Positions 1 through 64,000 of a DNA stretch of 64,000 nt are shown piece by piece. The position numbers were made by a program, and so were the translations under genes. Position 1 is the stretch's first letter. Each line of letters starts with the position of its first letter. Below the pieces are notes generated by a model. That model saw only the letters and a program-made list of their open reading frames with translations. It did no database searches and had not been told where the DNA came from. Origin of the DNA: Zhongshania antarctica (GTDB taxonomy: Bacteria; Pseudomonadota; Gammaproteobacteria; Pseudomonadales; Spongiibacteraceae); assembly GCF_014202945.1 (NCBI RefSeq), contig NZ_JACHHW010000008.1:1-64000 (forward strand), written 5' to 3'.

Positions 1-135
1 ATCCAGATAAACAATGGGATACACCGCATCCAGCGGCCGCGACTGCCATTCAATCACTTCATCAATGACGGCATCGGTGACCTTGGATATGAGGCGTTGA
101 TTTATATCGTCAAGGCACTTGAGCAGAAGAGTCAT
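1..135 (-). pseudogene. IS256-family transposase fragment, cut by left edge
   Basis: Reading the minus strand from an ATG at 133-135 gives a peptide containing [23 protein letters not shown] and IVYLD. This is the hallmark central segment of IS256 (mutator-type) transposases just before and at a catalytic Asp region. The expected upstream DNA-binding part is not found in frame above 135, where the sequence turns into unrelated reading frames. The copy therefore looks 5'-truncated or frameshifted, and it continues off the left edge. Family recognition comes from this signature only. An intact transposase beginning elsewhere cannot be excluded. Confidence 0.75.
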
Positions 136-391
136 TTCCACTAAGGCCTTGGCGAGCCTACTTAATGCATTTAATCAGATCAGCAAGAATTTCTGCCCCT
201 GCCATTGCGGCATAGCGCTTCGCCAAGGGCACGGTACCGCGCGAGATACAAATTGCCTTGGGCCGCCCTCAGACCATAGCGTCGAGGGGTCTCGTCAAGC
301 AGGCCGGACTAAATCTTTATTGTCACTTAATAATACTCTGGTTCAATGGCGCGATAGTCAATTGCCCCTCATTACTTCCGGAACTCACTCG

Positions 392-1531
392 ATGCCACGC
401 ACTACGCAGCTATTATCATTCCTTGCTACACGTCCTTGCCACTGCCTCTTGCTTGCCCTTTTGACGATTGTGCTATCAGCATGCGGCAGCGAATCCCCAC
501 AACCACAAAGCGAGAGACCTGCAGCCAAAGTGAGTGTGGCCATTGTAGAGCTCACTGATACCGTGCAGGTCGGAACCTACGCCGCCCGACTGCGAAGTAC
601 GGGCGAAGTCGAAGTACGCGCACAGGTGGGGGGCATACTGGAGCAGCGTTTATATACCGAGGGAGCGCTAGTCGAGAAAGGTGATACGCTATTTCAGATT
701 GATCCTGAGGCTTATAGGCTGGCGCTGCGCCGCGCCAAAGCGGAGCTTGACGAGGCGAAAGCCAACCGGATTCAAGCCGAGAGAGACTTGCATCGAATAA
801 AAGCACTGTTCGCACGCAAAATTGTAAGCGAAGACGACATGGACACGGCGGACAGTGCGATGCAGGTCACCGAGGCTCAACTCAAACGGGCACAATCCGC
901 CGCGGACGACGCGGGACGCATACTGGGCTACAGCCGAGTCGAGGCGCCGGTAACGGGGATAAGCCGCCTTGAAGCAGTCGCCGAAGGTAATCTGGTGCAA
1001 CCTGGCACCTTGCTCACCACCTTAGTTCCGCTCGATCCCATCGAACTCCATTTCACCCTGCCCGCCAAGGATGCGCGCCTTCGACGCAACGCTGACTCGG
1101 CCCCCAAAACCGTTAGCCTGATTCTCGAGAGTGGTCACATTTACGAACAAAAGGGGCAACTTGATTTCACCGCCAGCCACATCAACCCCGCAACCGACAC
1201 CATTGGGCTACGCGCCATTTTTCCAAACCCGAGCGGAGAGTTACTGCCGGGCCAGTTCGCGCGTGTACGAATACCGCTGCGGACATTCCACGATGTATTT
1301 CTCATCGACCCCAAAGCGGTAAGCGAAGGTTCGAACGGGCCCCAGGTGTTCACGATAAACGGCGAGAATAAAGCGATCGCTCGGCCCCTTGAGCTTGGCC
1401 CTATACTCAATGGCAGTCAGGTGGTGCTCTCCGGTTTACAAGCGGGTGATCAGATGGTAGTAAACGGCCAGGTCGCGCTGCGGGACGATTCTTCGGCGGC
1501 CATAATCGCCGGCCGAGAAGGACAGCCTTAA
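392..1531 (+). CDS. RND efflux periplasmic adaptor lipoprotein (MFP/HlyD family)
   Basis: This is a membrane fusion protein that links an RND pump in the inner membrane to an outer-membrane channel. I place the start at the ATG at 392 rather than further upstream. From there the protein is 379 residues and opens with a basic and hydrophobic leader ending in a lipobox (LSAC, Cys31), so it is a predicted lipoprotein. The first barrel/lipoyl segment (VRAQVGGILEQRLYTEGALVEKGDTLF), an alpha-hairpin around AKAELDEAKANRIQAERDL and the second lipoyl half (YSRVEAPVTGISRL) are in the usual order, and the length is typical. The stop overlaps the next start (TAATG), so it is co-translated with the pump. 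Substrate is unknown. No TolC-like outer-membrane gene lies beside it. A transposase relic sits just upstream. Confidence 0.9.
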   Translation: MPRTTQLLSFLATRPCHCLLLALLTIVLSACGSESPQPQSERPAAKVSVAIVELTDTVQVGTYAARLRSTGEVEVRAQVGGILEQRLYTEGALVEKGDTLFQIDPEAYRLALRRAKAELDEAKANRIQAERDLHRIKALFARKIVSEDDMDTADSAMQVTEAQLKRAQSAADDAGRILGYSRVEAPVTGISRLEAVAEGNLVQPGTLLTTLVPLDPIELHFTLPAKDARLRRNADSAPKTVSLILESGHIYEQKGQLDFTASHINPATDTIGLRAIFPNPSGELLPGQFARVRIPLRTFHDVFLIDPKAVSEGSNGPQVFTINGENKAIARPLELGPILNGSQVVLSGLQAGDQMVVNGQVALRDDSSAAIIAGREGQP

Positions 1532-4500
1532 TGCTTAGTTTCTTTATAGATCGGCCAATTTTTGCCGGCGTTATTTCTATTGTCATCACGCTTGCGGGCT
1601 TAGCGGCTTTGCGTCAGTTACCACTCGAACAGTACCCGCAGGTGGTACCACCGCAAGTGGTCGTCACCGCCACCTACCCGGGTGCCAGCGCGACCGTAGT
1701 AGCAAACTCTGTAGCGATTCCACTGGAAGCGGAAATCAACGGCGTGGACGACATGATCTACATGGATGCCACCACAACTGATACCGGCAAACTGAAGCTC
1801 ACAGTGACGTTCAAGATTGGCACCGACCCAGACCAGGCCACGATCAATGTCAACAACCGGGTGCAAGCCGCAGCGCCACGGTTGCCACAAGTCGTCCGTG
1901 ACATGGGCTTGCGAGTCGAAGCCCGCCCCACCGATATTCTCCTGCTGGGTGTGCTTACCTCACCGGATGACAGCCTGAAAATGATAGACATCAGCAATTA
2001 TGCCTTGCTGAATATGCTCGATGAACTCGGGCGTATTGACGGGGTCGGTGAAGCCCGCCTTTTCAGTTCGCAAGACTACGCCATGCGTATCTGGATTGAT
2101 CCGATCAAGCTCGCCGATTACCAGCTTACTGCCGAGGATATCGCGTCTGCTCTGCGGGACCAAAACTCAGAATTCGCCACTGGCCGATTGGGCGCCGCGC
2201 CCGATCCCGAACAGCAAGACTTCACCCTCACCATCACCAGTGAAGGGCAACTCGCCACGCCGGAACAGTTTGAAGCCATTTTACTGCGCACAGATGCCGA
2301 TGGTGCCAGTCTGCGGCTGCGCGATGTGGCGCGCATTGAGCTGGGTTCGCAAGATTACAGTTTTTCCGGGATTTACAATGGCGCGCCCGCCGTTCCGTTT
2401 CAAATTTATTTGAAACCGGGCGCGAACGCCCTTGATACTGCGGACCTGGTTCGCCAGGCACTGGATGACATGAAGACGAGCTTTCCCGACGGGCTCGAAT
2501 ACATAATCGCCTACGACACCACGGATTTCGTGCGAACGTCCATCCGCGAGGTGGTGATCACTCTGTTCATCGCCGTCGTTCTTGTGGTGCTGGTCAGCTA
2601 TCTGTTCTTGCAAAATTTTCGCACAACACTGATTACCTTGGCAGCCATCCCCGTTTCGCTGATCGGTACCTTTGCCGGCATGTTGCTGCTGGGTTTTTCA
2701 CTCAATATGCTCACCCTCTTCGGCTTGGTGCTGGCGATCGGTATTGTGGTGGACAACTCCATCATCGTTATGGAGTCGGTGGAGCGGCTGATGAGCGAAC
2801 AGCGTATGACTGCGAGAAATGCCGCGCTAGAAACTGTCAGGAAAATAAGTGGCGCGGTTATCTCGTCAACGTTGGTGTTAGTAGCCGTGTTCTCCCCAGT
2901 GGTATTCATCGAAGGCCTAAGCGGCGTTCTGTACCAGCAGTTCGCGGTTACTATTGCTATTGCTATCGTGATTTCCGGGTTGGTAGCCTTGACCCTGACC
3001 CCAACACTGTGTGCGCTCTTGCTCAAAGATGTTGCACTGACACGCGATAACGCTACCAAGGGCCGATTTTTCAACGCATTCAATACGGGCCTGGCAGCAA
3101 TGACCGCCGCCGTCACCGCGCTTGTAAGTTGGCTACTCCGGCACTCCCGCGTCGCTTTGGTCTTATTAGTGGCTTTTGTGGGCGCAGCCGGTTTGGCTGT
3201 TAGTTATCTGCCGTCAGGCCTGCTGCCAGCCGAAGACCAGGGCGTAGTGCGTGTGCTGGGACAGCTTCCGTCTGGCGCTTCGCTGGCACGCACAGAAGCC
3301 GCCCGCGCAAGTATTTCCGATGAAATTACAGCGATGCCCGAAGTGGAAGGTTTTATTTCATTTGCTGGTTTCGATCTAGTGAATGGCGTAATGCGCACCC
3401 ATGCCTTGGGTGGCTTCGTAAATTTGGCAGACTGGAGTGAGCGATCCGCTGCTGGCCAGGATGCCTTCAGCATTGCTCAGCGAGTGCGTCATCTCAACGC
3501 AAACGTGCTTGAAGCCAACCTGCGGTCTTTTACGCCACCCCCCATCGCGGGTCTATCACTCACCGGCGGTGTGGAAGGCTACCTGCAAGTGCGTGGTAGT
3601 GCCGACACAGCACTGCTAGAACAAGTAGCTGGTGAGCTTCGTACGGCGGGAGCGCAACGTCCTGAACTGGCGGCCCTGAACGTAATGTTCGAGTCCCGCG
3701 TACCCCAATACCATTCGCAGGTGGATAGGGAGAAAGCCAAAGCTATGGGCATTCCCGTCTCACGCATCTACAGCACACTGCAAAGTACCTTAGGCGCGAT
3801 GTACGTCAACGACTTCCCCCATCTTGGGCGGCTCTGGCGCGTCTATGTGCAGGCCGACAGCGAATACCGTCGCCAGCCAGAAGATCTGCGGCATATTTCT
3901 GTGCGTAGCGATAACGGTAGCCTAGTGCCTCTGAGCAGTCTGGTCTCCCTTGAGCGCCGCCGCGGTGCCGACTTGGTGACGCGCTTCAACGGCTACCCGT
4001 CCGTACGGGTGATGGCTAACCCAGCTGCTGGGTACACCAGTGCGCAAGCCAAGCTAGCATTGGAGGAAGTCGTCAAAAACCTGACCGCTGCTGCCGACAC
4101 ACAGATGGGTTGGGTAGGCGAGGCCTATCAGCTGGATCAAACATCTGGCAGCAGTGTGGGGATATTTTTGATGGGCTTGCTGATGGTATTCCTTATTTTA
4201 GCGGCGCAATACGAACGACTCACGCTGCCGCTGGCGGTTGCCACCGGCGTCCCCTTCGCGGTGCTGGGCGGAGCGATCGCCACCCATCTGCGAGGTTTTC
4301 CAAATGATCTTTATTTTCAGGTAGGGTTGCTTGTACTGATAGGCTTGGCGGCCAAGAATGCCATTTTGATTGTCGAGTTCGCCGCCCAAAATCGTCGCCA
4401 AGGCATGGACTCCACCTCGGCCGCCCTTGATGCCACCGCTCAGCGCTTCCGAGCTATTCTGATGACGGCAAGCACCTTCATCATCAGCTCTATTCCCTTA

Positions 4501-4665
4501 ATTTTTGCCACTGGCGCCGGGGCGGCAAGCCGGCAGGAAATCGGCACGGTGGTAGTCGGCGGCATGCTGGCAGCGAGCACGCTTGCCCTGCTTTTTGTGC
4601 CTCTGGTTTATAAAGTTTTAGAAGACCTATCGACCAGATCGACTGAAAAGGCGCTAACTCATTGA
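1531..4665 (+). CDS. RND efflux transporter, HAE1/AcrB-like inner-membrane subunit
   Basis: This 1044-residue protein has the normal length for AcrB-type proton-driven multidrug pumps: an N-terminal transmembrane helix (FIDRPIFAGVISIVITLAG), a large periplasmic porter loop, a bundle of helices from about residue 340, a second loop and a C-terminal bundle. TM10 has the conserved Lys in GLAAKNAILIVEF. In TM4 the usual Asp-Asp pair (AcrB D407/D408) reads Asp408-Asn409 (VVDNSIIVMES), so one relay carboxylate is replaced. It forms an operon with the adaptor upstream and ends 4 bases before a convergent histidine kinase gene. The substrate cannot be read from sequence, but the adaptor pairing and HAE1-like sequence favour organic compounds over metals. 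Confidence 0.93.
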   Translation: MLSFFIDRPIFAGVISIVITLAGLAALRQLPLEQYPQVVPPQVVVTATYPGASATVVANSVAIPLEAEINGVDDMIYMDATTTDTGKLKLTVTFKIGTDPDQATINVNNRVQAAAPRLPQVVRDMGLRVEARPTDILLLGVLTSPDDSLKMIDISNYALLNMLDELGRIDGVGEARLFSSQDYAMRIWIDPIKLADYQLTAEDIASALRDQNSEFATGRLGAAPDPEQQDFTLTITSEGQLATPEQFEAILLRTDADGASLRLRDVARIELGSQDYSFSGIYNGAPAVPFQIYLKPGANALDTADLVRQALDDMKTSFPDGLEYIIAYDTTDFVRTSIREVVITLFIAVVLVVLVSYLFLQNFRTTLITLAAIPVSLIGTFAGMLLLGFSLNMLTLFGLVLAIGIVVDNSIIVMESVERLMSEQRMTARNAALETVRKISGAVISSTLVLVAVFSPVVFIEGLSGVLYQQFAVTIAIAIVISGLVALTLTPTLCALLLKDVALTRDNATKGRFFNAFNTGLAAMTAAVTALVSWLLRHSRVALVLLVAFVGAAGLAVSYLPSGLLPAEDQGVVRVLGQLPSGASLARTEAARASISDEITAMPEVEGFISFAGFDLVNGVMRTHALGGFVNLADWSERSAAGQDAFSIAQRVRHLNANVLEANLRSFTPPPIAGLSLTGGVEGYLQVRGSADTALLEQVAGELRTAGAQRPELAALNVMFESRVPQYHSQVDREKAKAMGIPVSRIYSTLQSTLGAMYVNDFPHLGRLWRVYVQADSEYRRQPEDLRHISVRSDNGSLVPLSSLVSLERRRGADLVTRFNGYPSVRVMANPAAGYTSAQAKLALEEVVKNLTAAADTQMGWVGEAYQLDQTSGSSVGIFLMGLLMVFLILAAQYERLTLPLAVATGVPFAVLGGAIATHLRGFPNDLYFQVGLLVLIGLAAKNAILIVEFAAQNRRQGMDSTSAALDATAQRFRAILMTASTFIISSIPLIFATGAGAASRQEIGTVVVGGMLAASTLALLFVPLVYKVLEDLSTRSTEKALTH

Positions 4666-4669
4666 ACAC

Positions 4670-5998
4670 TTAGGCAAGCGGAATCTGGATTTCTGCTATC
4701 AGGCCTCCTCCATCGCGGGGGGTTAACGTCAGCGCACCGTCGAATCGGTCTGCGATGGCGCGCACAATCGAGATGCCAAGACCCGAGCCATCCTTACGCT
4801 GCCGTCCCTGATCTCCACGCCAGAAGCGCCTGCCAATTTGAGCGGCCTGTTCCGCGCTTAGGCCGGGGCCGCGGTCTGCTACTGCAACGACGCAACGCTG
4901 ACTGGCGAGGTTGAATGCTGCGCTCAGTTCAATGGCTGTGTCTTCAAATGAGTAGCGAATGGCGTTATCCACCAAATTGCGAACAGCGGCTTCCAGCATG
5001 GACTTCGGAATCGGCGTTCCAGCATCGGCGCCATCGACGGTCAGGGTCAAACGGCTTCGTTGGTCTGCGCCAACCTTGTCGAGCACACTGTGGATGACGG
5101 TGAGCACTGAGGTACAGCCGTCGGCTTTGTCGACAGTGGCCTCAGTGCGAGCCAGCGTCATCATTTGATCAAGCGTGCGTCGCAGTCGCCGCACGCCTTC
5201 TTCAGCATCAGCAAGCGAGGCTTGCGCTTCTTCTCCTTCGCTTATCCGCACGACTTGCAGGTGGGTGTCGATCACCGTTAGCGGTGTACGCAATTCGTGT
5301 GCAGCCGCGTCAGTGAATGCGCGTTGACTGGACAGTGCTTGTGCCAATCGCCCGAGCAGTCCATTCATCGCGCCTAGCACCGGGCGTAGTTCTGTAGGTG
5401 AATGGTCGACAGCGATCGGGGTGGTGTCGTCAGTCTCTTTAGCACGCAATTGTTCGCTCAGAGTTTTCAGCGGAGCCAGGCCACGCCCGATGCCAATCCA
5501 GAGCGCGCCCAAGCCGCCAAAGAATGCAATCAGGAACGGCACGCCGGCCGCACGCAGCAGCTCATTGATCAGGATGCCCCGCTCATCAATACGGTCGGTG
5601 GTGGTGATCTGGTAACCCTTGTCACGCAACACGTAAATTCGCCACTGGCTTCCCTGAATTTCTCGGGTGCTGTAACCAACAGGCAGCGTGTCGAAATCCG
5701 AAGCGGGGCTGCTGCCGGTGCGCGCTATCACTTCGCCACGCAGCGCCCGAATCTCACAGCCGATCCCGTCGTTACCACTGACACGAATGGCATCGGTGAC
5801 GTTAGCAGGCGAGGAGTTGACGTCCAGTATTGCGCCTTTCAGTAACCCCGACACCATCCGCGCCGACATGGCCAGACGACCGTCGAGTGCGCTATCCAGA
5901 TTGGCACGCATTCCTTGCATCATCCATGCAGCCGCGGCAGCCCAAAGCACCATTAAGGCAATCCCTGTTATCAGTACGGCGCGAAGTCGCAAGCTCAT
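4670..5998 (-). CDS. sensor histidine kinase (QseC/TctE-like)
   Basis: A membrane sensor kinase of 442 residues. It has a first transmembrane helix (about 7-27), a periplasmic region of about 115 residues, a second helix near 150-172, a HAMP-like linker, a dimerisation/phosphoacceptor box AAAHELRTPLTVID with His234, and the N (NLVDNAIRYS), G1 (DRGPGLS) and G2 (GSGLGISIV) boxes of the ATPase domain. The start is the ATG at 5998, which overlaps the stop of the response regulator gene (ATGA), so the two are translationally coupled. The pair is divergent from dsbD-tlpA-dsbG, an arrangement also known for PA2479-PA2480 in Pseudomonas. That suggests it senses a redox or envelope signal and controls the Dsb operon, which is inference. 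Confidence 0.92.
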   Translation of the reverse strand: MSLRLRAVLITGIALMVLWAAAAAWMMQGMRANLDSALDGRLAMSARMVSGLLKGAILDVNSSPANVTDAIRVSGNDGIGCEIRALRGEVIARTGSSPASDFDTLPVGYSTREIQGSQWRIYVLRDKGYQITTTDRIDERGILINELLRAAGVPFLIAFFGGLGALWIGIGRGLAPLKTLSEQLRAKETDDTTPIAVDHSPTELRPVLGAMNGLLGRLAQALSSQRAFTDAAAHELRTPLTVIDTHLQVVRISEGEEAQASLADAEEGVRRLRRTLDQMMTLARTEATVDKADGCTSVLTVIHSVLDKVGADQRSRLTLTVDGADAGTPIPKSMLEAAVRNLVDNAIRYSFEDTAIELSAAFNLASQRCVVAVADRGPGLSAEQAAQIGRRFWRGDQGRQRKDGSGLGISIVRAIADRFDGALTLTPRDGGGLIAEIQIPLA

Positions 5999-6663
5999 AC
6001 TATAAGCCTCCAACCCAAGCGGTAGCCTAGCCCGCGTGCGGTCTCGATTGACTCAGCGCCCAACTTCCGCCGAATATTGTGAATATGCACGTTGAGTGCG
6101 TTGCTGCCGACTTTCTCATTCAGCCCATACAGGCGTTCGTTAAGGGTGTCAGGAGTCATCCAGCGACCATCAGAAGTGGCAAGGTGAGCCAGCAGGTCGA
6201 CTTCTCGCCGTGACAGAGTCAAGGGGTCGTTGTGAAACCAGGCCAGACCACTGCTGGGTTCTAAGCGCAAAGGTCCTGCTTCAATAGTCTGGGTAGCTCG
6301 ACCTTGGGTGCGCCTTACCAGCGCATGTAATCTCGCTGCCAACTCGCGCAAGTCGAATGGTTTGACCATATAATCGTCTGCTCCACCCTCTAGTCCCGTG
6401 AGTCTATGCTCAATGGCATCGCGCGCCGAGAGAATGAGCACAGGTAAACAGGGCTCGAACGCTCGCATGGTTGCCAGCAGCTCCATACCGTCGCGGTCGG
6501 GAAGGCCGAGGTCGAGCACCAGAGCATGAAAGGTGTCATTTATTTGCGCAGCTTCGGCCTCGAAGGCTGTACAAACGTGATGTACCGCAATGGCATGCTT
6601 ATTCAGTCCAGCGACAATCGCTCTGCCGATTAGCTCGTCGTCCTCTACCAGTAATACCCGCAT
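5995..6663 (-). CDS. OmpR/PhoB-family response regulator
   Basis: This 222-residue regulator has a receiver domain with the acidic pair in LLVEDDE, phosphoacceptor Asp51 in LVLDLGLPD, a conserved Ser/Ala switch region (LILSARD) and Lys in the VKPFD motif. A C-terminal winged-helix DNA-binding domain follows (LTLSRREVDLLAHL, VHIHNIRRKLG, ETARGLGYRL). I choose the ATG at 6663 because it opens MRVLLVEDD and has GGA six bases upstream. Its stop overlaps the kinase start. It is divergent from dsbD with about 160 bases between them, so its own promoter and the dsbD promoter share that spacer. Confidence 0.93.
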   Translation of the reverse strand: MRVLLVEDDELIGRAIVAGLNKHAIAVHHVCTAFEAEAAQINDTFHALVLDLGLPDRDGMELLATMRAFEPCLPVLILSARDAIEHRLTGLEGGADDYMVKPFDLRELAARLHALVRRTQGRATQTIEAGPLRLEPSSGLAWFHNDPLTLSRREVDLLAHLATSDGRWMTPDTLNERLYGLNEKVGSNALNVHIHNIRRKLGAESIETARGLGYRLGWRLIV

Positions 6664-6826
6664 TTGCGTTCCATTCAGCTTCAATTAACGCCCATCTTAG
6701 GTATGAAACCCGTGGGATGTAAGCCCCGATTGTATATACCGATATGGGTCCCGCGCCAAACTTAGTTTCACTTAACAAAGAGGGTACATCATTCTTTAAA
6801 TACCCTGCTTCTTGGAGGAGCCAACA

Positions 6827-8737
6827 TTGCCTCTGTACCAACATGCGCTAGTGATTGTTTTTCTTTTCTTTTGTGCCAATGGCAGCGCATGGGCTGGTGG
6901 AGGCCTGTTCTCTTGGGGCAAGGACGCCGAATTTCTGGACGCTGTGGAGGTCCTCAAACTGGAGGATGTTCGCCAGCAAGATGATTATTTCGTGGTCAAT
7001 GGAAACATTGCCGATGATTACTATGTTTACCGCCATTCATTAAAACTTGTTGACGGGCAAGGAGATTCGATCGAGTTGGAGCTTTCAACAGGCATAGCCA
7101 CTAATGATGATTTTTTTGGCGACATAGAAATCTATACTGGCGACATGCTGCGCCTGCATTTTCCCTTAGATATATCAGGCTCGCTAACGCTGCATTGGCA
7201 AGGATGTGCCGCAGCCGGCATCTGCTATCCGCCGCAGACTCTACAGGTTAATTTGCCAAGGAGTGAGCAAAACGCTTCCTTTGTACAAAACTCACCGACA
7301 CAGCCACCACGCGGTACGCTGGCAGAGCTTGAGGGCGGCAGCGTCAATGATCAGCTGGCAGAGCGGTACTCTATGGCGCCGGAAGCAAGTTCTAGCGCGG
7401 CGCGCCCAGACAGCACAGGCCTGAGTGTCGAGATGGGCGAAGACCAAGCGGCTGCTCAGCGACTCGCGGCCCTCGGGCCGGTGTCGGGCACGCTGCTATT
7501 CTTCGGCTTTGGCCTGCTGTTGGCATTCACACCTTGCACACTACCGATGATCCCCATCGTCTCCAGCATAGTGGTCGGCTGTCAGGCTAAGCCGCGGCGA
7601 GCCTTCGCGCTCTCCCTGTCTTACGTGCTGGCGATGGCGGGTACCTATGCGGCGTTGGGGGTAGCAGCCGGGCTTGCTGGAGCCAATCTTCAGGCGACGC
7701 TACAGTCGCCATGGTTTTTGGGCTCATTCGCGGCGTTGTTTCTTATCCTGGCCGGCTCTCTGTTTGGTCTGTTCACCTTGCGCTTGCCGTCCGCGCTGAT
7801 AAATCGGGTCGAGTCGGCAGGACGCGGTCAATCAGGGGGTAATCTGGTCGGCGCTGCAGCACTGGGCTTTTTGTCTGCACTGTTGGTCGGTCCGTGCATG
7901 ACCGCGCCACTAGCGGGAGCGCTGCTGTACATCGGGCAAACCGGTAGTGCGCTCTATGGGGGTTTGGCCCTGTTTGCACTGGGTTTGGGCATGGGGTTGC
8001 CGCTGTTGGCAATCGCGACGTTCGGGGCCCGCATCCTGCCTAAGCCAGGCGCATGGATGGACAGGGTGAATATTGCTTTTGGCTATGTCATGGTCGGTCT
8101 TGCGGTGATGATGCTGAACCGTTTCCTGCCCGGCACTGTGAGTCTGGTTCTCTGGGGTCTCTGGTTATTGTCTGTCACCGTCGGCTTGATTGCGTGGGCG
8201 CACGCTGTGCCAGCTAAGCCGCGTCTGGTATGGAGCTTACGTAACGGAGCAGCTTTTGCCGGACTGTGGTCGGTGCTGATGCTTATAGGCGCGGCGTCGG
8301 GGGGTGATTCAGCATTGCAGCCATTGATCCATTTACATGGCGGTACGGCGGTAGCTTCTACGGTAGTTGCACCGACCTATGTGCAGGCCAAGTCGGTGGC
8401 GGACGTGGATGCCCGTTTGGCAGAAGCGGCGACTCGGGGCCAGTGGACTCTGATCGACTTCTACGCTGACTGGTGTATCAGCTGCCATGTGATCGAGCGC
8501 AATGTATTCGGTGACCCGGTAATAGCGAAACGTCTGGCAAACATGCAAATCGTGCGTCCAGACGTGACGCTCAACGACGCGACTGACCAGGCCTTGCTCA
8601 AACATTGGGGCGTAATGGGGCCGCCCACGCTTATTCTGGTGGGGCCGGATGGCACCGAGCGCCGAGACCTGCGTGTCGTGGGTGAGATCAGTGCAAATGA
8701 CTTTCTAAGCCATTTAAATAAAGCAGGTACACCATGA
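6827..8737 (+). CDS. dsbD: Thiol:disulfide interchange protein DsbD (electron hub)
   Basis: An inner-membrane protein that passes electrons from cytoplasmic thioredoxin to periplasmic thiol partners. The start is a TTG at 6827: GGAGGAG lies six bases upstream and translation then gives a clean signal peptide ending ANGSAWA. The 636 residues carry all three DsbD modules: the periplasmic alpha domain with Cys127/Cys133 (GCAAAGICYPP), an eight-helix core with Cys237 (FTPCTLP) and Cys357 (VGPCMTA), and a C-terminal thioredoxin-like domain with WCISC (Cys550/Cys553). The stop overlaps the start of the next gene (ATGA). The order dsbD-tlpA-dsbG with a divergent two-component system matches Pseudomonas PA2478-PA2476, suggesting a dedicated DsbG-reducing system. 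Confidence 0.94.
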   Translation: MPLYQHALVIVFLFFCANGSAWAGGGLFSWGKDAEFLDAVEVLKLEDVRQQDDYFVVNGNIADDYYVYRHSLKLVDGQGDSIELELSTGIATNDDFFGDIEIYTGDMLRLHFPLDISGSLTLHWQGCAAAGICYPPQTLQVNLPRSEQNASFVQNSPTQPPRGTLAELEGGSVNDQLAERYSMAPEASSSAARPDSTGLSVEMGEDQAAAQRLAALGPVSGTLLFFGFGLLLAFTPCTLPMIPIVSSIVVGCQAKPRRAFALSLSYVLAMAGTYAALGVAAGLAGANLQATLQSPWFLGSFAALFLILAGSLFGLFTLRLPSALINRVESAGRGQSGGNLVGAAALGFLSALLVGPCMTAPLAGALLYIGQTGSALYGGLALFALGLGMGLPLLAIATFGARILPKPGAWMDRVNIAFGYVMVGLAVMMLNRFLPGTVSLVLWGLWLLSVTVGLIAWAHAVPAKPRLVWSLRNGAAFAGLWSVLMLIGAASGGDSALQPLIHLHGGTAVASTVVAPTYVQAKSVADVDARLAEAATRGQWTLIDFYADWCISCHVIERNVFGDPVIAKRLANMQIVRPDVTLNDATDQALLKHWGVMGPPTLILVGPDGTERRDLRVVGEISANDFLSHLNKAGTP

Positions 8738-9552
8738 CAAGTATTGGCCCATTCTCGATTCAGACCGTCAGCGTACTCGCTGCCATACTACTGGCCTGGC
8801 TGGTGACGCGTACTGTTGCCAAGCGCCTGCCAGAGACCTCCCACAAACTAGCCGGGGGGGTGCTCCTTGATGCCGTATTCTGGGGGGTAATTGCGGCCAG
8901 GCTGGGATATATCGCTCGATGGTGGGAGGATTACCTGGCAGCACCGATGTCGATGATCTCCATCAGCGATGGTGGATTCTCCTGGTGGGTAGGTGTGCTG
9001 GCAGCGCTCGCGTTTGTCTGGTGGCGGACACGCACACTAACGGCGCTGCGTCGTCCCGTTGTGACAGGAGTATTAATCAGTGTTACAGCCTGGCTCGCTG
9101 TAGGTGCAATGGTGGGTGCGTTGCTTCAGAAACCGCTTATGCCAGACGTTCAGCTGACAACACTTGATGACCAGCCTATTTCGCTGATGTCCTATAAAGG
9201 TCGTCCAGCGGTGGTTAATCTATGGGCAACTTGGTGTCCCCCTTGTCGCCGTGAGATGCCAGTGTTCGAATGGGCTCAAGCAGAGTTTCCGCAGGTGGCC
9301 ATTGTCATGGTCAACCAAGGAGAAAGCGCTCAGGACGTGCAGGAATTTCTTAAGAGTGAAGGCCTGGCCCTGACCGATGTATTGCTTGATCCATTCTCCA
9401 AAACTATGCATGCCATGGGTGCCGGAGCTTTACCTACAACATTATTTTTCGATGCGCAGGGGCGCATGGTGCACTCGCATATGGGTGAAAGCACCCAAGC
9501 CAGCTTCAGGAGCACAATGTCGCGTCATTTTGCGCCTTCCTCAGCCCAATAG
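8734..9552 (+). CDS. Membrane-anchored TlpA/DsbE-like thioredoxin with multi-helix N-terminus
   Basis: A 272-residue fusion. Residues 1-135 contain about four hydrophobic helices with a layout reminiscent of prolipoprotein diacylglyceryl transferase-type membrane domains (DAVFWGVIAARLGYI). Residues 136-272 form a TlpA-like thioredoxin fold with Trp-Cys-Pro-Pro-Cys (Cys168/Cys171) and a cis-Pro loop near GALPTTLFF. The redox domain should face the periplasm. The start overlaps the dsbD stop by four bases, so it is likely co-translated and receives electrons from DsbD. Known relatives such as PA2477 sit in the same order. Whether the membrane part has any enzyme activity or only anchors the domain cannot be told from sequence. 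Confidence 0.85.
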   Translation: MTSIGPFSIQTVSVLAAILLAWLVTRTVAKRLPETSHKLAGGVLLDAVFWGVIAARLGYIARWWEDYLAAPMSMISISDGGFSWWVGVLAALAFVWWRTRTLTALRRPVVTGVLISVTAWLAVGAMVGALLQKPLMPDVQLTTLDDQPISLMSYKGRPAVVNLWATWCPPCRREMPVFEWAQAEFPQVAIVMVNQGESAQDVQEFLKSEGLALTDVLLDPFSKTMHAMGAGALPTTLFFDAQGRMVHSHMGESTQASFRSTMSRHFAPSSAQ

Positions 9553-9627
9553 AGACAAGACCAATTCGAGTAAGCCCACTTGAGATAAACCCAATTCAAG
9601 CAAGAACCATTTAATCAAGGAATAGTC

Positions 9628-10416
9628 ATGTTTTCAAAACTTATACTTCACAGGCACCTATATGCTTCGCTCAGCGTGGTTGTTAGCCTTATGCTAATGG
9701 CCAGCTGCAGCCAGGCGGAAAACGCAGAAAGGCCAAAGGTCCTGCAGGCACTGGAAACTCAAGGTCTTCACGTCGTGCAGGAATTTGATATCAGTGGCGA
9801 TTTGCGCGCCTTTGCCGGTGTCGCCGGTTATCAGCCCGTTGCGGTCTACGTCACCAGTGATGGGAGCGCAATCGTAGGCACGCGGTTGGATGCCAGTGGT
9901 GAGCCGGTAGATGCAGAGATGCTTCAGAACCTGGTTGCCACGCCAATGAGCGATAAAACCTGGGCACAACTGGAAGCTGCCACTTGGGTGTTAGATGGGA
10001 ACGCCGATGCACCACGTATTGTTTATACATTCAGTGACGCGAACTGTCCGTACTGTAATCGCTTTTGGCAAGCAGCTCGCCCGTGGGTTGATGCGGGCAA
10101 GGTGCAGCTGCGTCATGTATTCGTAGGTGTTATCAAAGCGGACAGCTCCGCCAAGGCCGCCGCGATCCTACAAGCACCTGACCCATCAGCAGCGTTATTG
10201 GAAAACGAAAGAAAGTTTGCTCAAGGGGGCATCACTCCAGCAAAGAGTATTCCGGCCGAGGTGCAAAAGGCCCTCGACGATAACCAGGTGCTCATGGGCG
10301 CCACCGGGTTTCGAGGTACGCCGGGCATCGTCGTTCGGGAGAGCGACGGACAGGTCAATAAATTCAACGGTATGCCACGACAGGAGCAATTGGTCGAGGT
10401 GTTGGGGGAACTCTGA
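9628..10416 (+). CDS. dsbG: Periplasmic disulfide isomerase/chaperone, DsbG/DsbC family
   Basis: This 262-residue protein has an N-terminal signal with a lipobox-like LMASC (Cys27), so it may be a lipoprotein instead of a soluble periplasmic protein. The dimerisation domain (about 30-110) is followed by a thioredoxin-fold domain with active site Cys140-Pro-Tyr-Cys143 (SDANCPYCNRFW) and a cis-Pro loop (FRGTPGIV). CPYC, along with the overall length and the TWAQLE-type linker, fits DsbG better than DsbC (CGYC). It is third in the dsbD-tlpA-dsbG operon, separated by 75 bases of low-complexity sequence containing CCAATTC repeats, with AAGGAA upstream of the start. Expected function: keeps lone periplasmic cysteines reduced with electrons from DsbD. 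Confidence 0.88.
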   Translation: MFSKLILHRHLYASLSVVVSLMLMASCSQAENAERPKVLQALETQGLHVVQEFDISGDLRAFAGVAGYQPVAVYVTSDGSAIVGTRLDASGEPVDAEMLQNLVATPMSDKTWAQLEAATWVLDGNADAPRIVYTFSDANCPYCNRFWQAARPWVDAGKVQLRHVFVGVIKADSSAKAAAILQAPDPSAALLENERKFAQGGITPAKSIPAEVQKALDDNQVLMGATGFRGTPGIVVRESDGQVNKFNGMPRQEQLVEVLGEL

Positions 10417-10689
10417 GTAAGCTGAGTAAGCCCCGCAGCAAGATCTTTCTGGAACGAATAGACGAGGGAATTGCTGCTGGTATTTCGTGTTTGTTTGGTG
10501 TCCAGCATTCAGGTCGCTTTTACGTGGAGGTGTGAGCACTATACACTTTGAATATTGCTGGTTTGCTGTTATACGAAATTGACTAGAAATAGTAACACTG
10601 ACTGTTATTCTGTGAAGTGCGCGGCTTAATTGCCGCCGCATATTCTTGTTTGCTGCCCCTCATTCCATGGCCGCCAAGCGGCCTCATCG

Positions 10690-11010
10690 CCAGTAGTCTT
10701 GCTGGGGTCATCCGCAGTGGATGAGTGACCGGATGTTTTGAGTCATTCTGCTGTGCAGTGCCTCATGTTCAACCAAATTGTGCTCTGTCCACGCAAAGCG
10801 CATGTATATCTTCGAAAGACTGTCGCCACTCTTGACGGTGTAGAACGTTGAGGTGGGCTCAACATCTTTTCCGGAGTAATCGGAGCGGGGGCTTCTTCGG
10901 CGGCGCCCTGAAGGGCTGCCAGCTGCATAGGGTGTTTCAACAGCTTCTGCTTGCGCTTCAGTTATTACTTCGGGGCTTTTGTCGGAGCTGGGGCCGCTTT
11001 CTCAACAGGC
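10690..11010 (-). pseudogene. LysM-domain protein relic
   Basis: On the minus strand, bases about 10790-10865 encode TSTFYTVKSGDSLSKIY. This is the unmistakable first half of a LysM peptidoglycan-binding domain of the YgaU/Kbp type. Upstream an Ala/Pro/Lys-rich linker (VEKAAPAPTKAP and EEAPAPITPEK) occurs in shifted frames. Downstream the rest of the LysM repeat (SLIHCG then a stop) is degenerate. No start codon, BON domain or open frame joins the pieces, so this is a decayed fragment. The strip 10417-11310 otherwise holds no gene I can support. Confidence 0.6.
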
Positions 11011-11310
11011 AGTCCCGTAGTTTTCTCTGATCTGAATGTCCGCTATTTACCAGAAAGCGACTCAGCGCATGCGATCTCTCCAGATTTCTGGGTAGCTATA
11101 GAAAAGTTCTACAATGCTTTCAAGCTCTCATTACAGAACGGTTCTCAAGATTTCAAATCTGATTCCCCACTTTTGTTTAATGCCTTGCAACGCAAAGCCC
11201 CTTTCTTTAGATGGTGGATAACCGGGTGCTTATGCTAAGGAAGTTGGGGTTTATCCGCTAAGTCATATTTGAGGTCAGTGACCGGTTCTGGACGGCTAAA
11301 TGGAGAATAC

Positions 11311-11574
11311 ATGAGCAATGATATAATTAAGTTCCCAAACCGCTTTGCTGATCGTGCCCGACTAGAATCTCAGACTGGTAAGTTGCGATGCGAAGTTTCG
11401 GAGCGATGGATTCAATTTCCATCAGAATCTATAAAGCTGAAGAGCATCGAGCCTTTAGTCCTCGACATTATGACGAAGGGGGCTGACGAGAATGATCGTA
11501 AAATTTGTCAAATTATAGTTGATAAGCGGCAACTATTAAAAATACTAGCTGATCTGCCATGCAGTGAGCCGTAA
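11311..11574 (+). CDS. Hypothetical protein, 87 residues
   Basis: I do not recognise this family. The ATG at 11311 has GGAG seven bases upstream, which is why I prefer it to an earlier in-frame start at 11269. The product is mixed charged (SNDIIKFPNRFADRARLES at the start), has no signal peptide and no membrane segment, and contains one Cys near the middle and one near the end. It stands alone between the LysM relic and the direct repeats at 11666-11839. It lies just outside the left attachment-like site, so it is not obviously part of the tRNA-Leu element. Codon use looks acceptable, but evidence for expression is only the ribosome-binding site. Confidence 0.5.
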   Translation: MSNDIIKFPNRFADRARLESQTGKLRCEVSERWIQFPSESIKLKSIEPLVLDIMTKGADENDRKICQIIVDKRQLLKILADLPCSEP

Positions 11575-11665
11575 GGTAAATAGCCTGCTAATTGACCGCT
11601 GATTACCAATACTGGTCTGGGGTTAAGCGCTCGAAACACTGCTATTCAAAAGTGGCCAGCCTCAG

Positions 11666-11839
11666 TTTTCACCATAAGTAGACCAAGCGCTCCAGATCGC
11701 AGGACAGCTTATGCTTTCAAGAGACGAGTGGGCCCGCGATCATTGAGTCGGCTAAATACTGGTAATTAGTGTTTAATGATAGAATTTTTTGACCATAATT
11801 TGGCCGTAGCGAGTTTTTACCATAAGTTGGCCAAAGCGG
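11666..11839 (+). repeat. Three direct repeats of an ACCATAAGTTGGCC-type motif
   Basis: Copies start near 11666, 11787 and 11815. They share TTTT-x-ACCATAA-x-T-x-G-x-CC followed by AGCG. The last two are spaced 28 bases apart, the first is 120 bases away. No gene lies in 11575-11884. Repeated transposase-binding motifs of this kind are found at the ends of IS21-family elements, so this may be the remnant of one end. That assignment is inference. Confidence 0.55.
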
Positions 11840-11884
11840 TCATTTTATGGGTGAATCGACAAATCTTAAAGGGTTAAATGTAAA

Positions 11885-11906
11885 TGGTGCCAGGAGAGGC
11901 GTTGAA
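11885..11906 (+). other. Left attachment site (attL-like), degenerate tRNA-Leu 3'-end
   Basis: Twenty of 23 aligned positions match the tRNA-Leu 3'-terminal segment at 21017-21039 in the same orientation, with one single-base gap and two substitutions. The shared core includes TGGTGCC and AGGAGAGG followed by TTGAA. This is what site-specific integration into a tRNA 3'-end leaves on the distal side. The mismatches suggest an old event, a different tRNA-Leu donor copy, or drift after integration. Confidence 0.75.
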
Positions 11907-11957
11907 TAACTTCACTAAGTAATTGATATATATTAGTTAAATTAATTGAAATTCAAT

Positions 11958-12408
11958 AAGTACCCCCATAAGTACCCCCAAGCTTGCAAGGTGCCTCATT
12001 TGTTTTGTGTATTTTTACCATTTTTGGGTGCTTATTATCTGACTACTTGGAATCAAGGCGTGAGATTGCGTGGCTCTCAATGGGTTGTTGGTTGTGTCGA
12101 TGGTGTCGCTAATCTATACCGTGTCTTGGTGATCCCGATCACTAATGCTAAAGATAATAAATATGCAAGAATTATGCCGCTATCCTTAATCGCTCCACTT
12201 GAATATGTGTGTCTATAAGTTTAGGTGGTTACTTGGGTTTAGCTGGCGAGCCATTTTACCCTCCACCTATTTCATTACTTTGGAATACAACCCCCCTTAG
12301 TGAAATCGGCTATCTGTAAATAGAACGGGGCACGAATTACCCGTGTGTACCACCCCTCAGGAGTACCTTTTACTTTAGGATTGGCCTCGCTAGGTTAGAT
12401 ACCCCCAA
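11958..12408 (+). repeat. Integrase arm-type repeats (TACCCCC), left end
   Basis: Two AAGTACCCCC copies at 11958-11967 and 11970-11979 are 12 bases apart, and a further ATACCCCCAAG lies near 12400. The same motif occurs at the right end upstream of the integrase gene (20853-20902). Paired short repeats flanking the crossover site of a tyrosine integrase are typical arm-binding sites. The stretch 11907-12845 contains no gene I can support. Besides these repeats it holds the hairpin at 12478 and the iterons at 12649. Confidence 0.6.
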
Positions 12409-12454
12409 GGAGTGTGCTGTAAATACCACCCTATGTTTAACCCCCCCCCTATAA

Positions 12455-12512
12455 AAAATGACTCTCGCGAACAGTCTCTTAGGGAGGCGGTGTCGATGAT
12501 CGACTCCCTAAG
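12455..12512 (-). terminator. Hairpin with U-tract, candidate terminator of the small-gene operon
   Basis: A perfect 9-bp stem pairs CTTAGGGAG (12478-12486) with CTCCCTAAG (12504-12512). On the minus strand it is followed by a second small stem (GACT/AGTC) and ATTTTTTA at about 12453-12459. It lies downstream of the minus-strand genes ending at 12846. The distance from the last gene (about 330 bases) is long, so this could instead be a structured element of the iteron region. Confidence 0.4.
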
Positions 12513-12648
12513 CTTTGAACGGCCCCCTATGCCAGGTCGGCTGGCTTTGTGGTGATGGTTGTCGGTTTTGATTCCTTACCATTGGCCGCAATCTTTATTA
12601 ATCCAGTACGGGGCGCGGGGGTTGATGCCTAGGGTAGAGGTGAAAGTG

Positions 12649-12757
12649 GTGGGAACACTGGGAAACTGGGAATTCCTTTGTAACTAATTGAATATTAATG
12701 GATTAATTGTTCCCAGTGCTTTCGGTAGTTGTTCCCAGTTCCCAGTGACTGGGAACA
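12649..12757. repeat. Iteron cluster 1 (core GTTCCCAGT / ACTGGGAAC)
   Basis: At 12649-12672 three TGGGAA units run in tandem. Further copies in the opposite orientation are at about 12708-12718 and 12729-12757, the last forming a GTTCCCAGT...ACTGGGAAC palindrome. The 24-base block 12649-12672 is the exact reverse complement of 19559-19582, and 15 bases at 12729-12743 recur directly at 19471-19485. Such iterons usually bind a replication initiator or repressor. Confidence 0.8.
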
Positions 12758-12845
12758 TTTTTAGGTGACTATATTAGGCGGTGTTAAGCGTGGATGGTCG
12801 TCGTTGGTTAGCGGGTGACCTTAGTTTGGATTGCTTGCCCTTCGC

Positions 12846-13091
12846 CTAGTGTGGGCCTCGTAATGCTTCAATTTCCTCGCGCTCGCGGTTGATCTTGTAG
12901 GCCCAGTCGTCGGCAAGGTATTGTCCAATTTTAGCCATCTCAACTGTGAGGTGATTACTGGTGCTAGGGCTGGCGTCAGCGATTTTTATGATAGCTTGGA
13001 ATAAGCTACCTAGATCATTGATACATGAGTGACCAAGGTTAGCAGCATCAGCGGCCATCAAAAGGGCTTCTTGGAGTGTGATATTTGACAT
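12846..13091 (-). CDS. Small helical protein of the element, 81 residues, unknown function
   Basis: Last of three small minus-strand genes (13716 down to 12846). An AGGA sequence lies about seven bases before the ATG at 13091. The product is predicted mainly alpha-helical, mildly acidic at the start (SNITLQEALLMAADAANLG) and charged at the end (AYKINREREEIEALRG). It has no membrane segment or catalytic motif. Its pattern of helices with conserved LEAL/AIIKIAD stretches resembles its two upstream neighbours, which may be diverged copies. By position it corresponds to the small regulatory or host-takeover genes behind the immunity leader in P4-like elements. Function is unknown. Confidence 0.65.
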   Translation of the reverse strand: MSNITLQEALLMAADAANLGHSCINDLGSLFQAIIKIADASPSTSNHLTVEMAKIGQYLADDWAYKINREREEIEALRGPH

Positions 13092-13109
13092 GATGAATTC
13101 CTAATAAGC

Positions 13110-13376
13110 CTATCGCATGGGTGGCGTGTGCGGGGTTGCACTTACTAGCATTTGTGCTTGTCCTATTATTGCTTCAAGGGCGCCAACAGCACTAAGTAAA
13201 ACGCTATTGTTCAAGCGATCAGGAGGCCCATCGAATTCGGCTTCTAGCAGTAAACACAAAGATTCCGCTCGATTAAGTGCTTTAGTTAAGGCATCAATGT
13301 CTATATCGCCGTAATCCTTGACTCCGGGGGTGGCCATATAGTCTTCAGGGGTTCCAGAATAGTTACGACTAAGCAT
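13110..13376 (-). CDS. Small helical protein of the element, 88 residues, unknown function
   Basis: Its start ATG (13374-13376) overlaps the last codons of the preceding 115-residue gene (GCTAGCAATGCTTAG), and GGGGTGG lies upstream, so the two are translationally coupled. Residues 25-80 form two amphipathic helices (IDIDALTKALNRAESLCLLLEAEF, SAVGALEAIIGQAQMLV) similar in layout to the neighbouring small proteins. There is no recognisable catalytic or DNA-binding motif. It belongs to the operon under the putative antisense-controlled leader. Confidence 0.65.
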   Translation of the reverse strand: MLSRNYSGTPEDYMATPGVKDYGDIDIDALTKALNRAESLCLLLEAEFDGPPDRLNNSVLLSAVGALEAIIGQAQMLVSATPHTPPMR

Positions 13377-13716
13377 TGCTAGCCACCCCCGCCGTTAATC
13401 CGAATGCTTTTTTTCTTTTAATGTCGCTAAGCTTGCCAACATAGTTGCAGCCAACGCTTTCCGCTTCGCTATTAATGCAGTTCTCGATGTCTTGTGCTTT
13501 ACCACGGATAGCGCAAACGCTCATATATAAATCTTCTGGGCGTAAATTATTATCTTCGATGCCTTTCTCTATGGCTGATTTAAGCAGCTCAGCTATAGAG
13601 GCAATTTGTCCAAAGCCTTCTTGGGAAAGCGCGTCCATGAACTGAATGGTGTTGCAAAGCTCGCGGGTTGAATCTACTTGCGCGGTAACTTGGGGGGAGT
13701 CTTCTGGCGTTGCCAT
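13369..13716 (-). CDS. First gene of the antisense-controlled operon, 115 residues, unknown function
   Basis: An acidic, helical protein (STRELCNTIQFMDALSQEG, IASIAELLKSAIEKGIED, LYMSVCAIRGKAQDIENCI) with no known domain that I recognise. The ATG at 13716 is preceded by AAAGGA, and this ribosome-binding site is part of the ACACAAAG segment (13728-13735) complementary to the hairpin loop at 13790-13797. Translation or transcription into this gene is therefore probably controlled by the leader RNA. Two similar small genes follow with overlap or short spacing. By analogy with P4 these could be host-takeover or replication-control genes, which is inference. Confidence 0.68.
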   Translation of the reverse strand: MATPEDSPQVTAQVDSTRELCNTIQFMDALSQEGFGQIASIAELLKSAIEKGIEDNNLRPEDLYMSVCAIRGKAQDIENCINSEAESVGCNYVGKLSDIKRKKAFGLTAGVASNA

Positions 13717-13727
13717 AGTGGTATATC

Positions 13728-13935
13728 CTTTGTGTTTTTAGTTAGTAGGGCTTCCGGTTAGTAGCTGGTAGCCAGGTGTCAACTGGAGCACACAAAGTAG
13801 CTCCGGGCTTATTCCCCTTGCGGGTATTGTATTACCGCCTCTCCACCCGGCTATAAAAAACCGAGATACCTTTTTACAGGCGAAAAAAAACCGCGAGGCT
13901 GTCGGATGCGGTTGGCCGCTTTGTGTTTTCCAGTG
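13728..13935 (-). ncRNA. P4 CI / C4-type antisense RNA leader (putative immunity switch)
   Basis: A minus-strand transcript from the promoter at 13942-13970 would carry three matching segments. Segment A is AAAACACAAAG (complement at 13919-13926 plus flank). Segment B is a hairpin with stem GGAGC/GCTCC at 13785-13804 and loop TACTTTGTGT. Segment C is AAAACACAAAG at 13728-13735, overlapping the ribosome-binding site of the next gene. The loop can pair eight bases perfectly with A or C. A terminator lies between A and B. The stem GCCGGG...CCCGG encloses the middle part. This A-B-C order is that of the P4 CI RNA and phage C4 antisense RNA. A 67-codon open frame across it looks non-coding. Confidence 0.7.
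13883..13913 (-). terminator. Intrinsic terminator inside the leader
   Basis: On the minus strand AACCGC and GCGGTT (six pairs, 13-base loop) are followed directly by eight T residues. It lies between complementary segments A and B of the leader, so premature termination here would silence the three downstream small genes, as in the P4 immunity mechanism. Confidence 0.75.
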
Positions 13936-13941
13936 TCTCAA

Positions 13942-13970
13942 AATTTAATCCCTCGGTAGTTGGCTGTCAA
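13942..13970 (-). promoter_or_regulatory. Sigma-70-type promoter for the leader and small-gene operon
   Basis: Minus-strand TTGACA (13965-13970), a 17-base spacer and TAAATT (13942-13947). The -35 matches the consensus fully and the -10 matches 4 of 6. The predicted start near 13935 places segment A of the antisense leader within the first 20 bases of RNA. Confidence 0.75.
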
Positions 13971-14093
13971 TCATTAATTTGCATTAAATATTTTATGTCT
14001 ATTAAGCTAGGTCGCTCGCTTCTGGATTCTTTGCCCTATTCCAAGTGGGGGAAATTACCTTTGTGGCATAATTCTTGCTAAAAATATTAGTTT

Positions 14094-17039
14094 TTATAGG
14101 CTCGGAATATCCCAGTGATCACCAGTTTCTGAGCCACCCTCGCCAGTTAGCGAATCATCTTCGAAAAGTAACGCAGACAGGTTAATGACGTAACAGTTAA
14201 CGGCCTTTTTCCCACTGCCAGGAAGGCGTACTTTCTTAGTGAGCCGCCCCTCTTCTTTATCGGTTTCCAGTGCTTCATGTTCTTTTAGTAATCGTGCCAC
14301 ATGGACAATATCAAAGCCCTTGCACATATCTTTTAGGCCGTCTCGCGTTAAGTAGTAGGTGTTTTCGCTAGTGCCGCCAAGCATTGAGTCTTGCTCGGTT
14401 ACTGTTTTACGAAAGCCCCAGCGCTCCATAGTTCGTGGCGCGTGTTCGTCGATGCGTGCGTCCTCGTTTTCCCAGCGAGAAAAACGAGATTCTCCGTATT
14501 TGGTAAGCATCTCTCGAACGTGGTTTATCGCCTTGGTGTCTTCAATGTTGCCATCCCCGCCACGCATTGCCACCCAAGATCGAAAGGCACGGCTGGCGGC
14601 ATAGGTCGCCCATCCCTGTTTCCACCCTGTAACCCCTATCTGTGAGGCGTATTCGCCAGCGGCGGCCACTAAGGCGAATTTATCAGCGGCGCGGTGAGCT
14701 TGGCCACTGGCGCTACCGCCGAGTATTTCAAATTTAAAATTCTCGCGTGTGGCGTTTAAGTGTGCGGCTAGATTGTCTCGGTCAGTCGCTACCATTGCTT
14801 CAATAAGTCGAATAATGGGGGAGCCATGATAGCGGCTCGCATTGTCTGTCAGGAGGGTGGATAGGGCAGCGCCACCCCCTAGGCCGTGATCGTGTTCAAA
14901 GTTGCCCAGATTGCGCCTTGCTTCGCTGTCGGTGTGTGGATTGGCTGGAATGGTGAGTAGCCGCATTTCCATACCCGCTTGCGGTTTACGGTTGGCTTCT
15001 GCCATGTGATCGGTTAGCGTTTTTTCACCACTCGATATAAATACTATTCGCCATCTGTGTTGGTTGCCTCGGTTATTTCCCGATTCAGTGGCGCGTGATT
15101 TGCCCACACCGCTACCAAGTGAATAAACCGTTTCCCCTACAATGCGCGGCTCTATTTGTCCGATCTCATCAAGTACTAGCAAGCAGTCAGAATGCGCAGC
15201 GGCCATGCCTTCCAGCGCGTTATCAGTGGTGCGCCATGTTTTGGTATATTCCCCTGTGTTGGGGTTGCCGTAAACACTAGCGGCGATTTTAAGTAGGGTA
15301 GATTTACCTAGTGAGCTATCGCCAAAGAAATGAAAGCCACACGATTCCGTACCCTGTATATCAAGGAACGGCCCCGCAAAGGCTGTGCAAACAGCGAAAG
15401 TAAGTAGCGAATTCCGTTCGCAGTATTTGGCTATATTGTCTCGCCAGTCGCTTAGCTCACCAGCGACTGTGATTTTGCAGAGTGACGGCGCGTCGTTGTA
15501 GTAGTGCAATGGTTCGGCTGGTTCGCCTACTACTCTATCGGGCAGCATAAAGGCATTGTGGCCATGCCAGCCCATTCTGTTTACTAGGCGCACTCGCTGG
15601 GGTGTGTCGTACCCCATCAGGAATTCACGTAGCTGGTTTTTCGCGTCTCGGTGTGAGGCTAGCCTATACCCTCTATGTATTAAGCCCTCAACGGCTTTAT
15701 TGCCACCCTCGGTAACTAAGAAGCAACCGGGAATATTCCATTCCTTTTCTAAGCCGTCGAAATCTTGAAAGCTCACAAGTAGGCCCCAGCCCTCGCTGTG
15801 TTTATCGCGTGATCTCGCGGTAACTTGTAATGGGCCACCTACACACTGGTATTTTTCAAGCTTAGAATTAAACGAATACAGCCCTTCCGGTCTTGATTGG
15901 TAGCGGCTGGTAATGTCGTTGTTGTTACTTTGCTCGGTTGGTTTTGCATTTTGCTTTGGAGATCCGGTAGGGCCGTTTTTAAGCAGTAATTCTATGTGTT
16001 CGGCTTTCCACCCTAGGGCTAGTGCGTCGGCTGCATCAGCCTTGTCAGGCCATTGGTTGTCATTGGTTACTGTGTTGAGTTTTGCCTCTCCCGTGTTGGG
16101 GTTGGCATCAGGTCGATATTGTGAAAATAGCTTTATATCAAGGGGTATAAAGTCGGCCACCCCCGCCACGCCAAGTACAGCGCGTAAAGGCGCTATGCTG
16201 TCGGCTCCCGCTTTGTCATTGTCTGGCCAGTACCACACTGTACGCGATCTAAGCGGCGTAAAATCGGCTTTACTGATTGCCTTGGAGCCACTTGGCCACG
16301 TCATAGCTACAGTGTCAGGGAATAGCACCTGTGCGGCGTCAGCGGCCTTCTCACCCTCGCATAGTAGTATGTTGGTAGTGGCGGGGGTGGTCGCCAGTTT
16401 ATATAAGCCATATAGGGGCCGGTTTGCTGTAGGTGCTTTGGAGTGCCACGCCACACGGCCTGTATTGTTTCTTCCGTAACAGAACGGGCGGTAACCCTTC
16501 GCGCGGCCATTAGTGGCGGTGTTATCAAATCGCATTACTCGTAATAGAATTTGTTTTCCGTCACTGGCTAAATAATCCCAATATTGAGAAGGCTTCCCCA
16601 GGTTGCGAATACTTGTAGGGCATGATTTAAGAGCGCCATCAGGTATAGGGCGTATCGGCTCAAAGTCTGGCGAGGGTGGCTTTTGTTTTGGTGGTGGCGT
16701 AGCGCTCTGTTGGATGTTATTGCCTTGGTGCCCCATAGCTGGATCAATACCTAGGAATTGGCCTAGTGCTTTACAGGCTTCACCGTTTTTGGTGCGGTCT
16801 AAGTAGGCCACTAAGGCGATTAAGTCGCCACCCTTGTCATCGGTTGCAAAGTCGCACCATACGCCATTGGTTAGATTTACTGAGAAGGAGCCAGCACTAC
16901 TATCTGGCCGCGTTGGGTTGGCTATTACGTATTCATTGCCTTGTCGTTTTCCGTTCGGTAGCCATCGTGAAAGAACGGAGTCTATCGACTGCAAAGCGCG
17001 GTCATTAATCAATTTAAAATTAAGTTTTCCTGTGCTCAT
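14094..17039 (-). CDS. Primase-helicase with TOPRIM and DUF927 domains (replication protein)
   Basis: At 981 residues this is the likely replication initiator/primase-helicase of the element. The N-terminal part (1-100) has the GVWCDFATDDKGGDLIALVAYL motif seen before TOPRIM primases. A TOPRIM fold follows (LLCEGEKAAD with Glu228/Glu230, WPDNDKAG with Asp273/Asp275). From about 380 a DUF927-type superfamily ATPase/helicase begins, with Walker A at 573-580 (GDSSLGKS) and Walker B at 620-625 (LLVLDEIG). Its start overlaps the previous stop by four bases (ATGA). The role parallels the P4 alpha protein, which binds iterons at ori and crr. Here iterons lie on both sides at 12649 and 19471. Fully intact. 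Confidence 0.88.
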   Translation of the reverse strand: MSTGKLNFKLINDRALQSIDSVLSRWLPNGKRQGNEYVIANPTRPDSSAGSFSVNLTNGVWCDFATDDKGGDLIALVAYLDRTKNGEACKALGQFLGIDPAMGHQGNNIQQSATPPPKQKPPSPDFEPIRPIPDGALKSCPTSIRNLGKPSQYWDYLASDGKQILLRVMRFDNTATNGRAKGYRPFCYGRNNTGRVAWHSKAPTANRPLYGLYKLATTPATTNILLCEGEKAADAAQVLFPDTVAMTWPSGSKAISKADFTPLRSRTVWYWPDNDKAGADSIAPLRAVLGVAGVADFIPLDIKLFSQYRPDANPNTGEAKLNTVTNDNQWPDKADAADALALGWKAEHIELLLKNGPTGSPKQNAKPTEQSNNNDITSRYQSRPEGLYSFNSKLEKYQCVGGPLQVTARSRDKHSEGWGLLVSFQDFDGLEKEWNIPGCFLVTEGGNKAVEGLIHRGYRLASHRDAKNQLREFLMGYDTPQRVRLVNRMGWHGHNAFMLPDRVVGEPAEPLHYYNDAPSLCKITVAGELSDWRDNIAKYCERNSLLTFAVCTAFAGPFLDIQGTESCGFHFFGDSSLGKSTLLKIAASVYGNPNTGEYTKTWRTTDNALEGMAAAHSDCLLVLDEIGQIEPRIVGETVYSLGSGVGKSRATESGNNRGNQHRWRIVFISSGEKTLTDHMAEANRKPQAGMEMRLLTIPANPHTDSEARRNLGNFEHDHGLGGGAALSTLLTDNASRYHGSPIIRLIEAMVATDRDNLAAHLNATRENFKFEILGGSASGQAHRAADKFALVAAAGEYASQIGVTGWKQGWATYAASRAFRSWVAMRGGDGNIEDTKAINHVREMLTKYGESRFSRWENEDARIDEHAPRTMERWGFRKTVTEQDSMLGGTSENTYYLTRDGLKDMCKGFDIVHVARLLKEHEALETDKEEGRLTKKVRLPGSGKKAVNCYVINLSALLFEDDSLTGEGGSETGDHWDIPSL

Positions 17040-17425
17040 TTTGGCCCCTTGCTTCTGGGCATTGGCACTACGTTATCAAAACCCCGCCCCGATATAGGCA
17101 GCATCCAAAGTGCGCGGCATCGGCAATAATAATCAGGCATTCCGCTTGCGGCCCCAATCCATGCCAGTGACAAAGTTTGCGGATTGATGATGTCGGCTTC
17201 ACGGCCAAGCCGAAATACGCCGTGTGGCCAATAGAGCATCAATGGCGCACCCCGTTCATCAGGCTTGCTTGCTATGTGATTTCTAAACTTGGCTAGCCGT
17301 TGAGATGGGAATTGTTCGCGGACTTTTTCAATGTCGTCAGCGCGGTATATTTCCACAGCTTCCAATATTAAAGACTCCAGGCCTTTTAAAATGCCGGGGG
17401 TGGCGTCGCCAGTGTCGTTACTCAT
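17036..17425 (-). CDS. Hypothetical protein of the element, 129 residues
   Basis: The start ATG at 17425 (MSNDTGDATPG) has GGGAAGGA five bases upstream and overlaps the previous gene's stop. Its own stop overlaps the primase start. The N-terminal half is helical and acidic (ESLILEAVEIYRADDIEKVREQF). The C-terminal half has an aromatic/Cys stretch (GMPDYYCRCRALWMLP). I see no known catalytic motif. The tight overlaps on both sides suggest a partner or modulator of the primase-helicase. Function unknown. Confidence 0.65.
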   Translation of the reverse strand: MSNDTGDATPGILKGLESLILEAVEIYRADDIEKVREQFPSQRLAKFRNHIASKPDERGAPLMLYWPHGVFRLGREADIINPQTLSLAWIGAASGMPDYYCRCRALWMLPISGRGFDNVVPMPRSKGPK

Positions 17426-17753
17426 GTGTGTCCTTCCCTGCAAATAGCTGTAATTGTGGATCTCTGTAGCCCCATTCGATTAGTTGCGTAAAGGCTTGCT
17501 GGGTAGTGTCCGGTGAAGTATCGAGGCTATAACGCATAAAACGCTCGTTTTCTTGATCGTCCACCCGAATAATTTCAAAGCGATATTTCTTTTTAAGCGT
17601 GCTTATAGTGCTGGGTAGGCTGTGTTCATTAAGCAGCGTTTCGGCTTCAATTGAATTTATGCTGTTGCCGCACGCTAGGTAGTTCAGCACGCGGGCTATT
17701 TTGCGGGGGCGCGAGGGTGGTATCAGCGTGCGAATATCTTGGCGGGTGGTCAA
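17418..17753 (-). CDS. Helix-turn-helix-like small protein of the element, 111 residues
   Basis: The start is a TTG at 17751-17753 supported by GGAGGG seven bases upstream, overlapping the stop of the preceding gene. Residues 17-70 (PRKIARVLNYLACGNSINS, EAETLLNEHSLPSTISTLKKKY) have the pattern of a winged helix-turn-helix, in which a first helix block is followed by a recognition helix and a beta-rich wing (FEIIRVDDQENERFMRYSL). It may be a DNA-binding regulator or replication accessory protein in the alpA-primase operon. No better assignment is possible from sequence alone. Confidence 0.65.
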   Translation of the reverse strand: MTTRQDIRTLIPPSRPRKIARVLNYLACGNSINSIEAETLLNEHSLPSTISTLKKKYRFEIIRVDDQENERFMRYSLDTSPDTTQQAFTQLIEWGYRDPQLQLFAGKDTHE

Positions 17754-17947
17754 AGTATGCCCTCCACCTTAAACGCGCTGTGTGGGGTATTCTCGCGGTG
17801 GAAGTGCTCAATTAAATGAAGATCCTCAAGGCTTAAGGGAGTGGCATACAGGAATAGGGCGGTAATCAGGTACACCGGAAGTGCTCTGACGTGATTTGTC
17901 CAAGACTTGCGGGGGTGTGCTGGTGAGATGTAGGCGAGTTTCTTCAT
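17750..17947 (-). CDS. Small hypothetical protein of the element, 65 residues
   Basis: A basic N-terminus (KKLAYISPAHPRKSWTNH) is followed by a hydrophobic stretch (ALPVYLITALFLYATPLSL) that could be one membrane helix or a buried core. It sits between alpA and the helix-turn-helix gene, overlapping the latter by four bases. The family is unknown to me. Its support is operon position, overlap and a continuous frame without stops. Confidence 0.5.
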   Translation of the reverse strand: MKKLAYISPAHPRKSWTNHVRALPVYLITALFLYATPLSLEDLHLIEHFHRENTPHSAFKVEGIL

Positions 17948-17953
17948 GACGGC

Positions 17954-18229
17954 TTATCCCCCTTGCCGCTGGATAAGTTCGCGGATGTCTTCTACTCGCC
18001 ACGCGGTGACATTTGGGGCGAGCTTTACAGGCTGGGGGTAGCGTAATTCTTTAACACCCTTCCACCAGGTCGCAGATGATACGGGTATCAAGGCTGGTAT
18101 CGGTGGCTTAGCGTTACGGTCGCCGATAATCGACTTAAGTCTTAAGAATCCCGTTTCAGGCAGTGTTGTATAGCGGTGGTCGGGTGTTTGTATTTTTGAA
18201 GTTGCGGGGGTGGCGTTTACTTTTTGCAT
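17954..18229 (-). CDS. alpA: AlpA-family transcriptional regulator / excisionase-like
   Basis: This 91-residue protein contains the AlpA/MerR-like helix-turn-helix hallmark: ETGFLRLKSIIGD, a PPIPALIPVSSATWWKGVK recognition segment and the C-terminal VTAWRVEDIRELI. AlpA-type proteins in P4-like and CP4-57-type elements activate integrase expression or act as recombination directionality factors. It is the first gene of the operon leading to the primase, with the unknown 340-residue gene and the integrase upstream in the same direction. About 110 bases separate it from the upstream gene, enough for its own promoter. Confidence 0.85.
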   Translation of the reverse strand: MQKVNATPATSKIQTPDHRYTTLPETGFLRLKSIIGDRNAKPPIPALIPVSSATWWKGVKELRYPQPVKLAPNVTAWRVEDIRELIQRQGG

Positions 18230-18342
18230 AGTCTCTATCCCTGTTGATTGCGGTTAGTCGCAGTACAGGTGAGACTATCTGTGATGTATCCGTAAGCGTT
18301 AAAAATAGCGAGGGGATAGCATCCCCTTGTTAATTTTTGACT

Positions 18343-19365
18343 TTAATCTTCACTATGTGTTATGGGTTCTTGTAGTAATTCCTTGATTTTCATGTCGATA
18401 GGGTCTTGCTCAAAAACACCTAGAATAATTTTTTCACAATGCCATTCTTTTAACTCAATATTGGGCCCAAGTTCGCAGCGAAGCTGCCTGATATAGTTAA
18501 GGGCGGGGGAACGGCCTTTGGTGTAGTTAATCTCGTACCCTCGCTTAGGGATGTCAGCTACTTGGTAAGTTGGAGGACGTTGGTCATTTTTCCCGATGAT
18601 TAACAATCGCTGTTTTGGTGGCGGCCCATCTGAATACTTTAGTTTTGGATGTTGCCAGTTTTCCAATCGGTATATCTCGCCAATTTCGCTGTAATTTTTC
18701 CCATCTGCACTCCATATAGGTAGCGCTTCATTACTTTTAGTTGGTCTAACTACAATGACCGTTTCGCGCTCTTTGGTTTGACGGTGATTTTCTGTCCATG
18801 GTTCATGCTTTAAAAATTCGCAGGGCGATATTGATGCCGCAAGTGAAAGAAGGAATTTAGGCCCTGGCTCCCCATGTTCGGTTAATTTGAGCAGGTTGCT
18901 TTCATAGCCGTAACCGCCATTAATTGCGGCATCTTCATCAGCCCATTCGATTTGCTCGTAAAGATTGAGCGCAGTCATAGCAATGCTTGAGTATTGGAGT
19001 TCGACTTCTTCTCGCCGCTTTTGTTGTTGCGCTAGTTTGTCGGTTGAGTCTAGTGGGGTTAGGAAGGCCCAGGCGTAGCGAGCCTCTAATTCGTTGTAGC
19101 TTTCAGGGAATAGATCCCGCCATACGCTATCAAGCTCAACGGCTGCTCTGTTTAGCCTTTTTATCGCGTGCCCAAAGTGGTTGTAAGGGCCAAGTTGTTG
19201 TTGGCCACACCACCCATAATATTCAGCAAGTGCGTAACGAAAATACATTGGTAAATCTGGGCTGATTTCGGTCAGCCACTGGCTAAATTGAGATTCTTCG
19301 GTAGCTGCTCGTTGACGTAGTCTATTCCACGCTTTAAGGACTTTTTCCCCGCTCATAAAGTACAT
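18343..19365 (-). CDS. Unknown 340-residue protein, cargo candidate of the element
   Basis: I do not recognise this family. It is soluble, with no signal peptide and no clear membrane helix. The N-terminal 150 residues are helical and Trp/Tyr-rich (VLKAWNRLRQRAATEESQFSQW, YFRYALAEYYGWCGQQQLG). The C-terminal part has beta-type segments (RQTKERETVIVVRPTK, KQRLLIIGKNDQRPPTYQVADI) and Cys in LRQLRCELG. The start could be 19365 or the ATG nine bases later, as neither has a strong ribosome-binding site. It lies between integrase and alpA, outside the replication operon, with its own upstream iteron region. In P4-like elements such slots often carry anti-phage or fitness genes, but no defence motif is visible. 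Confidence 0.7.
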   Translation of the reverse strand: MYFMSGEKVLKAWNRLRQRAATEESQFSQWLTEISPDLPMYFRYALAEYYGWCGQQQLGPYNHFGHAIKRLNRAAVELDSVWRDLFPESYNELEARYAWAFLTPLDSTDKLAQQQKRREEVELQYSSIAMTALNLYEQIEWADEDAAINGGYGYESNLLKLTEHGEPGPKFLLSLAASISPCEFLKHEPWTENHRQTKERETVIVVRPTKSNEALPIWSADGKNYSEIGEIYRLENWQHPKLKYSDGPPPKQRLLIIGKNDQRPPTYQVADIPKRGYEINYTKGRSPALNYIRQLRCELGPNIELKEWHCEKIILGVFEQDPIDMKIKELLQEPITHSED

Positions 19366-19470
19366 GCCAAAAGATGATCGTTTAGGTTTAACTGAAAAGT
19401 AACCGTTAACTGGTTATTTGTACAGTCCCGTGTTTTAACGACTTATTGTGAGTGTCGCGGTCTAAAAATA

Positions 19471-19582
19471 TTGTTCCCAGTTCCCGCTTGCTGCTTATCA
19501 AGTGGGAACACTACTGGGAACAATTATTTATAAATAAAACAGGTAGTTATAATGAATGTTCCCAGTTTCCCAGTGTTCCCAC
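19471..19582. repeat. Iteron cluster 2 (core GTTCCCAGT / ACTGGGAAC)
   Basis: Copies run GTTCCCAGTTCCC (19473-19485), GTGGGAACACTACTGGGAAC (19502-19521) and GTTCCCAGTTTCCCAGT (19558-19574) continuing to 19582. The last 24 bases (19559-19582) are the exact inverted copy of 12649-12672. The region lies between the integrase 3'-end and the unknown cargo gene. Gene-free stretch 19366-19619 is explained by these repeats. Two separated iteron arrays around a primase gene recall P4 ori and crr. Confidence 0.8.
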
Positions 19583-19619
19583 TACATATAGGGTGGGTCT
19601 AGTCTTTTAAATATAGCCC

Positions 19620-20840
19620 TTATTTTTTCGCTGCGGTAATGGGTATCACGTTATCTATCTCTAGGCGTAAGGTATCCAGATAATCGGCCCAGCTTTGCAT
19701 CATCTGTTGACGGCCTTCTAAATGTTTAGTTCGGTTGTAGGCTCTGCCGTTGGTGTCTCTTACTGCGTGGGCTAATTGGTGTTCTATCCAGTCAACAGAA
19801 AAGCCCAAAACCTCATCCAGTAAGGTTCGGGCCATTGCTCGGAATCCGTGGGGTGTCATTTGCTCATTGGTGTAACCCATCGTCCGTAAGGCTATGCGCA
19901 TTCCGTTGTCAGAAAGGGGGCGTGATAGTGCTCGGGCATTAGGGAACACGTAGCGGCTATTGTTAGAAACTTTATACTGTTCTTTGAGTATTGCTAAGGC
20001 TTGGTCAGCCAGTGGAATGATGTGGGGTTCTGCTAGCTTCATCTTTTCGGCGGGTATATCGATCCGCCGATCTTCAAAATTAACTTCACTCCACTCTAAT
20101 TGGCGAAGCTCCCCAGGGCGGCAGAAAAACAGGGGTGCTAATTTAATGGCAGACGACACGGCGGGGGTGGCTTGGTAGGCGTGAATAGCGGCCATTAAGC
20201 GCCCGACTTCTTTAGGTTCGGTAAGGGCTGAGTAGTGTTTTACCTTGCCTTGTTTTAATGCCCCTTTTAGATCGGCGGAAGGATCTCGTTCAGCCAGCCC
20301 AGCGGCTACGGCGAAACGGAATATTTGCCCGGCTGTTTGTTTGGCTTTCTTAGTTGTTTCGTATGCCCCTCGGGCTTCTATTTTTCTGAGTGCGTTTAAT
20401 AGTACTGGTGGGGTGATATCGCTAATGGGCTGGCTGCCAATGGAGGGGAATAAGTCTTTTTCAAGTATTCGCTTTATTCTTGCGTCCCCTGATACTGACT
20501 TAGCGCCTCGCTTATCCATCCATTCCAGAGATACCGCTTCAAAGCTATTGGCATTGGCTAGCAGCTTTGCGGCCTTTTGAGCTTTGCGGTGGTTCATTGG
20601 GTCGGTGTCTTGGGCAAGCAAGGAGCGTGCGTTGTCCCGCTCGTTTCTGGCTTGAGCTAATGAGACCTCGGGGTATACGCCAATGGAGAGAAGCTTCTCT
20701 TTTCCGCTATAGCGGTACTTCATTCGCCAGTACTTTCCGCCGGACTTTTTGACGAGTAGGAACAGGCCTTTTTCGTCGCTGAGTTTGTAGTCCTTATCCA
20801 GTGGCTTTGCTGTCTTGATCTTAGCGTCAGTGAGTGGCAT
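19620..20840 (-). CDS. int: P4-type tyrosine integrase
   Basis: At 406 residues it has the usual length for P4/Sai integrases. It has the N-terminal DUF4102 arm-binding domain (LTDAKIKTAKPLDKDYKLSDEKGL, YSGKEKLLSIGVYPEVSLAQAR), a core-binding domain, and a catalytic domain with Arg241 (CRPGELRQLEW), His331-x-x-Arg334 (HGFRAMARTLL), His358 (QLAHAV) and nucleophile Tyr368 (RAYNRTKHLEGR). It is complete and faces away from the tRNA-Leu target. The TACCCCC repeats just upstream of its start could act as arm sites and in autoregulation. It would recombine the tRNA 3'-end with the left copy at 11885. Confidence 0.95.
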   Translation of the reverse strand: MPLTDAKIKTAKPLDKDYKLSDEKGLFLLVKKSGGKYWRMKYRYSGKEKLLSIGVYPEVSLAQARNERDNARSLLAQDTDPMNHRKAQKAAKLLANANSFEAVSLEWMDKRGAKSVSGDARIKRILEKDLFPSIGSQPISDITPPVLLNALRKIEARGAYETTKKAKQTAGQIFRFAVAAGLAERDPSADLKGALKQGKVKHYSALTEPKEVGRLMAAIHAYQATPAVSSAIKLAPLFFCRPGELRQLEWSEVNFEDRRIDIPAEKMKLAEPHIIPLADQALAILKEQYKVSNNSRYVFPNARALSRPLSDNGMRIALRTMGYTNEQMTPHGFRAMARTLLDEVLGFSVDWIEHQLAHAVRDTNGRAYNRTKHLEGRQQMMQSWADYLDTLRLEIDNVIPITAAKK

Positions 20841-20852
20841 CGTTTTTATTTT

Positions 20853-20902
20853 GGGGGTACATGGTTTTGGGGTATGTCAGGAATACCCCCAAAAGTACCC
20901 CC
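20853..20902. repeat. Integrase arm-type repeats (TACCCCC), right end
   Basis: GGGGGTAC (20853-20860) and GGGGTAT (20869-20875) lie in one orientation. AATACCCCC (20882-20890) and AAGTACCCCC (20893-20902) lie in the other. They sit between the integrase start and the tRNA-Leu end and match the motifs at 11958-11979. The motif, orientation and position fit integrase arm-binding sites. Confidence 0.6.
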
Positions 20903-21016
20903 TAGTTGTCCTAGATTTGAATGGACAGTATTGCACGGGTATGGATAATAGTTAAGCGTAAGCGCCCGTAATCATTGGGTTTTGTGTATTTGGTTGGATG
21001 GGGTTGTACGGTGTTT

Positions 21017-21103
21017 TGGTGCCCAGGAGAGGACTTGAACCTCCACCCCCTTGCGAGGACTAGCACCTGAAGCTAGCGTGTCTACCAATTTCACCACCTG
21101 GGC
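21017..21103 (-). tRNA. leuX-like: tRNA-Leu (anticodon CAG), also attR of the element
   Basis: The minus strand folds as a long-variable-arm tRNA. The acceptor stem is GCCCAGG/CCTGGGC, the D-loop contains GGTAGACAC, the anticodon stem is CTAGC/GCTAG with loop TTCAGGT (anticodon CAG), and the T-arm contains GTTCAAGTC. Discriminator A at 21020 is followed by an encoded CCA to 21017. The 3'-terminal 23 bases recur, imperfectly, at 11885-11906. The gene is intact, so integration restored the tRNA. It lies before rnr, a common gammaproteobacterial order. Confidence 0.93.
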
Positions 21104-21225
21104 AGGGGATGATCAGCGTTTATGCTGAGGCGCGCAATTTACTGATAGAAAGTATTTTTGTCAACGGTTGAGTTACACTACACCTATATTTTTAAATTTT
21201 CATTGTATAAAGGAAGTCTGACTGA

Positions 21226-23961
21226 ATGGCTAAACGCCGAAATATCCCCGATCCCCACGCTGAACGTGAGGCCTCGAACTACGAAAACCCGGTTCCCAGC
21301 CGTGAATATATCCTCGAACAGTTGAAAGAAAGCGAAAAGGGCATTAGCCAGGCGCAGCTGCGCCGCCAGCTTGAGATTGACGGTGAGGAGCAGGAAGAAG
21401 GTCTGCGCCGCCGAATTAAGGCGATGTTGCGTGATGGCCAAATTATAGAAGGTCGTCGCGGCCAGTTGCGCGCTATAAGTGGCGGCGACAGCATGGTCGG
21501 CAAGGTTATCGGCCATCGTGACGGCTTCGGTTTTGTTAGTATTGATGGTGAGTCTGAAGACGTGTATCTGGCTAATCGCCAGATGCAGCAGGTTTTTGAT
21601 GGTGATACTGTCAAGGTTGAAGTGACTGGTGTCGATCAGCGCGGCCGCCGTGAAGGCGTGATTGTTGAAGTGGTTGAGCATAATACCCAGCAGCTTGTGG
21701 GTAAGTTGATGATGCACCGTGGCCTGCCTCAGGTAGTTCCCGAGAATACGCGCATCCAGAATTGGTTGGCACTTGAGGATAACGACGTCGCGACCGCCAA
21801 AGAAGGCGATTACGTGATGGTTGAGTTGACTCAGCAACCCGGTCAGCGTCAACAGGCGCGGGGCCGCATTACTGAGGTGCTAGGTGATCGCCGTACGGTT
21901 GGTGTGGCCACTGAGTTGGCGATCCGCAGCCATGATATTCCCTTTGAGTGGCCGGAAGCCGTTGAAGAAGAGGCGCGGCGCTTTGGTTCTGAACCCGCCG
22001 AGGCGGACAAGGCACATCGAGTCGATTTGCGCCAATTGCCGCTGGTCACTATCGACGGCGAAGATGCGCGGGATTTTGATGACGCGGTGTACTGCGAGCC
22101 CAAGAAAACTGGCGGCTACCGTCTGTGGGTGGCTATTGCCGATGTTTCTCATTATGTGCAAGTGGGTTCAGCCCTTGATCAAGAGGCGCATAAGCGCGCT
22201 ACCTCGGTGTATTTTCCCGACCGCGTGGTGCCGATGTTGCCCGAGGCCTTGTCCAATGGCCTTTGCTCGCTAAAGCCCGATGTAGACCGTCTGACGATGG
22301 TTTGTGAAATGACCATTAGCGCCAGCGGCAAGCTGAGTGGCTATGTGTTTTATGAAGGTTTAATTCGCTCCCATGCCCGTTTAACCTATAACGAGGTGGG
22401 TGCACTGTTGGAGCTTGAGGGTGTTGACCCTAAGCACAACACGGGGCGCAATGCGCATTTACTGCCCCAGCTGCGTTATTTGCACGACCTTTACAAAGTG
22501 CTGCGCAAGGCGCGGTCTGAGCGCGGTGCCATCGACTTTGAAACTGTGGAAACACGGATCGTGTTTGACGATGAGAAACGCATTGAGGCGATTGTGCCGA
22601 TTCGTCGTCACGATGCTCATAAGCTGATTGAAGAGTGCATGTTGTGTGCGAATGTCGCGACCGCCAGGGCGCTAGATCGCTCTGGACTGGAAGCCTTGTA
22701 TCGTGTGCACAGCGGTCCGTCAGAACAGAAGTTAACTAATTTGCGGGAATTCCTCGGCGAGATCGGTTTGAGTTTGCAGGGTGGCGACGAGCCTAGCCCT
22801 AAAGATTATCAAATGCTGTTGTCGAATCTGGGTGAGCGTCCAGATGCTGCGGTAATTCAAACCATGATGCTGCGTTCTTTAAGTCAGGCGGTTTACCACC
22901 CAGAGAACGAAGGTCATTTTGGTCTGCACTACGCTGGCTATACCCACTTCACCTCGCCGATTCGACGCTACCCAGATTTGCTAGTGCATCGCGCATTGCG
23001 CTATTTGGTGCGCAGTGGTGGTGGTGAGGCGCCAGCGTGCTTCCATAAAGTAGGCGATGCACCAAACATTGATCGTAAAAAAATCTATCCCTATGATTTG
23101 GAAGCACTTATTGCCCAGGGCGGGAATTCGTCGGTAGCTGAGCGCCGAGCAGATGAGGCCAGTCGCGATGTAATGGCCTTTTTGAAATGCGAATTCTTAC
23201 AAGACCATGTCGGCAGTGAGCACGAAGGTATTATTACTGCCGTGACGGGTTTCGGCATGTTTGTCGAGTTGCAAGATCTCTATATAGAAGGTTTGGTGCA
23301 CATCACCGCTTTGCCCCAAGATTTCTATCAGTTTGACCAAGCTCATCAGCGTTTGATTGGCGAGCGGACGCGTCGCGTTTTCCAGCTTGGTGACGCCTTG
23401 AAGGTGCAAGTGTTGGCCGTTAATCTCGATCAGCGCAAAATCGATCTTGGTGTGGTGGCGGGCGATGACGTCGGTAAAAAAGCCGCTTTTGACACGGCTA
23501 AGCCCGCTAGTGATGGGCCTAAGCGCCAGCGTCGCAAACCAGGCCAAAGTCGCGGTCGGAATACTGAGCCTAAAGCCGCTACCGACTCACCTCGTCGTCG
23601 CAAACCCGACGCTAGCGCACCTGCAGCAAAGTCTGCACCGCGCAAAAAGCGCCAAGTCATTGCGCCTGTTGTCGCTGATGTGCCGGTTGCCGTGCCGAAA
23701 AAGACCTCGGTTCGCGAGGCGCTGGCGAAGGGGTTAAAAGGCTTGATGCCAACTAAGGCCAAGGCCTCGGCTAAGCCCAAGGCGGCATTTAAGTCTGTGG
23801 GTGCGCAAGCGGCAGAAGCAAAAGCTGCTGCAGAGGCTAAACCTAAATCACAGCCACGTCGCAGTCGATCGGGTGCTAAGTCTGTCGCGCCAAGTGATAC
23901 CCCCAAAAAATCGGGTGGCAAACCTAAGTCGGGCGCACCACGAACGCGTCGTAGTCGATAG
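21226..23961 (+). CDS. rnr: Ribonuclease R
   Basis: A 3'-5' exoribonuclease that degrades structured RNA and acts in RNA quality control. The 911 residues are longer than the usual 750-820. Domains in order: an N-terminal helix-turn-helix (28-75), cold-shock domains (about 85-235), the RNB catalytic domain with the metal-binding cluster DGEDARDFDDAV (Asp280, 283, 285, 286), an S1 domain (about 650-740, GIITAVTGFGMFVEL), and an unusually long Lys/Arg/Ala/Pro-rich tail (about 745-911). AAAGGAAG precedes the ATG. It is followed after 12 bases by rlmB. Confidence 0.95.
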   Translation: MAKRRNIPDPHAEREASNYENPVPSREYILEQLKESEKGISQAQLRRQLEIDGEEQEEGLRRRIKAMLRDGQIIEGRRGQLRAISGGDSMVGKVIGHRDGFGFVSIDGESEDVYLANRQMQQVFDGDTVKVEVTGVDQRGRREGVIVEVVEHNTQQLVGKLMMHRGLPQVVPENTRIQNWLALEDNDVATAKEGDYVMVELTQQPGQRQQARGRITEVLGDRRTVGVATELAIRSHDIPFEWPEAVEEEARRFGSEPAEADKAHRVDLRQLPLVTIDGEDARDFDDAVYCEPKKTGGYRLWVAIADVSHYVQVGSALDQEAHKRATSVYFPDRVVPMLPEALSNGLCSLKPDVDRLTMVCEMTISASGKLSGYVFYEGLIRSHARLTYNEVGALLELEGVDPKHNTGRNAHLLPQLRYLHDLYKVLRKARSERGAIDFETVETRIVFDDEKRIEAIVPIRRHDAHKLIEECMLCANVATARALDRSGLEALYRVHSGPSEQKLTNLREFLGEIGLSLQGGDEPSPKDYQMLLSNLGERPDAAVIQTMMLRSLSQAVYHPENEGHFGLHYAGYTHFTSPIRRYPDLLVHRALRYLVRSGGGEAPACFHKVGDAPNIDRKKIYPYDLEALIAQGGNSSVAERRADEASRDVMAFLKCEFLQDHVGSEHEGIITAVTGFGMFVELQDLYIEGLVHITALPQDFYQFDQAHQRLIGERTRRVFQLGDALKVQVLAVNLDQRKIDLGVVAGDDVGKKAAFDTAKPASDGPKRQRRKPGQSRGRNTEPKAATDSPRRRKPDASAPAAKSAPRKKRQVIAPVVADVPVAVPKKTSVREALAKGLKGLMPTKAKASAKPKAAFKSVGAQAAEAKAAAEAKPKSQPRRSRSGAKSVAPSDTPKKSGGKPKSGAPRTRRSR

Positions 23962-23973
23962 AGATTTTATTCA

Positions 23974-24711
23974 GTGGCAGAAAAGATTTTTGGTATACAT
24001 GCCGTGCAGAGCGTGCTGGCCCGCAGTCCTGAGCGAGTTCAAGAGTTGTATGTGCAAGCGGGGCGGCTCGATAAGCGTGTGCAAGAAGTGTTGGATCTTG
24101 CTAAGGCGGCTAAGGTCAATGTTGTTCAGCGAGCGCGTCCTGAATTAGACGCGATGGTTGAAGGGCGTCACCAGGGGCTTGTCGCGCTGGTCGAGGCGGC
24201 TGCTCAGTTTCAGGAAAAAGATCTTCTGGATTTGGTGGTGGCGGCGGGAAGCTCGGCATTGGTGCTGGTGCTCGATGGCGTTACCGATCCTCATAATCTA
24301 GGTGCGTGCTTGCGCAGCGCCGATGCCGCTGGGGTGACTGTCGTCGTCGCGCCTCGCGATAATTCCGTGGGGCTTAGCGCTACAGTGCTGAAAGTTGCCT
24401 GTGGTGCAGCCGAGGTTGTGCCCTTTGTGCAGGTTACCAATCTCGCCCGCAGTCTGCAGCAAATGCAGCAAGCAGGGGTGTGGGTGGTGGGCATGGCTGG
24501 CGAAGCAGAGCTGTCGCTTTACGAGCAAGATTTGACTGGGCCGCGTGCCTTGGTCCTCGGCGCCGAGGGCAGTGGTATGCGACGCCTTACTCGCGAGAAC
24601 TGTGATTACTTAGCGAAACTGCCTATGGCGGGCTCGGTTAGTAGTTTGAATGTGTCGGTGGCGACGGGTATTTGTCTTTTTGAAGCGGTGCGTCAGCGTA
24701 TAAAAGCCTGA
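23974..24711 (+). CDS. rlmB: 23S rRNA (Gm2251) 2'-O-methyltransferase
   Basis: A SpoU-family (SPOUT) methyltransferase that modifies G2251 in the 23S rRNA peptidyl-transferase region. The GTG start at 23974 gives MAEKIFGIHAVQSVLA, the typical RlmB N-terminus, and a product of 245 residues, the family length. The substrate-binding domain (1-80) precedes the SPOUT knot motifs LDGVTDPHNLGACLRSADAAG, LVLGAEGSGMRRLT and LPMAGSVSSLNVSVA. It lies 12 bases after rnr and is probably co-transcribed with it. Confidence 0.95.
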   Translation: MAEKIFGIHAVQSVLARSPERVQELYVQAGRLDKRVQEVLDLAKAAKVNVVQRARPELDAMVEGRHQGLVALVEAAAQFQEKDLLDLVVAAGSSALVLVLDGVTDPHNLGACLRSADAAGVTVVVAPRDNSVGLSATVLKVACGAAEVVPFVQVTNLARSLQQMQQAGVWVVGMAGEAELSLYEQDLTGPRALVLGAEGSGMRRLTRENCDYLAKLPMAGSVSSLNVSVATGICLFEAVRQRIKA

Positions 24712-24789
24712 ATTGGCTAATAACTGTACGAATCACTTGCATATCATCCCCGATATACCTAAAATCCGCGCTCTTGATTTATTGGTAGT

Positions 24790-24862
24790 TCCGACTATTT
24801 TGGTCGGAGCTGTCCTCCTTGTCACACCGTAAAGGGTGGCTTAACCCGTAAGGAGCTGTAAA
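24790..24862 (+). promoter_or_regulatory. S6:S18-binding mRNA leader of the rpsF operon
   Basis: A first hairpin (TCCGAC/GTCGGA at 24790-24808) is followed by CACACCGTAAAGGGTGGC at 24833-24850, just before GTAAGGAGCTGTAAA and the rpsF start. The ACACCG bulge flanked by a short stem mimics the S6:S18 site of 16S rRNA helix 22 and is the hallmark of the known S6:S18 autoregulatory leader. Excess S6:S18 would repress its own operon. Confidence 0.7.
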
Positions 24863-25306
24863 ATGCGTCACTACGAGATAGTGTTCTTGGTCCATCCAGA
24901 CCAGAGCGAGCAAGTACCAGGTATGGTTGAGCGTTATACGCAAGCCATCGAAAAAGACGGCGGTAAAGTTCACCGCCTAGAAGATTGGGGCCGTCGTCAA
25001 CTGGCTTACCCTATCAACAAAATCCACAAGGCACACTACGTGCTGATCAATGCTGAAGCGTCTGCTGAAGCTGTGGAAGAGTTGACTACTAACTTCCGTT
25101 ATAACGATGCCGTTCTGCGTAATCTTATTATTCGCTGCGATGAAGCTGTGACTGAAGAGTCGCCGATCATGAAGGCAGAGAACGAGAGCCGCGAGCGTCG
25201 TAGCCGCAGCGAACAGCGTGTTGAGCGCAGCCGTGACGACTCTGAGTCGACGACTGATGACAATAGTGACTCTGAAGCCGATACGGCTGAAGACGACGCT
25301 GAATAA
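24863..25306 (+). CDS. rpsF: 30S ribosomal protein bS6
   Basis: The N-terminal [21 protein letters not shown] and the central [31 protein letters not shown] are standard bS6. It binds 16S rRNA together with bS18. At 147 residues it is somewhat long because of a C-terminal tail that alternates Arg/Ser- and Asp/Glu-rich stretches ([16 protein letters not shown]...). In some bacteria bS6 receives C-terminal glutamate residues, so acidic tails are common. AAGGAG lies nine bases upstream. It is the first gene of the rpsF-rpsR-membrane protein-rplI operon. Confidence 0.98.
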
Positions 25307-25328
25307 TTGCTGAGTTAGGAGAATAGTT

Positions 25329-25556
25329 ATGGCACGTTTTTTCCGTCGTCGTAAATTTTGCCGCTTCACCGCGGAAGGCGTCAGCCAGATCGATTATAAA
25401 GATCTGGAAACCCTGAAAGCCTATGTTTCAGAAACAGGTAAAATTGTACCTAGCCGTATCACAGGTACAAATGCTAGATACCAGCGCCAATTGTCTACCG
25501 CAATTAAGCGCGCGCGTTTCCTTGCTTTGCTGCCTTACACAGACAGCCATAAGTAA
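25329..25556 (+). CDS. rpsR: 30S ribosomal protein bS18
   Basis: At 75 residues it has the normal length. The protein starts [13 protein letters not shown] and contains [25 protein letters not shown] and [23 protein letters not shown], the full bS18 consensus. It partners bS6 on the platform of the small subunit. TTAGGAG lies eight bases before the start, and the gene follows rpsF after 22 bases. Confidence 0.98.
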
Positions 25557-25573
25557 TCAAACGACGTAAAATT

Positions 25574-26422
25574 ATGCGCGCCTTAGCTGAATTCATTATG
25601 AAAGGGCGCTTGCAGGCGGTAGCCGTTGCAGGCTTGGGTGTTGGTACGCTCATGTTTGCTTGGGTTGGCGTTGCAGCCGCAGCATTGGTGATGTTGCGCA
25701 AAGGCTTGAGCGAAGGTGCCTACGTTGTATTTTGGGCACTGTTACCGGCAATTGCGGTGGCCGCTATTGGAGCAGATGTTGGTCCCTTGACCATGCTGCT
25801 TGGCGCCGCAGCAAGTGCAGCGGTATTGCGCAGCACCCAGCAATGGGCCTACGCAATGCTGGCTGCAGTTGGCGCCGGTTTGCTAACAGCATTGATATTG
25901 ATGCACATGGCCAGCGATTATCTGGCCTCGATTCTGGCAATGGTCCAACCCATGCTAGAGCGGATGCAGGTTTCTGCGTCTGGGCGTTTGCCAGAGATTG
26001 GCAACGGCGATATCGCCGCGGTGATCGGTGTTAGCACGGTGTTGTGGAGTACGCTGGCAGTGATGCTAGCGCGGTGGTGGCAGTCCATACTGTACAATCC
26101 CGGCGGGTTTCGCCAGGAAATGTGGCAGTTTCGATTGCCGCCAGCCATAACAGTGGCCTTGGTTGCGCTGATGTTGCTATTAAGCAATGTTGGTGGGGAT
26201 TATCGGTTTTGGGGGGTGATGTGTATGCTGCCCATTGTGATTTCCGGTATTGCCTTGGTACACGGTGCCGCAGGACGCTTGGGTTTAGGTCGCGCATGGT
26301 TAATAGTTTTTTACGTAGCGCTGTTGTTATTGGGGCCGCTCTGGGCGGGCTTGATTTTGATGGCGATTGTAGATAGTTGGATTGATATTAGGCGGCGTTT
26401 GCCGAATCGCTCTCAACCATAG
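25574..26422 (+). CDS. DUF2232-type integral membrane protein of the rpsR-rplI operon
   Basis: This 282-residue protein is almost entirely hydrophobic, with about eight predicted transmembrane segments (AVAVAGLGVGTLMFAWVGVAAAALVML through VFYVALLLLGPLWAGLILMAIV) and one larger polar loop near SGRLPEIGNGD. Proteins of this kind lie between rpsR and rplI in many gammaproteobacteria. Function is not established. The conserved location suggests a housekeeping membrane role. The start at 25574 lacks a strong ribosome-binding site, and the ATG at 25601 is an alternative. It is 17 bases after rpsR. Confidence 0.8.
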   Translation: MRALAEFIMKGRLQAVAVAGLGVGTLMFAWVGVAAAALVMLRKGLSEGAYVVFWALLPAIAVAAIGADVGPLTMLLGAAASAAVLRSTQQWAYAMLAAVGAGLLTALILMHMASDYLASILAMVQPMLERMQVSASGRLPEIGNGDIAAVIGVSTVLWSTLAVMLARWWQSILYNPGGFRQEMWQFRLPPAITVALVALMLLLSNVGGDYRFWGVMCMLPIVISGIALVHGAAGRLGLGRAWLIVFYVALLLLGPLWAGLILMAIVDSWIDIRRRLPNRSQP

Positions 26423-26461
26423 AGCGGCGCAAACGCAGACGAATTTAAGAGGGTGAGAACC

Positions 26462-26908
26462 ATGCAAGTGATTCTGCTGGAGAAAATTGGCAAGCTTGGC
26501 AATTTAGGTGATCAGGTTAATGTTAAAGGCGGCTATGGCCGTAATTTCCTGATTCCATTTGGCAAAGCAGTACCTGCCACAAAAACAAATGTTGCTGAAT
26601 TTGAAGCGCGTCGCGCTGATTTAGAAGCGACTGCTGCTGAAAAGCGCAGTGTTGCTGATGCCCGTGCTGAAAAGCTGGCGGCGTTGACAGTCACTATTGA
26701 AGCGAATTCTGGCGACGGCGGCAAGCTGTTCGGCTCTATCGGTACTCGCGATATTGCTGATGCAGTAACGGCAGCTGGCGTTGAATTGAATAAAAGCGAA
26801 GTACGTATGCCAGAAGGTCCAATTCGCGATCTGGGTACCTACGACGTGGCAATTCAATTGCACAGTGATGTAGTACAGACTGTTAGCATTGCGGTTGTTG
26901 CCGAGTAA
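26462..26908 (+). CDS. rplI: 50S ribosomal protein bL9
   Basis: The ATG at 26462 gives [32 protein letters not shown], the conserved N-terminal domain of bL9. It is followed by the long connecting helix ([19 protein letters not shown]) and the C-terminal domain ([14 protein letters not shown]). The length of 148 residues is standard. An earlier in-frame GTG at 26453 is possible, but the ATG matches the family and has GAGGGTGAGA upstream. Last gene of the operon, followed by a strong terminator. Confidence 0.97.
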
Positions 26909-27013
26909 TTTTGCTGATCTGTCTTTGATCTGATCTAGAAAGTGCAGGGTTGTTAATACGATCTTTGCGCTTAAGGCTGTGGTTTGTCGCGGCTGCTAGT
27001 CAGGTATAAAAAA

Positions 27014-27050
27014 GCACTGCCGTTCTTTGTAGCGGCGGTGCTTTTTTTTT
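27014..27050 (+). terminator. Rho-independent terminator after rplI
   Basis: GCACTGCCG pairs with CGGCGGTGC (one G-U pair) and is followed by ten T residues. It ends only seven bases before the dnaB start, so dnaB must be read from a promoter inside or very near this structure, or by read-through. Confidence 0.93.
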
Positions 27051-27056
27051 GCCACA

Positions 27057-28499
27057 ATGCCCGATCTGTTTATTCCTAGTGATGGTTCCGTGTACCCCGA
27101 AGCTTATTCTGAATCTCCGCCGCCCTTTGAAGAAGAGAGCGATTTTGCGCAACTGAAAATGCCCCCCCATTCGGTAGAGGCAGAGCAGTCGGTGCTTGGC
27201 GGCCTAATGATCGCCAACGAAAGCTGGGACTCGGTGGCCGATGTGGTTGGCGAAGGTGATTTCTTTCGCCCTGAACATCGCAAAATATTCGCGCAAATGA
27301 CCCGCCTGGTCACCCTCGAGTTGCCAATAGACGTGGTAACACTGGCAGAGGAGCTGGCTAAGGCGGGGCAGCTAGAGCAGGTCGGTGGCGCGGCGTATTT
27401 GGCTGAAATCGCCAATAACACCCCTTCAGTCGTAAATATTCGGGCCTACGCCCAAGCGGTGCGCGAGCGCGCGACCTTCCGCTCGCTAATCAGTGCGGCG
27501 AATGCTATTGCCGATAGTAGTTTTAACCCTGAAGGGCGCAACAGTGATGAAATACTGGATGAGGCCGAACGTGCCATCATGCAGATTTCTGAGGAGCGCC
27601 CTAAAACGGGCGGCCTCACCCCCATTAACCCCCTGTTGAAGTCGGCGGTTGATAAGATTGATGAGCTGTTTAGCAACGAAGACGCGGTAACGGGCTTAAC
27701 CACTGGCTTTGAAAAGCTCGACGAAATGACCTCGGGCCTGCAAAACTCTGACCTGATCATCGTCGCCGCGAGACCCTCGATGGGTAAAACCACTTTTGCG
27801 ATGAACCTCGTCGAAAATGCGCTGATGAAAAGCGAGCAGCCGATTCTCGTGTTCAGTATGGAGATGCCCGCCAATCAGCTGATGATGCGGATGCTGTCCT
27901 CTGTTGGCCGTATTGATCAGACTCGAATAAGAACAGGCCGTTTGGAAGAAGAGGATTGGCCTAAGCTGAGTTCGGCGGTGACCAAGCTCAAAGACAAGCT
28001 GCTATTTATTGACGACACGCCGGCGCTAACCCCCACCGAAGTGCGTTCTCGGGCGCGTAAGATAGTGCGCGAGCACGGCAGCGTCGGCATGATCATGCTC
28101 GATTACCTTCAGTTGATGAAAGTCGCGGGTACGGCGAGTGAAGGGCGAACCGCTGAGATTTCTGAAATCTCGCGCTCTTTAAAAGGCATCGCCAAAGAAT
28201 TTGAATGTCCGGTCGTAGCGCTGTCGCAGCTTAACCGCGCCTTGGAGCAGCGGCCTAACAAACGACCGATTAACTCGGATTTGCGGGAATCGGGCGCCAT
28301 CGAGCAGGACGCCGACGTTATTATGTTTATTTACCGTGACGAAGTGTATAACGAGGAGTCGGCAGATAAAGGCATGGCAGAGATTATCATCGGCAAGCAG
28401 CGTAACGGCCCGATTGGTACTGCTAGGTTAAGCTTTGTGGGCAAGCATACGCGCTTTGAGAATTTGGCCTTTGGCTATGAGCAGGCAGATGAATACTAA
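27057..28499 (+). CDS. dnaB: Replicative DNA helicase DnaB
   Basis: The hexameric helicase that unwinds DNA at the fork. The 480 residues contain the N-terminal domain (PPHSVEAEQSVLGGLM, about 35-140), linker and RecA-like C-terminal domain with Walker A (ARPSMGKTTFAMN), Walker B (MIMLDYLQLM), and the ISRSLKGIAKEFECPVVALSQLNRALE and SDLRESGAIEQDADVIMFIYRD motifs. The first 34 residues are variable and longer than usual. No ribosome-binding site precedes the ATG at 27057, which directly follows a terminator. An internal ATG at 27159 would shorten the product. No dedicated dnaC-type loader is adjacent. See the DnaT/P-like genes at 34-36 kb. Confidence 0.95.
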   Translation: MPDLFIPSDGSVYPEAYSESPPPFEEESDFAQLKMPPHSVEAEQSVLGGLMIANESWDSVADVVGEGDFFRPEHRKIFAQMTRLVTLELPIDVVTLAEELAKAGQLEQVGGAAYLAEIANNTPSVVNIRAYAQAVRERATFRSLISAANAIADSSFNPEGRNSDEILDEAERAIMQISEERPKTGGLTPINPLLKSAVDKIDELFSNEDAVTGLTTGFEKLDEMTSGLQNSDLIIVAARPSMGKTTFAMNLVENALMKSEQPILVFSMEMPANQLMMRMLSSVGRIDQTRIRTGRLEEEDWPKLSSAVTKLKDKLLFIDDTPALTPTEVRSRARKIVREHGSVGMIMLDYLQLMKVAGTASEGRTAEISEISRSLKGIAKEFECPVVALSQLNRALEQRPNKRPINSDLRESGAIEQDADVIMFIYRDEVYNEESADKGMAEIIIGKQRNGPIGTARLSFVGKHTRFENLAFGYEQADEY

Positions 28500-28501
28500 T
28501 T

Positions 28502-28697
28502 GGTCGGACGTCTGAGGTCGGGCGTCTGACGAAGAGGCAGTATTTAGTTGGGAGTCAGACGTCGGATGTCTCACGCTTAAAGGCATTCGCTGCGCTCATT
28601 AAATGCTCGCTTTTAATTTTAGCGTCTCCCATCTCCCGTCAAGCTTTCAGCGAATTGATCAGGGGTCCACGTCCGACACCCGACCTCAGACGTCAGA
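28502..28697. repeat. Palindromic dispersed repeat between dnaB and tatC
   Basis: GACGTCTGAGGTCGGG (from 28507) is mirrored as CCCGACCTCAGACGTC (to about 28693), giving arms of about 24 bases that enclose about 140 bases. The inside includes GAGTCAGACGTCGGATGTCTC and AGCGTCTCCC...CCGTC. Bases 28619-28653 resemble 52838-52873 upstream of hemE. The right arm encodes the last codons and stop of tatC. The type of element is unknown, but it behaves as a dispersed extragenic repeat and may act as a terminator between convergent genes. Confidence 0.75.
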
Positions 28698-29432
28698 CTC
28701 CGCTTGCTTCTTCTTCACCAAGCGCCCAAACACAATCCCCACTTCAAACAAAAACCACATCGGCACCGCGAGCAGCGCTTGTGAGATAACGTCCGGTGGG
28801 GTGAGCAGCATGCCGAATACAAAGCAGCCGATGATGACATAGGGGCGTTTGGCGGCTAAGTCGTCGGCGGTGGTCACACCTGAGGCGATGAGGAGTACGG
28901 TGGCGATGGGGATTTCAAAGGCGATGCCAAAGGCGAGGAACAGCTTTAGGGCGGTGTCTAGGAATCGGGCGATGTCTGGAGTGTAGTTGACACCTTCGGG
29001 AGTGATACCACTGAAAAAGCCGAATACGAGCGGGAATACCACGTAGTAAGCAAAGGCTAGCCCCGCGTAAAACAAGATAACGCTTGAGGCGAGTAGCGGC
29101 GCGGCGATGCGCTTTTCGTGGCGGTACATACCGGGTGCAACAAACTGCCAAATCTGGTGGAGTATTACCGGCATCGCCATACAAAATGCGGAAACCAGCA
29201 CCAGTTTAAATGGTGTAAGGAAAGGCGACGCAATTTCCGTGGCGATCATGCTAGTGCCTTCCGGCAGGTAGCGGCGCAGTGGTTCGGCGACAAAGCTGTA
29301 AATAGTGTTGGCGAAGGGCATTAGGCCAACGGCGCAGACCAGCACGGCGAGTACCACACGCAGAAGACGGTCGCGTAATTCTGTTAGGTGGGCAACCAGC
29401 GGCTGACCTTGATCGTGGTCGGCGTCAGTCAT
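28686..29432 (-). CDS. tatC: Sec-independent translocase subunit TatC
   Basis: TatC is the signal-peptide receptor of the twin-arginine export system. At 248 residues it has six predicted transmembrane helices and the family motifs [13 protein letters not shown] (start), [14 protein letters not shown] and [14 protein letters not shown]. The start overlaps the tatB stop (ATGA). The final residues (ESDV and stop) are encoded by the palindromic repeat at 28671-28697, so the original C-terminus was replaced. Last gene of the ubiE-to-tatC operon on the minus strand. Confidence 0.96.
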
Positions 29433-29845
29433 GATGTGGGATCTTGTTTATTGGGTGCTTGTTCAGTAGCGATTGGCGGCAGGACTTGTTCTTCCTTATC
29501 CGGCGTGTTTTTACTGTCGAGTTTTTCGTCGGCTGTCGTATTTTGCTGTGGGGCAATACTGTTTTCAATGTCGCGCAGCCCCTCGCCAGCCTTGCTCATT
29601 TCTTTATTTAATTGGTCTTTGCTTTCTTTTAGCGATGCCAGAATTGATTCGTTGTGGAGTTGGCGGCGAATTTCATCGGCGCCGACTTCCCGTTCAATTT
29701 CGCTGCGAATATCACTAAAACTGCGGCGTAGGCGACCTATCCAGAGTGCGACGGTGCGCACTGTGCCAGGCAAGCGTTCGGGGCCAATGACCAATAGGCC
29801 GAGTACACCGATCACTAATAGCTCTGCAAAACCAATATCGAACAT
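29429..29845 (-). CDS. tatB: Sec-independent translocase subunit TatB
   Basis: The 138-residue TatB has the typical N-terminal membrane helix ([27 protein letters not shown], with the conserved Glu and Pro), an amphipathic helix ([25 protein letters not shown]) and a long charged tail. It forms the receptor complex with TatC. It follows tatA directly and overlaps tatC by four bases. The Gln/Pro/Asp-rich C-terminal tail is variable, as in other species. Confidence 0.95.
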
Positions 29846-30079
29846 TTAGTGCTTAGACTCTTCTTTGCTCTCGGTTTTTGCCGTGCCGGCGTCTTGCTCG
29901 GCTTTGCTTTCGAGGTTTTTAGCTTCCTCGTCTTCGTCACCTTTCATGCTGTCTTTAAAGCCTTTAAGGGCACCGCCGAGGTCGGTGCCCATACCCTTGA
30001 GTTTTTTGGTGCCAAATAATAAAACCACGATGGCAAGGATGATGAGGAGTTGCCAAATGCTAATGCCGCCTAAACCCAT
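29846..30079 (-). CDS. tatA: Sec-independent translocase subunit TatA
   Basis: The 77-residue TatA forms the pore of the twin-arginine export system. The N-terminal helix ([29 protein letters not shown]) contains the conserved FGTKKL hinge and is followed by an amphipathic helix ([15 protein letters not shown]) and an acidic tail. AAAAGGA precedes the start. It begins the tatABC part of the operon, immediately after hisE. Confidence 0.96.
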
Positions 30080-30111
30080 GATTATGTCCTTTTACTAAAA
30101 ATGAAAATTAA

Positions 30112-30444
30112 TTATTTGTCCCGCGCCGCTTTTTCGTCCAGACCTGAAAGGCCAAAACGGCGGGCAAGTTCGTCAAGAATCGGTTGGTGGCTTTCGCCAA
30201 GTTCCGACAGCATCACCAAACTGTGAAACCACAAATCAGCGGTTTCGTAGATTACTTTACTATTGTCGCCACTGACTTGTGCGTCTTTGGCGGCGATGAC
30301 GGTTTCAAAGGCCTCTTCGCCAACTTTTTCCAGTATTTTATTTAGGCCTTTGTGGTGAAGGCTGGCGACATAGGAGCTGTCTGGGCTGGCGCTTTTGCGG
30401 GCCGCCAGTACTTGGTCGAGCTGACTTAGAATCGATTCTGGCAT
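30112..30444 (-). CDS. hisE: Phosphoribosyl-ATP pyrophosphatase
   Basis: Second step of histidine biosynthesis: hydrolysis of PR-ATP to PR-AMP. At 110 residues it has the family length, with the MazG-like motif [21 protein letters not shown] and [15 protein letters not shown]. It is one base after hisI. The two are separate proteins here, as in pseudomonads, instead of a fused HisIE. Co-transcribed with ubiquinone and Tat genes, a conserved gammaproteobacterial layout. Confidence 0.96.
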
Positions 30445-30445
30445 A

Positions 30446-30859
30446 TTACTGGTCCACGCTTTTATACATTGTTGCGGGATCTTTTAATACCGCTTCCATA
30501 CTTTGCCAATTGTCGCCTTTAAGCTGGCGATAAAAACAGCTTTCTCGCCCTGTGTGACAGGCGATACCGCCAATTTGCTCAACCTGCATAAGCAGGGCGT
30601 CACCGTCGCAATCTAGGGCAATGGAGTGAATTTTTTGTACGTGACCGGAGCTTTCACCTTTGCGCCATAATTTATTGCGTGAGCGCGACCAGTAAACGGC
30701 GTCGCCGCTGCTAATCGTGAGTTGCAAAGATTCACTGTTCATCCATGCCATCATAAGCACGCGGCCACTTTTGGCGTCTTGGGCAATAGCGGCGACGAGT
30801 CCGTCGGCGTTCCACTTTACTTGCTCTAGCCACGGGCTGGTATTGGGTTTACTGCTCAT
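30446..30859 (-). CDS. hisI: Phosphoribosyl-AMP cyclohydrolase
   Basis: Third step of histidine biosynthesis (opening of the PR-AMP ring). The 137 residues include [46 protein letters not shown], the metal-binding [29 protein letters not shown] and the Cys pair expected for zinc. It is followed by hisE. TTGGA lies upstream of the ATG. About 57 bases separate it from ubiB. Confidence 0.97.
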
Positions 30860-30916
30860 ACTGTTTCCAAGAGGCTTGGGTGTTCGTGTCGATATTGATC
30901 AGGGCCATACTTTACC

Positions 30917-32557
30917 TCAGCGGCTGCGGATAAAGAAATACAAAGCGACAGCAAATAGGCCAATACTCATACTGGGTAGTTCTTGTAAGCCCGCTCGGAT
31001 TCCGGGGTCGCTGACTAAGGCGGCCGCCAGCGCGGCAACTATGGCAAGACGTTGATTGCGGCCGCGCTGCGCCTGTTGCTTAATCATTCCAGCGAAATCT
31101 TGTTGAAGTAGGCGCTCTGCCTTGGTGTTTGCAGAAATCTGCTCTTTGCCTGCGCCGCCGCGTTCCAGTAGCGCCTCAGGTAAATTAGGTAACTGTTCTA
31201 ACCAGCCGGGAATGCGGTGGCTGACTTTTTTCAAGACACTTTGCGGCGAGTAGCGATCGCGCACCCAGCGCTCCAAAAATGGCATGGCGGTAGACCATAA
31301 ATCCAGCTGAGGGTAGAGCTGGCGGCCCAGGCCTTCAATATTCAACAGGGTTTTTTGCAGTAGCACCAGTGAGGGCTGCACTTCCATGTCAAAGCGGCGG
31401 GCAGTTTGGAAGAGCTGCAAGAGTAAGAGACCAAAGGAGATCTCCGCCAGTGGCTTTTCAAAGATAGGCTCACTGACCGTGCGGATGGCAGCTTCAAACT
31501 CATGCACGCGGGTTTCTGGCGGCACCCAGCCACACTCAATATGGAGTTCGGCGACCTCCCGGTAATTGCGCTGAAATATCGCCAGTAAATTGCGAGCCAA
31601 ATAATATTGATCGAAATCGCTGAGGCTGCCGATAATGGCGCAGTCTATCGCGATGTACTGAGGGGAGTTGGGGCGATTATGGGCAATAAAAATATTGCCA
31701 GGGTGCATGTCGGCATGAAAGAAGCTGTCGCGAAACACCTGGGTAAAGAAAATTTCTACGCCACGCTCAGCGAGCTTTTTCATGTCGGTGCCTTGTTCTT
31801 TTAAGGTTTCAACATTGGTAACGGGAATACCGTAAATGCGCTCCATAACTAATATATTGCGACGGGTGTAATCCCAGTACACCTCAGGTACATACAGTAC
31901 CTCTGAGTCCTTGAAGTTACGACGTAGCTGGGAGGTATTGGCGCCCTCGCGTTGTAGATCCAGTTCGTCAAGAATGGTATGGCGGTAATCTTCTACTACC
32001 TCAACGGGCCGAAGACGACGGCCGTCGGGAATATAGCGGGCAATGAGTACCGCAATGGTTTGTAGCAGTTTTAGGTCGGCACTAATGATGTGCTCGATGC
32101 CCGGGCGCACCACTTTAACAACCACATCGATGTTGTTGTCGATGGTGGCGGTATGAACTTGTGCGATGGACGCGGACGCGAGGGGCTGGCGATCAAACTT
32201 AAGAAAGAGTTGCTCAATGGGTTTGCCCAGCGCGGCCTCAATTACCGCGACGGCTTGCTGGCTGCCAAAGGGGGGGACCTGATCTTGGAGTTTAGCGAGT
32301 TCCATGGCCACGTCGTCGGCGAGAAGGTCGCGGCGGGTTGAAAGAATTTGGCCGAATTTAATAAATATTGGCCCTAGATTCTCCAGGCCCAAACGCAGGC
32401 GTTCGCCGCGACTGTGTTTACCTTTGGAAAATAGACGCCACGGGCCGCAGCGCAATAATATGCGAGCGCGCAGTGGTAGGTGCTCAGTGGGGATGAGGGT
32501 GTCCAGTCGGTAGACACAAATAATCCAGCAAATAGCGAGCAGGCGACGCAGCCCCAT
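30917..32557 (-). CDS. ubiB: UbiB, atypical protein-kinase-like protein for ubiquinone biosynthesis
   Basis: The 546 residues contain the KxGQ motif ([15 protein letters not shown]), the Ala-rich loop region ([12 protein letters not shown]), kinase-like segments ([35 protein letters not shown]) and two C-terminal membrane helices ([33 protein letters not shown]). It is required for ubiquinone synthesis, probably by lipid extraction/ATPase activity. Standard neighbour order ubiE-ubiJ-ubiB is kept. AAGGA precedes the ATG. Confidence 0.96.
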
Positions 32558-32566
32558 AGAGTTTCC

Positions 32567-33205
32567 TTAATTTTTATTGGTTTGGGGTGTTAGCCGCGCT
32601 TGCAGGCGGCGTAACTTGGCCTCAAGGCGTTCACTGCGGGCTTTAACATCATCAATTTGTTGATAGAAGTCGTCGGCCTGACAGGGGTGGGGAACGAGAT
32701 TGCTCTCTTCGACCAAAAACTCTTCAAACTGGCGGTGTAAGTTTTGGCGAGTTGCGTTTAGCCAGCGGTGGCTTGCCCGCAGGCCAGTGCCAATTTGGTG
32801 GGCGGCGACGTCGCCAAAGGAATCCGCGAGTGGTTGCTCCCAGTCAATGTCGAGGTCGGCAAGAATTTTACGTAATGTTAATAGCGGTGCGGTATCGCCA
32901 CTGATTCGAATATCGCCATTGATCAGTGCCGCAGCGGGGTCGGCGGAAGTTGCCACCGCAGCAAATTCACTCCAGCGACCGCTGAGCCGGGTGCTAATGC
33001 CTTCGTTTAGGCTGCCGAGTATACGCAGGCGGCTACCACTAATGCCGATGCCGACATTGAGATCGGGCTCCTTTAACTCAAGGGCAAAACGTTGGCCGTC
33101 TAAGCTTAATAGTTTCGCACGGGCACTGGGGTCGAGATGAAGTGCTTTATTAATCAGGTTTTCAAGGCCGGAAATCGCCGCGCCTTGGAGTACCGGTGGA
33201 ATCAC
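32567..33205 (-). CDS. ubiJ: UbiJ, SCP2-domain accessory factor of ubiquinone biosynthesis
   Basis: The 212-residue protein has an N-terminal SCP2 lipid-binding domain (about 10-105: [40 protein letters not shown]) and a C-terminal coiled-coil ([23 protein letters not shown]). It works with UbiK/UbiB in the soluble Ubi complex. The GTG start overlaps the ubiE stop by four bases (GTGA). The middle gene of the ubiE-J-B set. Confidence 0.93.
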
Positions 33206-33951
33206 GGCTTTATGCCCCGGTGCACGGCAACGACGCCCGCCGTCATATTGTGATAGCGCACATCGACAAAGCCCGCGTCGTTCATCATGCCTTTGAGGGT
33301 GTCTTGATCGGGGTGCATGCGGATGCTCTCGGCCAGATAGCGGTAGCTGTCCTCGTCATTGGTTACTAGCTGGCCCATTTTGGGCAGAATGTCGAAGGAG
33401 TAGCGGTCGTAAAGTTTGGCGATGACTGGATTAACCGGCTTGGAAAATTCCAATACCAGCAGGCGGCCGCCGGGCTTGAGTACTCTATTCATTGAGCGCA
33501 GTGCGGCGTCTTTGTCGGTGACATTACGCAGGCCAAAAGCAATGGTAATACAATCAAAATAGTTGTCGGGGAAGGGCAGGCACTCGGCATTGGCTTGCAC
33601 GTATTCAATATTGCCGACTATTCCCTTATTAGTCAGTTTTTCCCGGCCAACGGTGAGCATTGAGTCATTGATGTCGGCCAGTACGACACTGCCGTTGCTG
33701 CCGACTAGGCGGCTGAATTTTGCGGCGAGGTCGCCGGTGCCGCCAGCAATGTCCAGTACTTTATTACCGGGGCGCACGCCAGACAGTTCAATAGTAAAGC
33801 GCTTCCACAGGCGATGGACGCCACCGGACATGAGGTCGTTCATGATGTCGTATTTGGCTGCAACCGAGTGAAAGACCCCAGCGACCATTTTGACCTTGTC
33901 TTTGCTGTCGACGGTTTTGTAGCCGAAGTGGGTGGTTTTGTCGTCTGCCAT
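33202..33951 (-). CDS. ubiE: UbiE, C-methyltransferase of ubiquinone/menaquinone biosynthesis
   Basis: The 249-residue SAM-dependent methyltransferase carries the SAM-binding motif [32 protein letters not shown] and [14 protein letters not shown], with the typical N-terminal [36 protein letters not shown]. It methylates 2-polyprenyl-6-methoxybenzoquinol (and demethylmenaquinol in species that have it). First gene of the operon ubiE-ubiJ-ubiB-hisI-hisE-tatABC. Confidence 0.97.
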
Positions 33952-34055
33952 AAATTCTGCCTGCTTGGTATGGTCTTGGCGGGGCGGCCCGCTTAATTAG
34001 GTCGCTATTGTAGCGTTTGCGTGGGCGCCCTGCACGATTGGATTTGACTTAAGGA

Positions 34056-34724
34056 TTATATGTCGAGCTCGTCTCTGAGCTGCTGCATGCGCTGACGCTG
34101 CTCGTCTGGGCTCAGTGGCTTGCTAATGGTCTCTGGAAGCGCAATTTGTGCAGGCAAACTCAGGGTTTCGCCGTTAATGACGCGCTGGCAGATATCCTCG
34201 TAGTGCCGTTTAAACACAGGGTAGGCGGTGTGCTCGGTACTGCCGGCAAGGAAAAACCAGTCGCAAGCGCGGCCGGCATGGTAAACCGCTGGGTGAGACC
34301 AGGTGTATTCGGCTTTGGGTTGCGGCGCGCGGCAAGCTTCCATATAGGCACTGTGGCTGTCGGGCAAACCGAGTTCGCGCAGGTCGGGCTCGCAGTATTT
34401 TAAAATACCTTTAACCGTCGGCAAAAACTCAGATTCGCGAATGGCGCGGTGGGTCGCGGCAATAATTCGCTCTGGGCTGATGTGGCGCAGATTGCTAAAC
34501 CAAATTTTCTTGGCATAGGAGAGCTTTTCAGGATTTGAAAAGGCCTTGTTATATTGGTTGTGGTAGACCAGTTCAAACTCCGCAAACATCTGATTAAGCG
34601 CGTCGATTACTGCGTCTCTGTCTGGTAGGGGTTCAGAGTTCGTCTGCCCAGCTGCGGTCGGTGTGTTTGGCGATGAAGCCAGTTGCCGGTTTGCTTGCTC
34701 CAGAAGCTTGTTGCTGTCTTGCAT
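34056..34724 (-). CDS. Lambda-P-like replication protein (candidate helicase loader)
   Basis: This 222-residue protein contains VIDALNQMFAEFELVYHNQYNKAF, KIWFSNLRHISPERIIAATHRAIRE, FLPTVKGILKYCEP and a Trp/His-rich middle (YTWSHPAVYHAGRACDWFFLAGS). These resemble the phage replication protein P family, whose members load DnaB. The first 44 residues are polar and low in complexity. Its 5' part overlaps the 3' part of the DnaT-like gene by 92 bases in another frame. It is coded in a core-like region, not a prophage. The proposed role, DnaB loading or restart together with the upstream protein, is inference. Confidence 0.7.
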   Translation of the reverse strand: MQDSNKLLEQANRQLASSPNTPTAAGQTNSEPLPDRDAVIDALNQMFAEFELVYHNQYNKAFSNPEKLSYAKKIWFSNLRHISPERIIAATHRAIRESEFLPTVKGILKYCEPDLRELGLPDSHSAYMEACRAPQPKAEYTWSHPAVYHAGRACDWFFLAGSTEHTAYPVFKRHYEDICQRVINGETLSLPAQIALPETISKPLSPDEQRQRMQQLRDELDI

Positions 34725-35847
34725 CGCTCTGTCCCAGTTGATGATTGTTTGCCCAACGGTATTTTACATGTTGGAGAAATTTTGTGTTCCATGAGCGGTG
34801 TGCTTGGCCGCTGTCTTGCCAGAATAATATAAATTCGGCGATTTGTGCTTTGGCAAATTCGGGGTCGATACGGGCCATGCGCAAAATATCGAAGACTGAA
34901 TCATTGGGCTGCCAGTTGCCGGGAATTGGCGCGATGACGTTTTCATTGCTGACGGCATTGGTATAGCGCGCCCATTGCAGGCGAATATGCTGTATAAAGC
35001 GCGAATTCCAATTGCTGTCGGCGGTGCCGCGCTCTCGCCAGAACAGGGTAAACTCAGGAATGGCGTCTTCAATAAAATTGCGGCTAATACCGTCGCGCTC
35101 GAGAATTTCAAGGGCATCGAGGCTGGGCTTCCAACTGTCGCCAATGGGTTGATTGCGCGACAATTCAATTTTTTGGTACTGCTCTTTTTTCCAGCGGCGA
35201 CTGACATACTGGCTAAATGCACTGTTCCATGAGCTGCGAGTTTCGCCAGTGTCGCGGTAATGGGCGATAAACTCGGGCAACACGGCGTTGATAAACGCGG
35301 GGTCGACCTGATTAAAGCGGGTCAGGTAGTCGATGCCCGCTTGGTCGGGGAGCCAGTCAGCTGCAATTATATTGTTGCCGGGCACTGGGTGGCGAGGATT
35401 GGCAGTATTGGTGTGTTGGTTCACTCTTGTGGTGTTGGCGACCAGCGAGCCCTTGCGTACGGGTTGTTGTATTGTTGCCTGTGGTGTCGCGTGCTCAGTT
35501 CGGGCCGCGGCGGGGCTTGCTTGCACTGCTGGCGCTGCGGATTTGGCTTGGGTAAATGCCAGACGAATATTTTGTGCATTGCTCATTAGGGCTGCGCCGA
35601 TAATAATGAGTCCCTGGTCATTCAGGGTGCGTAGCACTTCTTCAATTTTATCCATGTCCCAAAACGGGAGTTGTTTATTCAGGCGCTGTTTGTCAATGAT
35701 ATACCATTGAATTCCTTGGCTTTCCCGGCTATCGAGCAGGGGTAGCCATTCCGCTAGCAATTGATACAGCAGCGCTGCCTCTAAGCCGAGTGTTGTGGCG
35801 AGGGAGGGGGATACCAATAGTTGGCGTTCTACAAAAGCGGCCGACAT
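34633..35847 (-). CDS. Triple DnaT-domain protein (primosomal, ssDNA-binding)
   Basis: The 404-residue protein opens with a helical domain (SLATTLGLEAALLYQLLAEWLPLL, residues 13-100), similar to the N-terminal part of DnaT-like proteins. A Pro/Ala/Gln-rich linker follows. Three tandem copies of a DnaT-type ssDNA-binding module then start near residues 163, 235 and 306, each with the pattern W-x-P, a helix, FI/FA, EF-x-x-W/Y, a small-x-S-W-N and FxQxVxxRW. It ends with DRSWADEL, typical of DnaT-like C-termini. Known DnaT has one such module. It is divergent from radA and overlaps the P-like gene downstream. Confidence 0.82.
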   Translation of the reverse strand: MSAAFVERQLLVSPSLATTLGLEAALLYQLLAEWLPLLDSRESQGIQWYIIDKQRLNKQLPFWDMDKIEEVLRTLNDQGLIIIGAALMSNAQNIRLAFTQAKSAAPAVQASPAAARTEHATPQATIQQPVRKGSLVANTTRVNQHTNTANPRHPVPGNNIIAADWLPDQAGIDYLTRFNQVDPAFINAVLPEFIAHYRDTGETRSSWNSAFSQYVSRRWKKEQYQKIELSRNQPIGDSWKPSLDALEILERDGISRNFIEDAIPEFTLFWRERGTADSNWNSRFIQHIRLQWARYTNAVSNENVIAPIPGNWQPNDSVFDILRMARIDPEFAKAQIAEFILFWQDSGQAHRSWNTKFLQHVKYRWANNHQLGQSDARQQQASGASKPATGFIAKHTDRSWADEL

Positions 35848-35979
35848 GCTATTTACTCTGTGGATAGCGGGCCATTGTACGGCCTTGTATGGGCTGCTGT
35901 CAGCCCTGTTGTCACCAGCAAATTCTGGACGTTTATCGTCTGATCTTTATCAGTAAGAGGGAGCGATTGCTTCAGTATT

Positions 35980-37347
35980 ATGGCAAAACAAAAAACCGCG
36001 TATGTGTGTGTGGACTGTGGTTCTGACCACAATAAATGGCAGGGCCAGTGTCAGGATTGCGGCGCTTGGAATACCTTGTCGGAGCTGCGTTTAGGGCCGG
36101 CGACGAGTGCCAAAGCAGCGCCAGTGCGGCAAGGTTATGCGGGTGAAGTTGGCGGTGAGGTGCAAATGCTCGCCAATGTCAGTATTGAGGCTTTGCCAAG
36201 GCGCTCCACTGGTTTTGATGAATTTGATCGGGTCTTGGGCGGCGGGCTAGTGCCGGGCTCTGCGGTATTGATCGGTGGGCATCCGGGGGCGGGCAAAAGT
36301 ACGCTGCTCTTGCAAGTTCTGTGTCGTTTGGCGAATCAATGCGAATGCCTTTATGTGACTGGCGAAGAGTCGCTGCCGCAGATTGCGATGCGGGCTCAGC
36401 GTCTGAATTTAAGTGCCGACACCCTAAAGTTGTGTTCGGAAACCAGTCTCGAGTTGATTTTGGCCCAGGCGATGGCAAATAAGCCTGCAATTCTGGTGGT
36501 GGATTCCATCCAGGTTTTACACAGCGAGCAGGTTAGTTCGGCGCCCGGCAGTGTTTCACAGGTGCGAGAGTGCGCTGCGGCGCTCACCCGCTTCGCCAAG
36601 CAGACTGGCACGGTACTGTTGATGGTTGGTCATGTGACCAAGGATGGCGGTTTGGCTGGCCCCAAGGTACTTGAGCATATTATTGATTGCTCGATCATGC
36701 TTGAGGGCAGCAGTGATAGTCGCTATCGCACCTTGCGCGGCAGTAAAAACCGCTTTGGCGCGGTGAATGAGCTGGGCGTGTTTGCCATGACGGAGTTGGG
36801 TCTTAAAGAAGTTAAGAACCCGTCTGCGATCTTTCTTAATCGCGGTGATGTGGTGTCGTCGGGCAGTACCGTGATGGTGGTGTGGGAGGGTACGCGGCCG
36901 CTCTTAGTTGAGATTCAGGCGCTGGTCGATAGCTCTGGATTTGGGAATCCGCGACGGGTGGCGGTGGGTTTAGAGCAAAACCGTTTGGCGATGTTGTTGG
37001 CGGTGTTGCATCGTCACGGCGGCTTACAGGTAGGCGATCAGGACGTGTTTGTGAATGTGGTGGGTGGCGTTAAAGTGCTGGAAACCGGTTCGGACTTGGC
37101 CTTGTTGTTTGCCATTGTGTCGAGCTTTCGGGATCGCCCTTTGCCTGAAGACCTGGTGGTCTTTGGTGAAGTTGGTCTGTCGGGGGAGATTCGTCCGGTG
37201 CCCAGCGGCCAGGAACGACTCCAAGAGGCCCGCAAGCACGGCTTTCGCCGGGCTATTGTGCCTCACGGTAATGCGCCGCGGGGTGACTCGGTCGGCATGG
37301 AAGTAGTGGGGGTGAAAACTCTCGCTGAAGCGCTGGAGGCCATTTAG
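35980..37347 (+). CDS. radA: DNA repair protein RadA (branch-migration helicase)
   Basis: A RecA-like protein that helps process recombination intermediates. The 455 residues have an N-terminal zinc finger (CVDCGSDHNKWQGQCQDCGAWNTL), Walker A GGHPGAGKSTLL, the RadA signature KNRFGAVNELGVF and a C-terminal Lon-like domain (VGLSGEIRPVPSGQERLQEARKHGF). Length is normal. GAGGGAG is 17 bases upstream of the ATG, farther than usual. Convergent with mrcA and separated by 29 bases. Confidence 0.96.
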   Translation: MAKQKTAYVCVDCGSDHNKWQGQCQDCGAWNTLSELRLGPATSAKAAPVRQGYAGEVGGEVQMLANVSIEALPRRSTGFDEFDRVLGGGLVPGSAVLIGGHPGAGKSTLLLQVLCRLANQCECLYVTGEESLPQIAMRAQRLNLSADTLKLCSETSLELILAQAMANKPAILVVDSIQVLHSEQVSSAPGSVSQVRECAAALTRFAKQTGTVLLMVGHVTKDGGLAGPKVLEHIIDCSIMLEGSSDSRYRTLRGSKNRFGAVNELGVFAMTELGLKEVKNPSAIFLNRGDVVSSGSTVMVVWEGTRPLLVEIQALVDSSGFGNPRRVAVGLEQNRLAMLLAVLHRHGGLQVGDQDVFVNVVGGVKVLETGSDLALLFAIVSSFRDRPLPEDLVVFGEVGLSGEIRPVPSGQERLQEARKHGFRRAIVPHGNAPRGDSVGMEVVGVKTLAEALEAI

Positions 37348-37376
37348 GCCGCCAGGCTTTGGTCAATGTATTATGC

Positions 37377-39845
37377 TTAGAATATTTCTATGGGATCGTC
37401 GCCAGCATTGCTGCCGTAGGGGCTTTGGGGTTGGTTGAATCCCTCACTGGGCGCATTGTCGCTGCGGAAGTATTCAAATATGGCATTGCTCTGGCCGGGC
37501 TGGGCGAGGTTGCCGGTATCTGGGTCAATTCTTACCGAGATGACGTTGTCCGGTTGCTTTAAGTGGCGCTCGGGTTTGTTCTTGAGCGCTTCTTTCATGT
37601 AATCAATCCAGATTGGCAGGGCGACTGAGCCACCGTACTCGCGGCGGCCAAGATTGTTGTTTTGGTCAAAGCCTACCCAAGTTGATGTCACAATCCCGCC
37701 GCTGTAGCCCGAGAACCACGCATCGGTAGGGCCGTTGGTGGTGCCGGTTTTACCCGCTGCGTCGCTGCGCTTTAGCACTAGTGCTTTGCGGCCGGTTCCT
37801 CGCGTGATGACGTCTTGTAAAATACTGTCGATCAGATAGGCGACGTCTTCGCTGAGTACGCGCTTGGCGTAGTTGACTTTAGGTGCCTCGCTACTGTCAT
37901 TGATGATGTCGTCGAGGGTATCGGCTTCCATTGGGTGGTGAGGATTTAGCAGGTCGCCATCTTCGTCGGTGCTGCAGTTGCGGCAGACGATATCGGGTTC
38001 GGCGCGATAGAGGGTGTTGCCGTCGCGGTCAATAATGCGATCGATAATATAGGGTTTTACTTTGTAACCGCCGTTGGCAAACACCGCGTAGCCGCTAACA
38101 ATATCCAGTGGCGTTAGCGAATGGCTGCCCAGAGCGAGTGAAAGGTCTCTTGGTAGCTTGCTGGGGTCAAAGCCGAAGCGGGCTATATAGTCGATGGCTT
38201 TGCCGATGCCGAGGTCTCTGAGTACCCTGATAGATACCAAGTTACGGGACATATACAGTGCTTTACGCAGGCGCATAGGGCCATTGAACGTGCCGTTGTC
38301 ATTGCTGGGGCGCCAAGTGTCGCCGAGCCCGCTGTCCTCAAAGACGATGGGTGCGTCATTAATAATGGTGGCTGGGGTGAAGCCGTTATCGAGGGCGGCG
38401 GTGTAGATAAACGGTTTGAAATTGGAGCCCGGTTGGCGCTCTGCTTGGGTGACGCGGTTAAACGCGCTTTTTTGATAGTTGTAGCCGCCCACTAAGCTAA
38501 GTATGGCGCCGCTATCGGCATTTAGAGACACCAGTGCGCCCTGGATTTTCGGTAGCTGGGATAGCTCCCAATGGCGCGGTTCGTCCTGGCTCATGCGCAC
38601 GCGAATAACATCGCCGGCCGCGAGCAAGTCACTCGCCGTTTCTGGGGCGTAGCTGACCCTGTCTTCACTAATATAGCGAATTGTACCCTCTAGGCCATGG
38701 GCCCAATCCAGGGTCGTTTGGTCGCCAGTGGAGAGCAGTAAGGTGGCGCTTTTCTCGGCCACGCTTAAAACCAGTGCCGGATGCCAGGGCCCAATACTGC
38801 CAATTTCCTCTAATTTTTGGATTAGACGCTGGCGCTGCTCATCATCGATGCCTTTGCTGAGATTCCAGTGTCGCTCTGCGCCACGGTAGCCATGGCGGGT
38901 GTCATATTCGATCACGCCGTCGAGGAGGGCGTTATTTGCCGAGTTTTGTAGTCGGCTATCGACGGTGGTAATGACCGTGAAGCCATCTTCATAGGCGGTT
39001 CGGCCGTAGCGCTCGAGCATGTGCAGGCGCACCATCTCTGAAACGTAAGGGGCATCGACATCGAGCTGGGTGCCGTAGGCCTTGGCGCTGATGGGTTCGG
39101 TAATGGCTGTTTCGTAATCCGCTTGGGTAATATAGCCAAGGCTAAGCATGCGGCCCAATATCCAGTTGCGGCGTATTTTGGCGCGATTGGGGTTGGCGAC
39201 GGGGTTGTAGGCTGACGGTGCTTTGGGGAGCCCAGCGATCATGGCCATTTGCGCGAGATTGAGCTCTTTTATGGGTTTTCCGTAATAGACTTGGCCAGCA
39301 GCTTCGATACCATAGGCGTGGTTACCGAGGAAAATCTTGTTTAGGTAAAGCTCGAGAATGTCGCCCTTGCTGAGTGCACGCTCTATTTCGATGGCCAGGA
39401 AAATTTCGGTGAATTTCCGTGTAAAAGTGCGCTCTTGGCTGAGGAAGTAGTTTTTGGCCACCTGCATGGTGATGGTCGAGCCGCCCGATTGAATGCTGCC
39501 ACTGGTGATTAATTGCGATGCCGCACGCAGCAAGCTAGTGATGTCGACACCGTGGTGGAGATAGAAACGGTCGTCTTCGGCGGCGAGAAAGGCTTTGATA
39601 AAGAGCTCTGGAACTTCTTGGAAGCTGATGGGGGAGCGGCGTTTCTCACCAAATTCTCCCAGCAACTTGCCGTCAGAGCTGTATATCCGTAGTGGCGTTT
39701 GCAGTTGTATGTCTTTTAACGCCTCGACGGATGGCAATTTAGGACTAATATAAAGGAATGCAGCGGCGAAAATCATCACGGCGCCGCAGCTGGCGAGAAT
39801 GCCTAGGCCGATGAAAAGGCGGAGAACTCGGGTCTTGCTTGGCAT
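37377..39845 (-). CDS. mrcA: Penicillin-binding protein 1A (bifunctional glycosyltransferase/transpeptidase)
   Basis: An 822-residue peptidoglycan polymerase and crosslinker anchored by an N-terminal membrane helix. The glycosyltransferase domain has AAEDDRFYLHHGVD (catalytic Glu90), GGSTITMQVAKNYFLS and ELYLNKIFLGNHAYGIEAA. The transpeptidase domain has SxxK (GSNFKPFIYTAAL), SxN (SRNLVSIRVL) and KTGT (AGKTGTTNGPTDAWF). It is divergent from pilM, the standard pseudomonad order (ponA-pilM). The C-terminal tail after about residue 770 is polar and proline/glycine-rich. CAGGA precedes the ATG. Confidence 0.97.
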   Translation of the reverse strand: MPSKTRVLRLFIGLGILASCGAVMIFAAAFLYISPKLPSVEALKDIQLQTPLRIYSSDGKLLGEFGEKRRSPISFQEVPELFIKAFLAAEDDRFYLHHGVDITSLLRAASQLITSGSIQSGGSTITMQVAKNYFLSQERTFTRKFTEIFLAIEIERALSKGDILELYLNKIFLGNHAYGIEAAGQVYYGKPIKELNLAQMAMIAGLPKAPSAYNPVANPNRAKIRRNWILGRMLSLGYITQADYETAITEPISAKAYGTQLDVDAPYVSEMVRLHMLERYGRTAYEDGFTVITTVDSRLQNSANNALLDGVIEYDTRHGYRGAERHWNLSKGIDDEQRQRLIQKLEEIGSIGPWHPALVLSVAEKSATLLLSTGDQTTLDWAHGLEGTIRYISEDRVSYAPETASDLLAAGDVIRVRMSQDEPRHWELSQLPKIQGALVSLNADSGAILSLVGGYNYQKSAFNRVTQAERQPGSNFKPFIYTAALDNGFTPATIINDAPIVFEDSGLGDTWRPSNDNGTFNGPMRLRKALYMSRNLVSIRVLRDLGIGKAIDYIARFGFDPSKLPRDLSLALGSHSLTPLDIVSGYAVFANGGYKVKPYIIDRIIDRDGNTLYRAEPDIVCRNCSTDEDGDLLNPHHPMEADTLDDIINDSSEAPKVNYAKRVLSEDVAYLIDSILQDVITRGTGRKALVLKRSDAAGKTGTTNGPTDAWFSGYSGGIVTSTWVGFDQNNNLGRREYGGSVALPIWIDYMKEALKNKPERHLKQPDNVISVRIDPDTGNLAQPGQSNAIFEYFRSDNAPSEGFNQPQSPYGSNAGDDPIEIF

Positions 39846-39988
39846 ATTTGTCCTGTAAATTGAGATGTCGGTAGAAAATCGAAGACTAGGATAACTAAAA
39901 CTGTGACATTATCGGCGTCTTTTTTTCATAACTATTTGCGCATTGGTATACACTGGTATTTAATCTTGTATATAAAAGTGCGCTCTAA

Positions 39989-41082
<1,094 letters not shown>

Positions 41083-41083
<1 letters not shown>

Positions 41084-41643
41084 TGGCAACGATTAACTTA
41101 TTGCCTTGGCGCGAGGAGCGTCGCGAGCTGATTAAACAGCAGTTCCTCGTGGTACTCGGGGGTGTGGCCGTGTTGGGGGCGCTGTTGATTTTGCTTGCCA
41201 TGTCGATTGTGAATGGTGCAATCAGTGGTCAGGAAGCGCGCAATAATTATATGCAGGCCCAGATAACTAAAATTAATAAGGAAGTGGCCGAGATTAGCGA
41301 ACTTGAAAAGCGCCGCCAGCAATTACTCGACCGAATGACGATTATCCAAGATTTACAGGGCACTAGGCCGTTAATCGTGCGGGTCTTTGATGAAATGGTG
41401 AGAACCCTGCCCGATGGCTTGTTTTACACCTCGGTGGTTCGGCGTGACAAGCAGGTAAATGTGGAAGGCATCGCCGAGTCGAATAATAGAGTATCCAGCT
41501 TAATGCGTAAATTAGACGGCTCACCTTGGTTTGCCGATCCGAATTTGACCGCGGTGAGTGCGGCTTCAGCCTACGGCGATCAATCCAGTAGTTTCAAATT
41601 GTCTTTCCAGATCAGTGCGCCTGCGCCTGATGATGAGAAGTAG
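41083..41643 (+). CDS. pilN: Type IV pilus assembly protein PilN
   Basis: The N-terminal INLLPWREERRELIKQQF motif that binds PilM is followed by one transmembrane helix (VLGGVAVLGALLILLAMSI), a coiled-coil (ITKINKEVAEISELEKRRQQLLDRM) and a periplasmic domain. At 186 residues it has the family length. It pairs with PilO across the inner membrane. The start overlaps the pilM stop (TAATG). Confidence 0.96.
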
Positions 41644-41655
41644 GGAGCGATAGCT

Positions 41656-42276
41656 GTGGCGGAGTGGCAAGAGTTAGTCGAAGAAGTAAAAAGCTTCGAC
41701 CTCGGTGATCTAAATGTTGAGAATATTGGTGCCTGGCCATTATTGGTGAGGGCAGCGGTATGGCTTGGGGTTTTTGTGTTGTGCTTGGCGGGTGGCTATT
41801 TTTATGTGATTGCAGATTTGCGCGTCAAGCTGTCGGGCGTTGAAGCCAAGGAAATTCAGTTAAAGCAAGACTTTGAGAAAAAGGCATTCAAAGCAGCGAA
41901 ACTGATCCCGCTGAAAAAGCAGATGGAGGAGATGGAGGAGTCTTTTGGTATTTTACTTAGCCAGTTGCCAGTCGACACCGAAGTGCCAGGCCTCTTAGAA
42001 GACATGACCGAGAAAGCGGTTTCTAATGGTTTGGAAATCAGCAGTATTCAGCTTCAGGCTGAGCGGGTTCAGGAATTCTATGTGGAGCTGCCAATTGCAA
42101 TCAAGGTTAGTGGCAGTTACCACGATTTGGCGGCTTTTGTGAGCGGTATCGCCGGTCTGCCGCGAATAGTCACCTTGCACGACTATACGATTAGCTCTAA
42201 TAAAGAGCAAAGTCAGCAAGCGATGTCGATTACGGCTAAGACTTATCGTTATAAAGACACGGAGGCGGGTTCATGA
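41656..42276 (+). CDS. pilO: Type IV pilus assembly protein PilO
   Basis: The 206-residue inner-membrane protein has a short N-terminal segment, a helix (PLLVRAAVWLGVFVLCLAGGYFYVI), a coiled-coil (VEAKEIQLKQDFEKKAFKAAKLIPLKKQMEEMEES) and a periplasmic ferredoxin-like domain (ISSIQLQAERVQEFYVELPIAIKVSGSYHDLAAFVSG). It forms heterodimers with PilN and binds PilP. The GTG start at 41656 is preceded by AGGGAG and follows pilN after 12 bases. It overlaps pilP by four bases. Confidence 0.95.
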   Translation: MAEWQELVEEVKSFDLGDLNVENIGAWPLLVRAAVWLGVFVLCLAGGYFYVIADLRVKLSGVEAKEIQLKQDFEKKAFKAAKLIPLKKQMEEMEESFGILLSQLPVDTEVPGLLEDMTEKAVSNGLEISSIQLQAERVQEFYVELPIAIKVSGSYHDLAAFVSGIAGLPRIVTLHDYTISSNKEQSQQAMSITAKTYRYKDTEAGS

Positions 42277-42800
42277 TGAAACGCGTTTCCCTTATCGCCA
42301 GTTTTGCGCTGGTGTTGACCGCTTGCGGTGGTGGCGCTGAGTTTGCCGATCTTGACGCCTTTGTCGCCGCGAAGCGGGCGGCGCCATCCGGACAAATTCC
42401 ACCGATTCCTGCTCTCAAAGCTTACCGCGCGTTTAGCTATTCGGCGTCTGGTCTGCGGGGCCCTTTTAATCGCCCGGTCGATGTTAAAGAAATTGCACGA
42501 CTTGAAGCGGCTAGCAGTGTTAAACCCGACACCAAGCGCGAGAAAGAATATTTAGAACAGTACTCACTAGACTCCTTGACAGTGGTGGGGACGGTGCGCT
42601 TGAGCGGGAAGTTGTGGGCGTTAGTAAAAGACGCCGATGGCGGTGTGCATCGTGTTAAAGAAAGCAATTACCTAGGCCGGAATTACGGCAAAATTATTGA
42701 GGTTGCAGAGAACTACCTGACGGTTATTGAGATTGTCTCCACCGGCGGGGATGGCTGGGTTGAACGGCCGCGCTCCCTTGAACTGAAAGTCCGTAACTAA
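42273..42800 (+). CDS. pilP: Type IV pilus lipoprotein PilP
   Basis: The 175-residue inner-membrane lipoprotein has a signal peptide ending in a lipobox (VLTACGGG, Cys18). A proline-rich linker (PSGQIPPIPALKAYRAFSYSASGLRGPF) is followed by the beta-domain (LDSLTVVGTVRLSGKLWALVKDADGGVHRVKESNYLGRNYGKII). It connects PilNO to the PilQ secretin. GGAGGCGGG precedes the ATG, which overlaps the pilO stop. Confidence 0.96.
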   Translation: MMKRVSLIASFALVLTACGGGAEFADLDAFVAAKRAAPSGQIPPIPALKAYRAFSYSASGLRGPFNRPVDVKEIARLEAASSVKPDTKREKEYLEQYSLDSLTVVGTVRLSGKLWALVKDADGGVHRVKESNYLGRNYGKIIEVAENYLTVIEIVSTGGDGWVERPRSLELKVRN

Positions 42801-42823
42801 GAATTCGATTGGCGGAGAAGTAG

Positions 42824-45025
42824 ATGAATACCCGAAAGCAAATGCAATGCGCAGTGCAGAGCAAGCGCGCTGGTGGCGCGACCACAAATATGGGGCGACA
42901 GATCCTAGGTGGGGTGTGTTTGTTGTTGGCGTCGATAGCCGCTTCAGCAGCCAACTTGACGGATGTGCAGTTTAATTCGCTTCAGGGCGGTAGCTTTGAG
43001 GCGCGCTTTACCTTTGATGGCCCCGCGCCAGAAGTAAAGGGCTATACCATTGAGAAGCCCGCCCGAATTGCGCTGGATTTAGTTGCGACGGGTAATAAAT
43101 TGTCTCAGAAGAAGTTCCCCTTGGCCTACGACAATGCCAGCAGTGCCGTGGTGTTAGAGGGCCGGGGCAGAACTCGGGTCGTGTTGAATTTGGTGAAGCT
43201 GGCGTCGTATCAGACGCGAGCGGAAGGCAATGTGCTCATCGTTGAGGTTGGTAGCGGTGGCGGTCAGGCCTACCTGAAAGAGAAGTACAATAGCCCGTTA
43301 GTCTCGTCGGCCAAAGTGGTGGCGCCGGCGGCAAATAATATAACCGATCTTGATTTCCGTCGTGGCGATAAGGGTGAGGGCCGCTTGGTGATTCAGTTGG
43401 CTGATGCCAAGGCTGATATCAATGTCTATGTTGAAGGATCTAAAATCAAAGTGGATTTTGGTGGTGTTAACTTGCCCGCCAGCTTACAGCGCCGCTTTGA
43501 TGTCGTTGATTTTGCAACCCCGGTGAAATCGATTGAAGCGCGCATGGGCGAGAAGGGTGCGAAATTGGCCATTGAAGCTCAGGGTGAATACGACTACCTT
43601 GCTTATCAAACTGATACTGAATACGTCGTAAGCGTTAAGCCATTAACAAAGAAAGAAGTGGCTGATCGCCGTCGTGAGTTCGCGTATGTTGGCGAGAAGC
43701 TGTCGCTGAACTTTCAAGATATTGAAGTCCGCTCCGTACTGCAGTTGATTGCTGACTTTACTGAGCTGAACTTGGTTGCCAGTGATACGGTTAAGGGCAA
43801 CATCACGCTGCGTCTGCAAAATGTACCTTGGGATCAAGCGCTTGAATTAGTGCTAAAGACTAAGGGCTTAGATAAGCGTCAGGTGGGTAATGTTCTGATG
43901 GTTGCGCCCGCCGCAGAAATATCTGAGCGTGAGCGGCAAGAAATTGAGGCTCAGAAGCAAGTTGAGGAGCTCGCGCCGCTGCAAAGTGAATTTATTCGCG
44001 TGCGCTATGCCGATGCAGCAGAATTATTTAAGTTGTTTGCGCGCAATGGCAATGACAACGGTAATAACAATAGTGGCGGCAGCGATGGACCATCGACAGG
44101 CAGCATTCTATCGCCTCGCGGTTCAGTCATTGTCGACGAACGCACGAATTCACTGCTGATTACTGAAACGGCCGAGCGTTTGGACGAGTTCCGTCGCCTG
44201 ATAGCCCTTATAGATGTCCCGGTACGCCAAGTGCAAATTGAAGCGCGTATTGTTCGCGCCAGCTCAGACTTTGACCGCTCATTAGGGGTTAAGTGGGGCG
44301 GGGCTTATATTAAGCAAGACGGCGATAAGGTGTATTCGGCCAATGGTGATATGGCGAGTGACCAGGCAACTCAGAATAATTACCTGAGTGCCTTGGCTGC
44401 CGGCTCGCCAACGTATACTGCAGTACCGGGTTTGGTTACTGACCTTGGCGTTTCTGGCGCGGCGGGCTCGTTTGCACTGGGCTTTATTAGCCCCGATGTT
44501 TTGTTGAACTTGGAGTTGTCTGCGCTTGAGTCTAAGGGCCGCGGCGAGATCGTATCGCAACCTCGTGTGGTGACGGGTGATAAAGAGCCGGCAATCATTA
44601 AATCGGGTACAGAGATACCCTACCCAGAATCGTCAGCCAGCGGTGAAACTACCATCGCTTTTAAAGAAGCCGTATTGAAGCTGGATGTAACGCCGATTAT
44701 CACGCCAGATGACCGAATTATTATGGATCTGACGATCAATCAGGACACCATTGGCTCGCTGGTCATTTCTACCGGACTGGGTGGTCAGGTGCCGACCATC
44801 GACACCACGGAGCTGAAAACCAGGGTATTGGTGAGTAATGGCGAGACTGTTGTGCTTGGTGGGGTTTATGACCAGATTGACGTGCAATCAGAAACCAAGG
44901 TGCCATTGTTAGGCGATATTCCCTTTTTTGGTCATTTGTTTAAGACCACCACAGTGACTCGTGAGAAGCAGGAGACGTTAATTTTTATTACGCCGCGCAT
45001 TCTTGCCGACAGTTTGGTAGATTGA
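42824..45025 (+). CDS. pilQ: Type IV pilus secretin PilQ
   Basis: The 733-residue outer-membrane secretin has a signal peptide (residues about 20-42, ending SIAASAA), two AMIN domains (TDVQFNSLQGGSFEARFTFDG and ITDLDFRRGDKGEGRLVIQL), N0/N1 domains (LNFQDIEVRSVLQLIADFTELNLV, FIRVRYADAAELFKLF) with an Asn/Gly/Ser-rich insert, and the C-terminal secretin core (SRGEIVSQPRVVTGDKEPAIIKSGTEIPY, NGETVVLGGVY, PLLGDIPFFGHLFKTT). It forms the outer pore for the pilus. The short gap of 23 bases after pilP keeps it in the operon. Confidence 0.97.
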   Translation: MNTRKQMQCAVQSKRAGGATTNMGRQILGGVCLLLASIAASAANLTDVQFNSLQGGSFEARFTFDGPAPEVKGYTIEKPARIALDLVATGNKLSQKKFPLAYDNASSAVVLEGRGRTRVVLNLVKLASYQTRAEGNVLIVEVGSGGGQAYLKEKYNSPLVSSAKVVAPAANNITDLDFRRGDKGEGRLVIQLADAKADINVYVEGSKIKVDFGGVNLPASLQRRFDVVDFATPVKSIEARMGEKGAKLAIEAQGEYDYLAYQTDTEYVVSVKPLTKKEVADRRREFAYVGEKLSLNFQDIEVRSVLQLIADFTELNLVASDTVKGNITLRLQNVPWDQALELVLKTKGLDKRQVGNVLMVAPAAEISERERQEIEAQKQVEELAPLQSEFIRVRYADAAELFKLFARNGNDNGNNNSGGSDGPSTGSILSPRGSVIVDERTNSLLITETAERLDEFRRLIALIDVPVRQVQIEARIVRASSDFDRSLGVKWGGAYIKQDGDKVYSANGDMASDQATQNNYLSALAAGSPTYTAVPGLVTDLGVSGAAGSFALGFISPDVLLNLELSALESKGRGEIVSQPRVVTGDKEPAIIKSGTEIPYPESSASGETTIAFKEAVLKLDVTPIITPDDRIIMDLTINQDTIGSLVISTGLGGQVPTIDTTELKTRVLVSNGETVVLGGVYDQIDVQSETKVPLLGDIPFFGHLFKTTTVTREKQETLIFITPRILADSLVD

Positions 45026-45031
45026 TTGCAG

Positions 45032-45568
45032 ATGATGAAGTCGGGTGCGGTATTTTTAGTTGGGCCAATGGGGGCGGGAAAGAGCACTATTGGCCGCTTG
45101 CTGGCAGAGGCCTTGCGTTTTGAATTCTGCGATGTCGATCGTGAGATAGAGGAGCGTAGTGGCGTTGATATTCCTTGGATCTTCGATATGGAAGGTGAAG
45201 AGGGTTTTCGTGATCGCGAAGAGAGTATGCTGTCTGAATTGAGTGATGGCTCTCAGGTGGTTATATCTACTGGCGGCGGCGCAGTATTACGCAGTGTTAG
45301 TCGTAAGTTGATGGTCGCTAGAGGCACGGTGATTTATCTTAAAACCTCGGTGGAAGAGCAGGTGCGACGTACCGCTCGGGATCGCAAGCGTCCACTGCTG
45401 CAAAATGGTGATCCCGGTACCACGTTGCGCAACTTAATGGCCCTGCGTGAACCTCTCTACGAAGAAATTGCCGATTACACTGTATTAACGGATAATCGCA
45501 CTCCGAAGTCAGTTGTTCAGGAATTGTGCGAGCAGCTTGGCGCCAGCGACCTCAGCGCGCAATATTGA
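45032..45568 (+). CDS. aroK: Shikimate kinase I
   Basis: Phosphorylates shikimate in the aromatic amino-acid pathway. I use the ATG at 45032 ([28 protein letters not shown]); a further ATG at 45035 is possible and a TTG at 45026 is in frame too. The 178 residues include Walker [23 protein letters not shown], the GGG motif STGGGAVLR and the lid Arg region ([11 protein letters not shown]). It begins six bases after the pilQ stop and precedes aroB. Confidence 0.96.
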
Positions 45569-45623
45569 TATACTAGGTGTCCCGGTCTAGGGGCACTTTA
45601 ATCTTTTCCCGGATATATTATTA

Positions 45624-46709
45624 ATGAAACACCTCGAACTCGATTTGGGAGCGCGTAGCTATCCCATTTTTATCGCGCCCGGTATCCTTGGTGATGGTGC
45701 GCTGTGGCTGAAATATATTCGCGGCCAGCAGGTTTGTATTGTTAGCAATGACACGATTGCGCCGCTTTATCTGGCGAGTTTGAAGCAGCAGCTGGCGGAC
45801 AAGTCGGTCTGTGAAGTGATTTTGCCGGACGGTGAGTCCCATAAGACCTTGGCGGTGCTGGAAAATATTTTCGACACTCTATTGCAGGCGAATCACAATC
45901 GCAGCACTACGCTGATTGCCCTAGGTGGCGGCGTCGTCGGTGATATGTGTGGTTTTGCCGCGGCCTGTTATCAGCGTGGTGTTCAGTTTATTCAGATCCC
46001 GACGACGCTGTTGGCGATGGTGGATTCTTCGGTCGGTGGAAAAACTGGCGTAAACCACCCTCTGGGCAAAAATATGATTGGGGCTTTTCATCAGCCCAAT
46101 TGTGTATTGGCGGACTTAAATTTATTGAATACCCTGCCAGATCGCGAGTTTTCGGCGGGTATGGCTGAGGTGATTAAGTACGGTTTGATCTGTGATGCCG
46201 ACTTTTTTGTTTGGTTAGAGCAAAATATGAGCGCTTTAATGGGGCGTGATACCGAATTATTGAGTGAGGCGGTGTACCGCTGCTGTGTGAATAAAGCGAA
46301 TGTCGTTGCCGATGACGAGCGTGAGGGAGGGCGGCGCGCCATATTAAATCTCGGGCATACCTTCGGTCATGCTATTGAAACTGCGGAAGGGTACGGCAAT
46401 TGGTTGCACGGTGAGGCTGTCGCCGCGGGTACTGCGCTGGCGTTGGCGCTATCGGTTAAAATGGGATGGTTGCCGCCTGAGGTCGAAAAGCGAGGGTTAG
46501 CGCTTCTTGTGCAGGCAGATTTACCCATTGCGCCGCCGCCAAATATGAATGTGGATCAATTTTTGCAGCTCATGGGGCGTGACAAGAAGGTGTTGGATGG
46601 TCAGTTACGCCTGATCTTGCTGACGGGTTTGGGAGAGGCGGTGGTGAGTTCAGAGGCTAGCGTTGAAATCATAAGTCAGGTTTTACTCGCCGCTGGCGTA
46701 GGTGCTTAG
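45624..46709 (+). CDS. aroB: 3-dehydroquinate synthase
   Basis: Converts DAHP to 3-dehydroquinate, the second step of the shikimate pathway. The 361 residues show the NAD-binding [58 protein letters not shown] block and the metal-ligand segments [20 protein letters not shown] and HGEAVAAG. Follows aroK after 55 bases, the conserved aroKB pair. Confidence 0.97.
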
Positions 46710-46883
46710 TGGGTATAATTTGCAGGTGGTTGATTAAAAATTGATCACTGGAGCGGGCGAAGTTTGTCGCTGGTGCCTCGTCCGTGTAGAATGTCACTCC
46801 TTTTTTCGGGTATGTGTAAAATTCCGAAACATTCTTTCCGACTATCTTTTTGTTTTTCTTAGTAATTTTGCGAGAGTCGTTTT

Positions 46884-49800
46884 ATGAGTACAGGCCTGTA
46901 CAGACCTGATGATGTGCGCGATAACTGTGGCTTTGGCCTGATTGCCCATATGCAGGGCACCGCTAGTCACAAATTATTGCAGACAGCCATCGAATCACTG
47001 ACGTGTATGACCCATCGCGGCGGTATTGCTGCGGATGGCAAAACCGGTGATGGCTGCGGCCTGCTGCTTAAAAAACCTGATGGTTTTTTGCGCTCCGTAG
47101 CTCGTAAAGATTGCGGTACCGAGCTAACCACTACTTACGGGGTTGGCCAAATTTTCTTGAGCCGTGATCCTTTGCTGGCGCAAGCCGCCCGCGCTGCGTT
47201 TGAAACGGTGCTAGTCAATAATGGTTTGACGCCGGCTGGTTGGCGTGAAGTGCCGGTTGATTCATCGGTTTGCGGTGAAATCGCACTCGCGAGCCTGCCC
47301 CGTATTGAACAAGTGTTTATTAATGTTGAGGGTATGGACACTCAGCAGCTGCGCACGTGTTTGTTTGTGGTGCGTCGTCAAGCCGAGATAGCTACTGCTG
47401 ATGACCCTGATTTTTATATCAGTAGTTTATCCAGCGATGTTATCTCCTATAAAGGTCTGGTAATGCCAGTGGATTTGCCGAGGTTTTATCTCGACCTGGC
47501 CAACCCTGAGCTAGAAACGGCAATTTGCGTATTCCATCAGCGCTTTTCAACCAATACCAGCCCGCGCTGGCCCTTGGCGCAGCCGTTCCGCATGCTGGCT
47601 CACAACGGTGAGATCAACACCATTGAAGGCAACCGCAATTGGGCTGAAGCGCGCACAGGTAATTTCAGTAGCCCATTGCTGCCTGATGTGTCTGAGCTAA
47701 TGCCCTTGGTTAATCGCACCGGCTCCGACTCTTCAAGTCTTGATAATATGCTTGAACTGCTGGTTGCTGGCGGCATGGATTTGTTCCGTGCGGTACGTAT
47801 GCTAGTACCACCAGCTTGGCAAAATATCGAACATATGGATGCTGATTTAAAGGCATTCTACGAATACAACTCCATGCACATGGAGCCGTGGGACGGTCCT
47901 GCCGGTTTGGTACTTACTGACGGCCGCTACGCCGTGTGTATGCTGGACCGCAACGGCTTGCGTCCGTCACGTTGGGTCATTACCAAAGATGGTTTTATTA
48001 CCGTCGCCTCGGAAATAGGTACTTACGGTTATCAGCCTGACGACGTTGTTGCCAAGGGTCGCGTTGGCCCCGGCCAAATTTTGGTTGTTGACACCGAAAC
48101 TGGCGAACTTCTTCATACCGAAGAAGTCGACAACCGCCTAAAATCGGCGCACCCCTATAAACAGTGGTTGCGGGAAAACGGCAATCGCCTCCAGGATCAG
48201 CTGGGCCAAGGCAATCGTCCGGCACTGCCCGAGGGCGATACGCTTGTCGCCTTGCAAAAGTATTTCCAAGTCAGCTTTGAAGAGCGTGAGCAGGTATTGT
48301 CTGCCTTAGCCGACAGCGGTAATGAAGCCGTAGGCTCGATGGGCGACGATACTCCTATGGCGGTGTTGAGTTCTCAGCAGCGCTCGCTATATGACTACTT
48401 CCGTCAAAAGTTTGCGCAGGTTACCAATCCGCCAATCGACCCCTTGCGGGAATCGATTGTTATGAGCTTGGAGACGCTGCTCGGCGCCGAGCAGAATGTG
48501 TTTGAGCAAACGGCCGATCACGCCGATCGTTTGATTCTGACTAGTCCCGTGTTGTCGCCAGATAAATTCGACCGCTTGATGCATGTCGATTCACCGCGCT
48601 ATCCCTTGGCGCGGATTGAATTGGCTTATGACCCAGCGTTGACCTCTTTGCAAAGCGCGGTAACTGCCGTTGCCGAGGCTGCAGAGGCGGCCGTGCGCAG
48701 CGGTAAAGTTATTTTGCTGCTCAGTGATCGTGCGGTAGAGCCAGGTATGCTGGTAGTTCACAGCTTGTTGGCAACGGGGGCGGTACATCACCACCTGATT
48801 AAGCAAGGTTTGCGCTGCGATGCCAATATTGTGGTTGAGACCGGCAGCGGCCGTGATTCTCATCAAATGGCCTGCTTGTTTGGTTTTGGTGCAACAGCTG
48901 TTTACCCCTATATGGCCTTCGCTGTGATCAGCGATATGCTGGACAGTGGCGAAATTCTTGGCGACGAGCAGACTGCTCACACCAATTACTGCAAGGGCAT
49001 TAATAAGGGCCTGCTCAAGATTATGTCCAAAATGGGCATTTCAACTATCGCGTCTTACCGCGGTGCCCAGCTGTTTGAAGCTATTGGTTTGGCAGATGAA
49101 ATTGTCGATACCTGCTTTAAAGGCGTTGCCAGCCGTATCGCTGGCGCCGGATTTGAGCAGTTGCAACGCGATCAAGAAGCCTTGGCGACCATTGCGTGGT
49201 TGCCACGCAAGCCGCTGGATCAAGGTGGTTTGCTGAAGTATGTGCACGGCAAGGAATATCACGCGTTTAATCCCGACGTGGTAATGACCTTGCAAGACGC
49301 AGTAAAAAGCGGCGATTACGCGGTGTGGAAGAAGTATTCCAATCTCGTCAATAATCGGCCAATTGCGACATTGCGCGATTTGCTCGGCATTAAGGCGGAT
49401 GTTAAAGCTATTCCGCTAGATGAAGTGGAGCCTATTGAAAGCGTGCTGCGTCGTTTCGACTCGGCGGGTATGTCTTTAGGTGCATTAAGCCCTGAAGCAC
49501 ATGAAGCATTAGCAACTGCAATGAACCGCTTGGGCGGCCGCTCTAACTCTGGTGAGGGCGGTGAAGATCCCGCGCGCTACGGTACCGAGCGGGTATCTAA
49601 AATTAAGCAGGTGGCGTCTGGCCGCTTTGGTGTTACCCCGCACTACTTGGTGAACGCCGAAGTTCTTCAGATAAAGGTGGCTCAGGGTGCTAAGCCTGGT
49701 GAGGGCGGTCAGCTCCCCGGTGGTAAGGTCAATGCTTTAATCGCGCGTCTGCGTTATGCGGTGCCGGGTGTTACCTTGATTTCGCCGCCACCTCATCACG

Positions 49801-51332
49801 ATATTTACTCCATTGAAGATTTGGCGCAGCTTATTTTTGACCTCAAACAGGTCAATCCAAGTGCGCTAGTGTCGGTTAAATTGGTATCTGAGCCCGGTGT
49901 TGGCACTATTGCCGCGGGTGTGGCGAAAGCCTATGCCGATTTGATTACCATCTCCGGCTACGATGGTGGTACGGCGGCGAGCCCGATCACCTCGATTCGC
50001 TATGCAGGTTCGCCTTGGGAGCTCGGTTTATCTGAGGCTCAACAAACTCTGCGTGGCAATGGCTTGCGTGGCAAGGTGCGGGTACAGACTGACGGCGGCT
50101 TAAAAACCGGCCTCGACGTAGTGAAAGCGGCCATGCTTGGCGCCGAGAGTTTCGGTTTTGGTACCACTCCGATGGTGGCACTGGGCTGCAAGTACCTGCG
50201 TATTTGTCACTTAAATAACTGCGCGACCGGTGTAGCAACCCAGGATGAGCGTCTGCGCGACGAGCACTTTATTGGTACTGTGGAAATGGTGATGAATTTC
50301 TTCACCTTTATTGCCATGGAAACCCGAGAGTGGATGGCCAGCATGGGCATTCGCACCATGGCTGAATTGATTGGTCGTACCGATTTAATGGAGCAAAAGC
50401 AGGGACAGACCGAGAATCACGGTTTGCTCGATTTGGCACCGATCTTGTACAAAGATCCTGCGATGGCAGGTCAGCCTGAGTTTTGCGAAGTGGACTTGAA
50501 CGCCCCCTTCGATAAGGGCGAAAAGGCTGAGGTTATGGTTGCTGCGGCCCTGCCTGCGATTGAAGCCAAGACCGGCATCACCTTGGATTTTACCGTTACC
50601 AACTGTGACCGCTCTATTGGTGCACGCCTGTCTGGTGAAATTGCCAAGCGTTACGGCAATCTCGGCATGGATGCCGCGCCGGTGACCTTGAATTTGAAAG
50701 GTACTGCGGGCCAGAGCTTCGGCGTGTGGAATGCCGGTGGTTTGAATATGTATTTGGAAGGCGATGCCAACGACTATGTCGGTAAAGGCATGGCTGGCGG
50801 TAAATTGGTTATTTACCCGCCCAAGGGCAGTGTGTTTGCGAGTCAAGATACGTCTATTGTTGGTAATACCTGTTTGTACGGTGCTACTGGCGGTAAATTG
50901 TTTGCAGCGGGGACCGCTGGTGAGCGCTTTGGCGTACGTAACTCTGGCGCCCATGCGGTGGTTGAGGGCGCCGGCGATCACTGCTGTGAGTATATGACTG
51001 GCGGTAATGTGACCGTATTGGGGCCAACCGGCGTCAATTTTGGTGCAGGCATGACGGGCGGTTTCGCCTATGTGCTCGATGAAGCCAACCGCTTCGTTGA
51101 CCGCTATAACAGTGAGTTGGTTGAAATGTGTCGGATTACCTCTGAGTCTATGGAGGCCTATCGGGCGCACCTGCGCGGCAATATTCAAGAGTTTGTGACT
51201 GAAACCGGATCGGCGTGGGGACAGCATATACTTGATAATTTTGACGACTACATCGGTAAGTTCTGGATGATTAAGCCCAAGGCGGCGAGCCTCAGCCGTT
51301 TGCTTGACTCCACCAGAAGACGTCCGGAATAA
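46884..51332 (+). CDS. gltB: Glutamate synthase [NADPH] large subunit
   Basis: The 1482-residue large subunit makes glutamate from glutamine and 2-oxoglutarate. Cys15 ([11 protein letters not shown]) is the glutaminase nucleophile after removal of a short propeptide. The class II amidotransferase domain (1-430), a central linking domain, the FMN-binding synthase domain ([32 protein letters not shown]) with a 3Fe-4S cluster ([15 protein letters not shown]), and the C-terminal beta-helix ([15 protein letters not shown]) are all present. It is followed by gltD. The 174 bases before it contain no gene. In many pseudomonads a DamX-like SPOR gene occupies this place. Confidence 0.97.
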
Positions 51333-51351
51333 GCTAGCCGAGTAGCGATGA

Positions 51352-52782
<1,431 letters not shown>

Positions 52783-52785
52783 ATC

Positions 52786-52873
52786 GCAGGACGCTAGACG
52801 GGAGACGGAAAACGCGAAAGCTGTGTGGCGTTTCATCCTAGCGTCTCCCGTTTACCGTCGAGCATTGAGCGAC
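52786..52873. repeat. Dispersed repeat immediately upstream of hemE
   Basis: Contains GACGGGAGACG and its inverted counterpart AGCGTCTCCCG, around an AAACGC/GCGTTT hairpin. Bases 52838-52873 align with about 27 of 35 matches to 28619-28653 in the dnaB-tatC repeat. It ends two bases before the hemE ATG, so it may provide leader sequence to hemE or terminate gltBD transcription. Confidence 0.65.
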
Positions 52874-52875
52874 TT

Positions 52876-53940
52876 ATGACTGAACTGAAAAACGATACCT
52901 TCCTCCGCGCCCTCCAGCGCGAGCCAGTAGACTACACGCCAGTGTGGATGATGCGCCAAGCTGGCCGCTACCTCCCTGAATACCGCGCTACTCGTGGTAA
53001 GGCCGGCGATTTTATGTCGCTGTGCATGAACCCCGAGTTGGCCTGCGAAGTGACTTTGCAGCCACTGGAACGCTATCCCTTAGATGCTGCGATTCTGTTT
53101 TCAGATATTTTGACTATTCCCGACGCCATGGGACTGGGTCTGTATTTTGAAACCGGCGAAGGCCCGCGCTTTAAGAAAACCGTGCGGACGATGGCAGATG
53201 TTGACGCTCTCCCGGTTGTCGATGGCGAGAATGACCTTACTTACGTTTGCGATGCTGTGCGCACTATCCGTCGCGAACTCAATGGCAGAGTACCCCTGAT
53301 TGGTTTTTCTGGCAGCCCGTGGACCTTGGCTACTTATATGGTTGAGGGCGGTGGCTCAAAAGACCATGCCCGCTGCAAGGCCTTGGCTTTTGACCAGCCT
53401 GAGCTTATGCACGCGCTACTCGATAAATTGGCCAAAAGTGTCACTGCGTATTTGAATGATCAAATTCGCGCGGGCGCCCAAGCGGTACAAATTTTTGATA
53501 CTTGGGGCGGGGCACTGAGCCATAACGCGTATCAGGAATTTAGCCTGCGTTATATGCAGCGTATCGTCGACGGCCTGATTAAAGAAAATGACGGTCGCAA
53601 AGTACCGGTTATTTTGTTTACCAAAAATGGTGGCCAGTGGTTAGAGCTAATGGCGGCCACGGGTGCCTCGGCACTGGGCTTGGACTGGACTACAGATATT
53701 GGCGCGGCAAGAGCTAGAGTTGGCGATAAAGTTGCGCTACAGGGCAATATGGACCCGTCGATGTTGCGGGCGTCACCAGCGCGGATTCGTGAAGAAGTTG
53801 CAATAATTTTAGCCCGCTACGGCACAGGTCCAGGTCATATATTTAATTTGGGTCACGGTATTACCCCAGAGGTTGATCCCGCCCATGCTGGCGCGTTCAT
53901 CGAATGCGTGCGGGAATTGTCGGCGCCGTATCACAAATAA
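52876..53940 (+). CDS. hemE: Uroporphyrinogen decarboxylase
   Basis: Decarboxylates uroporphyrinogen III to coproporphyrinogen III in haem synthesis. I use the ATG at 52876 ([37 protein letters not shown]), which matches the family N-terminus. Earlier in-frame codons lie in the repeat. The 354 residues carry [17 protein letters not shown] (catalytic Asp), [31 protein letters not shown] and HGITPEVDP. The ribosome-binding site is weak (TTGAGCGAC). Followed by a strong terminator. Confidence 0.96.
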
Positions 53941-53960
53941 TTATTTGTGCACTCTAGAGA

Positions 53961-53992
53961 TGAAAAAAGGCGGGATATCCCGCCTTTTTTCA
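53961..53992. terminator. Bidirectional terminator after hemE
   Basis: A perfect palindrome with AAAAAAGGCGGG and CCCGCCTTTTTT arms around ATAT, 32 bases with both T- and A-tracts, serves hemE and the convergent gene ending at 54016. Confidence 0.95.
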
Positions 53993-54015
53993 TCGTAAAG
54001 CTATTCGCTTACGCG

Positions 54016-54573
54016 CTAGGGCATAACCTCAACAAAATTTCTCCATTTGTTTTGCATAGTGATATACCACTGCGGCGCACCATTGCACGTGCCAGAGAAC
54101 TCAAGCTTTGGGTAGTGGGCGGTTACCCGATTGAGGATTCCGTGATCCTTCTCATTAATATCGATAATTAATAAGTGGCGGCCACTGTCTAAATCTTTTT
54201 GGAAGCGCTTAAATTCGTGGTGGGGTTCTTGAATGCCGAACAGACCGCCTTCCCAGGTGAAAAAGCCCAAGACAACAATGGCGAGAAACACAAAGGGCGT
54301 CCAGCCGGCAGCCGTTTCGGTTGCACCGGAGTAATAGCCGACCGCAAGTACAACTGCCGCGGCCGCTGCACCCATCAAGGCGCTACGTTCCATTGAGTGA
54401 ACGACATCTTTGCGCAATACTGCTTCAACATCATTGAGTTTTCTTAGCGTCACGCCGCGATCGTCATTACTTAAAATATGAATTTGCGGGGTGGAGATTC
54501 CGTTTGCCTCGAGGTCGTGTTCAACCGTTTCGAGTTTGTCGAGATTATCAGCCAGAAAAAAATAGCGTTTCAT
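54016..54573 (-). CDS. Conserved membrane protein with N-terminal sensor-like domain, 185 residues
   Basis: I do not know a defined function. Homologs are found as unassigned membrane proteins in pseudomonads. Residues 1-60 look like a cytoplasmic alpha/beta domain (YFFLADNLDKLETVEHDLEANGISTPQIHILSN). Two membrane helices follow at about 67-84 and 90-107. The C-terminal 75 residues form another soluble domain (RFQKDLDSGRHLLIIDINEKDH). The layout suggests a hairpin membrane protein with two cytoplasmic domains, which is inference. It is alone and convergent with hemE. Confidence 0.75.
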   Translation of the reverse strand: MKRYFFLADNLDKLETVEHDLEANGISTPQIHILSNDDRGVTLRKLNDVEAVLRKDVVHSMERSALMGAAAAAVVLAVGYYSGATETAAGWTPFVFLAIVVLGFFTWEGGLFGIQEPHHEFKRFQKDLDSGRHLLIIDINEKDHGILNRVTAHYPKLEFSGTCNGAPQWYITMQNKWRNFVEVMP

Positions 54574-54777
54574 ATTATGCTCCTAACCGTAGCTAGCGTA
54601 TGCAGTAGCGCTGGTCTTAAGAGAATGCGGCCATTGCTGCTACAATCGTCTGCTTTAGTCTAGCAGTGTCAGGGCGGCCTGCCCCGCGCTAAATAGCGCT
54701 TTATTATTGTATTTTTGTCTAAGCCGAGGCGCTGTGATTTCCTATAAATCTATTGCTGGGGCGGTTTTGGGAGTGAG

Positions 54778-55350
54778 ATGGGCGTGATGAGTTTGGTAAA
54801 TGACGATAAAAAAGTGGTGGAAGCTGAAATTCGCCGTTGGCTTGAGCAAGTGGTTGTTGATTTGGGGCTTTGTCCCTTTGCCGCTAAGCCTCTTCAGGAG
54901 GAGCGGGTTAGCATCGACGTTAGTTTGGCACAAAACCCTGAAGATTTAGCCTCTGACCTGCACCTCGCGCTGTGTCGGTTAGAAGAGACTCCAGTGGCGA
55001 CCTTGGAAACGAGTCTTTTGGTGGTGCCCAATATGTTGGGCGATTTCTACGACTACAACGACTTCCTGGATATTGCCGATGCCATCTTATTGGAAGGCGA
55101 TTGGGAGGGTGAAATTCAAATAGCGAGTTTCCATCCCCAGTACCAGTTTGCTGGAACGAATAAAAACGACGCTGAAAACTTCACCAATCGGGCCCCGTAC
55201 CCCATATTTCATTTACTGCGCGAGGCCAGTTTAGAAGCAGTGTTGGCAGCGCACCCCGATCCAGATGCTATTCCTGAGCGAAATATTGAGCTATTTCAGG
55301 GTATGGATAAAGCCGCTATAAAAACATTGTTTCCTTACTGCTTTCGCTAA
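54778..55350 (+). CDS. DUF1415 family protein
   Basis: The 190-residue protein has the conserved N-terminal motif RRWLEQVVVDLGLCPFAAKPL, ETSLLVVPNMLGDFYDYNDFLDIA and IQIASFHPQYQFAGT...NFTNRAPYPIFHLLRE that characterise this family. Function is unknown. Start 54778 or the ATG at 54787 are both possible; GGGAG lies just before. Convergent with the DUF4136 gene with six bases between stops. No operon partner. Confidence 0.9.
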   Translation: MGVMSLVNDDKKVVEAEIRRWLEQVVVDLGLCPFAAKPLQEERVSIDVSLAQNPEDLASDLHLALCRLEETPVATLETSLLVVPNMLGDFYDYNDFLDIADAILLEGDWEGEIQIASFHPQYQFAGTNKNDAENFTNRAPYPIFHLLREASLEAVLAAHPDPDAIPERNIELFQGMDKAAIKTLFPYCFR

Positions 55351-55356
55351 TGCTTA

Positions 55357-55911
55357 TTATAGCTTGCCCGGCGGGAATTGATTTAGGATCTCGGCAACGG
55401 CTTCTTCTATCATTGTAGTATTGGCTTTGGGATCGCTATTATGAAGCTCCACAACCAGCGATCCTCGCCAGCTTAACTTCATGTCAGCACGGTTTATAAA
55501 GTCAATTATGATTTGTACATTGCGGTTGACGGTGTCCTTGCCCAGGGGCACACCCACCGAGCTGCTCATACCGAAATTGCCGCCAAAGCTGCCGATCCCT
55601 AAGCCTAGGCGCGGGCTGCGGTCGATGGTGTCGGCGGCTTCTGCCAAATAGTACTTAACAATAAAGTCGGCCGCCTGCGGCGCCGGAGCGTTGAGATATG
55701 CGCGATGGTTTAGCTGGGTTTGCAGTGCTGCTTTAACATTGTCGATAATAAAGGGAGAGATGTTTTTATCTGCGCCGCTGCTCTCTGACCAGAGGTAGTG
55801 TTGATAGCGACTGAAATCGATGTTGGGATTGTAATCGCTTACGACGTTGGTCGTGCTACACGCGCTCAGGAGCGTTGCAACGAAGAGAATAAATAGTTTG
55901 CTGGTTTTCAT
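55357..55911 (-). CDS. DUF4136-type lipoprotein
   Basis: The 184-residue protein begins with a lipobox (LLSACSTTN, Cys18). It has VVSDYNPNIDFSRYQHYLW and a C-terminal block ADMKLSWRGSLVVELHNSDPKANTTMIEEAVAEILNQFPPG that match DUF4136 lipoproteins. A Gly/Leu-rich stretch (PRLGLGIGSFGGNFGMSSSVGV) in the middle is typical. It should sit in the outer membrane. Function unknown. It follows tag (11-base gap), with both on the minus strand. Confidence 0.9.
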   Translation of the reverse strand: MKTSKLFILFVATLLSACSTTNVVSDYNPNIDFSRYQHYLWSESSGADKNISPFIIDNVKAALQTQLNHRAYLNAPAPQAADFIVKYYLAEAADTIDRSPRLGLGIGSFGGNFGMSSSVGVPLGKDTVNRNVQIIIDFINRADMKLSWRGSLVVELHNSDPKANTTMIEEAVAEILNQFPPGKL

Positions 55912-55922
55912 ATAAGCCTTCC

Positions 55923-56519
55923 TTATAACCAGTGTGGTCGGAAACTGTTGCCTACTTCAGCACACGCGGCGTGCCTTGGGCAGCTTAGCAGGTGATCATT
56001 AACAAAACCCAAGGCCTGTAAATTGGCATAACAAATGGTGCTGCCAAAAAAACGAAATCCACGCTTTTTTAGATCTTTACTAATGTGATCTGATTGGACA
56101 CTGGTAGCGGGTACTTCGGACAAGCTGTGCCAGTGATTTTGCAGTGGTGTGTCATCGAAGTAGGACCACATATAGCGAGCAAAGCTGCCGTATTCCTTTT
56201 GAATGTCTAAAAACAGGCGGGCGTTGCTAATGGCGCTTTCTATTTTTAAACGATTGCGCACAATTGCCGAGTTGGTCTTTAAAACCTCGACCATGTCGGC
56301 GTCAAATTTGGCGACTTTACGGGGATTGAAATTGGCAAATGCTTTTCGATAGCCTTCGCGCTTGCGCAGTATGGTGAGCCAACTGAGACCCGCTTGTGCA
56401 GATTCCAAAATAAGAAACTCAAAATGTTTGGCGTCGTCGTCACTGGGTACGCCCCACTCCGTATTATGGTAGCGAATATATTGCGGGTCACTAAGGCACC
56501 AGCCGCAAAGCTCAGACAC
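55923..56519 (-). CDS. tag: DNA-3-methyladenine glycosylase I
   Basis: Base-excision repair glycosylase that removes 3-methyladenine. The 198 residues contain CGWCLSDPQYIRYHNTEWGVP (zinc ligands Cys and His), FEFLILESAQAGLSWLTILRKREGYRKAF with the essential Glu, KDLKKRGFRFFGSTICYANLQALGFVNDH and the second zinc pair C...H near the end (LSCPRHAAC). The start MSELCGWCLSDP is as expected. It is divergent from the M48 protease gene. Confidence 0.95.
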   Translation of the reverse strand: MSELCGWCLSDPQYIRYHNTEWGVPSDDDAKHFEFLILESAQAGLSWLTILRKREGYRKAFANFNPRKVAKFDADMVEVLKTNSAIVRNRLKIESAISNARLFLDIQKEYGSFARYMWSYFDDTPLQNHWHSLSEVPATSVQSDHISKDLKKRGFRFFGSTICYANLQALGFVNDHLLSCPRHAACAEVGNSFRPHWL

Positions 56520-56629
56520 GAGGCATACTCCTTTTCTTTATTCTTGCAGATTACACCATTCACAGCGCTGGCGGCTATGCCATAATGACGGGCATTCTTA
56601 CCTAATACGCTTATTCAACAGGGAGTTTT

Positions 56630-57424
56630 ATGAAGATGATTAAGCCAGTTTTGGCCTTGTTATTGGCGGCAACTGTCGTGGCTTGTGCGGAGTCACCTAC
56701 TGGACGCCGTCAAATGCTTTTGTTTTCAGATGGCGAAATGTCGCAGATGGGTGGCACGGCGTTTGAAGAAATGAAAAAGAAAATGACCATCAATAAGGAC
56801 GGTGCGACGAATCGTTATGTTAGTTGTGTTGCTGATGCGATCACGGCTAGCTTACCCCCGCAGTGGCGGGGCAGTTGGGAGGTTGTGGTATTTCAGGAAG
56901 CCTCCGCTAACGCCTTTGCACTACCGGGTAAAAAAATTGGTGTTCATACCGGTATATTCTCTGTGGCGAAAAATGCCGATCAGCTCGCGACGGTAATTGG
57001 TCATGAAGTGGGCCATGTCTTGGCCCATCACAGTGCGGAGCGGATGTCGGTGCAAAGTGTTGCCGGTACGGGCACCCAGTTAGTGGGAGTATTGTTGGGT
57101 GAGGGTGCAGGTAAAGAGACCGTGATGGGCTTGCTCGGCTTGGGTACGCAATATGGGGTTGTGCTACCTTACGGTCGGGCCCAAGAGTCAGAAGCCGATT
57201 TAGTCGGTTTGGATTTAATGGCGAAGTCCGGCTTTAACCCCGAGGCGAGTGTTAGTCTATGGCAAAACATGAGTGCAGCCAGTGGTGGTCAGCCGCCGGA
57301 GTTTATGTCGACCCACCCCTCCCACGCGTCGCGGATTAAAGATTTGCAAAGGCAGTTAGCGACAGCAACCCCGCTCTACCAGCAGGCGCAGGCGAGAGGT
57401 ATTAAGCCGGTGTGCAAGCGCTAA
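56630..57424 (+). CDS. M48-family metalloprotease lipoprotein (LoiP/YcaL-like)
   Basis: The 264-residue zinc protease has a lipobox (VVACAE, Cys19), so it is probably anchored in the outer membrane facing the periplasm. The HEVGH site is at residues 125-129 and the downstream Glu ligand is in ESEADLVGLDLM. It also has STHPSHASRIKDL near the end. Similar proteins (LoiP, YcaL, BepA-like) act in outer-membrane quality control. CAGGGAG precedes the ATG. Convergent with cysE. Confidence 0.92.
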   Translation: MKMIKPVLALLLAATVVACAESPTGRRQMLLFSDGEMSQMGGTAFEEMKKKMTINKDGATNRYVSCVADAITASLPPQWRGSWEVVVFQEASANAFALPGKKIGVHTGIFSVAKNADQLATVIGHEVGHVLAHHSAERMSVQSVAGTGTQLVGVLLGEGAGKETVMGLLGLGTQYGVVLPYGRAQESEADLVGLDLMAKSGFNPEASVSLWQNMSAASGGQPPEFMSTHPSHASRIKDLQRQLATATPLYQQAQARGIKPVCKR

Positions 57425-57450
57425 ACAGAGAGGTAAGAGGAAAAGGTAAA

Positions 57451-57477
57451 CGCGACGGCAATAGCATTCTCGTCGCG
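57451..57477. terminator. Weak bidirectional hairpin between convergent genes
   Basis: CGCGACG and CGTCGCG pair over seven bases with a 13-base loop, but no strong T-tract follows in either direction. It may stabilise transcript ends between the M48 protease gene and cysE. Confidence 0.4.
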
Positions 57478-57478
57478 C

Positions 57479-58291
57479 TTATTCATCACAACAGGCGCGG
57501 TGATTCATTGACAGCGCAGGCGCCTGGCAGTCGGGCTTGCCAATAACCTTGGCGGGCACGCCTGCTACCACGGTATGGGGCGGTACATCGCGTAATACCA
57601 CGCTACCGGCCATTACCTGCGCACCCTCACCAATATGTATATTGCCCAGTATTTTTGCGCCAGCGCTGAGTAATACGCCATCAGCGACCTTGGGGTGGCG
57701 ATCACCTTCTTCTTTGCCGGTGCCGCCAAGGGTGACCGATTGCATAATAGAGACATTATTGCCCACGACGGCGGTTTCGCCGATCACAATACCCGTCGCG
57801 TGGTCCATTAGAATACCTTGACCGATTCTTGCGGCGGGGTGAATGTCGACGCCAAACTCGCAGGAAATTCGGTTCTGGAAATATAGGGCTAGCGATGTCC
57901 TGCCCTGTAACCACAGCGCGTGGGCGATGCGGTAGGACTGCAGGGCATGAAAGCCTTTGAAATACAAAAAGGGTATCGACAGACTGCCACATGCCGAATC
58001 GCGCTCAAATACCGCGCAGATATCGGCGCGTATGGCGCCGCCAATACTGGGATCGCTAATAAACGCTTCTTCAATGACTTCTCTTACCAGCAGAGCCGAT
58101 GCTGCTGGACTGTCGAGACTGTGTGCCAAGTGAAAGCTGAGCGCTGTTTCCAGGGTGTCGTGATTGAGAATGGTTGCATGTAGAAAACTGGCTAGCACTG
58201 GCTCGCGCTCAACCTCGCAGGCGGTTTCCTTGCGGATGGTTTGCCATACAGGATCGAGCTTGTCGGTTTTCTTTGCGGCGTGAATAGTCAT
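57479..58291 (-). CDS. cysE: Serine O-acetyltransferase
   Basis: Makes O-acetylserine for cysteine synthesis. The 270 residues have an N-terminal helical domain (DPVWQTIRKETACEVEREPVLASFLHATILNHDTLETALSFHLAHSL) and a left-handed beta-helix with FGVDIHPAARIGQGILMDHATGIVIGETAVVGNNVSIMQSVTLGGTGK and VLLSAGAKILGNI. This is the CysE-type, not the shorter EpsC form. Its C-terminal tail (MNHRACCDE) is Cys-rich, unlike the usual Ile ending. Convergent with the M48 gene. Confidence 0.94.
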   Translation of the reverse strand: MTIHAAKKTDKLDPVWQTIRKETACEVEREPVLASFLHATILNHDTLETALSFHLAHSLDSPAASALLVREVIEEAFISDPSIGGAIRADICAVFERDSACGSLSIPFLYFKGFHALQSYRIAHALWLQGRTSLALYFQNRISCEFGVDIHPAARIGQGILMDHATGIVIGETAVVGNNVSIMQSVTLGGTGKEEGDRHPKVADGVLLSAGAKILGNIHIGEGAQVMAGSVVLRDVPPHTVVAGVPAKVIGKPDCQAPALSMNHRACCDE

Positions 58292-58432
58292 GATGAATAG
58301 TGTATCGAAAATGTCGACAAAGTATAGCGCTGCGTTCTGCTCGTGTAACCTGAGATTCCCATTGAAACACGATCTTCATGCTTTGGTAATCTTACAGCCA
58401 TTGCCCCCGAGCAATGGGCTTGCGACACTAGA

Positions 58433-59179
58433 ATGACGTTTTCCGATGGACTCATTATGCGGCAAGATCAGCGACCCTACTGGGTTAAAAAGAACTATTT
58501 GCGTTTTCGAAGTTGGTATACCCAGCATTTTCTAAAGCCCGCCTGTGATTTTCTGGGCGATTACCCGACCTTTATGAAGCCTTGGTATATCTCAATTTCC
58601 GGCCCGAATATTGAGATTGGCCGCTGTGCCACGGTAATCGGTGAACCAGAAAATCGAGTCAAAATTGGCGTTTGGGGCAATGATGAGCACAGTGGTCGAA
58701 TTAAAATCGGTGACTATGTGCTGATTAGTCCGGGTACTCGGATTTCAGCAGCCAATGAAATCATTATTGGTGACAGCGTCATGATCGCCAATGGCGTATA
58801 TATCACTGACAGCGATTGGCATCAGATGTACGACCGAGCTAGTCGCAGCACCGATTTTGCCCCGGTTCATATTGGTAATAATGTGTGGCTGGGTGACCGC
58901 AGTACCGTGCTTAAGGGCGTCACAATTGGCGAGAACAGCGTGGTTGCGGCCTGCGCGGTAGTGAGTCGGGATGTGCCTGCGAATGTTGTGGTAGCCGGTA
59001 ATCCGGCCGTCGTAGTGAAAGAGTTGGATGTGACTCGGCCAATGAAAACCCGCGCAGACTATTTTGCTGACCCCGAGGGACAAGCTAAATTTTTTGACGG
59101 TGTTGATAAGATGGTGCTACAAAAAAACGGCTTCTTGCGCTGGTTGCGAATATTGTTAAAGCCGAGTACTAAGGATTAG
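58433..59179 (+). CDS. Hexapeptide-repeat acyltransferase of unknown substrate
   Basis: The 248-residue protein contains a left-handed beta-helix of hexapeptide repeats (IGRCATVIGEP, IKIGDYVLISPGTRISAANEIIIGDSVMIANGVYI, VHIGNNVWLGDRSTVLKGVTIGENSVVAACAVVSRDVPANVVVAGNPA) and ends with a basic tail. This is the WbbJ/NodL-type O-acyltransferase layout. The N-terminal 60 residues are aromatic-rich (YWVKKNYLRFRSWYTQHFL) and might bind the membrane surface. Substrate unknown. The ATG at 58433 lacks a clear ribosome-binding site and 58457 is an alternative. Stands alone, divergent from cysE. Confidence 0.82.
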   Translation: MTFSDGLIMRQDQRPYWVKKNYLRFRSWYTQHFLKPACDFLGDYPTFMKPWYISISGPNIEIGRCATVIGEPENRVKIGVWGNDEHSGRIKIGDYVLISPGTRISAANEIIIGDSVMIANGVYITDSDWHQMYDRASRSTDFAPVHIGNNVWLGDRSTVLKGVTIGENSVVAACAVVSRDVPANVVVAGNPAVVVKELDVTRPMKTRADYFADPEGQAKFFDGVDKMVLQKNGFLRWLRILLKPSTKD

Positions 59180-59213
59180 GGTCGCGCCGCTAATTTTCAA
59201 AAAAGTGTTCAGT

Positions 59214-60140
59214 TTATTTTGCTGCGGGCCTGTCTAATATTTCCATTTTCGCGGGAACGCCTTCTGAGCCAATCAGGAGGCGTTTACCGTCTAGGCTAAA
59301 GGTTCCGGCCTCAATCTGAGGCAGCGGTTTTACATTCACCACGACGGGCGTCGCGTTTAAGGCGTGCAGCCAGCTTTGATTTTGTTTGCGCGGGAAATAG
59401 TAGGCTTTGCCGAGGGTGACAATAATGGCGGCATCACCGGTAGGGCTAAATGCCATCGCTGTTGGGGAAAAACGGGTTATGCGCCCAGCGCCTTGAGCTT
59501 GGTGTTTGTCGATACTTGGGATACTGCGGATCTCCCCTAAATAATTCAATGGCACCGGCTGTCCAGCCAGCGCGTCTAGGGAAAATCGGTAGAGGCGAGG
59601 GTGGGTGTCACGCTTACTCAGCAAATAGATAAAGCGCTCACGGCTATCTACCGCGAGGGCTTCGGCGTCTCGGGGACCGTCTTCGTTAATTAACATGAAA
59701 TGGCGTTGCACGCTGGCTTCCATCACCGGCGATTTCAGCAGTTCAGGCTCGGCTATTAAGTACACGTCTGTGTAGGGCCGAAACGCCATATTGTCGCCAA
59801 TATCAGCAAGGAGCAAATAACTGCCACTGGCGTCGCTAAAGCTGTCCATATCTTCCCAGTCAAAGGCGCTAGCGCCTTTGACGCGTAGCTCAGTGAGGAG
59901 TTGTCCCTGTTCATTAAAGGCAAATAGGCGGGGGCTGTCACCACTGTCGTTGTGTGCCCAGTAACGATTATTGTGGTGAGCGCTGGCGGTGATGCCGCTC
60001 ATCTCGGTGAGTAAGGTGCTGTTTATTTCGATATGGCGGGCTGGAGCAGCGCCTGCAGTTGTGGCAAAAGTAAGCTGGGCGGCCACGGCAATACAAGCGC
60101 ACAGCATGCCGATGAACGTGCGAATTCTGAGTATGCTCAT
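59214..60140 (-). CDS. Secreted beta-propeller-like protein, 308 residues, unknown function
   Basis: A signal peptide (MSILRIRTFIGMLCACIAVAAQLTFATTAGA) precedes repeated segments typical of propeller blades: SGITASAHHNNRYWAHNDSGDSPRLFAFNEQG, RFIYLLSKRDTHPRLYRFSLD, AMAFSPTGDAAIIVTLGKAYYF and GTFSLDGKRLLIGSEG. The overall look is that of NHL/PQQ-like or SdiA-regulated-type propellers, but I cannot name a family. It should be periplasmic. It is divergent from the TetR gene with about 200 bases between them. Confidence 0.75.
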   Translation of the reverse strand: MSILRIRTFIGMLCACIAVAAQLTFATTAGAAPARHIEINSTLLTEMSGITASAHHNNRYWAHNDSGDSPRLFAFNEQGQLLTELRVKGASAFDWEDMDSFSDASGSYLLLADIGDNMAFRPYTDVYLIAEPELLKSPVMEASVQRHFMLINEDGPRDAEALAVDSRERFIYLLSKRDTHPRLYRFSLDALAGQPVPLNYLGEIRSIPSIDKHQAQGAGRITRFSPTAMAFSPTGDAAIIVTLGKAYYFPRKQNQSWLHALNATPVVVNVKPLPQIEAGTFSLDGKRLLIGSEGVPAKMEILDRPAAK

Positions 60141-60337
60141 GTGGATCCTGTCGGGGTGGCAAGTAGCTGTTTACTATGGAGTGCGTAGGTTAGGTGCTTG
60201 TTCCCTCACCGCTGAGCTATTTTACACTCGTAATGTAATGGATTTAAGACACTGGTGTTTTGCCAAGCTCTCAATGCTGCCGGCTTCAAGAAAATGCAAA
60301 TATAGACAGCGTCAAGATGCCTTGGTAGATTGGCCGG

Positions 60338-60982
60338 ATGTCAAAATCTGAAATTAGCGCCTGTACTACAGAAGTTAAGCCTTACCATCATGGTGATCTG
60401 CGACGGCAGCTGCTAGATGCTGCCGCTAATTTGATCCGCGAAGAGGGTGAGGCCGCTTTATCAATGCGAAAGCTTGCCCTCGCGGTTGGCGTGTCGCGCA
60501 CTGCACCATACCATCATTTTAGCGATAAGCAGGCTCTTCTGTGTGCCGTTGCTGAAGAGGGCTTTCGGCGCTTTCGACGTATTGTTACGACGCGCCTTGA
60601 CACTGCTGAACCCGCTGTCGTGATTGACGAGGCGGCGATCCGTTTATTTATACGTCGCTATATCGATTTTGCGGTGAATAACGCCGAGTATTACGACTTA
60701 ATGTTTGGCGGTCATTTGTGGAAGTCTGAGCAATTGACGGCGTCTTTGAAGGGGGAAGCCTACACCTCATTTAAGGTCTATGTTGACCAGATTCGCTGTT
60801 GGCAAAAAGCAAGATTGGTGTCATCCACGGTTGATCCGCTGCGCTATGCCCAGGTAAGTTGGTCGACCTTACACGGCATGAGTCGATTGCTGATTGACGG
60901 TATTTACTTAGACTCAGAAGCCGTAGCTGCCATGAGCGACGCCGCCGCCAATATGTTCTGGCAGCAACTACAGGCTGCTTAA
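60338..60982 (+). CDS. TetR/AcrR-family transcriptional regulator
   Basis: The 214-residue regulator has an N-terminal TetR helix-turn-helix (LLDAAANLIREEGEAALSMRKLALAVGVSRTAPYHHFSDKQALLCAVAEEGF) and a ligand-binding C-terminal domain of the WHG type (AEYYDLMFGGHLW, STLHGMSRLLIDGIYL). It lies 90 bases upstream of an ABC exporter operon in the same direction, which it may control; the inducer is unknown. The ribosome-binding site is weak. Confidence 0.9.
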   Translation: MSKSEISACTTEVKPYHHGDLRRQLLDAAANLIREEGEAALSMRKLALAVGVSRTAPYHHFSDKQALLCAVAEEGFRRFRRIVTTRLDTAEPAVVIDEAAIRLFIRRYIDFAVNNAEYYDLMFGGHLWKSEQLTASLKGEAYTSFKVYVDQIRCWQKARLVSSTVDPLRYAQVSWSTLHGMSRLLIDGIYLDSEAVAAMSDAAANMFWQQLQAA

Positions 60983-61071
60983 GCCACTATTACTTAGCAG
61001 GTCTTGCCTCAAGCACGGACATGGTTGACACTTCTTAGCCTTTGTTTTGGTGTTATGAGCTAGGAGTCTGT

Positions 61072-62034
61072 GTGTCGGCCATTATCAGCGTATCCAATCT
61101 GAATAAAATCTATGCTGGGGGCTTTCGGGCCCTGAATAATATTAGCCTCGATATTCGCCGAGGTGAAATTTTTGCGCTGCTTGGCCCCAACGGCGCTGGC
61201 AAAACCACCTTAATTAGTATTATTTGCGGCATTGTCAATCCCAGTAGCGGGACAATTAGCGCTGATGGCCACGATATTGTGCGGGATTATCGCGCGGCCC
61301 GCAGCAAGATAGGCTTGGTGCCCCAAGAGCTCTGCACAGATGGTTTTGAAAGCGTCATGGCAACCGTGAAGTTTAGCCGGGGCTTGTTCGGTAAGCCCCC
61401 AAATCCTGCGTATATCGAACAAATTCTGCGTCAACTGTCGCTATGGGATAAAAAGGATTCGCGGATCATGTCTTTGTCGGGTGGCATGAAGCGCCGGGTG
61501 ATGATTGCGAAGGCGCTATCGCATGAGCCGGAAATCCTGTTTTTAGATGAGCCGACCGCGGGGGTGGATGTGGAGCTGCGTCGGGATATGTGGGATATGG
61601 TGCGGGGGCTGCGGCAGCGGGGCGTGACAATTATTCTGACCACCCACTACATCGAAGAGGCCGAAGAAATGGCTGACCGAATTGGTGTGATTAACAAGGG
61701 TGAAATAGTTCTGGTAGAAGACAAACGTGTGTTAATGGATAAACTTGGGCAAAAACAACTGCGCCTGCAGTTGCAAAAGCCTTTGGCCGTGCTGCCGCAG
61801 GAGCTGCAAGCTTACCCTTTAAGCCTGGGCAATGAGGGAATGGAATTGATTTACCATTTTGATACCCAGAGTGAACACACCGGCATTGCAGATCTTTTTC
61901 GCCGCCTCGATGAGCACGGCATTGACTATAAAGACTTACAATCGCGGCAACGTTCCCTGGAGGATATTTTTGTTAGCTTGGTTTCAGCTCAACCACCTGC
62001 CGGTGCGCAGCAGGCCACGGAGGTGAGGTCATGA
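61072..62034 (+). CDS. ABC-2-type exporter, ATP-binding protein
   Basis: The GTG at 61072 is chosen because AGGAG lies five bases upstream and translation then starts [24 protein letters not shown]. The 320 residues have Walker [13 protein letters not shown], signature [15 protein letters not shown], Walker [13 protein letters not shown] and a His switch ([14 protein letters not shown]), plus a C-terminal regulatory domain. It resembles YadG-type exporters. It overlaps the permease gene by four bases. The substrate is unknown, and regulation by the upstream TetR gene is likely. Confidence 0.94.
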
Positions 62035-62792
62035 ATATTCACGCTATTCGGGCTATTTATCTGTTTGAGTTAGGTCGCACCTGGCGCACATTGATGCAGA
62101 GTATTGCCTCGCCAGTCATATCGACCTCACTGTATTTTGTGGTGTTTGGTTCGGCGATTGGTTCGCGCATGGTAGAAATTGACGGGGTGAGCTACGGCGC
62201 GTTTATTATTCCAGGTTTAATCATGCTGGCCTTATTAACCGAGAGCATTTCCAATGCTTCGTTCGGGATATATTTTCCCAAATACAACGGCACCATCTAC
62301 GAAATTTTATCGGCGCCAATTTCCATGCCGGAGATTCTGCTTGGCTATGTGGGCGCGGCGGCCAGTAAATCAGTGATACTGGGTGGGATTATCCTTATTA
62401 CTGCGCGCTTATTCGTTGACTATCATATTGCCCATCCGGTGTGGATGGTCACATTTCTGGTGTTAACGGCGGTCACCTTTAGCTTGTTTGGTTTTATTAT
62501 TGGTATTTGGGCCGATGGTTTTGAAAAGCTGCAAATTATACCCATGCTCATTGTGACACCACTGACTTTTCTCGGTGGCAGTTTCTATTCCATCACTATG
62601 TTACCGCCCCTGTGGCAGACCATTACCCTCGCAAATCCCGTTGTGTATTTGATCAGTGCTTTTCGTTGGAGTTTTTACGATGTTGCTGACGTCAATGTTG
62701 GTGTCAGCGTGGCAATGATTTTGCTGTTTATGGTGATTTGCTTGGCCTTGATTGCGTGGATTTTTCGCACCGGCTATCGACTAAAAAGTTGA
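62031..62792 (+). CDS. ABC-2-type exporter, permease protein
   Basis: The 253-residue integral membrane protein has six predicted helices and the ABC-2 motifs ([53 protein letters not shown] and [37 protein letters not shown]). It matches YadH-type permeases. GGAGGTGAGG precedes the ATG, which overlaps the ATPase stop (ATGA). Together they form a two-subunit exporter, probably functioning as a 2+2 dimer. Confidence 0.95.
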
Positions 62793-62925
62793 CCCCCTCA
62801 TTTGTTGCGGGGCTGACAGCGACTTCAGATCGAGGCCTTGCACTACAGGCTACTTTTAGTAAATGTTTGAACAAGCGCAAGTTTCAAAACTTGTTTTTGT
62901 ATGAAGACATGCTAATGTGGCCGCC

Positions 62926-63045
62926 ATGAATAATAAAAACGAAATCTTAAATTTAATTTCAATTATTTTAAAAGTGGACGGGCTGCCCGAGTTTTCGGTG
63001 CCGGCCTTTCTCTTTCAAGGCGATGGAGCTAGCTCGGTCGCTTGA
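62926..63045 (+). CDS. Possible 39-residue small protein
   Basis: A short frame starts MNNKNEILNLISIILKVDGL and ends GASSVA. The start is preceded by a purine-poor sequence with no ribosome-binding site, so support is weak. It lies in the 337-base gap 62793-63129 between the ABC permease and the Rnk-like gene. That gap otherwise shows only AT-rich stretches that may hold the promoter of the next gene. Confidence 0.25.
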   Translation: MNNKNEILNLISIILKVDGLPEFSVPAFLFQGDGASSVA

Positions 63046-63129
63046 TTAACCACGCTAATAAATTTAGAACTGAAAGTATGCGGTGCAATAACGTGCTGCA
63101 TATTGTCGGTACTATGCTTGGAGAGACGA

Positions 63130-63543
63130 GTGTTGACTAATTTGGATGATGAGTACTTATTGATAAAAGAGTCGGATTACCTGTCCTTAACCGAGTTTAT
63201 AAAGTGTAATCGGTCTGAGGCGACAGTGGCCCTTGCAGAGGAAATGCGCAAGGCGAAGGTGCTGGCTGACGAGGGTTTTCCTGACAATGTGGTGTCATTA
63301 AATGCCACAGTCGATTTTTTTGACCCCGAGCTTAGCAAGGAAAGTAAAGTCACTTTGGTGCTGCCGTGGCAAGCCGACTTGACCAAGAGAAAAGTGTCTA
63401 TTCTCTCGCCAGTCGGTTGTGCCTTAATTGGTTTGCGAACGGGCAGACGAATTAATTGGCCGTTGTTAAACGGTAAAACTCGCACCTTAGATATTGTCGG
63501 TGTGAGTCAGATGCAAAAGCGCAAAATACGGTCTCGCGCGTAA
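63130..63543 (+). CDS. Rnk/GreA-like C-terminal domain protein (nucleoside diphosphate kinase regulator)
   Basis: I start at the GTG at 63130, with GGAGAG just upstream; a TTG three bases on is equally possible. The 137 residues hold the GreA/GreB/Rnk C-terminal FKBP-like domain: VVSLNATVDFFDPELSKESKVTLVLPWQADLTKRKVSILSPVGCALIGLRTGRRINWPLLNGKTRTLDI. The N-terminal part is short and helical rather than the long coiled-coil of GreA. Such proteins bind RNA polymerase or act as Rnk-type regulators. No operon partner. Confidence 0.85.
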   Translation: MLTNLDDEYLLIKESDYLSLTEFIKCNRSEATVALAEEMRKAKVLADEGFPDNVVSLNATVDFFDPELSKESKVTLVLPWQADLTKRKVSILSPVGCALIGLRTGRRINWPLLNGKTRTLDIVGVSQMQKRKIRSRA

Positions 63544-63552
63544 GTACTGTAC

Positions 63553-63573
63553 AAAACCCCCGTGGACGGGGGC
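63553..63573 (-). terminator. Terminator overlapping the stop of the cytochrome-like gene
   Basis: On the minus strand CCCCCGTCCACGGGGG (six or more pairs, short loop) is followed by TTTT. It begins at the stop codon of the gene at 63573 and also faces the Rnk-like gene ending at 63543, so it can serve both directions weakly. Confidence 0.7.
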
Positions 63574-64000
63574 TAGCAAGGTCCTCCCGCATTTACCCAC
63601 AGCCGCAAAGCGTCGGCAAATTCACTTTGACTCAGTGGCGGGGTGCTGCGATTCGCGCCGGGATTCCAACCCCATAACACCAATTCATCTTCGGTCATGT
63701 GTCGGAATAAATCCTCTAGGCTGCGATTGCCGTTTTTACCCGTGTCTTTCAGTGCGGCACAGAGCTGGCTAGGACTTAAGTCTTCCCATGCCATGCTTAG
63801 TGGTGCCAGACCCCAGTGCGGTGCGCCCGGCACCTCGTCGTCGGCAACATTGCTATCTTGGTGGCAGGCTGAGCATTGCAGTGTTGGCGCGCCGTGGTTG
63901 TCTTCGCCGCGAACGACGAGTTGGTCGTGGCGGCGTCTTTCGTCACCTTGGCGAGGAAATTCGGTTTTGGTGTGACAGTTTAAGCAGCGCGGGTGGGTGA
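63573..64000 (-). CDS. Cytochrome c-like protein with two CxxCH motifs, 5'-truncated by the window edge
   Basis: Reading the minus strand from the edge without stops gives HPRCLNCHTKTEFPRQ, then CSACHQDSN, then PGAPHWGLAPLSMAWEDLSPSQLC and a C-terminal MTEDELVLWGWNPGANR...FADALRLWVNAGGPC. Two CxxCH haem-binding motifs and the HWGLAP/WGWNPG blocks match a family of diheme-like secreted proteins often annotated as isoquinoline-oxidoreductase-associated or hypothetical cytochromes. The N-terminus with the signal peptide lies beyond 64000. Function unclear. Confidence 0.75.
   Translation of the reverse strand, partial: THPRCLNCHTKTEFPRQGDERRRHDQLVVRGEDNHGAPTLQCSACHQDSNVADDEVPGAPHWGLAPLSMAWEDLSPSQLCAALKDTGKNGNRSLEDLFRHMTEDELVLWGWNPGANRSTPPLSQSEFADALRLWVNAGGPC

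Follow-up and report, generated by a model that had tools for sequence, protein, structure and literature searches.

A putative C4/CI-type antisense RNA switch on the sRNA-Xcc1 scaffold in an integrase-bearing element beside tRNA-Leu

The C4 RNA of phage P1, the CI RNA of P4 and the CA RNA of N15 are experimentally studied self-targeting antisense RNAs and are among the closest described systems to the locus considered here. P1 C4 silences the icd-ant operon (P1 record annotation), and the C4 RNA of P1 and P7 is known to be processed by RNase P from a longer transcript (cited in PMC5320573). In the nomenclature of P1 the hairpin loop of the antisense RNA is b' and its junction is a'. The P1, P4 and N15 RNAs score in the Rfam family RF01695 (C4; 69–79 bits) and not in RF02221, the family of sRNA-Xcc1; C4 shares one clan with its own target family, c4-a1b1, and RF02221 has no clan.

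sRNA-Xcc1, an RNA of 88 nt when cloned from Xanthomonas campestris (PMC2996969), has been reported in Xylella vesicles (PMC12189769), beside symE in the most widespread integron cassette of Xanthomonas (PMC12444791) and in E. coli O157:H7 EDL933, where it is abundant and untranslated, at 89 nt with 40,293 reads and a ribosome coverage of 0.02 (PMC5331693). Our literature search, restricted to searchable papers, found no earlier link between sRNA-Xcc1 and C4 or CI.

We report the analysis of a 64,000-nucleotide stretch of DNA (the window), in which a sequence-only reading had proposed an antisense RNA switch of the P4 CI/P1 C4 type. We consider it highly probable, judging from sequence and comparison, that the window does contain a C4/CI-type self-targeting antisense switch, and that it is built on the sRNA-Xcc1 scaffold; the proposed type of mechanism is supported by the structure of the RNA, by its conservation in a relative and by the matching of loops and targets across a large family.

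The putative minus-strand switch and its element

Read from 14000 to 13700, the minus strand presents, one after the other, a promoter-like site, target 1, a terminator with a run of eight T's, a structured RNA and target 2, and then runs into the beginning of an ORF of 115 codons (Table 1). The parts named by the sequence-only reading are all present: both copies of the loop complement, a hairpin loop perfectly complementary to each of them (8 nt and 8 nt), a T8 terminator between the first copy and the hairpin, and a second copy placed on a ribosome-binding site. In shuffled flanks an exact complement of the 8-mer arises with a probability of about 0.005 per flank, and in 0 of 20,000 shuffles did both flanks have one; the 11-mer AAAACACAAAG occurs just twice in the 64-kb window (13929–13919 and 13738–13728), both times within the switch. 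The structured RNA exceeds in extent the hairpin originally described and includes a second antisense stretch, the junction (TCCAGT/AGTT), which is complementary to both targets, over 6 nt at target 1 and over only 4 nt at target 2. The consensus-like promoter is likewise where it was claimed to be, though it is weak evidence taken alone, because the consensus scan that returned this one site would be expected to return 0.9 by chance. An automated terminator scan reported none in the switch region, since the 13-nt loop of the terminator exceeds the length that the scan allows.

Table 1. Features of the switch, the genes beneath it and the surrounding element (window coordinates)
Feature	Position	Strand	Remarks
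ORF3, 81 aa	12846..13091	-	phrog_27414 (unknown function), E 1.2e-6
ORF2, 88 aa	13110..13376	-	overlaps the end of ORF1; no family match (Pfam, PHROG, NCBIfam, PADLOC)
ORF1, 115 aa	13369..13716	-	first gene under target 2; relative in L206 80% identical
Target 2	13728..13743	-	AACT 13743–13740 and ACACAAAG 13735–13728; overlaps Shine-Dalgarno of the 115-codon ORF (start 13716)
sRNA-Xcc1 (RF02221) RNA, 91 nt	13762..13852	-	59.8 bits, gathering threshold 53, E 3.1e-8; MFE z -2.75
Second antisense stretch TCCAGTTGA	13779..13787	-	mostly unpaired junction from hairpin 2 to the closing outer stem
Hairpin 2, GGAGC-TA-CTTTGTGT-GCTCC	13785..13804	-	antisense loop CTTTGTGT at 13797–13790
Terminator AACCGC...GCGGTT and T8	13883..13913	-	13-nt loop; T8 at 13890–13883; CCGC common to the antiterminator
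Predicted antiterminator hairpin GCGG-CCAA-CCGC	13908..13919	-	begins at the final base of target 1
Target 1	13919..13934	-	junction complement ACTGGA 13934–13929 and loop complement ACACAAAG 13926–13919; kept in L034
Promoter-like site TTGACA-17-TAAATT	13942..13970	-	-35 TTGACA 13970–13965, 17-nt spacer, -10 TAAATT 13947–13942
Primase/helicase-like protein, 981 aa	14094..17039	-	phrog_1139 DNA primase, E 9.7e-71; DUF927; upstream of the switch
Tyrosine integrase	19620..20840	-	Pfam Phage_integrase and Arm-DNA-bind_3
tRNA-Leu (cag)	21017..21103	-	adjoins the integrase; likely integration target

The RNA is a member of RF02221 and not of RF01695. It matches the former over its full length (positions 1–87 of 87) and above the gathering threshold, and it gives no match to the C4 model at E<=10, so that the C4 covariance check suggested by the sequence-only reading failed and pointed to another family.

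The order of the element is integrase, primase-like protein, small ORFs, and then the switch with ORF1–3. Of what would mark a P4-like satellite, namely integrase, primase and helper-dependent functions within an element of about 10 kb, the integrase and the primase are present; no helper-exploiting gene was found, and a search for an att repeat of the tRNA-Leu 3' end revealed no second copy. One viral contig (loci L034 and L206) contains a relative, with about 84% DNA identity from inside the primase gene to ORF2, which keeps the RNA (13852–13762), both targets, the terminator hairpin (AACCGC/GCGGTT) and a promoter-like site, TTGACA-17-TAACTT. In this relative a 1-nt insertion after the T-run breaks a 67-codon frame that spans the region in the window, and no 60-aa ORF is left there; translation of that frame as a conserved protein, named by the sequence-only reading as an outcome that would refute it, thus finds no support. 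sRNA-Xcc1 occurs in 5 of the 57 genomes searched, the window's own included and 4 of them above threshold, and it therefore behaves as a mobile trait and not as one of lineage. Near the end of the element, positions 12618–12845 are non-coding, contain inverted copies of CCCAGT/ACTGGG and are 80% conserved in L034; this is possibly a replication origin.

ORF1 has no Pfam, PHROG, NCBIfam or PADLOC match, and a search of 194 genomes of the order returned only the window's own copy. Family matches reveal no recognisable antirepressor among ORF1–3. The phrog_27414 match of ORF3 is the sole family match among the window genes under the switch.

Loops and targets across the sRNA-Xcc1 family

The complementarity test recovers both loop and junction targets in the P1, P4 and N15 systems, which were used as positive controls: GTTAGTG twice and TTGACAG twice in P1, matching the annotation of the P1 record, the loop target TTCACAGG twice in P4, with the second copy on AGGAGG, and both sites of N15 CA (8 and 7 nt). 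Searching for the conserved module ACAATACCCGNAAGGGGAA produced at least 120 viral stretches and 67 in genomes sampled one per species, and after removal of repeats there remained, among the matches listed, 118 distinct copies with flanks, mostly from phages or prophages. The sample is limited to one genome per species and includes related copies and binned host genomes. The fixed module is partly an artefact of the search pattern, and covariance-model searching also returned loci in which the module tip is a variant of UUCG type. Three loci that came from the covariance model and not from the pattern search (L196, L197 and L198) have both targets.

The loop of hairpin 2 is hypervariable, with 108 different loops in 117 of the copies among the matches listed, and a first, position-free scan for complementarity gave two peaks, one at this loop and one at the junction that follows it. 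Again among the matches listed, 59 of 118 copies have the complement of their loop (at least 7 nt) in both of their own flanks, against a mean of 1.44 and a maximum of 7 in 2,000 trials with randomly reassigned flanks; about half of the copies lack such a double match. Close kinship between some copies means that the 59 cannot be counted as independent, but several dozen distinct loops among the matches listed each have a pair of matching sites. Beside target 1, the complement of the junction is placed as expected in 68 of 82 copies and on the wrong side in 2, the corresponding figures for target 2 being 41 and 4 of 74. In 55 of 84 copies the downstream site begins 16–20 nt before the start codon, i.e. 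on the Shine-Dalgarno. The two halves of the outer stem pair in 109 of 118 copies (30% with swapped halves), and a terminator-like hairpin separates target 1 from the RNA in 47 of 82 (0 when shuffled). A MAFFT/RNAalifold model (R1) was set aside, as the variability of the helices left it with only 3 recovered pairs.

Loops match their own flanks and not those of other copies, and this low cross-matching, together with the diversity of the loops, is consistent with silencing in trans and with heteroimmunity, both of which are inferred. Two switches with different loops are found in a single genome or contig in a Cystobacterineae MAG (L156 and L160), in Halodesulfovibrio (L151 and L165) and at L137 and L192, and these represent natural tests of orthogonality. 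Some copies lie outside Pseudomonadota, in Bacteroidota, Chloroflexi and Spirochaete bins (L149, L172, L153, L140 and L141), where real transfer or misbinned contigs are both possible.

Antirepressor domains are frequent in 66 representative downstream proteins (Bro-N 15, P22_AR_C 9, Rha 7, KilA-N 7, AntA 5 and P22_AR_N 3, where one protein may count twice); their alignment (A1), which mixes families, served the Pfam scan alone. Downstream genes of this kind include Ant in lambdoid prophages of E. coli and a Rha-like gene in Vibrio phage VHML. The copy upstream of Ant in E. coli O157:H7 EDL933 (L230) has CAAATAAG in its leader and on the antirepressor Shine-Dalgarno, and it probably corresponds to the abundant RNA of 89 nt described in PMC5331693, where the coordinates seem to follow a different assembly version. 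A second group, to which the window belongs, has small downstream ORFs of about 70–115 codons, mostly without a known family. In Xanthomonas prunicola a high-scoring copy (L211, 1501–1851) has CTCGAAG twice, once upstream and once over the Shine-Dalgarno of a SymE_toxin gene. This makes it a candidate for a toxin module under the control of a C4-type RNA, and its layout agrees with that published for the integron cassette widespread in Xanthomonas. Further paralogues in three Xanthomonas genomes (L212–L229), at 6–7 copies per genome, have distinct loops which mostly match, and change together with, their own upstream target; no downstream target was found on the ribosome-binding sites of these paralogues.

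By sequence and comparison, then, the parts, their potential for pairing, their conservation and the family-wide matching of loop and target have been shown, and the comparison of more than 100 relatives suggests that the sRNA-Xcc1 family works like the immunity RNAs of P1 and P4.

Proposed mechanism and alternative explanations

We propose that the transcript begun at the leader promoter would be processed to an RNA of about 90 nt, the loop of which, CUUUGUGU, would pair together with the neighbouring junction to target 1 in the leader. Since target 1 ends on the base with which the GCGG arm of the antiterminator begins, such pairing would occupy that base and so favour the terminator; pairing of loop and junction with target 2, over the Shine-Dalgarno of ORF1, would block translation. 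Given enough RNA, the element's own leader and its three-gene operon would be silenced, as would those of an incoming element whose loop is identical. For the window element, in the absence of RNA data from the strain, each of these steps is an inference, from transcription and processing through termination to trans silencing and immunity.

The GCGG arm can pair with CCGC, which also forms the 5' arm of the terminator; 46 of 57 leaders have such an overlapping helix, where shuffled controls give 7.6. Target 1 is followed by CGG in 64 of 82 leaders. For the window, the predicted pairing probability of the terminator rises from 0.03 in the free leader to 0.96 when target 1 and the junction site are blocked, and from 0.01 to 0.68–0.72 in a longer leader. 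Across the family the shift is modest and mixed, from 0.26 to 0.45 when blocked against 0.28 for a control block, with a rise in 12 copies and a fall in 9; attenuation is for this reason a proposal and not a result. In the leaders of P4 and N15 the terminator folds with or without blocking and no shift is predicted. Termination in P4 involves other factors.

Although 8-mers do recur by chance in large windows, it is scarcely credible that these are chance repeats in an ordinary intergenic region, given the shuffling result, the covariance-model match, the conservation in L034 and the family statistics. A classical leader-peptide attenuator could make use of the 67-codon frame, which opens with TTG and runs from 13941 to 13738, but the insertion after T8 in L034 breaks that frame while the RNA and targets are kept, and we regard this reading as very improbable. 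The literature treats sRNA-Xcc1 as a trans-acting regulator of the host, linked to virulence regulators in Xanthomonas and with many predicted targets (PMC2996969, PMC12189769); on that reading the matches in cis would be incidental. This is very unlikely to be the explanation here: the hypervariable loops match their own flanks and not those of others, the downstream site stays on the Shine-Dalgarno while the genes behind it vary, and even in Xanthomonas the high-scoring L211 has both targets, the second of them before the SymE gene.

That same L211 arrangement, and the small ORFs of no known function in the window, lend some weight to an antitoxin-like RNA, where the mechanism would be the same and the payload different: the ORF1–3 operon would be toxic and the module would retain the element without conferring immunity. 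ORF1–3 match no toxin family, however, and where the downstream genes can be recognised, what family members control is in most cases an antirepressor, which leaves this a possibility to be kept in mind but not the one we would choose. For the window's proposed C4/CI-type switch, the analogy with P1 and P4 makes immunity the likely role, though here it is an inference; an antitoxin-like or dosage-control role also remains open.

On the wider question we lean, with some reserve, towards regarding sRNA-Xcc1 as a second, widespread class of C4-type self-targeting antisense RNAs, in which the hypervariable hairpin loop would set immunity specificity. Such a class would have many members, mutually orthogonal RNAs that repress antirepressors and other genes of prophages and satellites, and in Xanthomonas the copies beside SymE and the sets of 6–7 paralogues per genome would be portable versions of them. 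A family that keeps appearing unexplained in RNA-seq, vesicle and integron studies would thereby gain a testable function and a link to RNA-based phage immunity. A conserved scaffold with a swappable loop of 7–8 nt would make it predictable from sequence who silences whom, and loops that can be read in this way would make the heteroimmunity of prophages and satellites legible in genomes.

Comparison with sRNA-Xcc1, CA, CI and C4

The window RNA shares with sRNA-Xcc1 its fold and the conserved module of hairpin 1; it differs in that the published role of the family is virulence-linked regulation in trans or is unclear, and in its two-target layout in cis, of which we found no description in those parts of the publications that were accessible. 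The Group 1 C4-like sRNAs of Acinetobacter baumannii similarly have many paralogues with a conserved scaffold and a variable antisense loop, but they match the C4 motif, and targets in cis were not found reported in the accessible part of their description (PMC5320573). N15 CA is a small processed RNA, with two recovered target sites, and controls an antirepressor (Ravin 1999, as cited in PMC10732415), though it belongs to RF01695 and not to RF02221.

P4 CI shares the order of seqA, CI loop and seqC, the presence of the loop complement in both flanks, and its position in an element with an integrase and a primase. It differs as a member of RF01695 with an isrK-type leader, and its switch precedes the primase gene, whereas that of the window follows it. 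The C4 RNA of P1 and P7 (RF01695; a1, b1, a2, b2) resembles the window RNA in its outer stem, hairpin 1, antisense hairpin 2 and antisense junction, and also in having a target in the leader, a terminator with GCGG and CCGC, and a second target on the ribosome-binding site; the P1 leader reads target-GCGG-ACAA-CCGC...GCGG-T-run, the same layout as in the window. Hairpin 1 of C4 is a plain GC hairpin, whereas that of the window RNA is an AAUACAA.../...GGGGAAUA module. The specificity of P1 is ascribed in PMC5320573 to a', which maps to the junction, whereas the hypervariable part of the window's family is the hairpin loop, the b' of P1.
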